Assembly: GCF_026151205.1 (NCBI RefSeq)
Contig: NC_087074.1
Span: 20,738,765 to 20,802,764 of the forward strand
Source: Bolinopsis microptera
Lineage: Eukaryota; Ctenophora; Tentaculata; Lobata; Bolinopsidae
DNA length: 64,000 bases
Direction: 5' to 3'
Shown in pieces: positions 1 through 64,000 of the stretch (within the stretch, counting starts at the first letter, position 1; each line of letters begins with the position of its first letter). The notes beneath the pieces are model-generated. The model had not been told where the DNA came from and made no database searches. It saw only the letters and a program-made list of their open reading frames with translations. The translations under genes and the position numbers were made by a program.

Positions 1-2008
1 ATTCCTGTTTTTATGGACCACCTACTAAAAACAAAATGAGTTATTCTATGTGAAAAAAAACAACCACAAGAAAACAACAATTTCAAGAGGGGAGTCCAGA
101 AATTACCGATACCAACACCATATAATAAGATCGTTGTTAATTTGTCAGATAGTGCATGTTTACATTTTTTCTAAGCAGCGCGTGCCTTTTTTCGAAATAT
201 TAACCCCATATAATACAAAACTTTGCGAATTAGCGGTGGTATAATTTTCACCTATGTGATCGCACCAGTGACATTACTTTGACACATAAACTAATCAAAC
301 GACTTTAATGATTCCAGAAAATTTTACTAACTGCATTTAGCTAGTTTATAGTAAATACACACGATCGCAGAATAGAGGAGCACAATTGGGCTCTTTGTTC
401 TGCGACCGTGTTTCCTCGATGGGCCGACAGGTTTTTGTTGTGTAGTAGTGCTGGGGAAAAAACACGCTTTAACTATCAATAAGAGTAATTTTTAATTCTT
501 GACCTGAGTGCCACAGTTTCTGTGGTAAAAACAAATTTATAGTTAAACGTTATATATCGTAGAAGGGCATGATTTACTCACATCACTAAGCATCTGGATG
601 GATAATTAGCACACAAGGATAAACTGACCTTTAAACATGACCACCAGCTATACCACGTAACCATAGCTCCGAAATGAATAAATTGCTCTACATAGAAACA
701 TCTGGCCTGATCCTATCACATTGTGGTCACCAGGGGTTCGGTAAAGCCCTTACAGGCAACTGGGTCCTTTTACCAGCCACAATAAAATTGGTCATGCCAG
801 TACTGTCATAAACTGTAACCAACTATTTTACCCGGGAGAAAGCTACCTTATTCTTTGTATTTTGTCTCAAGTACTAGAGCATCTTTTTTCTTCTCTTTTT
901 TCACTGTCTCTACTTTTATGTTGCCCAGATTGTTTGGTATGACTGTATTGGATTTTCAGATATAATCTTTATCATCAGTTACTGTTCTGCAGTAAACTTT
1001 TTCAATCAATTTTTATTGTATATTGGAAACTTCAGATTGTTTGTGTATTTGGAGTCTATAGAATTTCTATGGATTTTTTAAAGAATTTTTATAGAGTTTT
1101 TATAGAATTTTTAATATATCAGGGAATTTCATTTTTATTAACCTGATTTTTAAATTTGTTAGGCTGCTGAGTTTCATACTACGATTTCTTGTAGTCATTA
1201 TCCTTTCCTTTAGCCCTCTGTTAGAAAACCTGCTAACCCTTCTTGGATATCTGCTTGTTAGGTGCATCTGCCTTATTTAGTCACGTTATATTTTACAGTT
1301 TTTATCTCCTGTTTTCTGAACAGTTTCTTGTTCCACCTCCGTCTAAGGCAAAGATGCACACTCTCGTTAATTTAAGTATCATTTACAGCTGTGCATAAGG
1401 GTTAAATTTAAATTATTTAACCTTTTGGTGCTGTATAAAAATAACATTAATTTATTATTATTATTATTATTATTTAAAAATTAGATATCTTTTGCTAAAT
1501 TTTAAATTTTAAGTCATAGAGCAATCTTCTTAATTTTAAAATTTTTAAGAATAACTTTTAAGTTAACAGGATTAACTTGTTTAATATGATTATACGACAA
1601 ATAGAAATAAATTTAAAACTATCCGTGGTTTTTTTAAATAAATTATAATCTTACCTAAATCCAAAGCCAGCTTTGTAAAATTTACTATTAGATCATAATA
1701 TATCGTCAATTCTAAATATTTACAATGCAACATTTCATTAATCTACATACAAGCGTACTCCAGCCCCTGCACGCATCCGTTCTTATGCGGCGCGGCTTTC
1801 TAATAAATATCGTGTCAATGTGTACGTCTAAATGTTCATGTTTTGTGTAAACCGAATCCAATTGAGATTAGTGACAAGGATAAGGACCCAAGTGCCTGTA
1901 CGGCTTTTTCGGACCCCTGTGGACCACTACTCTTGAAATCGCTCTACAACTATTGAACATTTATAACTGTTATATAATATATAACGTCATTTGACAATTA
2001 TTATCACT
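1..2008. other. No gene recognised
   Basis: A+T-rich sequence with short random ORFs only. It holds a short TTA microsatellite (about 1438-1472). I see no splice-flanked exon, RNA gene or conserved motif here. Confidence 0.5.
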
Positions 2009-2349
2009 AGCAGGAACCCGTCTAACCCTTAAGTGGTGTCAAGACTCAAGAGACTAAAACAATTATTACCTATTTAATTCGCGTTTTTGACACCACTTGG
2101 GGGTCCAAATTTTGGGTTTTAAAACTCCTATTTCTTGGCCAATTTTTTATTTTTTCATGCTGATTTGAAGGCCATTAAAGCATTTGACCCAGTCATTTGA
2201 CCCCCTTTTTTTTTTTTTTTGACCCAGTCAAAAAGTTTCAGTTGTATATATTTTACGGTTTTTGCAGAAAGTCGTGTTAAAGTTGATGCCGTGGTGTCAG
2301 TAAAATGGCACGGATAAATATATATATATATCGTCTCGCTTTATACATA
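2009..2349 (+). repeat. Dispersed repeat R1, copy A (uninterrupted)
   Basis: About 330 bp shared with 43337-43645, from a start AGCAGGAA(A)CCCGTCTAACC to an end ATCGTCTCGCTTTATA, with scattered indels between copies. Near its left end a 12-bp inverted repeat (AAGTGGTGTCAA / TTGACACCACTT) can form a hairpin. I see no coding capacity, so it looks like a non-autonomous dispersed element. Its right end (TTTATACATAGTAAG) is the empty form of the site where a MITE has inserted in copy B. Confidence 0.75.
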
Positions 2350-2819
2350 GTAAGATTAATCTACAATCTAACTGTCTTGCTGAGGGGGAGGAGTAAACGC
2401 TTCACAAACTAAAATACTTACAACATACAAAATTTAAAACCATCGACACGGTTATAGTTAATATCAAGGGCCAATTTGGTATACCTCTATTTCGTTGTAA
2501 TATTTAGTATATCTTCACATCTTAATACTATAATGAAATACAATAGGATACATGTTTCGAGAAAGAAAGGTTGGTCCGATTATTAACAAAAGTAAACAAA
2601 AGTCCAACAGGGACTCCGTGGAGTCGAAAAAGGTACACGGCCGCTGTCTGGTGCTGCTAGGCATTTATTGATCAAGATGTTTTATTGTATTGGTTTTTTA
2701 TGATTCTATTGTTCGTGACTAATCAAGTTCTAAGTGGAGGTATAAAGTGCTGCTTAAGATACTTCGTCATCTCATGTCCAGTATAATGAATAAGATAGTA
2801 AACAATACAGTTTCAGTAG

Positions 2820-3191
2820 TTGACCCATACATTTAAGTCCGTCATAACTAACAACCAGTTAGAAATCACAGACAATAAAGCAGTCGAGGATGCAAAAAAA
2901 GCCATTGACACACTCCTCTCTAGCTCCAGTGCTAAGATCGTCGTCTCCCTGCCCACTCCAACTCCTGGCCCATTAAGTGATCTAACAAAACAATTTGTTT
3001 CGGAAATCACCCAATTTGTCTCCACTAAAAGAAAACTAAGTGACTTAATAAGTCATTTAGTTCTCTTTTAGTGGAGACAAATTGGGTACCGGCCCCTCTT
3101 CACTGTAAACAACACTGGAAACGTTTCCGGCCGTGCCATCTCTGCTGCCGGGCCACCCCAAGACTCTCCTAACCCACTGAAGGAAGATTGA
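2820..3191 (+). pseudogene. Coding remnant, unidentified (two exon-like blocks)
   Basis: Block one (2820-3030 or so) reads open with good codon character, ending near SEITQFVSTK. Block two (3072-3191) follows a CTCTTTTAG acceptor-like site and reads 39 residues to a TGA, ending AAGPPQDSPNPLKED. I do not recognise the protein. Block one has no ATG start, and a stop lies upstream in the same frame unless a splice acceptor at about 2819 is used. The end of block one and the start of block two are reverse complements of each other (the palindrome at 3009-3087). The two blocks may therefore not belong to one transcript. Confidence 0.35.
3009..3087. repeat. Near-perfect 39-bp-arm palindrome
   Basis: Left arm 3009-3047 starts ACCCAATTTGTCTCCACT. 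The right arm is its reverse complement, ending AGTGGAGACAAATTGGGT, with only two mismatches and essentially no loop (centre CTTAATAAG). The arms overlap the edges of the two coding-like blocks described for 2820-3191. Confidence 0.9.
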
Positions 3192-5639
3192 CGGATGTTA
3201 CTCGTCTAAATTTCTTCGAAGTAGCGCGCGCCGCTTTCTTCTCAAATGGCCCGATGGCAAGTGCTACGGGTCGGGCCAGACCATTAACAATGGTCAAAAG
3301 GAAGACCAACTTCATGTCTCAGAGTATGGTCTAAAAAAACTTTGTGTTAATATAAAACCTTTATTGTGCCTTTATCGTGCCTTATTTAAAAAAAATAATT
3401 TAAATTTAAGTAAAACAAAATTTAAATTTTATTGCCATATTACAATGAATAATAATATCATAATAAACATACTTAAACATAAACATCAGATAATAAACTC
3501 CTAAAAATTAGATATGCTCTTGGAGGACTTCGCCGCTTCGCCGCGCCGCGCAAACTAGCATTCTTGCTTCGCATCGTCAATCGTTGCTTTGTTTCGCAGA
3601 GCAACGATAAAATACGCTTTTTACTATATCATATATATACTGCTCGAAAATTTATCTCAATCATAAATTTGTATTAAGTAAAATACAATTTTTTTAAAGT
3701 AAAATACAATTTTTATTTTCCACAGAAGAATCAATACATATTGAATTATAAATATCCGATAATTCCATTAATAATCATTAAAAGTTGCTTTGTAAAATCA
3801 AAAACGAAAAGCCGTACGCTGAACGCGCGCGGCATCTTTTCGGCAGCAATTCCTAAATTAAATCAATAATCATGTTAATATGAGTATTCAACACTACTCG
3901 ACAACAAATATTTGCCGGCCCATCGACGATTCAGTCGCCGAAACAAAAATCAAATGATTGCTTTTTCGTTTCGGGAACTGTTTGAACCCATTATTATATC
4001 CGACTAATCATACTTTATAATTTTTAAAAAACAAAGCAAAGTAAAAAGATGTTCCTCGATGGACCGGCATTCGCAACTGCGAAACGTACGACAAACACCA
4101 CCACTAGCCCTTAATTGATGTTACAGGAAGCCAAAGAGAAGACGACCTAGTCACGGTTACCTGGGGACCTCAGGCTATTATGTTCATAAACACAACCGAA
4201 TAGAGATTAGGCGGAATGACAGGCTGAGCGCGGCCCAGTAAAGTCACGGCAGCGATTAAAGAGATAAGGAGTGAAGTTGATGAGCAAAAAGTAATCAGTT
4301 AAACAAAAAATTCAGTTAAACAAAAATTCAATTTTATGCCATTTATTACAGAGTAAACAAGTTTACAATAAATCAATTTGATATTTAAAGGAATCCTAAT
4401 TCAATGTGTAGTATGGTTGTCACTCTTTAAATAGATTAGATATAGGTTGACGGGGCAAAGGGGTGTGCGTGCTGTTCGCTATTGCTCACACCAAACGGCA
4501 ACCTAGTAAATGTTTTGTATGGACACCGGTCTCCATCACGATACAAAATTAGGATTGTAGAATTTATTGTATAACTTTTAGTGCAGTGGAGGAAGCGGTG
4601 TGGTGCATTAATAGAGTGACAGCCTACTGATTTAGAGTTGTTTTTAACTGAGCATAATGGGTATATTTTTGGACCTAAAGGCTTTACTATGGCAACTTTA
4701 AAATTGCTTCTTTTAATCATTTATTAAATATCACTTAAAAAATATATAAATCTGGAATCTGTTCACACATGGTTGAGGCTCCGGCTAATCGGTTCTCACT
4801 TCCTGACTACGAGAGTTCACAGATCTCCCCCTCCTTTTGTTAGGTCCATGGAAAGGTGAAGAAGTGAAGATTAAGGCCAGAGGGGGGGTTAAGGGGTCAA
4901 AAACATCGACCAAAATATTATTTTCTAAATCAATATAATTTTTGATGACAAAAACATTGCTGCTATTCACATATTTGTAGCTGCTTAACTTTTTTTAATA
5001 CTTGAGGTTAACCGATTTTCACAAAATTGACTATACAACATTGAGGTAAATAAAATTGAGGTTAATAATTCATTACACTCCATAATTTTTTGTTATTTCG
5101 GTCAGCAAATGTTAACTCTAAATTTGTCCTTGACTGCTAGTTTGGGTTTGGAAGGACAGGTAACAAACGGGGCAAGGACTGCGCATGCCTTAAAGCTTTT
5201 GCACACACCGAAACGCTAGTTCAGTTAGGTTTTTAGAGACAAGGCTCATATTAGGACTAGAAGAAATTTGTCAGTAGACATTAGGGGTTCTGTTTATAGT
5301 TGTTACTATAGGTTGCAGTTTGTTTTACTTAAACTTCTCAGATTAAATTTAGAAAATTCAAAAATATACATTTATTTTATTAAAACTTTCTCACGCATAC
5401 TTTACTCACAGGACAAGACTTGGAAAACAGTAGCCTAGGGAATTTAATTGAGATGTGTGTGACCAGCCGGTTATAATGTTTGGAAAATAACATTTGTGCA
5501 GTCAAAATCTTTTGTTAACTTTGGGGTTAAAATGTTAACAATTTTGGTTGATCTAGTGTTGTGGTTGTCAGGTGGGTCTGCCTGACGGATTAGAAGGCAG
5601 GGTTTCCTTGACGAATATGTGTAACCCTCATGTAAGGAT
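3192..5639. other. Non-coding, repeat-bearing stretch
   Basis: A+T-rich, with local GC-rich patches. I see no convincing gene. A 94-codon minus-strand ORF at 4436-4720 starts with ATG but has no recognisable features. A dispersed repeat lies at 4143-4232 and is listed separately. Confidence 0.4.
4143..4232 (+). repeat. Dispersed repeat R2 (GC-rich), copy 1
   Basis: This stretch (ACCTCAGGCTATTATG, then GCGGAATGACAGGCTGAGCG) recurs in reverse orientation at 14352-14428. Its core, GCGGAATGACAG(G)CTGAGCGCGGCC, recurs reversed again near 13168-13200. It is markedly more GC-rich than its surroundings. No coding role is visible. Confidence 0.6.
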
Positions 5640-5729
5640 ATTGGAGCACGGAATTATTTCAATTGGCCACTGTGACTGAGCTATTAAAAGGCCAACGTTT
5701 CACACTGACTTTTGGCCCACCCTGTACCA
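5640..5729. mobile_element. Right-end fragment of Tc1/mariner-like MITE
   Basis: The sequence from CACTGTGACTGAGCTATTA to the terminal inverted repeat CTGACTTTTGGCCCACCCTG followed by TA matches the right end of the complete element at 43646-44418. The rest of the element is missing. It lies about 250 bp upstream of the HTATSF1 acceptor. Confidence 0.7.
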
Positions 5730-5960
5730 TTACTGAATTTATCTGTGTATATTGTTTCTATTTTATAAAAATCTCCAAGAGATTTGTTTGATTCAACACG
5801 GACAAACTTATTTTCAGTTTTAGAAATGGATCTTCATGTTAGGAATTTATTCTTAAAATATATTTTTTGAATATTTACTGTGTTATAGATTTATTAATTC
5901 TTTTTGTCTATGATTCTGTTTGATAATAATAAACTTCTTGCAGAATTAATATATTATTTA

Positions 5961-5972
5961 ACCTCAGGAAAA
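5961..5972 (+). promoter_or_regulatory. 3' splice acceptor 5 nt before HTATSF1 ATG
   Basis: TTTAACCTCAG followed by GAAAA and then ATGG. The upstream in-frame sequence has no ATG of its own close by in a coding context, so the mature mRNA probably begins its leader here. It marks either the end of a 5'-UTR intron or a spliced-leader addition site. Confidence 0.55.
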
Positions 5973-7298
5973 ATGGCTGAGAAAGGTCTCTCAAGTGATG
6001 AATCGGACGAAGGGGAAGATAAGATAACTGTAGTGAGAGAAACAACTACAAGACCAGACATAGTTCCTCCTAAAGATGAACTTGAATACCAGTTACAGGC
6101 TGAACTCAGAGAAAAAGAAAAAATTGCAGCAGGACATTATTACTCTGATCCCAATGATGGTACATGTTATGAATGGGATGAGAGTCAGAGGGCCTGGTTT
6201 CCACGTATCACAGAAGACTTTTTGGCAGCATATCAAATGAGTTATGGTGTGACCCAAGACAACCAGTCCTCAAGTCCTGACAAGGACACCAAATCTGTGG
6301 AGTCAACTGATGTCAAGGAATCTTTACCTATTTCTGAACAGAAAGAGGACACTGTTCAAGTTGATCAAAATGAAGAAAGTGACTGTTCAAAAACTGTCGA
6401 AGAAAAATCTGTGCCAAAGAAACAGAAAAAGGAACCTGAATGGTTTCAAATGGATGCAGATAAGAACACATGGATTTATGTGTCTGGACTTCCTCTGTCG
6501 ATGAACTCTGATGAATTTCTTGCATTAGTTGGGAAGTATGGTTTAGTTATGGAGGACCCAGACACCGAGAAGAAAAGATTCAAAATGTATACCGACGACG
6601 AAGGAAACTTTAAAGGTGATGCAAAGTGCTGTTACTATAGAAAAGAGTCAATACCACTGGCAATTCAAATGTTAAACGGAACTAAGCTTCCGGGATCAAC
6701 TCATAAAGTGAAAGTTGAACAGGCGAATTTCGTTTTGAAAGGTGAATTCAACCCTAAATTAAAACCAAAGAAGAAAAACAATAAGAATAAGAAAAAGCGT
6801 AAGAAACAAGATAATATGTTAGATTGGAGGGATAGGGCTGGTGGTAATGATCTACGACCAAAACACGCCAAAATTGTCATCATGAAACACTGTTTCGATC
6901 CTAAAGAGTTTCTCGAAGATGCTTGTATGATCACTGAAATTCGAGATGACATAAAACAAGAATGTGAGAAGCTTGGACCAGTGAAAAAGGTTTTTCTGTT
7001 TGATCGACATCCTGATGGTGTAGTCTCAGTTAAATTTGATACTCACGAAGCTGCTGAGGATGCAGTCAAAGGTTTTGACAAAAGGTGGTTTGGTGGCCAG
7101 CAAATACAAGCTCACCAGTGGGATGGTGTGACCGATTATGCGATAGAAGAAACGGCTAAAGACCGTGAAGTTAGGTTAGCCAGCTGGCACAAGTTCATTG
7201 GAGATGGGGAAGTGGATGAGACTGCCCCTGCTACTCCCTCAGACAAACCTTCAGAACAATTATCAGTAAATACTGAAGATCATAATATTACAGCATAG
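5973..7298 (+). CDS. HTATSF1: HIV Tat-specific factor 1 homologue (U2 snRNP splicing factor)
   Basis: The product is 441 aa in one uninterrupted exon. It starts at the ATG in good context right after the acceptor (MAEKGLSSDESDEGEDK). The N-terminal motif YEWDESQRAWFPRITEDF (about residues 75-92) closely matches the animal Tat-SF1/yeast Cus2 family. RRM1 spans about residues 165-250 (IYVSGLPL). A Lys/Asn-rich linker follows. The C-terminal U2AF-homology motif domain (about 295-395) has the diagnostic R-W-F at 371-373, which in this family binds tryptophan-containing ligand motifs such as SF3B1. Known role: nuclear, assists U2 snRNP and branch-site recognition. The long acidic C-terminal tail of vertebrate TAT-SF1 (about 755 aa) is absent, as in shorter invertebrate forms. 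The reading frame is intact. A transposon begins 34 bp after the stop, so its 3' UTR is either very short or includes that element. An intronless coding region could be ancestral intron loss or retroposition. Confidence 0.93.
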   Translation: MAEKGLSSDESDEGEDKITVVRETTTRPDIVPPKDELEYQLQAELREKEKIAAGHYYSDPNDGTCYEWDESQRAWFPRITEDFLAAYQMSYGVTQDNQSSSPDKDTKSVESTDVKESLPISEQKEDTVQVDQNEESDCSKTVEEKSVPKKQKKEPEWFQMDADKNTWIYVSGLPLSMNSDEFLALVGKYGLVMEDPDTEKKRFKMYTDDEGNFKGDAKCCYYRKESIPLAIQMLNGTKLPGSTHKVKVEQANFVLKGEFNPKLKPKKKNNKNKKKRKKQDNMLDWRDRAGGNDLRPKHAKIVIMKHCFDPKEFLEDACMITEIRDDIKQECEKLGPVKKVFLFDRHPDGVVSVKFDTHEAAEDAVKGFDKRWFGGQQIQAHQWDGVTDYAIEETAKDREVRLASWHKFIGDGEVDETAPATPSDKPSEQLSVNTEDHNITA

Positions 7299-7332
7299 TG
7301 ATCCTGTATAATTCAAATTCTTCTCAATTTAA

Positions 7333-8618
7333 AGGATGAGGGGACCTTAGAATTTACTTCCAAATATTCGCGTTTAAGTCCTGTGAAAGTGTGTAGAATC
7401 AAAAAATACGCCGGACTGTGAAATCGATAATTCGTGCAATATCACGCCGCGCTCCTATTGGCTGATAGCAATTTTGGGCTGTGACGTCACTTATGTGTTA
7501 AGACCAACGTGCGCGCGCACCCTTTGCTCGTGTCAACATTTTGTTCTGTTCTGTTTTAATTACGTCGTGTTACCTTTGGCGTTTGCGAGAGCGGTATCTT
7601 TGGTTGCACTGAATTAGTCTAAGTTACGAATAATTCTCTTTAATAATAATAGTTAAATGTAACTCAGAAAGGCTTTCTTGTAGTTGTAGTAGGTATTTAT
7701 ATTTATAAATAGCTAAGATAAGTAGCATCCGATAACTAAACCACAAGCTGCTATTTTGTTTTGACTTGTTTGAAACCCGATATGGACACAATTAAAAAGA
7801 ATGTATGATGTAGTAGAAGACATTTTACCAGCTAGCCCTTGGCGCCTCTAGTCCTATCTGAGTACGCACGTGCGGTTTGACACTGTGCGTGTACCGGCCT
7901 TTAGTTGTACACTCATTTATAATTTACCGTTTTAGTTTGCTGTGACTTGAGTGTAAAGCGTAACGAATGTGGATGTGTTCGTCTGCTATGCTTGGTATAA
8001 TATTGCTTGGTGTAATAGTTGCAAATCTTGCTTACGTTATAAGTAGTGTCACATAGTGAGTTAGAACTTAAAAGCTTGGTGCTTGGTGCTTGTCCAACTG
8101 GAATGAAGACATGCATTTCATACCTACCCGATCCATTTTTATTAGGACCGTGTTGTGTTGATATGACATGTTGATATATCAACTGTGGTACGAAACAGGG
8201 AGTTGCTAGGTGTTACGTTGGGAGCTATAAATATACATAATTTACATGCCTTTCTGTGTGACTTCAATCTTATTCCAGGTGTATCTCGGCTCATGGTTAT
8301 CGTAGGATGATAATTCTTTTTTCAACCGGTCATAAAAAGTCTCCTCTCCATTGGTTATAGGCTCGTTAGTATCGTAAATTGTTAATTTATTCTTAATTAG
8401 TAATTTAGTCGGCCCGCACGCTCATTTTACCTGTATTTCTATATGCGCGGATCAGAGCAACTCACATAATTGACGTCACAGGTTCAAATTGTTTTGGCTG
8501 GATATCTCGGCGCGCGAATGAAATACAACTTTGCGGATTTCACTAAAGTGGTTTATACGATTAATGTAATAAAAGGATTTGCACGAGAAAAAAACTTTTT
8601 CTAAGGTCCCCTCATCCT
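7333..8618. mobile_element. TTAA-flanked non-autonomous DNA transposon (1,286 bp)
   Basis: Perfect 20-bp terminal inverted repeats, AGGATGAGGGGACCTTAGAA at 7333-7352 and its reverse complement at 8599-8618, are each flanked by TTAA (7329-7332 and 8619-8622). This is the target-site duplication expected of piggyBac-type elements. Subterminal regions are also related: TGTGACGTCAC(C/A)-TTATGTG-like motifs occur on both sides. No transposase ORF is visible, so it is probably a MITE-like derivative. It sits in the region just 3' of HTATSF1. An ATTAAA hexamer at 7791 could supply a poly(A) signal (inference). Confidence 0.85.
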
Positions 8619-9132
8619 TTAACCGTTGTGACCATGCTGTGCCAAGGAAAACTACATCGTTGTTCTGAAATTTGAACTTCAAATTCTGGTTATTGTACAA
8701 TAATGGCTTTGTGGTGCAGTTCTGTACCTGGATTTTTGAGTATTTTATAGCATGTCACGTCAGCACTATTTTGTGAACATTTCTAAGGGATGTCATAACC
8801 ATATATAAGACAGTCATTTTCCGTCTTCATTATTTGGAGTTCATCCGATGATGTTTGCTGTTTTTATAAGACCTATTTTAACTATCTAAATTGTTATATT
8901 GTATGAAAATATTTCGTTATTTGGCCAATGAGTTTCATTATAACATTTCAGTTTCACTTAAAAAGTAAAGTTTGAGAAAATTCTGTATTTATCTGGCATC
9001 TATCGTAGTTAACTTAAATTCTCAATATGCTTACCTCCATAATCCATGTACCTTATTCCTGTAGCCTGAACTGATGCAGTATTGTTTTGACTCTGCTTTG
9101 CTTATGACTTAAATATATCATTTTTTCCATTT

Positions 9133-9600
9133 CACCCTTTTGTAAAAAGGCAATAGTGAAAGGTTACGAATGGAGGTTTTTGCAGAAAAACGTGGTTTTT
9201 GGAGAAGGAGATAGGTGGGTTTAAATATGTTGTCATCTGTCCTTCCTTCCGTCCGTTACCATGCAACGAAAAAGTTGTGCGTTCGCGTGAGGATTGCTTG
9301 CGGAGATGTGATGTATAGATAGCCTCTAATACGCCCAATTCGTACGTGGCACGCGTAGTGTATTGATGTGTACACGAGTATAGTTTACCTTTGCTCACAA
9401 TTTTTTAAATTACAGATACAAGTTAAGTTCTACGGCAATTGAACTGAATTTCAAGTGTTTCCCGTATTTGATGCATAATTTATCAATATTATTATCATGA
9501 AGATTGAAGTGAGCTGATTGGAGCTTATACTTAAATTTATAGTAAATGTGAAATGGAAATCTAGCGTCCACCAAAACGAAACAACGGGCGCAATTCTTGT
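9133..9600 (+). repeat. Dispersed repeat R3, plus-orientation copy
   Basis: About 460 bp that recurs in reverse complement at 12440-12895. Matching blocks include CCCTTTTGTAAAAAGGC, CGTTACCATGCAACGAAAAA, GAGCTGATTGGAGCTTATAC and the CAACGGGC end. Short ORFs in both copies are shadows of this similarity. The pair brackets ACADM about 2.8 kb apart. Confidence 0.8.
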
Positions 9601-9780
9601 TTAAATATAGGTTGAGAGGTGAGGGGATACTTAGTTAACACGTGATCGAAATTAACCAATTAGGTTCATGCCTCACCTTGAACCCCCCCCCCCCCCCCCC
9701 CCAAGATACGCATCTATACTTGTTAGAATTTAAACACGTTGAAGTTTTACTACCTCACTTTCTAATAATAATATTCCAAT

Positions 9781-9795
9781 TCTCACAGAAGTAGA
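9781..9795 (+). promoter_or_regulatory. 3' splice acceptor 7 nt before ACADM ATG
   Basis: CCAATTCTCACAG is followed by AAGTAGA and then ATGG. As for HTATSF1, the coding region opens a few nucleotides after a canonical acceptor. Confidence 0.5.
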
Positions 9796-11926
9796 ATGGC
9801 ACTTGTAGGTAGAATCTCCCGTCAACTCTTCCCAAGACTCTACCCTGTAGTCAGCTCTTCAGCCAGAAACATCTCCTTCAACCTGAATGATCAGCAGACC
9901 GAAATACTAGAAACTACTAGAAAGTTCACTCTGGACGAGGTAGTTCCTACAGCTGCCCACTATGACGAGACCGGGGATTATCCCTGGGAAGTGCTACAGA
10001 AAGCTTTTGATCTAGGCCTCATGAATACCACTATATCTGAGGACTATGGAGGGTTGGGTTAGTTTATTGTCTTGGTTTGTGATAGTGCTTTGGAGTTCAG
10101 TGCCCTGAGCTTTCTATATATATATATTTATTTATATATATAATACAATATACATATATATATATATAATATTCACATGATATACTTTTCATGAGTTTTG
10201 GATTGTAAAATGAAAAATTACTTTTAGATTTGTATGATTTTATTTTTTTGAGAATAGGGATTTGGCTACACCAGCTATGGCTTTCATTATGTAAACTTTC
10301 ATCAATTAGTTTCACAAGAAATATAATTCGTCAGGTTTGTCCCTATTGGAAGCTTGTATCGTACAAGAAGAGATCGGGTTCGGATGTACTGGTATTGCAA
10401 CAGCGCTCGGTGGAAACAGGTTTGTAACATGATGTGCTGGATATGCCATTTTGATAAACATCTTTTTATATCATAAATATGACCTTGTTACATTGAAACG
10501 TAGAACAATTCCTTATCCTGATGACAGCCTTTTCCTTGTCGCAATAAACGGGAACACTACAAATTTTGCCCCAGAAATTTACAATGCATCTATATTATAA
10601 TCTATATTTGACCGAGTAACATTCTCACATTTCAGTCTAGCTGAGTCGCCAGTTATAATAGCAGGTAGCCACGAGTTGAAGAAGAAGTACCTGGGAAGAA
10701 TGACGGAGGAACTGCTAGTTGCAGCGTACGGTGTGACCGAGCCTTCTGCAGGCTCTGATGTTGCTTCTACCAGAACTAGCTCTAGAAAAGGTTTGGGTTA
10801 TAATCACTATGCCATTGATTTACTGATAAATTACCCCAATAAATAGCCAATCAGTTGGGTAGGTAGTTGTGGAAGGATTGAATGGATATAATAAATAAAA
10901 GATCCCCGCTGACATACAATTTACTTCAGTTGGTGATGATTACGTAATAAACGGAAGTAAAATGTGGATAACCAACTGTGGACACGCAAACTGGTTCTTT
11001 GTCTTCACTCGATCGGACCCCGACCCAAAGTGCCCGGCTGCTAAAGCCTTCACGGCTTTTGTTGTGGACGCAGACTCACCAGGAGTCACTGTCGGGAGGA
11101 AGGAATGGAATATGGGACAACGGTTAGTTACATAGTACAGTCACGTGGTGTAGTCACGTGGTGTAATATTGAACATAGTTGAAAGAAATTGATTTGCAGT
11201 TATCCTCGATTTAAAGATAATTGCAATGTGTTCACTACAGCACAATATGATATATATGAGTTGTTTTAAAGAGAGTTAAACAAGTTGACCCTCCCCCCCC
11301 CCCCCCCCCCCAGAGCATCAGACAACAGAGGGGTAACATTTGACGAGGTGGTAGTGCCAGTCACGTGGTGTAGTCACGTGGTGTAGTCACGTGGTGTAGT
11401 CACGTGGTGTAGTCACGTGGTGTAGTCACGTGGTGTAGTCACGTGGTGTAGTCACGTGGTGTAGTCACGAGGTGTAGTCACGTGGTGTAGTCACGTGGTG
11501 TAGTCACGTGGTGTAGTCACGTGGTGTAGTCACGTGGTGTAGTCACGTGGTGTAGTCACGTGGTGTAGTCACGTGGTGTAGTCACGTGGTGTAGTCACGT
11601 GGTGTAGTCACGTGGTGTAGTCACGTGGTGTAGTCACGTGGTGTAGTCACGTGGTGGTGTAGTCACGTGGTGTAGTCACGTGGTGTAGTCACGTGGTGTA
11701 GTCACGTGGTGTAGTCACGTGGTGTAGTCACGTGGTGTAGTCACGTGGTGTAGTCACGTGGTGTAGTCACGTGGTGTAGTCACGTGGTGTAGTCACGTGG
11801 TGTAGTCACGTGGTGTAGTCACGTGGTGTAGTTAAACAAGCCTCCCTTTCAGAGCATCAGACACCAGGGGGGTAACATTTGACGAGGTGGTGGTGCCAGC
11901 TGACAATGTTGTAGGGGAGCCGGGAG
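9796..11926 (+). CDS. ACADM: Medium-chain acyl-CoA dehydrogenase, 5' half (exons 1-5)
   Basis: Exons: 9796-10057, 10335-10419, 10636-10790, 10930-11122 and 11853-11926, all with GT-AG introns and matching phases. The product begins with an arginine-rich mitochondrial presequence ([20 protein letters not shown]). It then follows human ACADM closely through GGLG, the EEIGFGCTG helix, [12 protein letters not shown] (FAD/substrate region), KMWITN, ARSDPDPK-like and [16 protein letters not shown]. Role: the FAD-dependent first step of mitochondrial beta-oxidation, passing electrons to ETF. Exon 5 ends GEPG with donor GGAG/GTGCGT. The remaining ~45% (DKTRP.. onwards, including the catalytic glutamate region) is not found downstream in this window. 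It lies either beyond a very long intron, elsewhere, or is lost. Intron 4 contains a partial duplicate of exon 5 and a long minisatellite. All exons are free of frameshifts. Confidence 0.9.
11292..11360 (+). pseudogene. Partial duplicate of ACADM exon 5 with poly-C acceptor
   Basis: A run of about 19 C ending in CAG is followed by 47 nt (11314-11360) nearly identical to the start of exon 5 (11853-). It has ACAACAGA instead of ACACCAGG, giving Asn for the conserved Thr. The copy stops at GTGCCAG, where the 13-bp minisatellite begins. Reading on into the repeat meets a stop within a few codons, so it cannot serve as a functional exon. Confidence 0.85.
11361..11832. repeat. 13-bp minisatellite TCACGTGGTGTAG, ~36 copies
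   Basis: Nearly homogeneous array in ACADM intron 4, starting exactly at the truncation point of the duplicated exon-5 piece and ending 20 bp before the true exon-5 acceptor. Two seed copies are present upstream in the same intron (about 11140-11166). The unit contains CACGTG (E-box core). Confidence 0.97.
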
Positions 11927-12439
11927 GTGCGTTTATCAAACTTCCACAAACAAGACATGGACGTGAGACATGGGACACTGAATAAACGTGCAGAGAAAAA
12001 ACAGATTAGGGACGTGTGTTAATGAAAATTTTTGGTAGCGCTCGGATTTTATTTTTAATTTTTTGGTCTCCAATTCCGCGAAATTTTTTTTTTTCTTGAA
12101 AATTCGTCTGTAAAAATTTGTTTTCACGCTGTTTAACTATTAAATAGTATTACTGAACAGTTATTCTAAAAGTTTTTTCCGTCAAAAAATATTGTTCATA
12201 TTGCCTTAGGAGGCAATAAAAATTTTGCGCGCAAAAAACTTTTTTTCGGAAGTTTTTCGAAATTTTGACGGTTACCATTATCAATTTTGTTATTTCATTG
12301 ATGTCAACATGTGCGGCTCATTTAATATTATAGTAACCAGAACACCTAAATTTTTAATTTAAGTTTACTATAAAAATTTGAAAAATCTCAAAAAAAGGCC
12401 ATTTTTTGGTTCCAAACCACTTTTATCGATTCTACGGAT
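11927..12439. other. No gene seen downstream of ACADM exon 5
   Basis: A+T-rich intron-like sequence with poly-A and poly-T runs. No ACADM exon 6 candidate could be recognised. Confidence 0.4.
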
Positions 12440-12895
12440 TCAACAGAATTTGCGGCCCGTTGTTTTGTTGTTTTGGCGGGACGCTAGTTTCCATCACTAC
12501 AACTTTAAGTATAAGCTCCAAATCAGCTCACCTCATATATTAATATTAATAAAATTATGCTATTTAACTAGGGGAAACATTGTAAATTCAATTAAAAATG
12601 CAAAAGACTGTTAGCAAAAGAAAACTATACTTGTGTACACTCAATACTTACGTTTGCATGCCACTTTTCGAGCATTATAAATGCACTGGCGCCGCAACAT
12701 TCATTGACCAAAGGCTATCTATGCATCACCCCTGCAAGCAATCTTCGCGCACGCGCGCGGTTTTTTCGTTGCATGGTAACGAACGGAAGGAATTACACAT
12801 AATCAAACCACCTACTGCAATCTCCAAATTCCACGTTTTTTTGCAAAAAAACCTCCATTTGTAAACTTTCACTAGTGCCTTTTTACAAAAGGGTT
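12440..12895 (-). repeat. Dispersed repeat R3, inverted copy
   Basis: Reverse-complement partner of 9133-9600 (for example TTTTTCGTTGCATGGTAACG, GTATAAGCTCCAAATCAGCTC and GCCTTTTTACAAAAGGG). Several indels and substitutions separate the copies, so they are old or independently inserted rather than a recent artefact. Confidence 0.8.
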
Positions 12896-14351
12896 GTGAA
12901 CGAAAAAATACGTGTTTTAAGTGGTCTGCTAGGTGATTAGTGTTCACATAACCATGTGTATACGCGATACTGCGTTGGACGCGCTTGTTTCACAAGTTGA
13001 ATATATATCCTTTGCCGCATACGGCGGTCTGTGCGCTACTGCAAGCGAGAGGGCTCTGGTTAGAGCCTAAATTTTAGTGTATCGAGCAGAAAATCCCCGT
13101 AAGAGCCCTCTACTATAATTAGCAACTTTTGTGTTTTGGTTCATAATAGAGGTCTGTATCTGATCAGAAGTTACGGGGGCCGCGCTCAGCTGTCATTCCG
13201 CGAATTTTATTTTCTTCTTTATGTTAATGGAAATGATAGCTGAGGTACCAGGTAGATCAGAAGCCGAGATAATTTATTAGTGGGCGTGTCGCGCGATTTG
13301 GGTTGCGCGTCAAAAGGCGTGATTCGAGAAATGCCCCACGGTGAAAAAGTTTGTACCCGAGTATTAGTGTTATATAGGGTCATATAATCGGATTACACGA
13401 GAAAACTCCGCGGACGTCAAAATTTTCATTGGTTTATATGGTTTTGCCGTTCTTCCGTTGGAATTTAAGGCTGCAAAAACCATAAAAACCAAATTTTTAC
13501 CCTTACAGGGTAAATATGCTTCACGGAGAGTTATGGGCAAAAAACCGTTTTGGCACGTGACAGCTAGTAAACATGAATTCGATTGTTTAGGCTGGGTTAG
13601 GGTTTTTAGGGTTGTGAGTAGGGGATATTGTTAGCTTCGAGTTTTGGTTAGGTTGGGTTCCGGATTAGGGTTTATGTAAATCGTTTTGTACGCTGCAAAA
13701 CTGCATAAAACCAAAGTACGTGAAATTTGTGGGCGAGCGAACTTAGTTAAGAGCCGGATTTATCCTATACTACGCATTTTGTTCGATTTAGTATATTTAA
13801 TTTTTACCTCATTTTTAAAAAAGGATCTCCTAAAATGTTCCGGTGAAAAATTTTGGTCCGTGGAAAAACTTTTCTCGAAAATTTTTCCAAATAAGGTATA
13901 GCGAAAGGATCGAGGGGGTTAGCCGTGAGATTTATAAAAATAGAACCGTCATCCAATGATGATTACAGATTAGGAACCGTCAACTCGTTTTTATTGTATT
14001 GGCATTGCCATTTAAACAATGCAACATTCATCGTACCTTGTTTTATACAACCAATAAACAAATGCTATTGCTAATGTGTAATGTACAATGTAGAGTGTAC
14101 ACTACTCAAGGTTTAGGTAGGCCTTTACAATTGGTTCGTAAGGGACGTAAGGTTATCACTGAAAGGTAAAGTTTCTTACCTCCTTTAATGCAGAATGACA
14201 GTCCGAGCATGAGCCACGGTTTAAATTTATCCCTTCACCGCCGGGGAAAGAAAACACGGTTTAATCCCTTCGCCGCCGGCGTACTCTTACAACATGAACA
14301 TTCTATGATGATGATCGCGCAGACTGAATAAATTATATTGTATGTTTATTG

Positions 14352-14428
14352 CCCCACTTACTGGGCGCGCTCAGCCGGTCAGTCCGTTCTAATCTCTATG
14401 TTATGAACCATAATAGGCCTGAGGTTCA
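14352..14428 (-). repeat. Dispersed repeat R2, inverted copy
   Basis: Reverse complement of 4150-4232: GGGCGCGCTCAGCCGGTCAG, then CTAATCTCTATGTTATGAAC, then AGGCCTGAGGTTC. Confidence 0.6.
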
Positions 14429-14711
14429 AGGCTTGCAACCTCTCAGAAACACTAACTCACTGGAAGTAACCTAATGAAAGTTATTTCCAAATTAATTATA
14501 TACCAAATTCACTTTCCTTTTCACCGGTTGCAGTCTTGTCCAAGGACAAAAAGAATCGCGATTATTTAGGCAAAAAATCGCGGCGCGCGACCATGCCAAA
14601 ACTAGGCGAAAATCGCGGCGAAAGATAGTGTACTTGCAGAGCAAAGTAACATGTCATATATTCGTTAACTAGGCTAGTTAGATTAGTAAATACTAAGTTG
14701 TATGATTTAAC

Positions 14712-14745
14712 CTACCAGGACGCGCGCCGAGTTGGACTGTCGACG
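14712..14745 (+). repeat. GC-rich dispersed motif, copy 1 of 3
   Basis: Core GGACGCGCGCCGAGTTGGA followed by (C)TGTCGACGG. The same core occurs at about 21482-21512 and 21957-21985, where the following sequence (ATGGAACAGATA..TTTACGAGTATCACCCG) is also shared. It is probably part of an unclassified dispersed element. Confidence 0.6.
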
Positions 14746-15279
14746 GTCTAGAGCTTGTTTTAGATCAGCCCTTCCAGTCGATCTCGAGGTTCCCTCCCCC
14801 CAGCTCGCCTGAACGGAACTCGATGTTCCACTTCGAATCTGTACTCATACACATAATATTATAAGTTAGCTTGTTTTAATATTTTACCTAACTACACGCG
14901 TTGGCAGGCTCAGCTGCTTCCACTCGAGTTTTAATTAAGAAATTTTGGAAAGCTCACTATTACAGAGAATGAAAGAGAGAGCCAAAAAATTCGGGCATTA
15001 TTTTATTTCAGTGAAAAATTTGCCCATGGAACTAGATCGAGGTAACTAGTGACAGTTGACCTTACATAGTGATCTAGGGGTTGTTAGAGATAATTTTTCA
15101 CCCGAAAAATAGGCCATTTTTAAACAGCATGATGTGATAAATTTCGGTAATGATTTAAGAATTAGCAATGTTTACATTTTTTATAACTCAGTAATTTCCG
15201 CTCCGTGAAATATTTATTTCCAGTTTTGACAGTTAAATTTTGATTTCTTTTCAAGCTGTATTGTACCCTAACCAAGGAC

Positions 15280-15360
15280 TATTGAAGTATGTTGCTGTCT
15301 CGTTCTGCCCTAAATTGCAAACCACATCCTCGCATATCTACAAAAGAGTTGTTGCTTCGT
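15280..15360 (+). repeat. Dispersed repeat sharing CTGTCTCGTTCTGCC, copy 1
   Basis: GTCTCGTTCTGCC(C)TAAATTG..CAAACC/ATCAAT..ATC(A)TACAAAA.AGTTG is shared with 21305-21370. Function unknown. Confidence 0.5.
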
Positions 15361-15465
15361 TTCATTCTCCTAGTGGAGACACCTCAGTGACCGTGTCAAA
15401 CTAAACAGAAATAAAACGGTATCAGAGACAAGACAGAGACATTCCTGACGTGGAAACACGGAATT

Positions 15466-16736
15466 ATGTGCTGCTGTGAAACCTGCTTCGGCAAACAACA
15501 GTCACCAAAAAACAGGACATCCTTCGAACTGGGAATCTTCATCCTGGGGCGAAGGTTATGATATAGGGGAGTTTCAGAGCACTATGTAAGTCTGGATTGG
15601 AGTGATGGACACACAGGCTTGTTGGCCAGGACAATTTCCGTGGAGAGTACGGTCTAACCAGTCCCAACAAACCTGGACAAGTATCCTTGACCTCAGATGA
15701 GATACAACAGGTGCCAGGAGTTTTGGCGCGCCTAAAACGGACAAAAACTCCAAGGTATCGCTACAACACAGTTATAAGCAGTGTGGGGTAAAGACAAGAG
15801 ATTTTCTAGCTCACTTACAGATCCATGGTATAGGATTTTGACAGGATACCTGCCAACAAAGAAATGCTTCGTATCATCGCTGATTTTGAAGTGTGGGCGT
15901 ATAAGGGAGACATTATCTTGGGGGGTGGATTGTGGTGAGGTTTAAACCTAATCCTGCCAATGCTGGGTATGTGTGGGAGCTCGCTGGTCACAACAGACCT
16001 GAACTATTTATACCAGTATTGTTCGAGGTTCAATTTTAATTTCGAATTTTTCATTGTTATTTATAATCTCCACAAACTAAAAGCTTGTTCTGTTTTATCT
16101 CTATATTATCCTTCTTTGTCTGTATTAGCTATTTATGGAAATTTAAGCTATGTTTTCATTCTCAGTTTTCAGATCCCATGTAGAGTTATTCCATGCTATG
16201 GAGAAAACACGGTGAGGGAGGAGATAGTTTCTGGGTTAGCACCTTTCTTCAGCAATCTCAGAAGAAAGTCAGAAGAGAGACCAGACTTACTTTGATATCT
16301 GTGCAGAGTGCCAATATACCACAAGTCTCAACCGGTACAGACAACGACGTCTCAGAAGTCCACCACACCCTTATGACCATGTTAGGAGAGGATATTTTCC
16401 AAGATAAGTGACAACCCCTGGTCCCAGACACCGCCTCTAGCTACCTAACCCTGGATCTAGAGACTCGGAGACAGATGGTGGGAGGCGTACCTGTACTCAC
16501 AGAGAGCCAACTTGGAGATCGTGAGTCGGTGGATCATGAGAAAAGTTAGAAGGAGGGAGGTTGTGGTGCTGGATAACTTCAGGGTTTTCACGGGAGGAAG
16601 AGTTTGGGAAGGACGGAAACGGGGGGGACAGGAGAGGATGGTTCGGACGCTTATGTTAATTGGAATCATCTCCAGAGGGTCTGCTGAGCCCAGTGGAGGA
16701 CTGAAACCGTGCTTTATTGAGACCGAGAAACATTGA
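15466..16736 (+). pseudogene. Unrecognised spliced coding region, frame-broken
   Basis: Several successive open blocks with strong codon character lie on the plus strand in shifting frames. They include a Cys-rich start (MCCCETCFGKQQSPKN), HYVSLDWSDGHTGLLART, LTSDEIQQVPGVLARLKRTK, IPANKEMLRIIADFEVWAYK, PANAGYVWELAGHNRPELFI, then after an intron (16028-16172, GT-AG, phase 0) IPCRVIPCYGENTVREEIV, LISVQSANIPQVSTGTDND and DLETRRQMVGGVPVLTESQL. At least five single-base-type frame changes separate them. GC content is clearly higher than in the flanks. I do not recognise the family. The intact intron and codon quality argue for a real cellular gene that is either decaying or poorly sequenced here. 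Confidence 0.5.
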
Positions 16737-17376
16737 CTGTTGTCAGACTGTATTATAATTTAAATGGATCGGTTGTTGAGTATAATATCTGACTGGTAAT
16801 CAAACTCTTCGACGAAAATGTCGTCTTCGCCAATTTATATTCAAATATCTGGTTTGATTCGAAATGCTCATATAATATTCATCGTTTTTTATTTATTTTG
16901 GTCACGTACCTGTAACTTCACTGCACTAGGAACAATAATTTTTATCGCCCTTACTGAAACATAAGACCTAAATGCTTTGAGCTGTGGTGACAATAATAAA
17001 ATCAAAATGTAAGGCTCGTTCCCTGAACATCATGAAAAAGTGATAAATTTCTCTCAGTTGAAATATCTATTTTCAGTTTTTTACAGTAAATTCGGATTTT
17101 TTTCATCTTACTGTCCCCAAACAAAGGATGAAGTATATTTAGTGCTTTTCATGCAACAAGTAAAACATATCTTGTTGGTCATGTTTCCAGGTTTGGACTG
17201 GAATTGCCCGCTTAAAGAACTCATCGCGTTACATTACATAATTTTCTGAAACATATATTACATTTACAATAAATTATGCAATATCACAACATTACCAATC
17301 AACAAAAAAAAATTTAATCGCAGATTCAAATGCAAATTATCGTAAATTAAACACAAAAAACAATTAAACATGCAAT

Positions 17377-17411
<35 letters not shown>

Positions 17412-17717
17412 AATAAATGAATATCCGAATGCGCTTTTTTGTCAACTTACTCCTTCATAAATTAATTTTTGGACAAATAAATTTTTTTAGGACGGTTTAA
17501 ATAATGGGGTTACTAATTTATAAAGTTCTCAAAATAATAAATCAATACAAATTAATCACAAAGACTAGATAATAATAGAATATTGGTAACTTATATAAAC
17601 TGAAAAACGATATATGTCGATTCAATTACAAAATAATATTAGGTGATTGAAACATTTCAATAAATTCATCATAAATTCTCTTTACCATATTACCCCAAAT
17701 ATTTATCTTGATTTACT
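16737..17717. other. No gene seen
   Basis: A+T-rich, including a poly-T run of about 31 (17380-17410). No supported feature beyond that. Confidence 0.4.
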
Positions 17718-18627
17718 TATCGGACCTTATTTGGACGGACATTACTTGAACGCTGCATGGGGCCCTTAGCGTTATCTTAATGTCCGTTCAAATAAGTCCG
17801 TTCAATTAAGGTCCGTCCAGTTAAAGTCCGTTGAAATTTTTTCAAAAATTTTACCATTTCGAACTTTTAGTCAGAATATGACAACTTTTGAGAACTTTAT
17901 TGTGCCGTAAGTTAACGAAGGAAAAAAGGTTCTCCTTGGTCTGGCGGAGGCACAGAAAATCTACCGTATATGATGTTTTCAAGGGTCACTTGGCAGAAAA
18001 AAGTCAACGAAACTTATGGCACTCAACAACAAAGTTCATGAACTAGTCCCCGCCCAATATGACAAACTTGCTCCAGCCTCTAGGATATCACGGTAATCGT
18101 GTTGCAAGGACATTGTCCGACGTTGTTATAGTTCATATTATCGGGGGCGGTTATGAAACAATGCTAGGAAAGCTCACGTGATGTTAAGGTTAGCCTAGTT
18201 GTCTAAGATAAAACCACTTCACGCCGAATGGCTTGTAAAAATTATCAGGTAACACTGGAAATGCAGGGACCGGGTTGTTTGATTTTTTAAAAGGTTTCCA
18301 TAAAGCTAGAAATCTCTGATGTTTTAAGCATGGACTATTTCATGCACGGAAAACCCATTGATGAAGATGATATGTGATATTGAGACATGATCATGTCTAA
18401 TATTTTAACATTTTTTACACTGCTTAATGACTGATTGTCTTACTTACTGTATAAATGGATTTTAATTAAAAATTCATTTGCTGAAATTTAAAAAAGTTGA
18501 AAAAAAATATTGAACAAAATTCGGCTTTTTGATGTTATGAATGCCTTCGAGCGTTCATATTAAGGTCCGTTCATAATTGTGTCCGTTCATGTAATGTCCG
18601 TCCAAATAAGGTCCGATTAAGGTATTA
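17718..18627. mobile_element. Fold-back element with multiple GTCCGTTCA motifs
   Basis: The ends are inverted repeats: ATCGGACCTTATTTGGACGG followed by ACATTAC(T/A)TGAACG at the left, and the reverse complement ending at 18627 on the right. Inside each arm, short motifs of the type (G)GTCCGTTCA(A) recur in both orientations at intervals of about 15-20 bp. The middle is unique sequence with no ORF. This is typical of fold-back or MITE-type elements. I could not fix a target-site duplication. Confidence 0.7.
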
Positions 18628-20720
18628 AAACTTGACAAAACTTGTGCGCAAAGCAGCTAATTAAATCTTGCGCAACCAATTTTACCTAAAAGTTCGGTAA
18701 CAAATTTTTGAACCTTTAAGTGTGAATAATTCTGGTAATTCGTACTAATTGAGAAATAAATATTCAATAAGACAAATTTTTTGAACTTGCCTACCAAAAA
18801 AGGATAAGATTAAAACTTTAAAATTATAATCTTTTCTATTATCATATAACGTCACTCTAACTTTCCTTATAATTACTAATTTTAAGTCTAGCTAGACATT
18901 ACAAGCGAAATATTTGTATTATTTTCTATCATTTCCTTAGGCTGAAATATCTTCTAATACATTCGTAAATAAATTAAAATCATAAAACTATCAACTCATT
19001 TGATAACGAAATGTGTTCTTTTAATCTTTTTAGATTTTTCTGTTATCCCTTGTTCTATCAAAAGTTTATATATTTCTATTCGTAAACATGTAAATAAAAT
19101 TGAGCTATTTGTTTGTGCTGCATGGTACCATTGGTATTCCAATACTTGTCTATAAATTGACCTGATAAGTACATAAGAATTATCAATCACATAATTAAGA
19201 CATTCCAAAAGTGTTATATCTTTGAAAAATGAACTTATATTTTTACTACATTATCAGAGAAATAGGCTTCTTAAGTATAAGATTCGGAAATAATATAGAT
19301 TTTCTTTAAAATCAAATACTCTTTCTACAAATACATACGAAGATTATCTTCAATTGAATATTGAGGTATTGATGTATATAAAGATGAAAAAAATAAGTAC
19401 TGGACAGGACTTTAAACTTTCTGGGTTATTATCATAACTAAGAAATCTAAGATAGGCTATTATTTATCAATAACAAAATAATCATTTTCTAACGTGAATT
19501 TATTATCATATATAGATTTATTTTTTAGCTGAGTGAAGCATAGATTAATACAAATGCTAAGATAGACTGATAATTGTTGCTAAATACTTCCACTACAGAC
19601 GTTATATATCTAACTCCGACTGGCTTTTTATGTGTTTTGGTGAATCATATAAATAAGTGTAATTTGCTAGTATCTTCATCAAATTTAATTCGATGTATAA
19701 GTAAGAATGCTTTATGCTCATTAATTATTATCATCTTCTGAAACGATTAACTTTAGTAAATGTATTCGATGATAATTCCTTTTCAAATCATACTAATATA
19801 GAACTTTTTCAAACAATAGTAATATCATTTTTGGCTTTATCGGAGGAACCCAATAAAAATCTTTATGTAGGCTCATCTAAATCTGCTAAGACTTCACATC
19901 TGATAATATGAATAATAGGGATATGGTTTAGCTCCTTGCAGTTAATTTTCACTTGCTCGATTATGATTAGTGTTTTCCACTCTTGAAAACTCTTGCTATA
20001 GGTTTAGCCATAAATTAGGACAATTTATCGCAATAGCTTTTGAGTGCCGTCTTTACTGATTTAAAGCTTTCAGTACATTGTTTAGATTAGTCTCTATAAT
20101 TTAATCCCTTCATTAGGAGGATTACGAAGTTTATATTACTGATCATTGTAGCTCTCCTGTAAGACATGTTTATGAGTGGGTCTGATTTATAACGACTTGA
20201 TGACAATTACATTCACTGTTCTGAGTCCAATGTTAGCTTCATTATATACTTTTTTGTAGTTAAGTACTTTAGATCTGATTGTTGGAGGGGTATTTCGTAG
20301 GACATTGTAGGTTGCTGATGTACTTTGACTTGAATGGTGCAGCTTTTAGTAAACTGTTCCATTTTAAATTATCTTTCGAAAAATCCAATATACTCGGACA
20401 AATTTATTACATAATTAATACAATAAAAAGAATTTGATTTTACTATTATTCTTACCGCTAAACATCTTGTAAGGTAAAACCTGATAAATCTTTAACTAAG
20501 TGAATTTTATGAAATCTATAAGTCGTTTATTACTATTAAAATTATTAATATAAGATATAGCTTTAATATAACTAATTAAGTAGTTTCTTTTTAAGGATTA
20601 CTAGATTAGTACGAATATCATCGCATATCAATCGTTTTTCATCATCCAGCAAATCTTCATAAAATACTCGATATTCAAATTCTTGTCTTTCACTTACAAT
20701 ATTATAATGAATCTACCTCA
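18628..20720. other. Strongly A+T-rich block
   Basis: Composition is visibly more A+T-rich than most of the window. Apart from the reverse-transcriptase remnant at about 18850-19280 on the minus strand, no feature could be supported. Confidence 0.5.
18850..19280 (-). pseudogene. Decayed reverse transcriptase, Penelope-like group (tentative)
   Basis: The minus strand reads LLECLNYVIDNSYVLIRSIY then RQVLEYQ, followed by a region that aligns by eye to the NTYV.FG..IYRQV.GIPMGTNCAPL.ADLFL block of Penelope-like (Neptune/Coprina type) reverse transcriptases. The GIPMGTN core is altered to EYQWYHAAQTN. Further on, out of frame and with stops, a Y-L-D-L-K-like stretch falls where the family has YLDLHLEI. 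Multiple stops and A+T drift indicate an old dead copy. Assignment rests on remembered motifs only. Confidence 0.4.
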
Positions 20721-23329
20721 CGTGATGTTATTTATTTTTAAACTATATCGAACTGACTATAAATCGTGTTTTAGAGTTCATCACCATATTGCAGGCCATT
20801 AGTAGTTCTTCTTTTTTACACGAATTTGAGCCATATGGAAAACTGTATTAACTGCAAACATACAAGCTTCTTCATGTCTTCTCTTTCTTTCAATGTGTAT
20901 TATTAGGTAAAGAGTTATGTAATCGGCATGATAGCCATGTTTTCAGTGCTATGATTTACTTGAAAGTGATCACGAAGTATTTTGCAGCCTCCACCACCGT
21001 TTTATAGTTAGATTTATGTTGGCTTATTCTGAAGCATTGAATTGTCGTGGCCAAAGTATTGATATTTACAATTTTATGCAAGCATTTTATCAAGTAGATG
21101 CACTTTTCGTTTGACACATGATCAATTAAAGGTCAATGAGGGAAAGTAGGAGTTTGTAGTGCTATTAGGTGGTAGAAGTTGTCAAAGAAAGGCAGTTTAA
21201 GCAGTAACGCATGATTTTCTATCACATGTACTATGTTAAAGGGTTTCAAGAGATTCTGGTCATTTATACTCTGAATGATCATCAAAAGATTGTTCCGACA
21301 GTATGTTGTTTACTGTCTCGTTCTGCCTAAATTGAAATCAATCTTCCAATCATCTACAAAACAGTTGGCGGTGGTTACAAACCTACAATTGAATGTGGGG
21401 AGTTACTCAGTACATTGCCTCACGTTGTAGACCCACCGCGAACGGTGCCCTGTTTGTAGTTTAATTAACCTACACTTACCAGGACGCGCGCCGAGTTGGG
21501 ACTCGTCGACGGTTAATATATGGAACAGATATTTACGAGTATCACCCGTTAAGTGCCTGTCACGTGACCAACTACGGTTTTTTGCCCATAACTATCGGTC
21601 CAGGGAAAGCATTTTTACCCCACGTATGGAATCCTTTAGTCTTGGGGATTCGGAATTAGCGTCACGTCCAAACAATACAACGATTTAGATCAATTTCGTA
21701 CCCAAATCAAAGGCAAAGGGCCTTTTCACAGTCACAAGAATTTCTTAATAAAATTTTGGCGAGCGACTCTTGTTATTAGTAAATAATTACTATTACTGCT
21801 GAAACATTTTAATATTGTCGGAAGCTAGGATGTGGGCGCTGCGATGCACATTATTATGCTTATAATGCACATTATGCTACGAGATCGTAGCATGCAGAGC
21901 TACGAGCTGCAAATAGTTTGTTTACTTGTGGTTTATATCTTATCAGCAAAACAGGACGGCGCGCCGAGTTGGATCGTCGATGGAACAGATAATTTTACGA
22001 GTATCACCCGTGTTAAGGAAATGTTGGCATCGTACGCGTATTTCAATATAAATCCAATTAATATAGGCTATTCACTATCACTCAATCAGAATCACAGACA
22101 AATTGACAGTCGTACATTTTTCGGATTTGAAAATTGATTGTAAAACTTGCAACTTCATATTAAATAGGAATATACAAATAAATCTACAATTAATGTGCCT
22201 ACTTTAATTTTAAAGTTTATATGATAAGTACCTTACATGTAATTAGGTACATAGTATTAGACAAGCTTCAGACTGACCTCTCCACAAACCTCTTGACAAC
22301 ATGATAACGCCGGACCTTGTTTGGTTTATTACCCCCTTGATTTCCACCTTCAAACCAATAATAATGTTCATTTGGACCTCAAAACGTGGTCCAAAATTGA
22401 AAGTTGAATATTTTATTCCCTTCATAGACGGCGTTATAATGATTTAGAAGAGGTCGACTGTCATCGTGCTACACCTATACGCTTAGGTACCTTAACATAT
22501 TAAGTGCCATAAATTTTGGCAAAATACTCAGCGACCAAAAATCTGAGTTTTTGCACTACACACTCGATAGAACTTGTAGTTCATCAATGTAAGATATCTA
22601 TGTTCAAGTTCTTTTTCCTAGTGAAGATGTAAATAGAATTATCCTTTACAAATCTAAGCAAACTAACACACTTAATCATACACAAAATGCAATACATAAC
22701 ACGGAAAAAAACCACACTCATCAATAGACTCGGCCAATGGCATGACTGCATAAAATTTACCTGTTTAGATCTTACAGCACCTGCCCTGTTCTGCCTACCA
22801 GTTCATTCCAGTGTCAAATAATAAACATACTATTGGGTCACAAATACTTTATAAGGAACAACTTTATGAACAACTCCTCTACGAGGCAGTCAAATCCCAG
22901 CTAAGTCAAAATTAGTTTGAAATTGATAGTGAAAATGCTACAAATTGTTCGATGGTGCTCTCAGTGTCGATCGATTTTGTTCCGTAACATACAATAAATT
23001 ATCATTAAGGAGGACAGGAACTTTAAGGCATCTGAGGAAAATTAAAACGATGTTAACTGAAACTATCTACATAAAAAAAGCAAGTATTTTCGATATCATT
23101 CATCACTAATTTCAGAACAAATGCTGCACATCAAACAATGTCAATAGTTATCGCTTGCTAGCATCGTAATTTAGTTAATATTTCTACACCTAATGATCAA
23201 GCACATTAAGATGCAACATGAACAAACAAGCTGCATTCATTATTCATATACTTGGTCTATTCTAATTCGTTAAACTTGACTTTGTCACTTTGTCAGCATG
23301 AACATCGAACATTCCAATTCTACATTACA
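20721..23329. other. Repeat-bearing non-coding stretch
   Basis: Contains the second and third copies of the GGACGCGCGCCGAGTTGG motif (21482, 21957), the second copy of the CTGTCTCGTTCTGCC repeat (about 21305-21370) and a sequence related in inverse to 13495-13575 (GCCTGTCACGTGAC..TTTTTTGCCCATAACT, about 21553-21590). No gene recognised. Confidence 0.4.
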
Positions 23330-25242
23330 TTAATAAATCGATAGTGTCATGGTCAAATATTCCATTGTAAAAACTGGTTGTCGACTTCTGCAACTCTCCA
23401 AAAACTCGTTGAATTTAATTTCCCCGTCCTTGTTGATGTCCTGTGTCCACTAGGTTGTCCAGGTCATCAGGGGAGAGGGGATGAGCCGTAAGTTTGGCCA
23501 GGAGTTCCACACTGCTTCTTAACTCTTCACGTGATAACAGCCCTGAAATCATAAGGGGTTCCGTGAGAAACTTGAGATTATCTCACGAGTGCTCGCTCAG
23601 TTTGTATTAGTGAAGTTTATTAAGCCTGCGTTCGCGTTCTTAGTTTAGTTAGTACGCTTGTTAGTTAATGCTTCATTTAAAAAAGAAATATTGCATGTAG
23701 GTGAGTGGGCACAGTTAAAAATTCGCATAGAGATGAAAAAATGTATAGTCTCATTGCGCCAAGCTAGTAATCGGAAATTTTGTGGGAAACAAAAATGTTC
23801 ACTGCATCAATTTTATATCAATTTGTATTTCACGTTCAGACTTTATTAAATTCGCTCGATTGAACCTGAGTTGTCGGTATTCAGGAGCGCTGAATATTGT
23901 TTCCAGAATGTTTCTTTGTCGAAATATCGTTCAGTTATTGCTTATTAGCGATACTCCCCTCCAATCGTACCGTCCGTGACAACAGCTATTCGTATTTTAT
24001 CTTCCTGAAAAATTGACAAAAAATTTGCAATCAGGCCCACTTTAGGATGTTAGCAACATAATTGGTAACAACCGGAACAGTTTGAACAAAAACATGTTCT
24101 TGTAGTATCGAAACTAAAAAAACCAACAATTTTCACCCACCCTCATCATCCACTTCGACAAGTTTTGACGGAGAGTCCTCACGGTAGGTCGAGGTTTAGA
24201 ACACTACTCTTGACTCTTCCACTCCATCTTGTTATGAGACCTGGACAAAACTTGTTCAGTGAGATTTAATACGAGCATTTCTCGTAACCGGCCAATGTCA
24301 ACCAATCAAATAGCCCAGATTTCTGTCAGCGACGAATAATTCAACTCATACGACAATTACAAGCTAACTATAGGTTAATACAGCTTCTTATAAGCTGGGC
24401 TCGTGCCTACTGTTTTCTCCGTATCGTGACTTTCGAAAACTCGTCCTGTAGTCGCCTTTATCCCGAAAATATTTGAGTTCTCAGATCTCGCAAAGCAGAA
24501 CTCTCAACCATCCTCTTAACCCTGAAAAAATTGCATGGGTAAAAATCATTTCAGTCGGAAAACAGGGTGCTGATGATAAACACGATAAACATAAGACATG
24601 TTTTCGGATTGATTGAGGCGAAATATAGAGACATAAACAGTATATCATATTAGAATATTGTATAAAGGCAAAACCTTGATTATAGTGGCAACTGTTTGGT
24701 GTTTTCAGTAGCCGAAAATTGGATGAACTGAGGCTTGTGACTTTGGTTCCCAGTTTTATGTAGGCTCCCAAATTACTCCGGCTTCGTAGTAGTAATTACT
24801 TGCACTGATTATTGTCTACTACCTGTAGAGAAGATACGTTCACTAATCGAACATAGCTGTTTTTAATCGCTTAACATAACTTGCATGGTATTAAGTAATT
24901 AACACCAGTTAATGAAGAGCCTCGAATCCGGCATAATCTTGATTATCAATCTTCGATTTTTAGATGAAGATCAGTAGATTTTCGATTGATATTTCAATTA
25001 AAAATTAAGATTTAAACTCTCTTATTCCCACCAAATAAATTTCTACATAAAGACCGTCGTGGGTCGCGTCATAAACCATCAGGCTTACACTCGTGTGACC
25101 GAATCAGCAGTTTGAAGTTGTGTTTCATCCGAATGTCTTTTGAAAAATGTCCGGTCCGAAGTATGTGCCGCCTCCACGAAAGTGTTGGGTCAATCCAACT
25201 GCAGCTTTAGGGTCACTCCACAAAAGGTCTAACATCTGAGGC
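23330..25242 (-). pseudogene. PPEF: Serine/threonine phosphatase with EF-hands (PPEF/rdgC), C-terminal half, frameshifted
   Basis: Exon-like blocks, in minus-strand order, follow PPEF. About 25242-25110 has [26 protein letters not shown] and KLLIRSHECKPDG (the catalytic His of RSHE and the GG.Y/FGPD motif). About 24825-24697 has VVTIISASNYYYEAG and NLGAYIKL. About 24530-24400 has VKRMVESSALRDLRTQIF. About 24230-24141 has YREDSPSKLVEVDDEG. The last, 23542-23330, has GLLSREELRSSVELLAKL and the EF-hand loop DINKDGEIKFNE, then a stop. Introns have GT-AG edges. Role in the family: Ca2+-regulated phosphatase, in flies dephosphorylating rhodopsin. At least five single-base indels break the frame (for example GTAGTAGACAATAATC has an extra G, and GCCGGAGTAATTTGG lacks an A). 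The N-terminal half of the phosphatase domain was not found. It is either a decaying gene or an unpolished assembly of a real one. Confidence 0.8.
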
Positions 25243-25644
25243 AGAAGGAAATAAGTTGGGTATGGAATAAACGTATAGCATCAACCACGGCCATGGTTAC
25301 AGTTCAGATGGAGCAGCTACAATAGGATCGACCTCTTGTAAAGACTAGTTGACCTTCAAAAAGTAGTGTCGACGAACCAGTTTAACGGGTGACCTAAGTC
25401 TAAGGTTCTATCAAGTTGACATCTATACACTCTCGCTTCTGCCACCTGAGCTACATGGGGGGATTGGAACCACATGTATTTTCAATTATTCCGTAGTAAT
25501 AGCACGAACACAGAAAATGGTGATATGATTCTATCATTCAGATTTTCGGAAAATCGGTAACACATTCGACACGGAACAGATTGTTCGACAAGCACTCAGT
25601 TCGATAAACTCTAAATAGTCGGGATTCCCAACCGTTCTAAAAGT

Positions 25645-26930
25645 CTATCTCGTAGCTTTCGTGTTAAGCGATTCTAAACGGTTATCACCTCTCTAGATGA
25701 TTCTTAAAACATTTGGACTTCATTGCATTTTTGAAATAATGCAATGAGGGCGTTTTCGGCCCACCACCCTTTTTCAGGGTTTCGCGGTCACTCGAATTTT
25801 TGTATTTCAGCCAGGAAGTGTCTTTAAGACTATTCCCGTTCATACACCAAAATGTGGCCTAATAGCCACATTTATATACAACTTATTAAGCAACAATATG
25901 TTGCGTAATAAGTTGTAATAAATGTGGCTATTAGGCACATTTACCTTAAAATGACTTTCTATTTTCGGAAATATGGCCGAAAACGGTTTTTTTTTGGCTC
26001 GACACAGTTCCATCATTTCCGTGATTTTGGCATTTCCGCCTAGGAATGTCGTAGAGACTATTCTGATACACTCAAAGGTACATAATGGCCACACTTCTAT
26101 ACAATTATGGAAGCAACATATACCCTAAAAAGGCTTATTTTCGGAAATTGTGGTGAAAAACGGATTTTTTGCGGAGCGAACAATGACAATATTCACAAAG
26201 GACAATTCGGCTATTGGACTGTTAACCTAGAAAGGTCTCAAAGCTCCATGAAGCAGAACACAGCATTTGGTCACAAGATGTAAGATGACTCACTTTGTAT
26301 CAGGAAAAAAAAAACACTACAAAAATTGGAGAATGAGCTACTTTATTGGGGCATCTCTCTTAATGGGCCAGCCAGCAGCATATTGTGTCTTACGAAATGG
26401 CAATTTTTCAAAATTACGGTTTTCTTAGTAAAGTCAATGGGTCAGTTGCTAACAGCAAATTGTTTGCAATGCCGATCATGCACATTCATATACTCAAAAA
26501 CGCTCGCTTTAGGAGTTCATTAGTACATAAGTTTAACTATTACTGCTTAGGCGATTTGTGAAAAACTCCAACATTTTTCATTGGTACACCATTTAGCCAA
26601 ATGTAAGACCAAAATTCAACTTTTTATTTATTCATGCATGAAACCATGATATATCTGTCCCAAGAATTCCGGACCTAAAAATAAATCGGGCAAGGATCCG
26701 GGCAGATTGTTCGCTTGAACACTGACCGTACCACTTTATAATATATTGCTTCACTCTCTCGACCAATATTGGTCTGTAATCCTGGATTGAGGCTCTTGGA
26801 TGCAGTTTTTAACCGCCCTCATTGTATTTATTTCAAAATGCAATGAAAGTCCAAATGTTTTAAGAATCATATAGAGAGGTGATAACCGTTGAGAAATCGA
26901 TTTTAACACGAAAAGCTAACGAGATTCCGT
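25645..26930. mobile_element. TIR element with ~110-bp arms (about 1.28 kb)
   Basis: The left arm (25645-25754) and the reverse complement of the right arm (26815-26930) share CTCGT(T)AGCTTT(T)CGTGTTAA, CGGTTATCACCTCTCTA, ATGATTCTTAAAACATTTGG and AATGAGGGCG. The interior includes a 41-bp-arm hairpin (25851-25941) and a degenerate repeat of the hairpin flank around 26080-26140. No transposase ORF is seen. The exact ends and duplication are not resolved. Confidence 0.65.
25851..25941. repeat. Long hairpin, ~41-bp arms, 3-nt loop
   Basis: TGGCCTAATAGCCACATTTA..ACAACTTATTA.GCAACA, then ATA, then TGTTGCGTAATAAGTTGT..TAAATGTGGCTATTAGGC. Only a few mismatches are present. It lies inside the TIR element at 25645-26930. 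Confidence 0.85.
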
Positions 26931-29090
26931 TTGTCTCAGACTAAAGTTAGCCTCTGTCGAACTTTAGTTGTGCTATTGGACTGTAGTTCGGACCAGTCGA
27001 TTCGATGAGTTCGAAAGAGCGCTCAGAAATTGTTGTTGTAATACGCGGTAATTTAAAATCCGAGTTAGTGCATGTAAAAGATAGTGAAAGTCAGCCGAAA
27101 TCAAATTTAATCCTACAATGCGCGCAGCGTGTAGGTCGATCGTCTATAGTCTGTCACGTAATGTTTTAAAAAGTCATCGCATCAGCAGAATCTCGATGCG
27201 CGTCGCTACGTTTACTTTGACAAAATGTCAAAATGAGACAATGCCAGTATGATAATTCCGACGATCTGATGTGTATCATGAATTTCAGATTAAGATTACA
27301 TCTACAGGGGAATCTGGATGGAGCCCGGTCCTTTGCTTTATCATTACTGGTGCGGTAACTTTCTCTTTGTTGCTTACGAAAGCAGCCCATATTACATATC
27401 TACCTTCTGCCTTTCACCTTCGTCCTTTATTATTTGTGGGCTCAGGGCTGTTCTTTTAGGTCTTTGATTAAGATATACTACGTTACACCTTTCTGTGGGA
27501 CATTATTATGATGGGTGTGTGTGTGTGTGGGTGTGTGTGTGTGTGTGATTGAATCTGATAAATTAAAAACAAGCAGATACTTGCAACTCAATTTGAGGAA
27601 GGCCACACAGGTCCACATTGTATTAAGTTTATCTAACTTTACAAGCCATTTTCCGAAGCCACCATAATTATACATTATGTCTCATAATTAATGCTTTAAT
27701 GTATCATATATAATACATTATGTATCATAATTAATTCATTGTGTATCATAATTAATGAAAATCCTGTCTCATTCAATAAGATCGATCTCGTCTTCACTTC
27801 ATCATTAATTTTAGTTGGAGGACGTAAATTGAGGCATTACTGAAAAGGAGCAATAGTTACTTTCGACTTTATTACATTGCACAGAAATTAAATTTCATAG
27901 TTCATTATTTTCAGTGTTCCTCAGCATTTTGAGTTATTTAATTTGTTCCTTTGGCTTTATCTGACAATTGTCAGCGTTACTTAACATATTAAAAGTGTAT
28001 TTGATAATATTAGAAAATAAGAATTTGTCGAATGTTGCCACCAGTAACAAACCCTGACAGGGTCATAATATGGTGGGTGTCTATTAGGTTACTCTGAAAC
28101 TCAATCCTAGATTATTAAGGTGGTGAGTGTTCTATGTTAATTGTGAGGATGTAATTAAATGTTAAGATTAATAATATGGTAAGAATTCATGGTATGTGAT
28201 CTTGTTCTAAGGTGAAAGCAACGTCATTTTGCAATCAATTTAATAAGTGAATACTGAATAGATGATAAGTTATGTATATTAGAGCACCCCACTCAAACCA
28301 CTCCATATGGTCTTCGACTCTGTTTGAGATTTTATAGTCGATAATTGTAATTTGACTTATGATTAATAATTCTTGTATAACCTCCTCTATCTAGTAATCA
28401 GCTCTATCCACTACTTGAGACACTCAATTCCACAACCAAGCTGCACTTTTAAGTGATTCCAATGTTGTTTCACTTATTCTAGGTGTGGTTTCACCAACTT
28501 ATAAAATCGCAACTTTATAGTGGAAACACTATTGGCTTGAGCCAAGTGTCTCTTCAAGGTCACACACTCTAAGCTTGCTATGGAAACTGTTGGATTAAGA
28601 ATATGATAGAAGAATGAGATAATAAGCTAATAGTATGGTCAGTAAGCGCTTCATAAGCCAAATCATTTCAGGTGTCTCCCATTTAATGTCCTCCAAAGAT
28701 TCAATATTCTAATATTTCCATCGTGTACTGCTATAAGAGATATTGTTCATCGTTAAGATCATGGGAATAATGAGGAAAAGTTCCATTTTCACTAGATGCT
28801 ATGTAAAGTAATTGTAATGTTCCAGCTAGATTTAGTTTACATTCTTTACATATCATCGGGTGATTTTCCCACAATAATAAAGTGGACATCGCGAATTAGG
28901 AAGAAATTACTTAATTTTAAAGTTTTTCACACGGCCCGGATCATTTTACCTAGTTTTCCGGAGGTAATAGCCTTACTTCACTTGCGCAGGTAAAGTATAT
29001 ATTTTACAAAACCGATTCTCATGAAACTTCAAAACTTTGTCACTCCATGACTGACTTTAATCACACCCTCACCGACTCAGATTTTTATTA
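26931..29090. other. No gene seen; TG microsatellite
   Basis: Mostly unique A+T-rich sequence with a (TG)n run at about 27511-27547. A short stretch at about 26940-26990 (TCGAACTTTAG.., GGACTGTAGTTCGGACC) resembles 30038-30092. No supportable exon. Confidence 0.4.
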
Positions 29091-29094
29091 GTTA

Positions 29095-29240
29095 TATTAC
29101 TGACGTTATCATTCAACGTTATTCATTTTCAAGTTATCATTTCAACGATATCATTTCAACGTTATCATTTCACGTTATCCATTTCAAAGTTATCATTTCA
29201 AAGTTATCATTCAAAGTTATCATTTCAACGCTTTACTACA
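29095..29240. repeat. Tandem repeat (CGTTATCATTTCAA)n, imperfect
   Basis: About nine degenerate copies of a 14-15-bp unit (TTATCATTTCAA.G). Copies differ mainly by single-base insertions and deletions rather than substitutions. Confidence 0.8.
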
Positions 29241-29479
29241 GACGTAATAGCGTTTATACTGGCATTCTAGACTCCTGGCATTTCCTAGACTCCGACGCTC
29301 TACAAAGTATTCTCCATAGCTAAACATCTAGGTCACTGGTCAGGGCATAGGTTATAATAATATTAATATCTTATCCCGCTACAAATAATACAAGTTGAAA
29401 CAACAGTGCAATTTCTCTGTTTCGACGCCCACAAACCTACTTAACAGCGATGTACAGACAGTTTAGGATATGAGTATTA

Positions 29480-29815
29480 TTCACAAACAAATCAGGGTTA
29501 TATTTCGAAGTGTTGGATGTCAGCAATCAATCGGGTTATATTTCAGACATGGTCGGTATGTAAAACAAACATCTGGGTATATTTCCAGACATTGTTAGGT
29601 ATGTCAGCAAACAATCTGGGTTATATTTCAGGGACATGTTAGGTATGTAGCAAACCAATCTGCGGTTATATTTCCAGACATGTTAGGTTGCCAACACAAT
29701 CGGGTTATATTTTCAGGACATGTTAGGTATGTCAGCAAACAATCCGGGTTTTCATATTTCAGACATGGTAGGTATGTCAACAACAATGTCAACAATCTGG
29801 GATAAATTGACACGG
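29480..29815. repeat. ~42-bp tandem repeat, ~7 noisy copies
   Basis: The unit approximates GACATGTTAGGTATGTCAGC followed by AAACAATCTGGGTTATATTTCA. Copies again differ mostly by single-base indels, giving irregular spacing. Confidence 0.8.
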
Positions 29816-30576
29816 TAAAACGTCTGGTATTATTATTCTGTGGAATGACAACTTTCAGGCTGACAAAAAAAACCGTTAAAAACGGCTTGATCCGGGCTGT
29901 TATATAATCTTAAAAACTATACTGAAAGGTTCTGGAATTTCTAACCGTGGTTACTAGATTGTCAGAAAATAGTTGTATCTGCCATTGGACCCGTAAGCCT
30001 ATGATGAGGACCGGCAATAGCCGTTGGATCACAAGCAGAAAATTTGTCGAACTATAGCACGGCTACTTGGACTCTAGTTCGGACACGTACGAAGTTCGAC
30101 CAGGGGTGATATCTGGCGAACTTAAGTTGTCGACCTATAATGCTTGTCGAATAGAGTACGTGAAATTTGAGTACTAGAAGTACTAGTGCTTTACAAAAAT
30201 TGTCCTGTTTGCCACTCGGTTCTGATCTAGCTAACCGGAAATTAGATTGATATCCGGACTAGTTTCCGGTTTTGCTGCAAATTCTCTGATGGTACGCGGT
30301 TACTAGGGTCATTTGTGTAATAAAAGTGCGTAAGTGGATAGATACAGGTTGAGTGAAATAGATGCTTGTGGGAAAAGTAAATGCTCTATGTTTTTTTGAC
30401 AGATGAATGTCCACTTAATTTTTGATATTTAGGTAATGAAAATATTATACTTTTTAATAATAATACAATTAAAATACTTAACAATTAATAATTTGCTCAA
30501 CCCCATCGTCCTTTATAGCTAGGACATATGATAACGTGGGTAAGACAATTGTCTATTTAGCGACTTTGTATTCTAT

Positions 30577-31950
30577 TTTGAATATCTTGACCTCGTTTTT
30601 TGTGATTTTTTGAGGTCGTCGATTTTTCAAAATCGAATACAATTTTTAAAGGCCTATCTCAAAAATTTTGTCTGGCTCATCTCTTTTAAATGATTCCCTA
30701 GAAACATATCAAGTGGGCTGTGTGAGTGGGGGTTTCATGCTAAGGCATAGGGTATTTTAGACCTTCACACATGCCCCTAACTTTGTTTCTAAGGTAATTG
30801 GGTACAAAAAATACGATCCAATCATTTACAGGGCCGAAAATGTCTCAGAAAAAAATTTTGGGCGATTTGAGCAATCTTGTAGTACAAAAATAGAGGCTGA
30901 TCCTGGAAAGTTGTTTTTTTAGAGGTTTAATCAATTTAAAGCTCTTTTTATGAACTGTAACGAAGGACAGCTATCTTAGGAACTCAAATCTTTTTGATTA
31001 TGAAAATATTGATCAGACAAAAGTTGTGCCTATTTATATGGACCAAAAATTTCTGTCAACACCAAATTGTTCTGTATTTTCAAAAATTTCGTTTAAAATC
31101 CGATTTTTGGATTTTTATCAATTTTTTTTAACTTAATAATTGTGATATTTTGATTTTTCATCCATTATGTGCATCTGGTCTAGGGTGCAAAAAAATGCCA
31201 CAAACACTGGAGAATAACTAAAAATATGTCATTTAATAGCAAAATTTGAGCTCATAAATTATCTTAAAATGCAGAAATTTTTACCCAATTTTGAGTTCTT
31301 AATTTTGTTAAAACAGAGTTGCCCAAAACTGCCCACCGTGATTCTTATTGCATCTGATAGGGAATTGTCTAGTTTGATGATCCATGCATTTTACCGAAAC
31401 TATTGCAAACCAACATCGAATTATATTTGTCGTTAAATACCCCAAAAATTGCCTAAAATACACGCCATTAAAAAAGGCGCGGTCAAAAATCAGGTGAAAA
31501 TGTTAAAGTCCACACAGTTTTTTTTAGATGGCTGAGTATTCTTAAGTATAACTGTATTCAATTATTAACAAAACTGCCTTGATCAGCATTTTAGCCAAAA
31601 TAATAAATTATTAGGCAATTTTTGGCTAAAAAAGGCAAAAAATTTCTTGACAGTGAAAACTGCTTATTTTTTCACGCGACCGCTTTTGGCATCTTGCAAA
31701 GGTTTTTAATTACGGTTTTTTGCATGGAATCGGGCTAGCGTTTTACAATAAGGAAAAGCTTATTTTCAAAGAAATTTAATGAAAGTCGATTTTAGGGCCA
31801 TGTAGCATTGGTTAGCCCACTGTGCATTATCTGAAAAGTTCAGGGTGAATTTGCTTTTAAAAATGAGGAGATAATATAGATTTTAGACTCGTTTTCAGGG
31901 CACACGATTGAGAACCCATTAGGGACGAATTTAAGATTTTTGGAAAACTG
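30577..31950. repeat. Sequence related to the TTAA hairpin element (tentative)
   Basis: 30577-30715 resembles the spacer and inner arm of the element at 40894-41589 (TTTTTCAAAATCGAATA.., TATCTCAAAA, TTTAAATGATTCC.TAGAAA). 31835-31915 resembles its outer arm (GATTTTAGACTCGTTTTCAGGG). The interval between may belong to a longer relative of that family. No ORF of note. Confidence 0.4.
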
Positions 31951-32609
31951 CCAAAAAAATCAACCAAATTATGAGTTAGAATCAAATGAGAGGCAAGATG
32001 AAAATATGTAAAGTTTATGAACTGATAGCCAATGTCACTTTCAGATTTGCTCCTTCATAAAAAAAAATTATCGATTTTACTTTCCAACACTATTTTCAAT
32101 CACCCTGTATTAAAAATGGTACTCTACAATCTGATCTATAAAAACGGAGTACGGCGTTACCACGCGATCAGTCTTTTATCCCGCCCGCTAAATCTACAAT
32201 GTCTGCTAACTTACAATTGAGTATGAGGTAGTCAATTAATGGTCAAAAATATGGCTTATAAGATACATTCACACATAGTTGAAACAGCATGAGACAAGTG
32301 AAAAACACTACAGCTCGTGTCGAATAGAGTGCGGTTGAACTTGATGTTGCGTTACCGGCTCTGTCTAGCATTCCTTTTTGATTTTTTCCCACACATATTA
32401 TAGAAGGACCTAGTGTAATCGGCATTCGGCGGGATTCACTGCCGCAGTTAAAAAGGGTAGGAGCATTACCCGTTGTGTCAGAAACCCGCATTAGGTGAGC
32501 AATTCTATTCGAGAGCCCTCACGTTTCCAATGGTATCTTAAACAATAGTTAATAGTATTGAAAAACACTAATCATAGAAAATTAACTTAACACCACACCC
32601 GCCTATCAT

Positions 32610-32880
32610 ATTTGTGAACACGCCATTGCATGGTCGTATGAAAAGTATGAACTCTCTCTCTGCAGACCAAACAGTGGCCCCCGCCCCTATAAGATTTAGT
32701 ATAGACAGCGAATCTTACCCGGGTATATCAATTACATATAATTATGCAGCTACATATTTATATGCGAGCCCCGTATCTTACCGTTCTGCTCAAGCCATAT
32801 TATGTAACATTTGTGGTTACAAAGCATCAATTACCCAACCTACAACGACCGATTTATAAAACCTTTATCATTTAACTTCG
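32610..32880 (+). repeat. Dispersed repeat R4, copy 1
   Basis: Shares blocks in order with 46060-46350: TCGTATGAAA(A)GTATGAA, CTCTCT/CTTTCT..CCAAACAG, CCC..CCCCTA, ACAGTGAATCTTA-like, CTACATAT..ATGCG and ACCGACCGATTTA. Unknown class. Open frames inside are short and not shared. Confidence 0.6.
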
Positions 32881-33098
32881 TCAGAAGTTTTGTCGGCACT
32901 TACGAAAAATCAGTCCCGCAGAACTCTTTACCGTTTTCTTTGATTAAGCCGCTCGGAAAATTACAAACAGCCAGGACCGGACACACATTCGGGATTAGTA
33001 GTTAGTTTATATCTTATGTCAGCATGTGACCCGAAGTTCAGCGAAGTTGAACTTCTAGATTTTGTGTTGAATTCTAATTTAAAGCAAGTTTTATATTC

Positions 33099-33168
33099 GG
33101 TTCGGTGGTGTAGGGTTATCACGTCTGCTTTACACCGCAGAAGGTCCCGGGTTCAATCCGGTCGAACC
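33099..33168 (+). tRNA. tRNA-Val(UAC)-like gene or pseudogene
   Basis: The acceptor stem GGTTCGG pairs with TCGAACC (one G-U). The A-box-like TGGTGTAG-GGTTATCA, anticodon arm CTGCTTTACACCGCAG (anticodon UAC) and B-box GGTTCAATCC are all in place. Compared with canonical tRNA-Val it is about 2-3 nt short. It lacks a base in the D loop and bases in the T-arm 3' strand, and has an extra C in the anticodon arm. It could be a pseudogene or tRNA-derived SINE head. Alternatively it is a good gene blurred by sequencing indels. No clear T-run terminator follows directly beyond CTTTTAG. Confidence 0.6.
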
Positions 33169-35700
33169 TGTCTTTTAGAACTTGAGAAAATTAAGTCAAT
33201 TCAACTGTTTAGTCATGTGTTTCAGAGAGAATAGTTCGTTATCTTTACCACTGTAAAGATAACCAATTTTAATTAATCGAATAAGGAGTGGAATTGGCTT
33301 AATGAATCTTGAAAAAAAACTCTTATTTCTGAAGATTATTTGTATAAAGGTAAGTTGGTAACACGAAATAAAGCTCACTCTTTAACTTTTGTTCTCTCTT
33401 TGTGTTTTAGTTTAATTTTCTATGACTTTTTGTCAATTTCACTAGAAGAAGGTGTATAAATAGCAACTTCAGATTGGCCATCGAAACTTACATCAGAATT
33501 TCACAGGATATATAAGACAAATGTTTTAGTGTGTACAGACTTTTACGCTACGTTAAATAAGCCATTAGGGGGTATTACAGGTACATTGATACCATGTTTT
33601 GCTACAGACCCCCCCCCCCCCACCGAGGAGTCTTTTTACGTGAATCTCTGCTGCATATATTAAAGAAGTCGCTAATATCGTAATGCAAATAACACGCATA
33701 ACTTAATGAATTCCTCACATTTGTTTAAATATCGGTTATTTCTTAATTTACCAATAAACAACATACCGTAATAATGCAGGTCGGTTTTAAGTCTACCGAT
33801 TAGTTAACATTCATACAGATAAAATACTTCTCTGCAGTAATTATTTTAAAAAACTGGTAGGGTAAAATCCGAGCTATGATTTTTGCACGTGAAACAATTA
33901 TTTTTTATCATAATTTGTTCCAACACCGAGTGTGCATCATAAGCCGTGATTTCTGGGGGGAAACTTGATCAATCTAGTAGTGGACGAATCCTCAGGGTTC
34001 AATTTAACATGCTCAGTTAGAAACAACCAGAACTCACTGTGCCATATTTACAGTACATTGTGCTATAATGTACAAATTGTACAGTGTACTAATATGTAAG
34101 TGTGTAGCATGGTTTCAGTAAATGTGTAACAGCACGATAATGATGATGGGAAAACTACACACGGTGTGTTGATGATATGAACTAGTTATGGTAACTACAT
34201 CCTCAGTGCTTCAATACAATAGCCTCCCTCTAATACAGCTGTTTAATTATATACTTATTAACAAATTATTATAGGAATGACAGGATTGCTGTCCACCTTA
34301 ACATTAACTTAACAATGGTCTCTGCGCGCGAATTGGATCAAGATTCCATTACTAACAGCACGAAGCCACACTAATGTCACATTAACCTGTAAAGGTATAG
34401 CGCTAATGGTCACATGTCACAGTAACTTGTCACATGTCACAGTTAACTTGTCACGCTCTAACTCGTACCATGTACAGTTGTGGGCGGGACACTGTTGAGT
34501 GGTAAGATATATTCATTGAGGATTGCGTGGTATGATATATTTATTAAGATTGCAGTACACTGTACAGTGTATCTAGGTATCTTATGTATTATCGGGTTTA
34601 AATTGAAGTTGGAAGTATTTGGCTATTTGTAAGTATAATTGACTAGTATAATAATAGTGAGAAATTTGCAGTATTCACCCGGATTGTACCAGCAGTCAGC
34701 ACATTTGTGGATGCACCGATTAATTTAATAAGTGGCACAGTAAGAATGTAACGCTGAACTTACTGATCCCGGACCCAACTTATACGGGATCATGGTAAGT
34801 TTATCATATTAGCCCCAATTTTACGTGGAATAAATGGAACAGTGAGGCAGTAAATTAGTAGTGTTAGTTAATAGGTAGAAACTCGTTATACTGACTTACT
34901 GGTTAAACTTAGGTAATTGTCGTTAGTCCGTATTTGAGACAAGTTCTAGAATCAAAGACTTGTTTGTTTGTATATAGAACCCGTCCCAATCTCGTCTCGG
35001 GAAACTGACCAAAACTCAATTTTGAGTTTCTATACGAGTGTTACCTGCAAGATTACTGTACCAATATTTTAATAATGGAGTTAGTGGGGATGGTTCAATG
35101 GATAGTCAGGAACCTAATGGTACCAGGTGCCGTATTCGGTACCAGGTACGTGCTAGAATTTCCTGGAAACTGCAGGACACTGGAGAGATGTCATTCATTC
35201 AGATTTTAAGCACTTTGAAGGATCAGTCAGTCAGGACGTTGAATGATTTCCGGATTTAAATGACTCCTGTCCAGGGCAAGTCATTCATTTTAAATTTCTT
35301 CTTGGTGATATTATATAATACACTAGACCAGTTGGCTATTAAGTAGAGCGAATAGGTGGTGTGATTGACAGTTCAGAGGTTGCTCCTTACAATTCAGTTG
35401 CAAATATAGATTGAGCTATAATTATAATAGAGATGTTTGTAAGCGTTTGATACAGAATCATGAGATTCGTGATAGTTTCTACCTTGTTGTACATGGTTGG
35501 AACAATCATGAATCAAATTCATACCTAACCACAGTTCATCATCAGTGTCAACAGCTTATAAGACTGTACATATCTGCACTAGATATCTATATATATCATA
35601 CGCAATTATAAACCCCATTAAAATGAATTTAAATATTGTCAATCTCACAATTTAAACTTACCACAAAACCGTAAAAAACAAATCCTTGTGTGTCACATAC
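33169..35700. other. No gene recognised
   Basis: A+T-rich sequence with repeated CACATGTCACAGTAACTTGT units near 34400-34450. An open stretch at about 35038-35259 has no convincing start or splice context. Confidence 0.35.
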
Positions 35701-35830
35701 CTTATGTCGAGGTATATCGTTGATATAATTCAAGTAGTAATATTGAACCCCACCGTGACAGATCAGCCACATGTTATCTCCACAGTTACCAGAGGTGCAC
35801 TTGAAACACTCCTTCAAATCCTTTGAGATC
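35701..35830 (-). CDS. Isolated exon, Cys-rich (possible zinc-binding) protein
   Basis: A 130-nt open block lies between an acceptor CAACAG (35836-35831) and a perfect donor AAG/GTATGT (35701/35700). It encodes 43 residues in phase 1 containing ECFKCTSGNCGDNMWLICHG. The Cys spacing (C-x2-C-x4-C-x7-C) together with a W-L-I-C segment and a later NYINDIPRHK recalls UBP-type zinc fingers (C..C....LWLCL.CG..), but this is a weak resemblance. Neighbouring exons were not identified. If real, it belongs to an otherwise unseen minus-strand gene. Confidence 0.4.
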
Positions 35831-35834
35831 CTGT

Positions 35835-36066
35835 TGGCGAGCAGACCCGTACTTCTTTACAGCTCTGAATTTAATTAATTAATTAATAAAGAGGACGAAC
35901 TTTAATTGAGCAGACCGTACTTCTTTATCCGGTCTGTAATTAATTATTAATTAATTAATTATGAGGAATGAACTGTTCATTTTAGCAAACCGTTATTCTT
36001 TACCAGTTCTGAAATTAATTAATTAATTAAATAATTAATGAGGGAATGACTGTTCATTTGAGCAGG
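35835..36066. repeat. ~80-95-bp tandem repeat, 3 copies
   Basis: The unit is GAGCAGACCGTACTTCTTTA..GGTCTGAATTAATTAATTAA followed by GAGGA(AT)GAACTGTTCATTTTAGCA. Copies differ by indels, especially in the ATTA runs. Confidence 0.75.
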
Positions 36067-37126
36067 TTGTAAATTTGGTGAAGTTTCAGTAGTTTGCTAG
36101 AATGAATTAGGTAGTGTTAAAAAGAGCGAAAAATTTAAAAAAAACGTTTTATAGATACTAAATTAGATAATACCAAAGGGTTGTTGCGCGATGCGTTAAC
36201 TAAGCGTGGCGCTAGTATTTTAAGAATATGAGGAATATTTGGTAATTTTAAAAAATTAGTAAGGTGTACCTTGCCATATTATTCTCGCTTTACACTTAAA
36301 ATACACAGCGATAATGTAACTTTCAACATAATCTTCCCACCAATAATTCACTTATACACATCATATAAAAGCTGTGCCTGTTTTCTTTTGTTTTATAAAT
36401 TGCACAACAGGTGCTTTCGTAAGTCGCAAACCACAATTTCTTCGCTCTGTGACTGATGTCAGCTTAGGACTTGAATCAATTAATATATATATTAATATGA
36501 CTTTGAATTGGACTTCGTACGATTTTTATTATTTATTTATTACGTAATGTCTTGAACTTCTATTTTTCACCTAGAGTTCAAGCGTTACGTAAACGTTGTA
36601 CCAATCACTACATTATTAACTGAATAGCTAATTAAAAACTGTACCATTTCACAAGAGTGTGATTTAGATGTCTAATACTTTAGGATTAACCGTTTGAACC
36701 TTGACACGTTCGGTAATGATTCTTGATTTGCTCTCAAGGCGCCACGACAAACCGCGTTTAAAATTCTAACCATTTATTTTAATTCCTACAAAAAGGTTAC
36801 AATGGTGTAAATAGTATTAGTATCGACTATTCAGGCCGATCATTGTTACTACACCGCAAGTTAGTTACACACCTTTGATGGTTAATACTTCCAGATACAA
36901 ATACTTGAAAGTAACTTGTGATCGTCACGCGGAGATTGCTTTTAGGCGGAACTTTTTCAGTAAAAAAATGTACGTACATAAAACTCAACACCTATTACAT
37001 GTGTGCTCAAAGGAACTATTAACTAATCGTTTTGAGCAAGTTGAGCTGTAGGAGGACTGAGATCATGACGTGCGTGTGCGATATTGTCAGATTGTTTAGC
37101 AATCAGCATTTTTATGAAGGTGTTGT
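36067..37126. other. No gene seen
   Basis: A+T-rich sequence without supported features. Confidence 0.35.
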
Positions 37127-37392
37127 GCATACTTTGTGGAGGAGTCGAGCATACTTGTGAAGGGTAATGCATACTTAGGAAGGAGTAATGCCATCTTGTG
37201 AAGGGTAGGCATACTTTGTGAAGGGAGTAATGCATACATTGTGAAGAGTGTTTGTGCATACTTTGGAAGGAGTAGTGCATACTTTGTGAAAGGAGTAAGT
37301 AGTGCATACTTTGTGAACGAGTAGTGCATAGCTTTGTGAAACGGAGTTGTGCATTTACTTTGTGAACGAGTAGTGCATACTTTGTGAAAGAG
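37127..37392. repeat. ~20-bp tandem repeat GTGCATACTTTGTGAAGGAGTA, noisy
   Basis: About 13 copies. Variation is dominated by one-base insertions and deletions (TTGTGAA, TTGGAA, TTGTGAAA). Minus-strand open frames across this region are artefacts of the repeat. Confidence 0.85.
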
Positions 37393-37958
37393 AATGGAAG
37401 TTTCCACAATGCCCGGAGAATCTACCCACTCACAAATTTACATCTTTAAGTATTAAGTATCATTCTTAATTCTGGACGCACAGTTGTGCCGAGCGCCCCG
37501 CCTTTTTGGAAAAACTCAAGTTTTAAAGGAAAGTCGTCTGCCTTTTACACAAACATTTGCTATCCTACCTAAAATCACCCGAGAAATCGTTTAAGACACA
37601 TTTCAATACCCTAAAATGCAAGGCTGATACGATATCTAAGAAAAACATTTCAAAAAATTTTCAAAAAATCCAAAATTTCAGGCAAGGCTTGTACCAAAAA
37701 GGGCCAAATTTTACAAGAGCACACCTGAAGGGGGCCATGGGGCATCTATTTTCTGTTTTAATAATGTTTAGGCATTTCAAAAAACATAGGGGGGTGGTCC
37801 CTCTTGATTGAGTTCATTTTTATTTTGCCCATAATACATGGTTGTGCCTTCAAATTTTGGGATGCCGCGAGTGCACCTAGAAGGCCAATATTTTAGGCTA
37901 AAAATCAATGAAATTAGACCTCAACGGAGTAAAAGGATATGGTATAGGTTTAACTGTG

Positions 37959-39075
37959 CCATAGAATCACATTTAAAGTGTATAAACGACAAGTACATAT
38001 AATTTGTCGAATAAGGTGGTTCGAAAAGAATTTACCTGTATTTTACAGTCAAATTTTTGATCGAGGCTGGTTTACCAAAATCGACCCAGATGATCAGCAT
38101 GTCGTCGCACCCGGGGGAGGCTTCTCAAATTATTGTTTATGATTATGAAACTTTCGGAAAGTCAAACAAAACATCATGAGAGAGCTCCCATTGTGACAAT
38201 CATAGTCCAATTTTGACCATTTGTGGGTGTGCCCTAGAAACAAATACACCAATAATCGCAAAAAGCTCTCATTTCATCACCAAAATTCAGTTTTTTCAAC
38301 AATTTTGTAATTGGGAAGCTCAAATAGCCTCAAGCTGCCATAGAAAGCTAATTTAACGTGATATAAACGACATTACATACATTTGTGGAATAGAGTGGTT
38401 GAAAAGAATATCTGTATTTGAACAGTCCAAAGTTTTTTGATCGAGGCTGCGTACCAACATCGACCCAGATGATCAGATGTCGCACGGGGAGCTTCAAATT
38501 ATGTTTAATGATTTATGAAACGTTTGGGAAAGTCAAACCAACATCATTGAGTGAGCCCTCCCCATTGTGAAGACATCATAGTCAATTTTGACCATTTGTG
38601 GTGTGCCCTAGAAAAAATACACCAAAAAATCGCCAAATCTATCATTTCATCACCAAAATTCAGTTTTTTCACATATTTTGTAATTGGAAAGCTCAAAATA
38701 GCCTCAAAGCTTGCCATAGAAGCTTAATTTAAACGACAATACAATACATTTGTGGAAATGAGTGGTTTGAAAAGCAATTTACCTGTATTTTGACAGTCAA
38801 AATTTTGATCGGAGGCTGGTACCAACATGGACCCAGTGAATCCGCATGTCGCACGGGGGAGGCTTCAAAAATTAAGTTTTATGATTATGAAACCGTTGGA
38901 AGTCAAAAAACATCATGAGAGAGCTCCCCATTGCGACATCAAGTTAATTTCGAACATTTGTGGCAACGCTAGAAAAATACACCAAAATCGCCAAAATATT
39001 CTAATTTTCCTCGCCAAAATCAGTTTTTCATAATTTTGTAATTTCAGTAGCTCAAAAATAGCCTCAAAGCTGCCT
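37959..39075. repeat. ~375-bp satellite-like tandem repeat, 3 copies
   Basis: Copies begin near 37959, 38338 and 38713 (GCCATAGAA..). Each carries GATCGAGGCTGGT.ACCAAC, GACCCAGATGATCAGCATGT, CATCATGAGAGAGCTCCCCA and TTGACCATTTGTGG. They differ by many short indels. No coding potential. Confidence 0.85.
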
Positions 39076-40889
39076 CTTACTATTGTAACAGCGCTTGAAT
39101 AATCGAATCATGTAAAAGCCTAAAAAGACCATTATTTGTTTCCATTTAAATGCAACAAAAATTTTGAGATTGCGCTGAAAACTAGGAAGTAAATTAAGTC
39201 AAAATGGTGCCACTTTGAATTTTCGTAACTCAAAAGTTAAAAAAAGATTTATGCCCATAATTTTTTTACTTGTTGAAATTTAGTTTAATTGTCCGCCGAT
39301 GAAAGCTAAGTTATTAGAGATTTTAAAAAGTGCCAACTTGTTCTTTCCCAGTCAGGGGCACACTGTGTGACGGGGTAATGTGGAAATTTCTAGATGTAAA
39401 GTGGGTAATATCCCGGTCTTAATCTTGAGGAAACTCAGTGCATTTCGTAATTTAGTTAAATTAGTTTGCTTGTTCGCTGTTAAGATTTGATAAGAGAGGA
39501 ACAATTAATTATTGTGTATATCGTAGATAGGAAATTAGTGTGTGGTTATTTGAGATTTGAGGAACAGTTTGTTTGGCATCTGTCTTATTTACTGGCACGA
39601 TTAAAATATATTGCTTTATGATTTATAAATCTAAGAATGCGTTCAAAATAAACGTTCTAAGTTTTTTTAGATAGACTGTAAGAGCGTGATTTTTTTAAAT
39701 AAGATGATCATCATAAAAAAGCCCGGATATACCAATTAAATGTGCCTATCACGCGACCCATTTTCGCTAACTTTTAAATCAATTAAATTGTAAAATGATT
39801 AAAGCCAATTGTAAAATCATTACAGCTTAATTGTAAATTCATTACATCTAAAAAATTGTAAAATCATTAAAGCTAAAGCCACAGTTTACTGCCACCTCCT
39901 TCCCAAAGTAATGCACGAGCAAGTGCGCGTCATGCACGTGCACTTTATCCAACTAAATTCCCTCTTCTCGGAGGACAGAGCCACGCTCTGTATAATTTTA
40001 TCATTACGCTTACTATACATCTAAAACCTGAATGTAAATAAACAAATGTACTAAATTACTTTTAAATGCTGTGTAAAGTCTGTTGTGGCGCTTCTTTAAT
40101 GAACAATGCAAAGGACAATGCACATTATACACGACACATCTTATATCCCCCATAGGCATAAAACACTATCTACAATGTTCAGTATCAAACTTGCGACTTT
40201 GTTTATATAGGATTTTATTATTAGGCATTAGGCACCACTGTGTCTTATACCTATTAGGAGTATTATCTATGTGTAACAACTTAAGCACACTGTTACAGGC
40301 GCACTATCTGATTTCCATTATGTGAACCAGAGCAGCTGTTCTGTCTAGTTTATCCAGAGTGGTCTTACCTTTGGTGATATCAAGAAACTTTTTTCGTATT
40401 CTAACAATACCTTTTACTTGGTACGTTCTGGTTATAAGGCACAGCTCGTCCAACATATCAATAATAAAATGGATATTTAAACTGGACTATACGAGAGATG
40501 AGCCGATTATTATAACTGCACAACCTAAATAGGGCTGATCTTGTTAATCAGCAGCGATGATGAGAGCTGCAATAACAATGTACGCACACGCAGTGTATTG
40601 TGAGCACTTACTGGGGATGATTTGCGCGGTACCTATTATTATTATATTATTGGGTTTGTCTATAGTTTACCTGGTTAGTGTAGAGCTGGAGATATTAAGT
40701 CTTAGTTAGATTTGGGAATGTCTGCAGAAAATATTCTAAAAAACAGCATTGTTTTATAATGAAATGAAAAAATTAATTATGTAGTAGTTGTACAGCATTA
40801 CTAAGGTAATGGGACTACTACGGACCCTCTACCGGCCAATCTTGTTAACAAAGCCGTAGTCAAGGTTTGGTGAACGGGAGTTAAAAGGC
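39076..40889. other. No gene seen
   Basis: A+T-rich. A short internal direct repeat AATTGTAAAATCATTA(AA)GC recurs at 39788-39872. Nothing else can be supported. Confidence 0.35.
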
Positions 40890-40893
40890 TTAA

Positions 40894-41589
40894 GGGGGGG
40901 CGGGGGGGGTCTTCATCAAAATTCTTCTCGAATTGATTTTATAGTTGTTTCTGATAGAAGGGGAGTGATATCTATCAGCTGCTTGGTTCCCATGGAAAAA
41001 TATTGTTCCTAGCCAAAATTATCGCAGTCAAGGTCAGCGCTCATGTGTAATTGGGGTTATTGCGGCGAGCGATTTTTCAATCGGCGCGCCTGAAAATTGA
41101 GTCTTAAAAATCTATTCCTCCTACATTTTTTGAGCAATCACCTGAAACTTCAGGATATGTTTAGGGATCATTTAGAAGATATCTGTCGAGCCGAATGTCT
41201 TGGACCTGGAAAAATCGTTAAAAAATGAGGTCCAAGATTTTCAAAATTGAATAAAAAATCTTCTAAGGCATATATCTCAAAATTCGGCTCGACAGATATC
41301 TTCTAAATGATCCATAGAAATATCCTAGTAAGTTTCAGGTGTTGATTGCTCAAAAAATTGTAGGAGAAGATAGATTTTAGGACTCGATTTTCAGGGGCGC
41401 GATTGAAAATCGCTCGCGCACTACAATTACACATAAGCGCTGACCTTTGACTGGCGATTAATTTGGCTACGGAACAATATTTTTCCATGGGGACCAAAAA
41501 GAAGCTGATAGAATTATCCTCCCCTCTATCAGACAACAAACTTTTAATAATCATTCCGAGATAATTTGATGAAGACCCCCCCCGGCCCC
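40894..41589. mobile_element. TTAA-flanked hairpin transposon (696 bp)
   Basis: Flanked by TTAA (40890-40893 and 41590-41593). The terminal inverted repeats extend about 300 bp inward. They start GGGGGGGCGGGGGGGGTCTT at the left and the reverse complement ends the right, continuing through GCGCTCATGTGTAATTG and GATATCTGTCGAGCCGAAT. The spacer of about 80 bp itself holds a small hairpin (GGACCT..AGGTCC). Almost the whole element is therefore one long snap-back structure with no ORF. It shares TTAA targeting with the element at 7333-8618 but not its termini. Confidence 0.8.
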
Positions 41590-42929
41590 TTAAGGGACAT
41601 AGTCAAGTGTAGCGCAACTTCTCATGTAGTGGCATCTGAGAAATGCGAAATAGGTTGTATGTAAGGATGCTCCTTAATAAATCGTCTTTTTCTCCGATAT
41701 AAAATTGACTAAGTCGGAAGAATCTCGAATAATTTAGTTGCAGCGTGCCACATTGCTAATATTGAACAAATAATTAGATAGAAAATATTAAACAGAAAAA
41801 ATGTTTTAGAAAAATGCTGTTTACACCTCATATGTCAAGCACAAACAGCTCCTCATTAAATTTAAACCATTAATTTTCTGGAGCTTTAGTTAGTATGATA
41901 AATATGTTCCAGACACCTATAATTTGGCAGGGATCCGTGTTGAAGGAAATGGAAATGTTTGGTATAATTGGTTTAATCGCTATTCGTAGTTAGACATTTT
42001 GACGTGGAATGAACTTCTACTACCAAAATTAATGAGCAATATATCTCTTTCTGAGCAATGAATGTACACAATAGAAATTCCCATGTACAAAACTAACAAA
42101 AAAAAAAAAATAAAAATACATGTATCAAACTAAAACAATTGTATATAATAAAATAATATAAAAAAATATTTTTTTTATGGTAGCTTAAACACCAAACTCT
42201 AAGACCAGTGGATAAACACAAAACTTATGCTCTATTGGTGAAACAAAGATACTAGAATCAAGATGAAACTATCAAGGTGTGTATGCATAGGACTAAAAAG
42301 TATATAGTAATCACTCTAGGACAGAAGCCAAAAAAACTAACAAACAATAGAAGAACTAGTACATACCTGTAGTAAAGCCGTATCTTTTGTTCATAAAAAC
42401 ATCCTTTGATTGCCACGGTTGAGGGAGGGAAGGGAATTTGGGTAGAGGAGGACAGAGACTAAAACAAACAGAATAGACACCTGTAAAATGGGAAGGTTAT
42501 GAAGGGAAAATACTACGGGTGTTTTTGCTTGGCTATTCTTTTTTACAATTTTCAAAAAAATTGGACCCGAGCACCATACCATAGATATAATTGTGGTGCG
42601 ACAAAATGAAACGAAATGTCGAGTTGCTCGTTGCTAAAATGTACTGTTGCTTAGCAATTTGTTGCTAATATAATATGTTCAGTTGCATTTTAGTCAGAAA
42701 TATGTGTAAAATAGCGATAGCACAATTCTCATATATTGGATTGGGTAATACTTATTATAATATTAGTGTAATTATTATAATATTACGTAATCAGCCCAGA
42801 CTACCACCCTTAAAATAAATTTTATTTTTATATGGGCGAAAACACAATATTTGGATGTTTATATGTGCAGGGTTGTCCCAAAAGAGGGGTGGGGGGGGGG
42901 TGGGGTTCAGTTCATTAATACCGTACGAT
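41590..42929. other. No gene seen
   Basis: A+T-rich, with scattered A and T homopolymers. No supported feature. Confidence 0.35.
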
Positions 42930-42950
42930 CCCCCCCCCCCCCCCCCCCCG

Positions 42951-42995
<45 letters not shown>

Positions 42996-43017
42996 CCCCC
43001 CCCCCCCCCCCCCACCC
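42930..43017. repeat. Poly-C tract (~88 nt)
   Basis: Nearly pure C with single G, T and A interruptions, preceded by a short G-rich run at 42885-42904. The complementary strand could form G-quadruplexes. Length is likely unreliable in assembly. Pro/Gly-rich ORFs over it are meaningless. Confidence 0.95.
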
Positions 43018-43336
43018 GAAAAAAAGGGGGCGACCAAGTTATCAGTGTTTAATAACTCTAGAACAGTTTGAGAACATCTGTATTAAGTGTACATGGGGCT
43101 TATTATACTCTATACTCTATAGGGTATGACCTCCAGAGTTCGAGACAAAATCTGTCACAGACCTAAAGTTCATTCGAGAGTAGAGTGTGGCAGCCTTGTT
43201 GGACGCTTTTTTACATGCGCTCTACCAACGAGGTCCTCGCCAAAACAACTCTCGATTTAGATTCACTTAAACTCTAGATTAATGTTCTGTTGAGCTAGAT
43301 GGAAAGAATTTTCCTCCGACCGCATTATTAATATAG

Positions 43337-43645
43337 CAGGAAACCCGTCTAACCGAAAAGTGGCTGTCAAGACTCAAGAGACTTAAATAATTTTTACCTC
43401 ATTTAATTCCGCGTTTTTGACACCACTTGGGGGTCAAATTTGAGCTCTAAAACTTATTCTTGGCCATTTTTTATTTTTTCATGCTGAGTAGAAGTCCATT
43501 AAAAGCATTTGGACCCAGTCAAAAAGTTTTAGTTGGATATCTTTTACGTTTTTTGCGGAATACTCGTTGTTAAAGTTGATGACCAGTGGTGTCAGTTAAA
43601 ATGGCACGGATTAAATAAGTTATATATATATCGTCTCGCTTTATA
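43337..43645 (+). repeat. Dispersed repeat R1, copy B (interrupted by MITE)
   Basis: Aligns with 2009-2349 through GACACCACTTGGGGGTC, TTTTTATTTTTTCATGCTGA and ATCGTCTCGCTTTATA. Immediately after TTTATA the MITE at 43646 begins. After the MITE the sequence resumes TATAGTAAG, equivalent to copy A's CATAGTAAG. Confidence 0.8.
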
Positions 43646-44418
43646 CAGGTGGGCCAAAAGTCAGTGTGCAAAACGTTGGGTCTTATACCTCCGCGTGTTT
43701 TATAATTGATGGGTTGTTGCTTTGCAGATTGGTTTACTCGTACCTATGGTTCGAGGGATTCTCGTCACAAAATGAAAATTCGAATATTTTAGACCACGCC
43801 ATTCAAAATTAAAACAACTTAATGTTCTCCCCGAACATGCTAGATGTCTAATTTTTTCAGATACGGTAGATGATTAAATGTTTGGCATCTGATCTGAAAA
43901 AAATGATGTGGAAACGGATTAGAAATGACGAAGTTTATCAGCATTTGTGTATCTGTTAACAAAATTGACTGGGTGATTTATGTGACACCGTGACACGACA
44001 CCTTAATTGGGCAGCTTAACGATTCCCATTAATGTTTAACGGGGGTGGTTTAACGGGTCACCTAATCCACGTGATCAGGTAGCCAATCAACTGATCACAC
44101 GTAATGAATAAACTCGATATGCTTCGTATCTCGATGATCTGAGAGAATGCTACGCTCTCATTTTTTTCAGGACAACCGTTAATTCGAATTGCCAAACACA
44201 ATTCAATAAAATTTGGCTCGATCGACTATCCAAAACTATCAAATAAATGCGAAATGAACTTCTCTTGAAATAAAAATGAAACACAAACATGTTTCGATTT
44301 GACAATTTCTCGAACCAGTGGTGGTAGTAGTCATACCAGAACAAATTATTTCCAATTGGGCACTCAGTGACTGAGCTATTAGGCAACGGTTTGCACACTG
44401 ACTTTTGGGCCCACCCTG
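43646..44418. mobile_element. Tc1/mariner-like MITE (773 bp), complete
   Basis: Terminal inverted repeats of about 28-33 bp: CAGGTGGGCCAAAAGTCAGT followed by GTGCAAA on the left, and TTTGCACACTGACTTTTGGG then CCCACCCTG on the right. They are flanked by TA on both sides. The terminal CAGGGTGGGCC(C)AAAAGT sequence and TA duplication are typical of mariner-superfamily elements. No transposase ORF remains. Fragments of the same family lie at 5640-5729 and 56768-56990. Confidence 0.88.
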
Positions 44419-46059
44419 TATATAGTAAGCTTTACGTGCTATGTAGTGCTACAGTATTAACAGCAGCATTATAGTGAGGTTGTTGTGTTAGTTCTAACGC
44501 ACTTCCAAATATCTCTTTTAATCTACACGTTACTTTCTTTAGAGAATTGTTGCTTGATTACAGTGCGTCAAGTGTTGTACATGTTTACTTTTTTAGTTAT
44601 TTCATTTAAAACCAAGGGGTCTACCGCAATAATTGGGGTTTTTTTGCAGTAAATAGGGTACATATGTTTTACTGCAATATACAGGACCATTTTCAAACCG
44701 TAGCGTTTTAGATGGGTTTGAACTTGTTTGTTAGACTTGAACAGCAAACACTAAACACTGTTACTGTCTTTAGTAGCTGTATCTTACAAAGAATAACGCT
44801 CTCGTAAATGCCACAGACAATCAGTTTTACCGCTATCAATATTCTACCATCTTCCCTGGAACAGTTCGATACACCTCGGACGATGAGCAAGTGATATTGA
44901 AAACAATAAACCTGCGAGTTGTCAAATCTAACTTTTACGTGTCTCCATGAGGGTTCGGATTAGAAAAAAACATCAGTCAACGCAGACCTAGCAAACGGGG
45001 ATCCAACTTTAATAATTTGGACTTACGTATTCAAAGTGGCGTTAAAGTTTTTGGTCAAAAGTCGATTCAAGGTATTTAGATGTCTTCTTGTGCTTGTTTT
45101 TGGGCATTTTCAGAAATTTCGCAGTCAGCAATTTACAGACAGTCAGACGAACATATTGGATGGCCGAATATGCCCTAAATCATGAAATTACAGACAAAAA
45201 TTGTCTTTCTGTCCTTTTTTCACAAAAGTTTTTGGAGTAAAGCTAAGTTAAAAAGCTGGTTAACTCCTTATTCAATATTCATATTGCGTCACTGAATGTA
45301 AGTGACTGAAAAAAATATTCCAATATTCTAAAAGTAAACACCAAATAATTCAATTTATCAGTTCTACCCAATTTATTGAAATTATGAACCTATCACCAAC
45401 GCACATCGGTACCATGCCCATTTCACCTAAAGACTTGAGGAAAAAATGCGAGTAATTTAGTAGCAGTAACTCGAATAATTGGACATTACAATCAGAAATT
45501 ATTGAATGAAATAAGAAAACTCCACGCTAGCAGGGCCTCTATCCACAAAGTTTCACGTTTATACGTAGGGATTATCAGCACTTGGGCAGTATCGTTCTGA
45601 ACCTAGTAGGGTAAATTCGTAAGTGCGCACATTTCATGAAAAGCAAAACTATACAGGCCATAGGGAAACTATATATTTTTAACGAGTTTTGTCAATTCAA
45701 ATGGCAAAACACTTTTACAGAAGACCAGAAGTCTGGTTTGACCCTTTAACTTTATTCTGAGCTGAAGAAGCTGATTTGGATTTCCACGTATAATGTGATC
45801 TATGAGATTTTAAGTTTCGTAAAGACCTTCACTCTAATGATAATGAATGTCATATAGTGATTAGGGTAAGTTATGAACTGAAAAAGTAGAAGACTCATTA
45901 CCAGGCCACGCATGGGAATAGTCATTGGGGCGACCAGCTTTGTTACCCTGCCACAATGTTTACTTCAAATATATATATTACTAGTGTTACCCGTGCCTAC
46001 GGCCGGGATTACTATCGCAGTTGAAATGCAAGTTAAACCGCCTACTATATTTTTTAAAA
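44419..46059. other. No gene seen
   Basis: A+T-rich unique sequence with no supported exon or RNA gene. Confidence 0.35.
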
Positions 46060-46350
46060 ACAGCATAACATTGTCGTATGAAAGTATGAAACTCTTTCTA
46101 CCGTCCAAACAGGACGCAATGAGAGCCCCCTCCCCCTCCCCTAATAGCGTTATAGTTTAACATGACAGTGAATCTTAACGCGGCTTAAACCTAATTAGAT
46201 TCATGTACAACGCTACATATATGCGCTACATTATATGCAGTAATGGGTAGAGGGAGAGAGCGAGGAGGGAGAAAAAAGACGAGCCATTTTAGGTCACATA
46301 TGTTGGTACAAAACCATAAATTAAACCACTTACCACCGACCGATTTAAAA
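46060..46350 (+). repeat. Dispersed repeat R4, copy 2
   Basis: Partner of 32610-32880. It carries a local purine insertion GGGAGAGAGCGAGGAGGGAG (46250-46270) not present in copy 1. Confidence 0.6.
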
Positions 46351-46797
46351 AACTTTATTTTATTTTATTTTTTGAAATCTTTCATATCAGAATTTATTAC
46401 AAATATCAATGTTGTATAGAATTTCTAAAAATTGGACTAGAGAAACCAAAGAAATGCCCTGACAAGTGTTTCAGCGCTGATACCAATTCAGGGGACACCA
46501 ATCTCACCCAAATAACCAAACAAAGGCCTCGAGAGGACTGATGGAAAAAAGTCGAGCAATTACATTGGGCCCCAAGTGCAGAAGGAGAAAAATGGGCAAT
46601 AATATGAGCTGTGAACTTAGGAGGCATTTCTAGGTTTTTAAGAATAATTGCCACAACCCAAAAATTCTTAATTACAATTGGCTGATTTGTAATATTTCCA
46701 ATGGAATGAAGTTTTAACAATAAATTTTAAATAATTGAATATAAAAGACTAAATCAAAATTGTATCCGAATAAAGCAAAAATGCGTGATGAGTACCT

Positions 46798-46830
<33 letters not shown>

Positions 46831-46843
46831 ATAGAGAAATACA

Positions 46844-48029
46844 CTACCCGTAGTCAGGAGAAAAAGAATTGTCAGGATCTGAACTAGGGTCAATATCTAC
46901 AGATGCAGTACAAACATGTTCCTTCCAGATGTGTTTAATAAGTTCTGTTTTAAACGCACCTGGTCTGATAATCTCTCGAAGGGAAAGAGGAAGTCGGTTC
47001 CAAGTGAGATGAGCTCGATAAAAGTAAGATTTAGATATAGCTGAGCCAGGTGGAATTGAAGATATTACTGATAAGTGATCAAGATGTGAGCTTCTCAGTC
47101 GGCTTGACCCGGAGAAGAAAGTAAGGTACTGAGGCAGAGTGGTGCATGGGTGGTAATGATGCACTAGGGAATGAAAGAACTTGAGATCATGGTAATCAAA
47201 CCTGTACTTTAGGGGCAGAATATTTAACTGTTTACAATGGGCATTATAGATTTCCTCTACACTATAGCTTACACCGTAATCATTACGAATCCATTTGAGG
47301 GCCCTTTCTGCAATCCTTCAAGCCTATTGATAGTGCTACTGGACGCTGGTCGCCAAATGATGGGACAGTGTTCGAATATTGAGCGTACAAGAGTAAGATA
47401 CAAGACTCTTCTCTTGTTCAGATCATTAATAAAATGACAATTTCTCTTAAGCATGCCAAATTTTTGGTTAGCTTTACCATATAGAGCATCGGCCTGGCTA
47501 TTAAAATTTAGATTAGACGTCATGATTATGCCTAAATCTTTTTCAGAATCTGTATAATCAAGAAGAGTTTGGCCCATAGAGTAAGTGTAACGTGTAAATG
47601 GTAAAATGCCATCTAAGGGAGACCACCTCTTAAGTATAGCTAAGACCTTACATTTATCAGGATGAAACTTCATCTTATTAGTTCTTGCCCATGTCATGAG
47701 ATAATTAATATCGCTTTGAAGTATATGGTGGTCTTCCTCTTGGGATATCTCTCTCCAAATTTTAGTATCATCAGCGTATAAAAGGATATTAGTGCCCTGA
47801 GAAAGTCCAGAATATATATCATTTATGAAAAGAACAAAAAGTGTTGGTCCGATTATTGACCCTTGAGGAACACCTGACAACACCGGTAAGGTTGCAGAGA
47901 TAGCCCCATTAACAACTACACATTGCTGACGTCCGGAGAGGTAACTTTTCATAAATTGGAGAAGCATTCCATCGATGTTATAATAAAATTTTAGCTTGTA
48001 TAGTATTAAGTCGTGGTTAACGGAATCTA
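46844..48029 (-). pseudogene. Non-LTR (LINE) reverse transcriptase, 5'-truncated, one frameshift
   Basis: The minus-strand reading opens at 48029 with LDSVNHDLILYKL (remnant of RT motif A, xFDSVxH). It runs through motif B SGVPQGSIIGPTLFVLFIND and catalytic YADD (motif C), then the thumb region HPDKCKVL and GIIMTSNLNFNSQA. It continues to KGPSNGF, where a single-base change shifts the frame (about 47307-47313). The 3' part continues in another frame through HHYHPCTTLPQYL, RAHLTWNRLPLSLR and ends SFSPDYG at 46844, the conserved C-terminal region of CR1/jockey-like LINE ORF2. No endonuclease domain is present. The 5' end is cut by the 15-bp minisatellite at the motif-A aspartate. A run of about 28 A (46801-46828) abuts the 3' end on the plus strand; in element orientation this is poly-T, so it is not a normal tail. 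Confidence 0.88.
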
Positions 48030-48571
48030 GAGGAGGTGTTACTAGAGGAGGTGTTACTAGATGATGTGTTACTAGATGATGTGTTACTAGATAAGGTGTT
48101 ACTAGAGAAAGGTGTTACTAGAGGAGGTGTTACTAGAGGAGGTGTTACTAGAGGAGGTGTTATTAGAGGATGTGTTATTAGAGGAGGTGTTACTAGAGGA
48201 GGTGTTACCGGAGGAGGTGTTATTAGAGGGAGTGTAACTAGAGGAGGTGTTACTAGAGGAGGTGTTACTAGAGGAGGTGTTACTAGAGGAGGTGTTACTA
48301 GAGGAGGTGTTACTAGAGGAGGTGTTACTAGAGGAGGTGTTACTAGAGGAGGTGTTACTAGAGGAGGTGTTATTAGAGGAGGTGTTACTAGAGGAGGTGT
48401 TACTAGAGGAGGTGTTACTAGAGGAGGTGTTACTAGAGTAGGTGTTACTAGAGGAGGTGTTACTAGAGGAGGTGTTACTAGAGGAGGTGTTACTAGAGGA
48501 GGTGTTACTAGAGGAGGTGTTACTAGAGGAGGTGTTACTAAAGGAGGTGTTATTAGAGGGAGTGTAACTAG
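48027..48571. repeat. 15-bp minisatellite GAGGAGGTGTTACTA, ~36 copies
   Basis: Highly homogeneous array with variants (GATGATG, TTATTA, GGGAGTGTAA). It begins inside the LINE coding sequence: the first unit overlaps the codons before DSVNHD. The repeat gives spurious open frames in several registers. Confidence 0.97.
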
Positions 48572-49178
48572 ATTATTATTCTTATTCTAGGACTGAGTCT
48601 AACCCCCAATCTTAATTTATAGTTTGATAAAGGGTACCTCCCAGCTGGACCAGACGTTCACTTTTGGTTATAACCTATAATACAGTAAAATATGGATAAT
48701 AAATTAAAATAACCAGTAATAACAGATAAGAGGCGGTTTTAACTATTGTTAATTGTTATCAGATGTACTGAGGAGTGCACAAAATAATGGCAAACAACCC
48801 ACTTATAAATAACCCGCAAACTTATTAAGACCACAAGGTTGCTGAACTTGATAAGCTAAAAACTTATTACACTATTTTTATTTCACTTTTTCAAATTAAC
48901 ATTGGTTATATTTCTCGCCCTCTTCAACTGAGATGATTCGTAAGCAAATCATATCATATTGAATCGTTAACAAAGTTGGGGCCCGAATATTTATAAGCAG
49001 TTCAGTATAACACTAATTTATAAGCATTTGTAAATTATACGCTTACCTTGTCATGTGTTTAGCCACTACATAACCACGAGAAGCCCCCAATTGATCAATT
49101 AGTCTATTGTTAAGCAGATCAACAACCAATACGCTGGTCACAACCTCATTAAAATGAACCACGTCGGCATTTCGTATA
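48572..49178. other. No gene seen
   Basis: A+T-rich sequence between minisatellite and TIR element. No supported feature. Confidence 0.35.
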
Positions 49179-50054
49179 CCTTACTCGGGATTATTATAAC
49201 CGGGATAAAGTGGTGGGTTTTGGAAGATTCCGCCATATTTTTCCCGGTCAAAAATTTTACCAGTCATAAAAAAACCCGCCGACTCAGATTATGGGGTTCC
49301 AAGGGGGTGGTGATCATCATATTTTACCTGAAGTCTCATATGTGCTAGAGAAGACTTTTGAAGCAGTGGATGGAGGGCTGTAACTTTATTGGCGGTTGCT
49401 ACCATAATTTCGTTATAAAAATCACAATTTGGTTATAGAAATCAGATTTCAGGGTGGACCGTGATTCTCACTTTTCTTGCCCATGAAGTGAGTAAACTGT
49501 GCCACTATTTCATGGTCCACGGTGGATTGATTACTGGAGCAGTTGAAGATGCAAAGCCAAGACGTTCCCCAATACCAAGCGGTGGGCAGGAAATTAAGCT
49601 CCGGCTGACCTTCAGAGCAGTAGCCCCATTAGCGGACAAAATGAAAGTCTTGTTAAGACAACAATACAACTTCGAATTTGACGGTCAGCAGCAGGGTGAT
49701 ATCAATAATGATAATGGAGGGGACATTAGCGATAATGAGAATGAGAATACGCTTTAATGAAGATTTGACTTATTATTGCTATAGATTTATTTTCCTTTAA
49801 ATACTAGACGTGTCTTTTTTTCTATTTCTGAGTAATATCAGTAACTGTAAATTGAAATAACTTCTTTAACAAGTAACAAAAACAGAAATTTCGGTTGAAA
49901 ATTTGTTGACCTCTGAAAAAAAACTTGAAAGGTCGGCCACCGGTAAATACATGACCGGGATAATTTGGCGGGTTTTGGGAAATTCCGCCATATTTTTCCC
50001 GGTTATTAATTTTCCCAGTCATAAATTAACCCGCTATAATATTCCCGAGTAAGG
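49179..50054. mobile_element. TA-flanked TIR element (876 bp)
   Basis: The left end CCTTACTCGGGATTATTATA and a right end that is the reverse complement (TATAATATTCCCGAGTAAGG) are each flanked by TA. The inverted similarity continues inward (CCGGGATAA..GGGTTTTGG.., TTCCGCCATATTTTTCCCGG appears in both halves in direct orientation). The size and TA target suggest a Tc1/mariner-class or related non-autonomous element. Confidence 0.75.
49453..49757 (+). CDS. Acidic-tailed coding remnant inside TIR element
   Basis: After an ATTTCAG acceptor-like site (ending 49451) an open frame of about 100 residues runs to TAA with good codon character. It contains HEVSKLCHYFMVHGGLI, EIKLRLTFRAVAPLADKMKV and an acidic Asn/Asp/Glu-rich tail. 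No ATG occurs near its start, so it would be a terminal exon. It may be the C-terminus of the element's former transposase or a captured exon. I do not recognise the family. Confidence 0.4.
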
Positions 50055-50142
50055 TAGCTGGACTATAAGCAGAATTCTAGAGACAGTAGACCTTTATTTG
50101 GACTAAGTCACAACGCGAGACTTGGGTAATATAATTACTGTT

Positions 50143-51140
50143 CTAGCAGCAACCAGTACCATTTCTAACCGGTCTAGCAGCAACCAGTACCATTTCTAAC
50201 CGGTCTAGCAGCAACGAGTACCATTTCTATTTGTTCTAGCAGCAACCAGTACCATTTATAACCAGTCTAGCAGTTACCAGTACCATTTCTATTTGTTCTA
50301 GCAGCAACCAGTACCATTTATAACCAGTCTAGCAGCGACCAGTACCATTTCTAACCGGTCTAACAGCAACCAGTACCATTTCTAACCGGCTAACAGCGAC
50401 CAGTACCATTTCTAATTGTTCTAGCAGTTACCGGTACCATTTCTAACCGGTCTAGCAGCAACCAGTACCATTTCTATTTGTTCTAGCAGTTACCAGTACC
50501 ATTTCTAACCGGTCTAGCAGCAACCAGTACCATTTCTATTTGTTCTAGCAGTTACCAGTACCATTTCTAACCAGTCTAGCAGCAACCAGTACCATTTATA
50601 ACCAGTCTAGCAGCAACCAGTACCATTTCTAACCGGTCTAGCAGCAACCAGTACCATTTCTATTTGTTCTAGCAGCAACCAGTACCATTTCTAACCGGTC
50701 TAGCAGCAACCAGTACCATTTCTAACCGGTCTAGCAGCAACCAGTACCATTTCTATTAATTGTAACCAGTACCATCTAAGTTTTTTTGACTTTTTTACAA
50801 TTAATTTCTTTATCTCGTTATCTCTTTATCTAGTTATATCGTTATCTTTATATCTTTAACTTTGAGTCGTTATGTCGTTGGGTAGTTATCTTAACCAGTC
50901 TAGCAGTTACCAGTACCATTTCTAACCGGTCTAGCAGCAACCAGTACCATTTCTAATTGTTCTAGCAGTTACCAGTACCATTTCTAACCGGTCTAGCAGC
51001 AACCAGTACCATTTCTAACCGGTCTAGTAGTAACCAGTACCATTTCTATCTTTCTATTTGTTCTAGCAGTAACCACTAACCAGTACCATTTCTAACCGGT
51101 CTAGCAGTAACCAGTACCATTTCTATTAATTGTAACCAGT
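50143..51140. repeat. 31-bp minisatellite (TCTAGCAGCAACCAGTACCA...), ~28 copies
   Basis: The unit is TCTAGCAGCAACCAGTACCA followed by TTTCTAACCGG, with two alternating end variants (AACCGG versus TATTTGT). A block of about 130-150 bp (GTAACCAGTACCATCTAAG.., poly-T, then a TTATCTCG ladder) interrupts it at 50754-50890 and recurs nearly identically at 51123-51272. This indicates higher-order duplication. Confidence 0.95.
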
Positions 51141-51540
51141 ACCATCTAAGTTTTTTTGACTTTTTTACAATTAATTTCTTTATCTCGTTATCTCGTTATC
51201 TAGTTATATCGTTATCTCGTTATCTTTATATCTTTAACTTTGAGTCGTTATGTCGTTGGGTAGTTATCTTAACCTGAGCACGCGAACATAGCGTTACCAA
51301 GGCGATATGACTCGAGGCAATATAACGTTCTAGTTGTAACCGAAACATAGTTTATTAGTTCTATCACCTAATGCATGTATCTCAAGATTGTTATGTTATC
51401 GTGTAAACTAGCAAACTACTTAAAGTAGACTTTTAGAATGCTGAAGTCCGTAGGATTCGAGAAGCCACTGCTGCAATGCTATATTTTTCTAACCCAAAGT
51501 AAAAATATGTAGAGACATTCTTTAGATTCTTTTTTCTAAG

Positions 51541-51551
51541 ATTACATCAGG
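51541..51551 (+). promoter_or_regulatory. 3' splice acceptor 1 nt before ATG of secreted-protein gene
   Basis: TTTTTTCTAAGATTACATCAG then G then ATGAAG. It matches the pattern of an acceptor a few bases before the start codon seen in the other intact genes of the window. Confidence 0.5.
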
Positions 51552-53151
51552 ATGAAGAGGATCTCTACAATGACTATAAAGCCCTTTGTAGTGATCTACT
51601 GGATATTCGGCTTCGCCTCAGGGTCTGCAATTGATAGCGGTTAGTAGTTTTCAGACTTCACTATTACTTCACTGTTATTAGTTTTATCGTGTCAGTCTTC
51701 GTCCGCTCTGCAAATGAACGCTGGCTCGTTGAGTAAGTTGTTGTCTTTATAAATACTGGCAGAATTGTCTAGTTCTATCGTTTGGTAATCTTCCGTTTAT
51801 GAGGTGCGTCGTGCAAGTGTGTCGTGCAAGTGTGGGTCACTAAACACTATGCTGTAACTATGCTGTAACTATGCTGTAACTATGCTGTAACTATGCTGTA
51901 ACTATGCTGTAACTATGCTGTAACTATGCTGTAACTATGCTGTAACTATGCTGTAACTATGCTGTAACTATGCTGTAACTATGCTGTAACTATGCTGTAA
52001 CTATGCTGTAACTATGCTGTAACTACGCTGTAACTATGCTGTAACTATGCTGTAACTATGTTGTAACTATGCTGTAACTACGCTGTAACTATGCTGTAAC
52101 TATGCTGTAACTATGCTGTAACTATGCTGTAACTATGCTGTAACTATGCTGTAACTATGCTGTAACTACGCTGTAACTATGCTGTAACTATGCTGTAACT
52201 ATGCTGTAACTATGCTGTAACTACGCTGTAACTATGCTGTAACTATGCTGTAACTATGCTGTAACTATGCTGTAACTATGCTGTAACTATGCTGTAACTA
52301 TGCTGTAACTATGCTGTAACTATGCTGTAACTATGTTGTAACTATGCTGTAACTATGCTGTAACTATGCTGTAACTATGCTGTAATTATGCTGTAACTAT
52401 GCTGTAACTATGCTGTAACTATGCTGTAACTATGCTGTAACTACGCTGTAACTATGCTGTAACTACGCTGTAACTATGCTGTAACTATGCTGTAACTATG
52501 CTGTAACTATGCTGTAACTATGCTGTAACTATGCTGTAACTATGCTGTAACTATGCTGTAACTATGCTGTAACTATGCTGTAATTATGCTGTAACTATGC
52601 TGTAACTATGCTGTAACTATGCTGTAACTATGCTGTAACTATGCTGTAACTATGCTGTAACTATGCTGTAACTATGCTGTAACTATGCTGTAACTATGCT
52701 GTAACTATGCTGTAACTATGCTGTAACTATGCTGTAACTATGCTGTAACTATGCTGTAACTATGCTGTAACTATGCCCAAATACAAATTCTAATTATCCG
52801 CTTACTTAAATTCCCACAGGCTGGATTACAGTGCCAAAAGATACAAAAGTCAACATAGCGTCTTCTCCACTGGAGATACAGACACACTCGCAGGGCAACC
52901 TGAGGATCATCTTCTACGGGAACGAGGGAAACGCGGGAAAGATCGACATAGAGGTTTCCAGTGGTACCTCAAAATACCGTCTAAATGAATGTATGAATAA
53001 ACATGATGACTTCCATCCAAATATCATGACCGACGGAAATGCTAATATTTGGAGAGTGGAAAAGAAATGGGATAACCCAGAGATACTTAGAGTTTTGGTG
53101 TTCTGCAACGGCAAGGAGGTTTTTAGTAAATTTAGGCTCTTCAATTTCTAA
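51552..53151 (+). CDS. Small probable secreted protein, two exons (139 aa)
   Basis: Exon 1 is 51552-51639 (donor GCG/GTTAGT). Exon 2 is 52820-53151 (acceptor TTCCCACAG), with phases joining as one Gly codon. The N-terminus, basic then hydrophobic (MKRISTMTIKPFVVIYWIFG then FASGSA), is a good signal peptide with probable cleavage around SGSA. The mature part (~110 aa) opens WITVPKDTKVNIAS and contains IIFYGNEGNAGKIDIEVSSG, WRVEKKWDNPEILRVLVFCN and ends KFRLFNF. It has two Cys (NEC, VFC) and the look of a beta-sandwich. I do not recognise the family. AATAAA follows the stop by one base. The 1.18-kb intron is mostly an 11-bp minisatellite. It lies between the LINE/minisatellite region and the 3' side of SLC35F6 on the opposite strand. 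Confidence 0.75.
51847..52776. repeat. 11-bp minisatellite CTATGCTGTAA, ~84 copies
   Basis: Fills most of the single intron of the secreted-protein gene. Very homogeneous, with point variants CTACG, TTGTAA and TAATT. The 11-bp period is close to one DNA helical turn. Confidence 0.98.
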
Positions 53152-53152
53152 C

Positions 53153-53158
53153 AATAAA
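53153..53158 (+). terminator. Polyadenylation signal AATAAA
   Basis: A canonical hexamer one base after the TAA of the secreted-protein gene. This implies an extremely short 3' UTR. Confidence 0.6.
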
Positions 53159-53710
53159 CTTAATAATGAGAGGAGGAATCTGGTCCACTAGCACTAAGAA
53201 TCTAATGCGGGATAAGTCTGACAACTTGTCTAAATACCTTTTTTGAGATCTCAGAGATTGGCGACAACTAAAAAATCATTGGTAACACTCCGCAGGAGAT
53301 AAACGTTCCGATAACTGAGGCACATTGCAGCTCGGATAACTATTTACTGTGGCATAGGACCGCAGTTAAGATGGCTTTCATGGACTCAGACTCTGCTTCT
53401 ATATCATACCGCAATGTGCAAGGTGATAAACTATGGTCGGAAATTAATTTAGTATAAGATGTCAAGAAAATAACAGTTTCAAGAAAATAACAATTTCTCC
53501 ATTTCTCCGCCTAATTTCTTTTAACACAGATATCAGGTCGACCATTATTGAGTGGGTGTAGTTACACAACCTAATCTAACACTTTTCAGACTTTTGGGTT
53601 ATTGTTATTACAATAGTTCTGCAATATAACAGAAAACGCTTAACATTAACAACTTTGATTATGTGTTATTCGTATGATATGTTCATAACAGATGTGTACT
53701 TAGTACTCAC

Positions 53711-53910
53711 AAGTATTAATTATGTGTATTAATTATGTGTATTAATTATGTGTATTAATTATGTGTATTAATTATGTGTATTAATTATGTGTATTAATTG
53801 TGTGTATTAATTATGTGTATTAATTATGTGTATTAATTATGTGTAATAATTATGTGTAATAATTATGTGTATTAATTATGTGTAATAATTATGCGTAATA
53901 ATTATGTGTA
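53711..53910. repeat. 13-bp tandem repeat TGTGTATTAATTA, ~15 copies
   Basis: Lies immediately downstream (minus sense) of the SLC35F6 exon-4 donor, in intron 4. It begins about 13 bp from the donor. Confidence 0.93.
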
Positions 53911-53922
53911 CTGAGTACTCAC

Positions 53923-56083
53923 GGAAGTGTAAGGTCTGAGAGAGCCCCACGTAGATTAGTCCGATGACAATAATGAACATTCCCAATACATTGTGTCTCT
54001 CAAACCTCTGTTTTAGAGCTACCCTAGCTAGTAGTCCGGTAAATATTATCACAGCTCCTGGGGAGAAAGGTTTGAGAGTAAGGACTTTAGGGTGGATTAC
54101 TAAAACAATTACTCTGCCATATGTTCAGTGTTTTCAAACATTTAAGCCGGAGGTCCCCAGGATATAAAACAACACTCATGTGACCATGTCATGTGACCAT
54201 GTCATGTGACCATGTCATGTGACCATGTCATGTGACCATGTCATGTGACCATGTCATGTGACCATGTCATGTGACCATGTCATGTGGCCATGTCATGTGA
54301 CCATGTTAAGACTCATGTGCTTCCTCTCATTGGTTAAAGTTACCTCTCATCATTTGAGCTACACTAGCGTACGTGAGGCTCAGCCCCAGATACAACATGC
54401 TGGTTGCAGTGAGAGGTTACTCCTAGTTACCACCTAGTTACCACCTAGTTACCACCTAGTTACCTCTCATCATTTGAGCTACACTGGCGTACGTGAGGCT
54501 CAGCCCCAGGTACAACATGCTGGTTGCAGTGAGATCGCAAAGTGCGGGAACCAGCAAAAAGTAAGGTTTGAAACCCTCTCCCGCTACTTGAGGTTCTTCT
54601 CCTTTCCGTTTAGCTACCACTACTGTTAGATGATAGACAACCAAACACCCTGACTCCCCAATAAACATCAGTATCGCCTGAGGGGAGTTTTGGTTAATTT
54701 TGTCGGAGCCCCCGGTTTAAAATTTGCGAGGTGTAACTTTTAGGAATTTGGGACGAGCCAGATTTTAAATATACTGAAAATAAGCCTCAAATAAGATGAT
54801 TGATTTTATAGTAATAATGTAGTCCAGCTGAGAGAAGAGCATCGAAATAAATCGAATTGACTGGCATCAAATTTGTAATTTAATACATATAATAATTATG
54901 GCGCGCGAGTTAACTCATTGCATGCGGACACGGACCCGCATTTTCACAGATTTTATGTTCATAGTTTCATATCGGATGCATATCTTACCTATCAGATGTG
55001 ATATGCAGCGATAGTATCCGATAGGCAACCGATGTAAAACGGTAAAACTAAAGCCGGTAAACTTAAAATCTGGCTGTCATGTACGCGACGGCCGGCGCTG
55101 CGCGCCGGGCCACGCGTGTAGCGCAATGAAACATACAACTTTATTCTTTGCGTCTTCCAGTAAAATATACAGTAGACCGTTTCAGGGGCGTCTTCTGGCA
55201 GAGTTATAAAACAAGAGTTACAACGAAAAATCATGGGCCACTGTCTTGACAGATAATAGTTCACAAACAAACCAGCCCAAAGTATACTCACTTGAAAGAA
55301 GGGATGGTAGAAAGTGCGCCTAAAGGATTCACATTTGTCAGCACCATAACTCGCGGACACGTCGGCAAACCTGTAATATTAGAAGGATTGGAAATTACAT
55401 TTATTTTATTCTCGTCTCTGAATCTTAATGTTTGTGTTTTCTTCTTAACATATTCTTGTTGTTATAATATGAATTACGAAAGACTCGTACAGATTAGAAA
55501 TATTTCTGATCAACTTGATGAAGTGGTGAGTTTTAGTTTCCCATGACCCTGCTGTTCGGACTTCTGCTAATACTTTTGAGTTTTGATGTGCAACATTTGA
55601 CGTCATATTGTAAGTATAAAGTATCAGTATATAGAACTGTGATTTCTGGAGAAGTCACAAGAATACACAAACGGAAGTTGAAATGTAATATGCAAGATTG
55701 GTGCACGCGAGTTCTGTACTAGAAAACTCCCATTGCGTCACACAAAGTATTGAATATCATCACATGCCCATAATTTGTAAATATTAGAATGTAATAACTC
55801 GGCTGTTATGTGTTATGTGGTGGACAGTGTCCACTCGACACGTATATTTTACACTCTACAAATATCCCTTATTTCCCTTATGTCCGATAAGCACTAAGTT
55901 CAATTTACTGCTTACAGAACGCCATTTTCACAATCTTTCTAATGAAGGTAAAACCTTTAAAGATCACTCACTGATAAAGCTCGATTGGAAGCAATGATAA
56001 AAGTGTACTTACTTAGCAGATATTGTGTTAATTGTCCCAGTGATCATCATAATCAAAGCCAGTACCAGACCCCATTTTATCAT
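53923..56083 (-). CDS. SLC35F6: SLC35F6 solute carrier (nucleotide-sugar-transporter-like), exons 1-4
   Basis: Exons in transcript order: 56083-56013, 55370-55292, 54677-54464 and 54057-53923, with GT-AG introns and consistent phases. Exon 1 (MIKWGLVLALIMMITGTINT then ISAK) matches the human first membrane helix ending GSINTLSAK. Exon 2 ends FYHPFFQ (human QHPFLQ). Exon 3 has GESGCLVVYHL, LLVPALCDLTATSMLYLGLS and TYASVAQMMRG. Exon 4 has GAVIIFTGLLARVALKQRF and GMFIIVIGLIYVGLS. It is a multi-pass EamA/DMT-superfamily protein; vertebrate SLC35F6 is lysosomal or mitochondrial and binds ANT2. Only about the first 45% is present: exons from the DLLIIMAQ region onward were not found to the left. 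A partial duplicate of exon 3 and several minisatellites sit in introns 3 and 4. No frameshifts. Confidence 0.9.
54177..54306. repeat. 13-bp minisatellite CATGTGACCATGT, ~10 copies
   Basis: Homogeneous array in SLC35F6 intron 3, next to the duplicated exon-3 fragment. Confidence 0.95.
54341..54460 (-). pseudogene. Partial duplicate of SLC35F6 exon 3 plus donor and 11-bp repeat
   Basis: 54341-54411 repeats 54458-54530 (the end of exon 3, its GT donor and adjacent intron) with two substitutions. The copies are joined by four units of CTAGTTACCAC (54421-54460), which is itself the donor-flank sequence (GTTACC). The copy lacks the 5' part of the exon and an acceptor, so it is probably non-functional. 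Confidence 0.85.
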
Positions 56084-56098
56084 CCTAATAATGAGGAA
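56084..56098 (-). promoter_or_regulatory. 3' splice acceptor 1 nt before SLC35F6 ATG
   Basis: In minus sense, TTTTCCTCATTATTAG is followed by G and then ATGATAAAATGG. This is the fourth instance in the window of an acceptor directly preceding the start codon. Confidence 0.45.
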
Positions 56099-56767
56099 AA
56101 TTCATACATTCAGGAAATTAATTTAGATCAGTGATATCAATAAGCCAAATTCCTTAGAAATAAAAAAGAGATTATTTGGGTTTATTTAATTCCAGTCACC
56201 AAACCGCAAACTTCAATTAATTGACTTTTGACATTTACATTTACATTTAAGAAACATATTCAAAGTTACTTAATTCAGTATAAATGTTTACTAAATACAG
56301 TGTACACAGTATAAATATCACCTAAAATAAAACATCATAGGACACGAATAAAAGTCGGTTAGCACGGTCAAAAAACTATCCGTAAAACTCTCAAATATTC
56401 GATACTGACTTGTATTGTTGGTTGTATCAGTGATATGTATCTCCATTTATCAGCCAGTTGTGTATCAAAGTGTATTATATATAAGAGTACGAAGGGATTC
56501 AATACACACACATCGGAATACTATGTTAAATTACATCTTGCCCCTTATTAAAGTAGTTAAATATTGCTCTTTACACAGTTATCATATCAGTTAAGGAAGT
56601 GGAATAGTAATAACCCCCGATATGAAACAGGTGACAATATTGGTCTATTGTCACTATTCATGATTAAATGTACAGGGGGAAGTCAGTGTACATAATATGT
56701 TTAATGTTGGGTGTTATACTATACCACTGCAACATACTGTACCTATGCATAACAAGTTTATACCAAA

Positions 56768-56990
56768 ATGAATAAACTCGCTATGCTTCATATCTCGGTC
56801 ATCTAAGAAGCTAGAACTCAGGGTTAATGAAATTTGAATGGCCAAATACAATTTGGCTCTATTGGATATTTAACATATCAAATAAATGCGAAAATGAACC
56901 TTCATTCCAAAAAAATTAATTTGAATATTCTTTCATTTGATATATTCCTCGAATATTTATCGAACGAGTGGTGTGGTGATATCAATTATT
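56768..56990 (+). mobile_element. Internal fragment of Tc1/mariner-like MITE
   Basis: Matches 44105-44340 of the complete MITE: ATGAATAAACTCG(C/A)TATGCTTC, AATTTGGCTC and CAAATAAATGCGAAA(A)TGAAC. Both termini are absent. Confidence 0.65.
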
Positions 56991-57165
56991 GTAAGTAACC
57001 TTTTTTAGAAACTATAAAAATAAAATACTGAAACATACGTAACATAAAACATTGATATAAAATTTACTAAAGAAATTAAAGTTATTAAGGAAATTGTGAA
57101 TCAGATAAAACAGTAACACAAGTAAATAACTTTGAACAAATCAACTATGTACTTGGAAACTAAAT

Positions 57166-59746
57166 TTAATGTCTTATCACGTGAGCTATAGGCTCCAACA
57201 AATCTAATAATCTGGATATAATATTATTAAATGCAGTACCACTGTCACCACTGTCACCACTGTCACCACTGTCACCACTGTCACCACTGTCACCACTGTC
57301 ACTACTGTCACTAGAATACTTCCTTTCTGGAGTTTGGTATAACACAACAGAACACTTTACACGGGCTCGTGAGATTGCAAGATAAAGTTGACTGATGTCC
57401 CATAAAAACGAATCGACCTCAACTTCATGTAACACAATAACAGCAGGCCACTCAGATGAAAAGCTGTCAAAACCTGTACATATTGATATCTTATTAGTGT
57501 CGTAACCTTCACTACTCAGTGTCTTTACAATAAACTGTTCTGTCTTAGTATCTATCATTTTAGTTACCAATATTCCAATGTCGGAATAATCTAAATCATC
57601 TCCCTTTAACAACATCTTAAATTCATTTATCAAGACATCTTTTATCAAGGTATAATCATCATTCTCCAAAACATGTATCTTAGTTAAAGGTCCTCTTATA
57701 AAATGTCCATCTTCCTGTTTTGGAAAAATGTATCCAAATTCACTTCCTACCATGTCAGCGCAAAAACCCCTCACTACAGATAAAACAGATGATATGTCTT
57801 GAGTGTTCCTCAAATTTTTAGGTAATGTTACTCGCCGCACACTCGACAACTTGTCCTCTATATCTAGTAAATCATGTATTTGAAAAAGATATTTACTATC
57901 CGTATAAAGGAAACATTGTGCTATGTCACATACCACCCACACGTGGTGTGCAGCAGACAACTTGATAAGATCGTTAAGAAGCTCTATAAATACATGTTTA
58001 GTCCCCAAAATGGGGTAGTTGGATATTAAAGCCTGGATATCGTCTATAAATACACTACTATCTGTTAGAGATATTGCCAGTTCTCTAAAAACACGTGGAA
58101 CTCCAATTCTAGACACATATCTATAGTGACAATTACAACCTGGTAATGTTCTTTAATATCATTTATCTCATCTGACACGATCGATGTACATTTCTTGTAA
58201 CTGTAAGTCTTACACGTAACCCCTGCTTTACTCAGTGCAGTTTGATACAAGTTAGCGTTATTACCTTTACCAGCAAATGTGAATACCACGATCTTGTTCT
58301 TCTCATCAGATAACGCTAACTGTAAAATCTTCCCGCACATTACAACTGTTTTGCCTGACCCAGCCGGTCCGTTTATCCACAACAACTTTTCTTTCGATTT
58401 TAATGTCTTGTCTTGATCAGCAGTCAAATATTTGATACCGACATAATCTCTTACTTCAGGGGGAGCTTCTACTACACCAGGATTTGAATTGACATTTCTT
58501 ACTCCCTTTTTCTCAAACGTGATAATTGCTGTCTTCAACTTCGCATCGATGTCTCGTATGTTCTTCCTAATGAGCATATATTTTTCTCACATATATTATT
58601 CTTGTTAGCCCACAATGCGAGAAGAACGTTTTCAGTCTCTTCAAATGATACAGGAGATTGTTGATCCTTTGATATTTCTTCTGTAACGTTTGTTTTCCAC
58701 CAAGAACTAAAGCTATCATCACTCTCTATGTCCACTTTAGTGATTCTTCCCACACATCTTTCTTTCTCATACGGAAATGCGGCAAACTTTAAAATTTTAG
58801 GAACTACACTACCTAACATTTTAGCAATCCCTAGAATAAGCTTTTCTGTTCTGCTTGCTTGAAGCTCTGCCTCATTCCGATCAGCTGTGTTTTTCTTGAC
58901 TTCGATGATAACAAAATAGTATTTTCCCATTACAATAAAATCACACTCCCCTGTTATGTTTCCATCACATAGTTTCCTCTTTTTCTTACCCATTTTCTCA
59001 CTCTCGAAAGATTCCTCAACAAACAGCTTGTAATCACTGCGAAGGTATTTTAAACCGTGAAGTACGGTGATTTTATCATGATGTTTTATTCTCTCAAGAA
59101 CCCTAAAAACCTTTACCTCAGCCTCAAACCCATATCTGCTATTTTTAAGTTCTTCACAGTACTTTGGAACTCCAGAGTTAGTTTTCTTGCACTTATTGGA
59201 TTTCTTGAGCTTGTTCACAGAATTCCAATCAATTTTGTCGATAAATTTTGAAAGAGGCATTGGTGGGACCATAACCGGGTAATACACAGTTGGTTGTTCT
59301 GGATCCTGTTTGGGTAGTGGCTCGAAAGTAGAGATATAATTTTCCCTTATATCTTTACCATCTCTTTTCAAATCTGCCAACCGATCACCTGTTAAAATAG
59401 CTCGTCATGAGATGTTATATAGTTCATGGTATCACAAATCTTCATAACAGGGGGAGGGGGTTTATATCTTGTTTTCTTAGTTATGGGATAAAATATTTCA
59501 AGTGAAAAGGGTTGTTAAATGAGTCTTATTGAAAGAAATCGATACTTGAGGAAGGAGGGATAGTATAAGAGAACGAGAATAAGGAAGTGAGGGGTACATT
59601 AAAGAACGAGAGAAAATAGAGTGTTAAGAAAATCTGTAAGCAGAGTTCCCTTAAAAATTAGGCTGGTAACCAACCTGTATTTTGTTGATGGGAACTAGAA
59701 GTAGCCAGCTCAGAATCCTGTCTTGCATTATTTGAAGATTCGACCA
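57166..59746 (-). CDS. NERD-type nuclease / superfamily-1 helicase fusion protein (two frame breaks)
   Basis: Two exons are seen: 59746-59675 (low-complexity VESSNNARQDSELATSSSHQ..) and 59388-57166, phases joining in one Gly codon. Upstream exons are unknown. Domain order: an N-terminal linker, then a PD-(D/E)XK nuclease of NERD type with GFEAEVKVFRVLERI (Glu), GECDFIVMGKYYFVIIEVKK (Asp...Glu-x-Lys); then a UvrD/DUF2075-like helicase with Walker A GPAGSGKT, Walker B VFIDDIQAL and motif VI SQLYLAISRARVKCSVVLY. A Ser-Asp/Gly-Asp-Ser tandem tail follows near the C-terminus. About 760 aa would result, but one base is missing at about 58552 and one at about 58103. At the second site the inverted paralogue carries the extra base. 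Likely a nucleic-acid-processing enzyme; in bacteria such fusions occur in defence and repair, while in animals the role is not established. Breaks may be mutations or assembly errors. Confidence 0.82.
57233..57305. repeat. In-frame 9-bp repeat encoding (Gly-Asp-Ser)n
   Basis: Eight copies of CCACTGTCA on the plus strand encode S/G-D-S triplets in the C-terminal tail of the nuclease-helicase. A pure in-frame array suggests length polymorphism in the protein tail. Confidence 0.9.
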
Positions 59747-59879
59747 CTGAAAAGTAGTGATTACCATGTGTTACATAAACAAAGTAATAAAATCTAGAAG
59801 TATATCCATCGAGGTGTAATTTAGTGTTGGTCGTTTAAGAGGGTTCAACATCTCCAGACATAAGGTAGACTAATGTAGG

Positions 59880-60112
59880 GAGGGGTTAGATTAGAGATTA
59901 GAGTAAGGTAGGGAGGGGTTAGATTAGAGAATGAGAGTAAGGTAGGGAGGGGTTAGATTAGAGAATGAGAGTAAGGTAGGGAGGGTTAGATTAGAGAATG
60001 AGAGTAAGGTAGGGAGGGGTTAGATTAGAGAATGAGAGTAAGGTAGGGAGGGGTTAGATTAGAGAATGAGAGTAAGGTAGGGAGGGGTTAGATTAGAGAA
60101 TGAGAGTAAGGA
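59880..60112. repeat. 35-bp minisatellite, left block (~7 copies)
   Basis: The unit is GGTTAGATTAGAGAATGAGA followed by GTAAGGTAGGGAGGG. Homogeneous. It continues directly into the purine tract, whose GAGAGTAAG words derive from the same unit. Confidence 0.95.
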
Positions 60113-61990
60113 GAGTGAAAGACAGAAGAGAAGAGTAGAGGCAGCAGAAGATAAGAAGAAGCGCAGAAAGAGAGCAAGAGGAGAGAAGAGAAGAGAGAGA
60201 AGCAAGAGAGAGAGGAAGAGAGAGAGAAGAAGAGAGAGAAGAAGAGTAGAAGGAGAGAAAGAGAGAGAGCAGAAGAAGAGAAGAGAGAGAAGAGAAGAGA
60301 GAAAAGAGAGAGTAGAGGAGCAGTAAGAGAAAGAGAAGAGAGAAGATAAGAGAGAGAGAGAGAAAGAAGAAGAAATGAGAAAGAAGAGAGGAGAGGAGAA
60401 GAGCAGAGTGAGAAGAGTAGAGAAGAGAAAGAGAAGAGAGAGAGAGAGAAAGAGAGACAGAGAAGAAGAGAGATAGAGAGAGAGAGGAGAAGAAGAAGAG
60501 ACAGAGTAAGAGGAGCAGAGAAAGAAGAGAGAAAAGCAGGAAGAGAGAAGAGAGAAGAGAGAAGTAGAGAGAGAAGAGATAGAGAGAAAGCAAGAGAGAG
60601 AGAGAGGAAGAGAGAGAGAGTAGAGATAGAAGAGAGAGAGAGAAGAGAGCAAGATCAGGGAAGAGAGCAGAGAGAAGAGAAAGAGGAAGAAGAGAGAGAG
60701 AGTAAGAAGAAGAGAAGAAGAAAGAAGAGAGAGAAGGAGAGATGAAGAGAAAGAGAGAGAGAGAGAGAAGTGAGAGAGAAGAAGATGCGAGAGAAAGAGA
60801 GAGAGTAGAAGAGAGGAGAAAGAGAGAGAAGAGATAGAGAAGAGAAGAAGAGAGAGAAGGAGAGAGTAAGAAGAGAGAAGAAGAAGAGTAAGAGGAGAGA
60901 GAGAGAGAGAGAGAGAGAAGAGAGCAGATAAGAGAGAGAAGGAGAGAGACAGAGAGCAGAAGAGAGAAGAGGAAAGAGAGAGAAGCAGCAGCAGAGAGTA
61001 GAGAGAGAGAGAGATAGAAGAAGAAGGAGAGAGAGAGAGAGCAGAGAGAAGAAGAGTAGAGAGAGAGAGAAGAGAGAAGACAGAGCAGAGAGAGAGAGGA
61101 GAGAGAAGAGAAGAAGAAGAAGAGAGAGAGTAAGAAGAGAGAAGAGAGCATAAGCAGAGAGAGAGAGAGTAGAAGAGAGCAGAAGCAAGAGAGAAGAGAT
61201 AGAAGAGAGAAGAAGAGAAGAGAAGAGAGAGAGAGAGAGACAGAAGAGAAGAGAAGAAGAGAGAGAGAGAGGAGTAGAGCAGAGTAGCAGAGTAAAGAGA
61301 AGAAGAAGTGAGAGAGAGCTAGAGAGAGACAGAGAGGAGAGAGAGAGAGAGGAAAGAGAGAGTATAGACAAGAAGAGAAATGAGAGAGTAGAGAGGCAGA
61401 GAGTAGAAGAGAGGAGATAGCAGAGATAGAAGAGCAAAGAGAAGAGAGATAGCAGGAGAGTAGAGAGAAGGAGAGAGGTAGCAGGAAGAAGGAGCAGTAG
61501 AGAGTGAAGAAGAAGAGAGAGGTGAGAGAGATAGGAGAGATAGAAGAGAGAGAGAGAAGAAGAGAGAAGGAGAAGAAGAGAGAGAGCAGAAGAGAGAAGA
61601 GAGAAGAGAAGAGAGAGAGAGAGGAAGAGGAGAAGAGGAGAAGAGTAGAAGAGAGAGAGAAGAGAAGAAGAGAGAGAGAGAGAAGAGAAGTAGAGAGAGA
61701 GAGAAGAGAGAGAGAAGAGAGAAGAACAGGAGAGAGAGAGAGGTAGAAGAGAGAGAGAGCAGAGGGAGGGAGAAGTAGAGTAGAGAGCAAGGAGCAGAGA
61801 GAAGTAGAGCAGTAGAGAAGAAGCCAGAGAGGAAGAGAGTAGAGGAGTCAGAGGAGGAGAGAGAGAAGATCAGAGAGAGAGGAGAGAGTTGAGAGAAGAG
61901 AGTAGATAGAGGGCAGAGAGAGGAAGAGAGAGAGAGAATGAGAGATAAGAGAGAAGATAGAGAGCAGAGAAGAAGGAGAGGTAAGAAAGG
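60113..61990. repeat. Nearly pure purine (GA-rich) tract, ~1.9 kb
   Basis: Plus strand is almost entirely G and A in short (GA)n, GAA and AGAGAG words with isolated C and T. Long Ser/Leu-rich minus-strand open frames over it simply reflect the lack of stop codons in polypyrimidine sequence. It could adopt triplex (H-DNA) structure. Confidence 0.97.
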
Positions 61991-62003
61991 AGTGAGAATG
62001 AGA

Positions 62004-62628
62004 GTTAAGGTAGGGTGGGGTTTATTAGAGAATGAGGAGTAAGGTAATCGGGAGGGGTTAGATTAGAGAATGAGAGTAATGTAGGGATGTATTAGATTAG
62101 AGAATGAGAGTAAGGTAGGGTGGGGTTAGATTAAAGATTGGGTAAGGTAGGGAGGTGTTAGATTAGAGAATGGGAGTAAGGTAGGGAGGGGTTAGATTAG
62201 AGAATGAGAGTAAGGATAGGGAGGGGGTTAGATTTAGAGAATGGAGAGGTTATGTAGGGGAGGGGTTAGATTAGCGAATGAGAGTAATGTAGGGAGGGGT
62301 TAGATAAGAGAATGAGAGTAATGTAGGGAGGGGTTAGATTAAGATTGAGAGTAAAGGTAGGGGAGGGGTTAGATTTGAGAATGAGGAGGTTAAAGGTAGG
62401 GAAGGGTTTGATTAGAGAATGAGAGTAATGGTAGGGAGGTGTTAGATTAGAGAAATGGAGTAAGGTAGGGAGGGTGATATAATAGAATGAGAGTAAGGTA
62501 GGGAGGGGTTAGATAATTAGATGAGAGTAAAGGTAGGGAGGAGGTAGGATTAGAGAATGAGAGTAATGTAGGGAGGGGTTAGATAAGAGAATGAGAGTAA
62601 GGTAGGGAGGGGCTAGTTTAGAGAATGT
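62004..62628. repeat. 35-bp minisatellite, right block (~18 noisy copies)
   Basis: Same unit as the left block, but copies carry frequent single-base indels and substitutions (for example GGATAGGGAGGGGGTTAGATTT), in contrast to the clean left block. Confidence 0.93.
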
Positions 62629-64000
62629 TATAAAGATTTGTGATACCATGAACTATATATAACATCTCATGACAAGCAATTTTAACAGGGTATCGGTTAG
62701 GACAGATTTGACAAAAGAGGATGGGAAATGATTAAGGGAAAATTATATCTCTTCTTTCGAGCCACTACCCAAACAGGATCCAGAAACAACCAACTGTGTA
62801 TTACACGGGTATGGTACCACCAATGCATCCTTTCAAAAATTTATCTAAAGTTTTTTTGACAAAATTGGATTGGAATTCTGTGAACAAGCTCAAGGAAATC
62901 CAATAAAAGTGAAGAAAACTTATCTCTGGAGTTCCAAGTACTGTGAAGAACTTAAAAATGGCACGATGGGTATGAGGCTGAGGTAATGGTTTTTAGGGTT
63001 CTTGAGAGAATGAAACAACACGACAAAATCACAGTACTCCACGGTTTAGAATACCTTCACAGTGATTACCAGATCTTTGTCGGAGACCATCTGTACATAA
63101 CTGGTGATAAGAAGGGGCAACCATGTGATCGAGACGAAGATGCAAAAGAAGGAGAGTGTGATTTTATTGTGATGGAAAAATACTATTTTGTTATCATCGA
63201 AGTCAAGAAAAACAGAGCTGATCTCGACGATGCAAAACTTCAAGCAAGCAGGACAGAAAAGCTTATTCTAGGGATTCTAAATGTTAAGTAGTGTAGTCCA
63301 TAAAATTTTAAAGTTTGCCGCAATTTCCGTATGAGAAAAAAGCTGTGTGGAAGAATCACTAAAGTGGACACAGAGGTGATGATAACTTTAGTTTCTTGGT
63401 GGAAAACATAAAGTTACAGAAGAAATATCACAAGGTCTCAACAATCTCCTGTATCATTTGAGAGACTAAAAAGTTATTCTCGCTTGTGGGTAACATGAAT
63501 AATATATGTGAGAAAAATATATGCTCATTAGGAAGGAAACATACGAGACATCGATGCGAAGTTGAAGACAGCAATTATCACTTTTGAGAAAAAGGGAGTA
63601 AGAAATGTCAATCAAATCCTGGTGTAGTAGAAGCTCCCTGAGTGAAGAAAGTATGTCAGTATCGATTTTTGACTGCTGTTATGACAATACATTAAGAATC
63701 GGAAAGAAAAGTTGTTGTGGATAAACGGACCGGCTGGGCAGGCAAATCAGTTGTAATGGTGGGAGAAGATTTACAGTTAGCGTTATTGATGTGAAGAACA
63801 AGGTTCGTGGTATTCACATTTGCTGGTAAAGGAAATAACGCTTCCTTGTATAAACTGCGTGAGTAATAGCAGGTTACGTGTAAGACTTACTGTTTCAAGA
63901 AATATGTCATTTCGATCGTGTCAGATGAGATAATGTTTATTAAGATCATTACAGGTTGTAATTGTCACTATAGATATGTATCTAGAAATTGGAGTTTCAC
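62629..64000 (+). pseudogene. Second NERD nuclease-helicase copy, inverted, indel-rich, cut by window end
   Basis: From AAGATTTGTGATACCATGAAC (intron sequence shared with 59406-59446 in reverse), through the TTTTAACAG acceptor, this is an inverted paralogue of 57166-59446. It retains VFRVLERMKQHDKITVLHGL, GECDFIVMEKYYFVIIEVKK, the Walker-A region (ATAAACGGACCGGCTGGG..) and the helicase lead-in. Many one- or two-base indels break the frame. Between HSDYQIFV and GECD the sequence differs completely from the first copy (about 24-25 residues), while flanks are about 90-95% identical at DNA level. It is therefore a true paralogue rather than a fold-back artefact. Confidence 0.8.

Follow-up and report, generated by a model that had tools for sequence, protein, structure and literature searches.

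Two inverted NERD nuclease-helicase genes of the ctenophore Bolinopsis microptera: probable members of a large family with a usually conserved nuclease loop and signs of selection in the helicase

The end of a 64,000-nucleotide stretch of Bolinopsis microptera DNA (the window; NC_087074.1, positions 20,738,765 to 20,802,764) holds an inverted pair of genes that the initial annotation described as alike in their DNA apart from a block before the nuclease active site, which raises the question of what the divergence of this block, or loop, means. The reading that we favor, with a probability of about 0.62, is that the pair are members of a nuclease-helicase family of about 144 loci, that the loop was lost in their branch, that selection acts in the helicase, and that the family would serve in defense.

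The left copy, which is homologous to the right one, extends up to position 59449 on the minus strand, where its last 60 nt are intron-like with an acceptor-like site, and its main coding exon (57166..59390, minus) encodes an N-terminal segment, the NERD nuclease, a linker, the SF1 helicase and an (SGD)n tail. This exon, whose presumed start was placed by means of the acceptor-like TTTTAACAG, is split over three frames (58535-59404, 58065-58586 and 57166-58152). Its nuclease core, comprising FEAEV, the loop, GECDF and IIEVK, occupies 58808..59131 (minus), with a loop of 22 residues at 58952..59017 (minus). The first part of the right copy lies at 62626..64000 (plus) and runs beyond the window end into the stretch L053, where its last open frame closes about 1.1 kb past that end; its nuclease core is found in a clean block at 62966..63276 (plus), with a loop of 23 residues at 63082..63150 (plus). 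The arrangement as two inverted homologous copies agrees with the initial annotation, as do the loop residues that it quoted and their position between (H/R)SDY..FV and GECDF, while the loop length, given there as about 24-30 residues, becomes 22 and 23 with our own anchors. Between the copies lie a 34-bp minisatellite (59863..60117, plus; five units by approximate matching, four exact and one with three differences), a GA-rich low-complexity tract (60110..61990, no strand assigned), which is probably raw long-read sequence, and a second stretch of the minisatellite (61990..62630, plus), which adjoins the noisy right copy and carries many small differences, its ungapped copies being 61-88% identical to the reference and a unit scan finding only two units. 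The duplicated inverted unit spans at least about 4.5 kb, and neither copy reads through as assembled: the frame of the left copy is broken twice, perhaps by consensus errors, and that of the right copy many times, with an in-frame stop beyond the window in addition. A frame break common to both copies was considered and dropped after comparison with the paralogue L049. Elsewhere in the window, an RVT_1 fragment at 47272-48114 was taken as a retroelement.

The fusion of a NERD-type nuclease to an SF1 helicase, which had been proposed for both copies, was confirmed. The NERD profile PF08378 (cut-off 22.1) scored 24.2 bits in the right-copy ORF and 17 bits, below the cut-off, in the left copy, and exceeded the cut-off in five of six long paralogues, L049 not being listed. 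A UvrD-type SF1 profile (cut-off 23) scored 25.9 in the middle frame of the left copy and 23.1 in its read-through, as well as 17-22 bits in three of the six long paralogues, the other three not being listed. The motifs GPAGxGK, DDxQ, CDxxQ, LRNT, WPAVI and SRAR are invariant or almost so among 20 paralogues, and their assignment follows the usual numbering of SF1 helicase motifs. ECDF and E(V/I)K were present in all 47 aligned domains, partly by construction, as 44 of these were chosen by a pattern containing both, and the D of GECDF and the E-x-K are taken here to be the PD-(D/E)XK catalytic residues.

The statement that the DNA of the two copies is very similar except in the loop block proved wrong. 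Outside the clean block, 53 indel events and 42 substitutions separate the two copies over 884 aligned positions, the substitutions being transversion-rich (32:10) and even over codon positions (14/15/13), and this part of the right copy looks like uncorrected long-read sequence with its usual small errors. Inside the block, 24 substitutions over 242 positions and two indel events, confined to its edges, were counted, with a dN of 0.081 and a dS of 0.290 when the loop is excluded; the loop was counted apart (58 aligned positions, 16 substitutions and five indel events), and 139 positions at the ends and frame joints (eight substitutions and nine indel events) also stand outside both counts. 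The divergence of the pair had looked confined because the right copy is noisy except for this clean block of about 310 nt, and a clean block amid uncorrected long-read sequence can mimic a hypervariable cassette.

To call the two loops unrelated was likewise an overstatement, as the score of their DNA alignment was reached in only 9 of 5000 shuffles by codon, whereas the loop proteins alone are not above shuffles (1881 of 5000 reach the score), and the right loop is almost identical to those of the paralogues L049 and L054, whose type it shares. Judged by this alignment, the left and right loops are homologous. Nonsynonymous and synonymous changes beside the loop are distributed as 10:2 in the left copy and 1:7 in the right (two-sided Fisher 0.0045), and the loop difference of the pair is mostly a one-sided change in the left copy, whose loop is without the family His/Cys pattern and unlike that of its nearest relatives. 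Over the 13 ungapped loop codons of the pair, dN was 0.44 and dS 0.23. The left copy has changed fastest, mainly by nonsynonymous changes, and its frame is broken; these changes could reflect positive selection instead of decay.

In the genome, 91 NERD matches, of which 89 are free of internal stops, and 149 matches to the left-copy protein were found, the union of which, merged at 1.5 kb, amounts to 144 loci, 45 of them with a neighbor within 50 kb. The members read were L009-L054, 46 stretches with 45 motif-bearing ORFs, which were chosen because they scored best for NERD or lay near the window and many of which are almost identical; the family pattern matches 45 of 108 ORFs and misses members. 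Among 44 readable paralogue loops, a redundant and non-random sample, 40 have the His/Cys pattern, 19 as C-x3-H-x(3-6)-C-x2-C and 21 as H-x(3-6)-C-x2-C only; the four loops with neither all belong to the window's branch (branch support 0.999), and the sister branch is without most of the loop. As the pattern recurs in so many loops, hypervariability of the loop is not a property of the family; the loop appears, from these alignments, to be usually conserved and to have been lost in the window's branch. The initial annotation had proposed that all paralogues be aligned, a conserved loop counting against its reading, and among the members read a conserved loop is what the alignment gave. Conservation is lower in the loop columns than in the arms (0.57 vs 0.78), two runs of structure prediction had a mean pLDDT of 34 and 49, and the His/Cys loop is perhaps a zinc-binding element.

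Site models point to selection in another part of the protein. With eight paralogues, 2dlnL was 138.4, compared to at most 3.3 in 12 null simulations, which used a fixed tree and fewer optimizer steps than the real fit; L028 and L047 had been named for this set and fell out, as they did not match the pattern. Nine independent pairs, for which no simulation was run, gave a 2dlnL of 141.0, with 27 sites above 0.9 and none such in the 420 columns up to position 384. The selected class had an omega of about 4-6, and the loop posteriors for this class had a mean of 0.006 and a maximum of 0.04 with the eight paralogues, and a mean of 0.043 and a maximum of 0.47 with the nine pairs, so that along the loop, where selection had been predicted, no site reaches 0.9. 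Regions outside the variable helicase segments also gave some signal, with 2dlnL of 19.0 and 26.1 (1% and 3% of sites). For the pooled pN/pS and the region models, the variable segments were drawn after viewing mostly the same sequences, a choice of which the eight-paralogue and nine-pair tests are independent; the pair L050/L051 was included in the loop-difference comparison and left out of the segment survey, the pooled pN/pS and the pair test. Some of the signal in the tree-based test may stem from gene conversion. Within the limits of our home-made codon models, other members of the family appear to be under diversifying selection in the helicase between the motifs, not in the loop. The idea of a large duplicated nucleic-acid-enzyme family under diversifying selection is retained with a strong signal, and its placement in the loop is not. 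The family has the marks of a diversifying multigene family, namely 144 loci, partial clustering and, under the home-made models, sites with omega >1.

If the loop determined specificity and changed by diversifying selection or cassette exchange, this would account for the strongly different left loop with its dN above dS, for the excess of nonsynonymous changes beside it, and for the loop differences of the close pair L024/L033, where 13 are nonsynonymous and one is synonymous. This is nevertheless very improbable, considering the recurrence of the His/Cys loop among the paralogues, the absence of loop sites with a posterior >0.9, the close match of the right loop to L049 and L054, and the pooled loop pN/pS of 0.73, whose bootstrap interval (0.34-1.94) does not show a ratio above 1. 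A second possibility is that the right copy is an assembly artifact, a haplotype or a read placed inverted, and not a separate gene, as would fit the noise, the satellite and the GA tract at the junction, and also the published Bolinopsis microptera assembly, which was made from PacBio reads with wtdbg, TGS-Gapcloser and pilon, its gaps being closed with long reads (PMC10232365). However, the block dS of 0.29 has a purifying pattern, and past the window end further patches of the helicase differ between the copies, the right one having 23 SGD units, compared to six in the left copy, so that an artifact of this kind is rather unlikely. A fold-back read in particular was rejected, because the minisatellite has an identical orientation on both sides of the GA tract and the copies differ by this dS.

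The presence of copies on all 13 large contigs could mean that the family is the gene or cargo of a mobile element, and when subgroups of one subfamily are compared, the segment common to them stops at similar distances from the ORF (about -620 to -700 and +530 to +545) in copies on different contigs. Yet the extents differ in other pairs, one flank alignment of five copies, in which the ends fade, showed to the eye neither a terminal repeat nor a target duplication, the promoter, the 5' exon and intron-like sequence seem by eye to move along with the gene, and the nuclease and linker are constrained by pooled pN/pS, which makes a mobile element quite unlikely. A tRNA-like stretch downstream of some paralogues gave no hits with ARAGORN in eight loci or with Rfam in four. 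A housekeeping DNA-repair enzyme could also have been amplified by chance, its helicase changes reflecting relaxed constraint only, in agreement with the pooled pN/pS of the variable helicase segments, which is about 1, a value that lies within its intervals. This explanation is doubtful, as the site models require a class with omega well above 1 while the adjoining motifs are conserved among the 20 paralogues, and so many copies would be unusual for a repair enzyme.

Under the preferred reading of a family that diversifies in its helicase, the protein would be an ATP-driven translocase of nucleic acids that feeds foreign or damaged molecules into the nuclease it carries, parasites or their inhibitors would drive the diversification of the helicase surfaces, and the loop would be a small zinc-bound element bracing the nuclease. 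The family may have a role in defense and is a candidate for an undescribed defense system. Only tentatively can it be proposed that comb jellies have an undescribed innate defense arm of well above 100 NERD/SF1 paralogues, perhaps of bacterial-defense origin, with a constant nuclease, a metal-bound loop and helicase surfaces tuned to parasites or inhibitors. If true, a nuclease-helicase of bacterial type would have grown into a large diversifying family in a very early-branching animal lineage, a candidate for nucleic-acid immunity in ctenophores in which selection falls on the motor part, not the nuclease.

Large expansions of putative immune TIR/NACHT/SRCR genes have been reported in ctenophores; these have other domains, and the main text of that report is without NERD, Schlafen or nuclease (PMC11797021). 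Among solved structures, no relative was found for the left-copy pieces; the left read-through helicase matched an RNase P protein (E 0.79 and 0.85), and the family profile matched P-loop regions (E 0.012-0.053). No relatives were confirmed in IMG/VR, plasmids, phages or GTDB contigs with queries limited to individual proteins or a handful of short patterns, and distant bacterial relatives could therefore be missed. The Schlafen group 3 helicase profile PF09848 matches weakly at the ATP-binding site, with 17.2-22.7 bits where listed, all below the curated cut-off of 24, and no Schlafen core domain was listed. The profiles nearest to the family are those of NERD/UvrD proteins from bacterial defense loci. 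Among the bacterial defense systems in PADLOC, RTasNERD-Hel, listed under DRT, the defense-associated reverse transcriptases, and by its name a NERD-helicase, matches the nuclease (residues 79-246) of one of four paralogues at E 1.1e-7, in the N-terminal part of a profile of 519 positions, compared to about 750 residues in the family, and in the nuclease part only. C3a187 (NERD+UvrD), whose name presumably denotes a CRISPR type III accessory, has two domains in common with the family and matches two of the four paralogues at E 1.2e-5 and 1e-4, confined to the ATP-binding region; the matches to both systems in the four scanned paralogues are partial, with none over the full length. GajB, the UvrD-like helicase of Gabija, is the best PADLOC match of the left middle frame (9.5e-7) and was also matched in two of the four paralogues, in the P-loop region only. 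The same region, and no other, matches Nhi in the left copy (E 1.6e-5) and in three of the four paralogues (3.1e-6 to 1.5e-5), Nhi being a bacterial nuclease-helicase immunity protein that carries nuclease and helicase in one chain.

The two NERD nuclease-helicase genes of the window lie on opposed strands, the left copy at 57166-59449 (minus) and the right copy from 62626 (plus) past the window end, terminating within the next 4 kb (L053, the continuation of the right copy), and their homology spans at least ~4.5 kb, 3' flank included. No other copies of the left protein were found in the 64-kb window by tblastn with pieces of that protein. In Pfam, the right-copy ORF matches NERD at 24.2 bits against a cut-off of 22.1, the left copy reaches 17 bits, under that cut-off, and its middle frame matches a P-loop/UvrD helicase. 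The inverted pair described in the initial annotation stands. The left copy has two frame breaks and the right copy an in-frame stop past the window end, and the coding tail carries an (SGD)n microsatellite of 6 units on the left (57244-57297) and 23 on the right (L053 860-1066). The window also holds a 466-residue open frame with RRM domains (5898-7295, plus), which we take to resemble HTATSF1, a tRNA gene matched by Rfam (33099-33169, plus), and a reverse-transcriptase fragment (RVT_1; 47272-48114, minus) adjoined by a short-period satellite (48027-48572).

The difference between the copies had been described as confined to the loop, the nuclease segment between (H/R)SDY..FV and GECDF, which did not hold. 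Outside a clean block of ~310 nt containing the nuclease core (left 58826-59133), 53 indel events and 42 substitutions fall in 884 aligned positions, with 32 transversions vs 10 transitions and codon positions at 14/15/13; L053 contains more left/right difference patches, situated in the helicase, and by eye one diverged helicase patch of the window copies directly precedes motif VI, as in the family. Inside the block, 24 substitutions in 242 positions comprise 13 transitions and 11 transversions (codon positions 5/6/13), and only the edges carry indel events, 2 in all against 14.5 expected (Fisher P 0.0005). Neither count takes in the loop, where 58 positions align with 16 substitutions and 5 indel events, or a further 139 positions located at ends and frame joints, with 8 substitutions and 9 indel events. 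The block is truly diverged with a purifying pattern (dN 0.081, dS 0.290, loop excluded), and we infer that the right-copy differences outside it are sequencing noise, because there is an indel per 17 bases and the substitutions are transversion-rich and codon-blind. The minisatellite is irregular beside the right copy and nearly exact on the left side, and it flanks both sides of a ~1.9-kb irregular GA-rich tract with no clear period (60110-61990). The published assembly of the likely species, Bolinopsis microptera, was built from PacBio reads with wtdbg, TGS-Gapcloser and pilon (PMC10232365); we read these PacBio data as CLR, and noisy patches would be expected where long reads closed gaps and short-read polishing was limited to uniquely mapping reads.

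The searched genome comprises 264,652,675 bases in 232 contigs (the window being C3:20738765-20802764), and its 13 chromosome-size contigs hold at least 256 of 264.7 Mb; for Bolinopsis microptera, a chromosome number of n = 13 is published, with 13 scaffolds carrying 97.23% of the bases (PMC10232365). PF08378 finds at least 91 matches with E no worse than 1e-3; 89 of them lack an internal stop, and many lie in open frames 700 residues long or longer. The left-copy protein has at least 149 matches. The union of the two sets, merged at 1.5 kb, gives a family of at least 144 loci, which are spread over all 13 large contigs and C70, with a neighbor within 50 kb for 45 of the 144. The paralogue comparison that had been proposed covered 46 stretches (L009-L054, with L001-L008 being the same places as stretches among them), picked for best NERD score or closeness to the window protein; among the 108 ORFs with 150 residues or more, 45 match a nuclease pattern, and 27 of these 45 reach at least 600 residues.

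Across the paralogues read, the loop is not hypervariable, contrary to what had been supposed. Among 44 of these 45 ORFs (one ends before the anchor), C-x3-H-x(3-6)-C-x2-C occurs in 19 loops and H-x(3-6)-C-x2-C in 21, in a redundant sample in which one loop sequence appears 8 times and another 5 times. The four loops with neither pattern (L049, L050, L051, and L052) fall together with L054 and both window copies in a single branch, which comprises 7 of the 47 tips of the midpoint-rooted tree and has support 0.999, so the common family state is a His/Cys loop, perhaps zinc-binding judging by its spacing, which the window's branch lacks. Mean majority conservation is 0.57 in loop columns vs 0.78 in the arms, as would be expected if the loop combined fixed ligands with free spacers. 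In L050 (C1:1.50 Mb), L051 (C1:1.59 Mb), and L052 (C7:1.99 Mb) the loop is almost deleted; by eye, the N-terminus of this subfamily carries a hydrophobic segment resembling a membrane anchor, and a long KTEEDKVFERLL-type repeat separates nuclease and helicase.

The loops of the pair (22 residues left, 23 right) had been called unrelated. The proteins taken alone align no better than shuffled ones (1881/5000 shuffles reach the score), but their DNAs align above chance (9/5000 codon shuffles, 10/5000 base shuffles), and the right loop is almost the same as that of L049 and L054, two other paralogues, the left loop being the odd one. In the arms on either side of the loop (71 codons, polarized with L049), the left copy has 10 nonsynonymous against 2 synonymous changes and the right copy 1 against 7, with 4 undecided (two-sided Fisher 0.0045). 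This one-sided excess, together with the two frame breaks, suggests that constraint on the left copy has relaxed or that the copy is decaying, although selection may have acted and the breaks could be consensus errors.

The proposal of diversifying selection on the loop fared poorly in paralogues other than the window copies. When nine independent close pairs are pooled, the loop has a pN/pS of 0.73 (bootstrap 0.34-1.94). The nuclease gives 0.47, the linker 0.36, and the surroundings of motifs I and IV give 0.28 and 0.35. Values of 0.96-1.19 are reached in five segments of the helicase that lie between motifs; these segments were drawn after first viewing the pair data, and each of their intervals includes 1. 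All codon models are our own code. Over the complete gene (705 codons) of eight paralogues, M2a exceeds M1a by 2dlnL 138.4 and assigns 11% of sites to omega 4.2, vs at most 3.3 in the 12 M1a null simulations run for this model, and 26 of 29 sites above 0.9 lie at 389-705, with none in the loop. A nine-pair site model gives 2dlnL 141.0 and places 27 sites above 0.9, every one of them at position 389 or later; because it uses independent pairs only, recombination among branches does not mislead it. Partitioned tests in two subfamilies give 2dlnL 81.1 and 45.7 for the variable segments and 19.0 and 26.1 (1% and 3% of sites) for the remaining gene, so the remainder carries some selection signal. 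The best case for loop specificity is the pair L024/L033, whose loops differ by 13 nonsynonymous vs 1 synonymous changes.

The nuclease residues, helicase motifs and architecture are visible in the sequence. By analogy with the enzyme families, ATP-driven movement on nucleic acid would feed the linked nuclease, and the selection pattern suggests that the variable helicase surfaces may touch something changing, be it parasite nucleic acid, a parasite protein or an inhibitor. The main rival readings are a repair enzyme whose helicase is under relaxed constraint, and the gene of a mobile element. In L017, L024, L026, L027, and L033, the homologous unit stops at similar distances between subgroups, ~-650 and +530 from the ORF, and such similar ends in dispersed copies could reflect dispersal by means other than tandem duplication. 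By eye, a tRNA-like stretch lies in the common 3' region downstream of the ORF in these five paralogues; it has no ARAGORN match, nor an Rfam match in the scan of L017, L024, L026, and L033.

Text searches, mostly outside subscription journals, found no paper mentioning ctenophores together with NERD or with Schlafen, or the NERD domain together with both eukaryotes and metazoa, and NERD is absent from the main text of a Mnemiopsis immune-gene paper (PMC11797021). The Schlafen helicase stayed under its cut-off in all profile scans of window copies and paralogues, and these copies and four paralogues gave no full-length match to any bacterial defence-locus profile. The scan of the right-copy ORF gave a Csx1-type model at 2.2e-4. 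Partial matches were obtained to bacterial RTasNERD-Hel across the nuclease (1.1e-7, one of the four paralogues) and, over the ATP site, to Nhi in three and to C3a187 and GajB in two each; in the left copy, the middle frame also has GajB as its top match (9.5e-7). Overall, the nearest profiles are those of bacterial defence-locus proteins.
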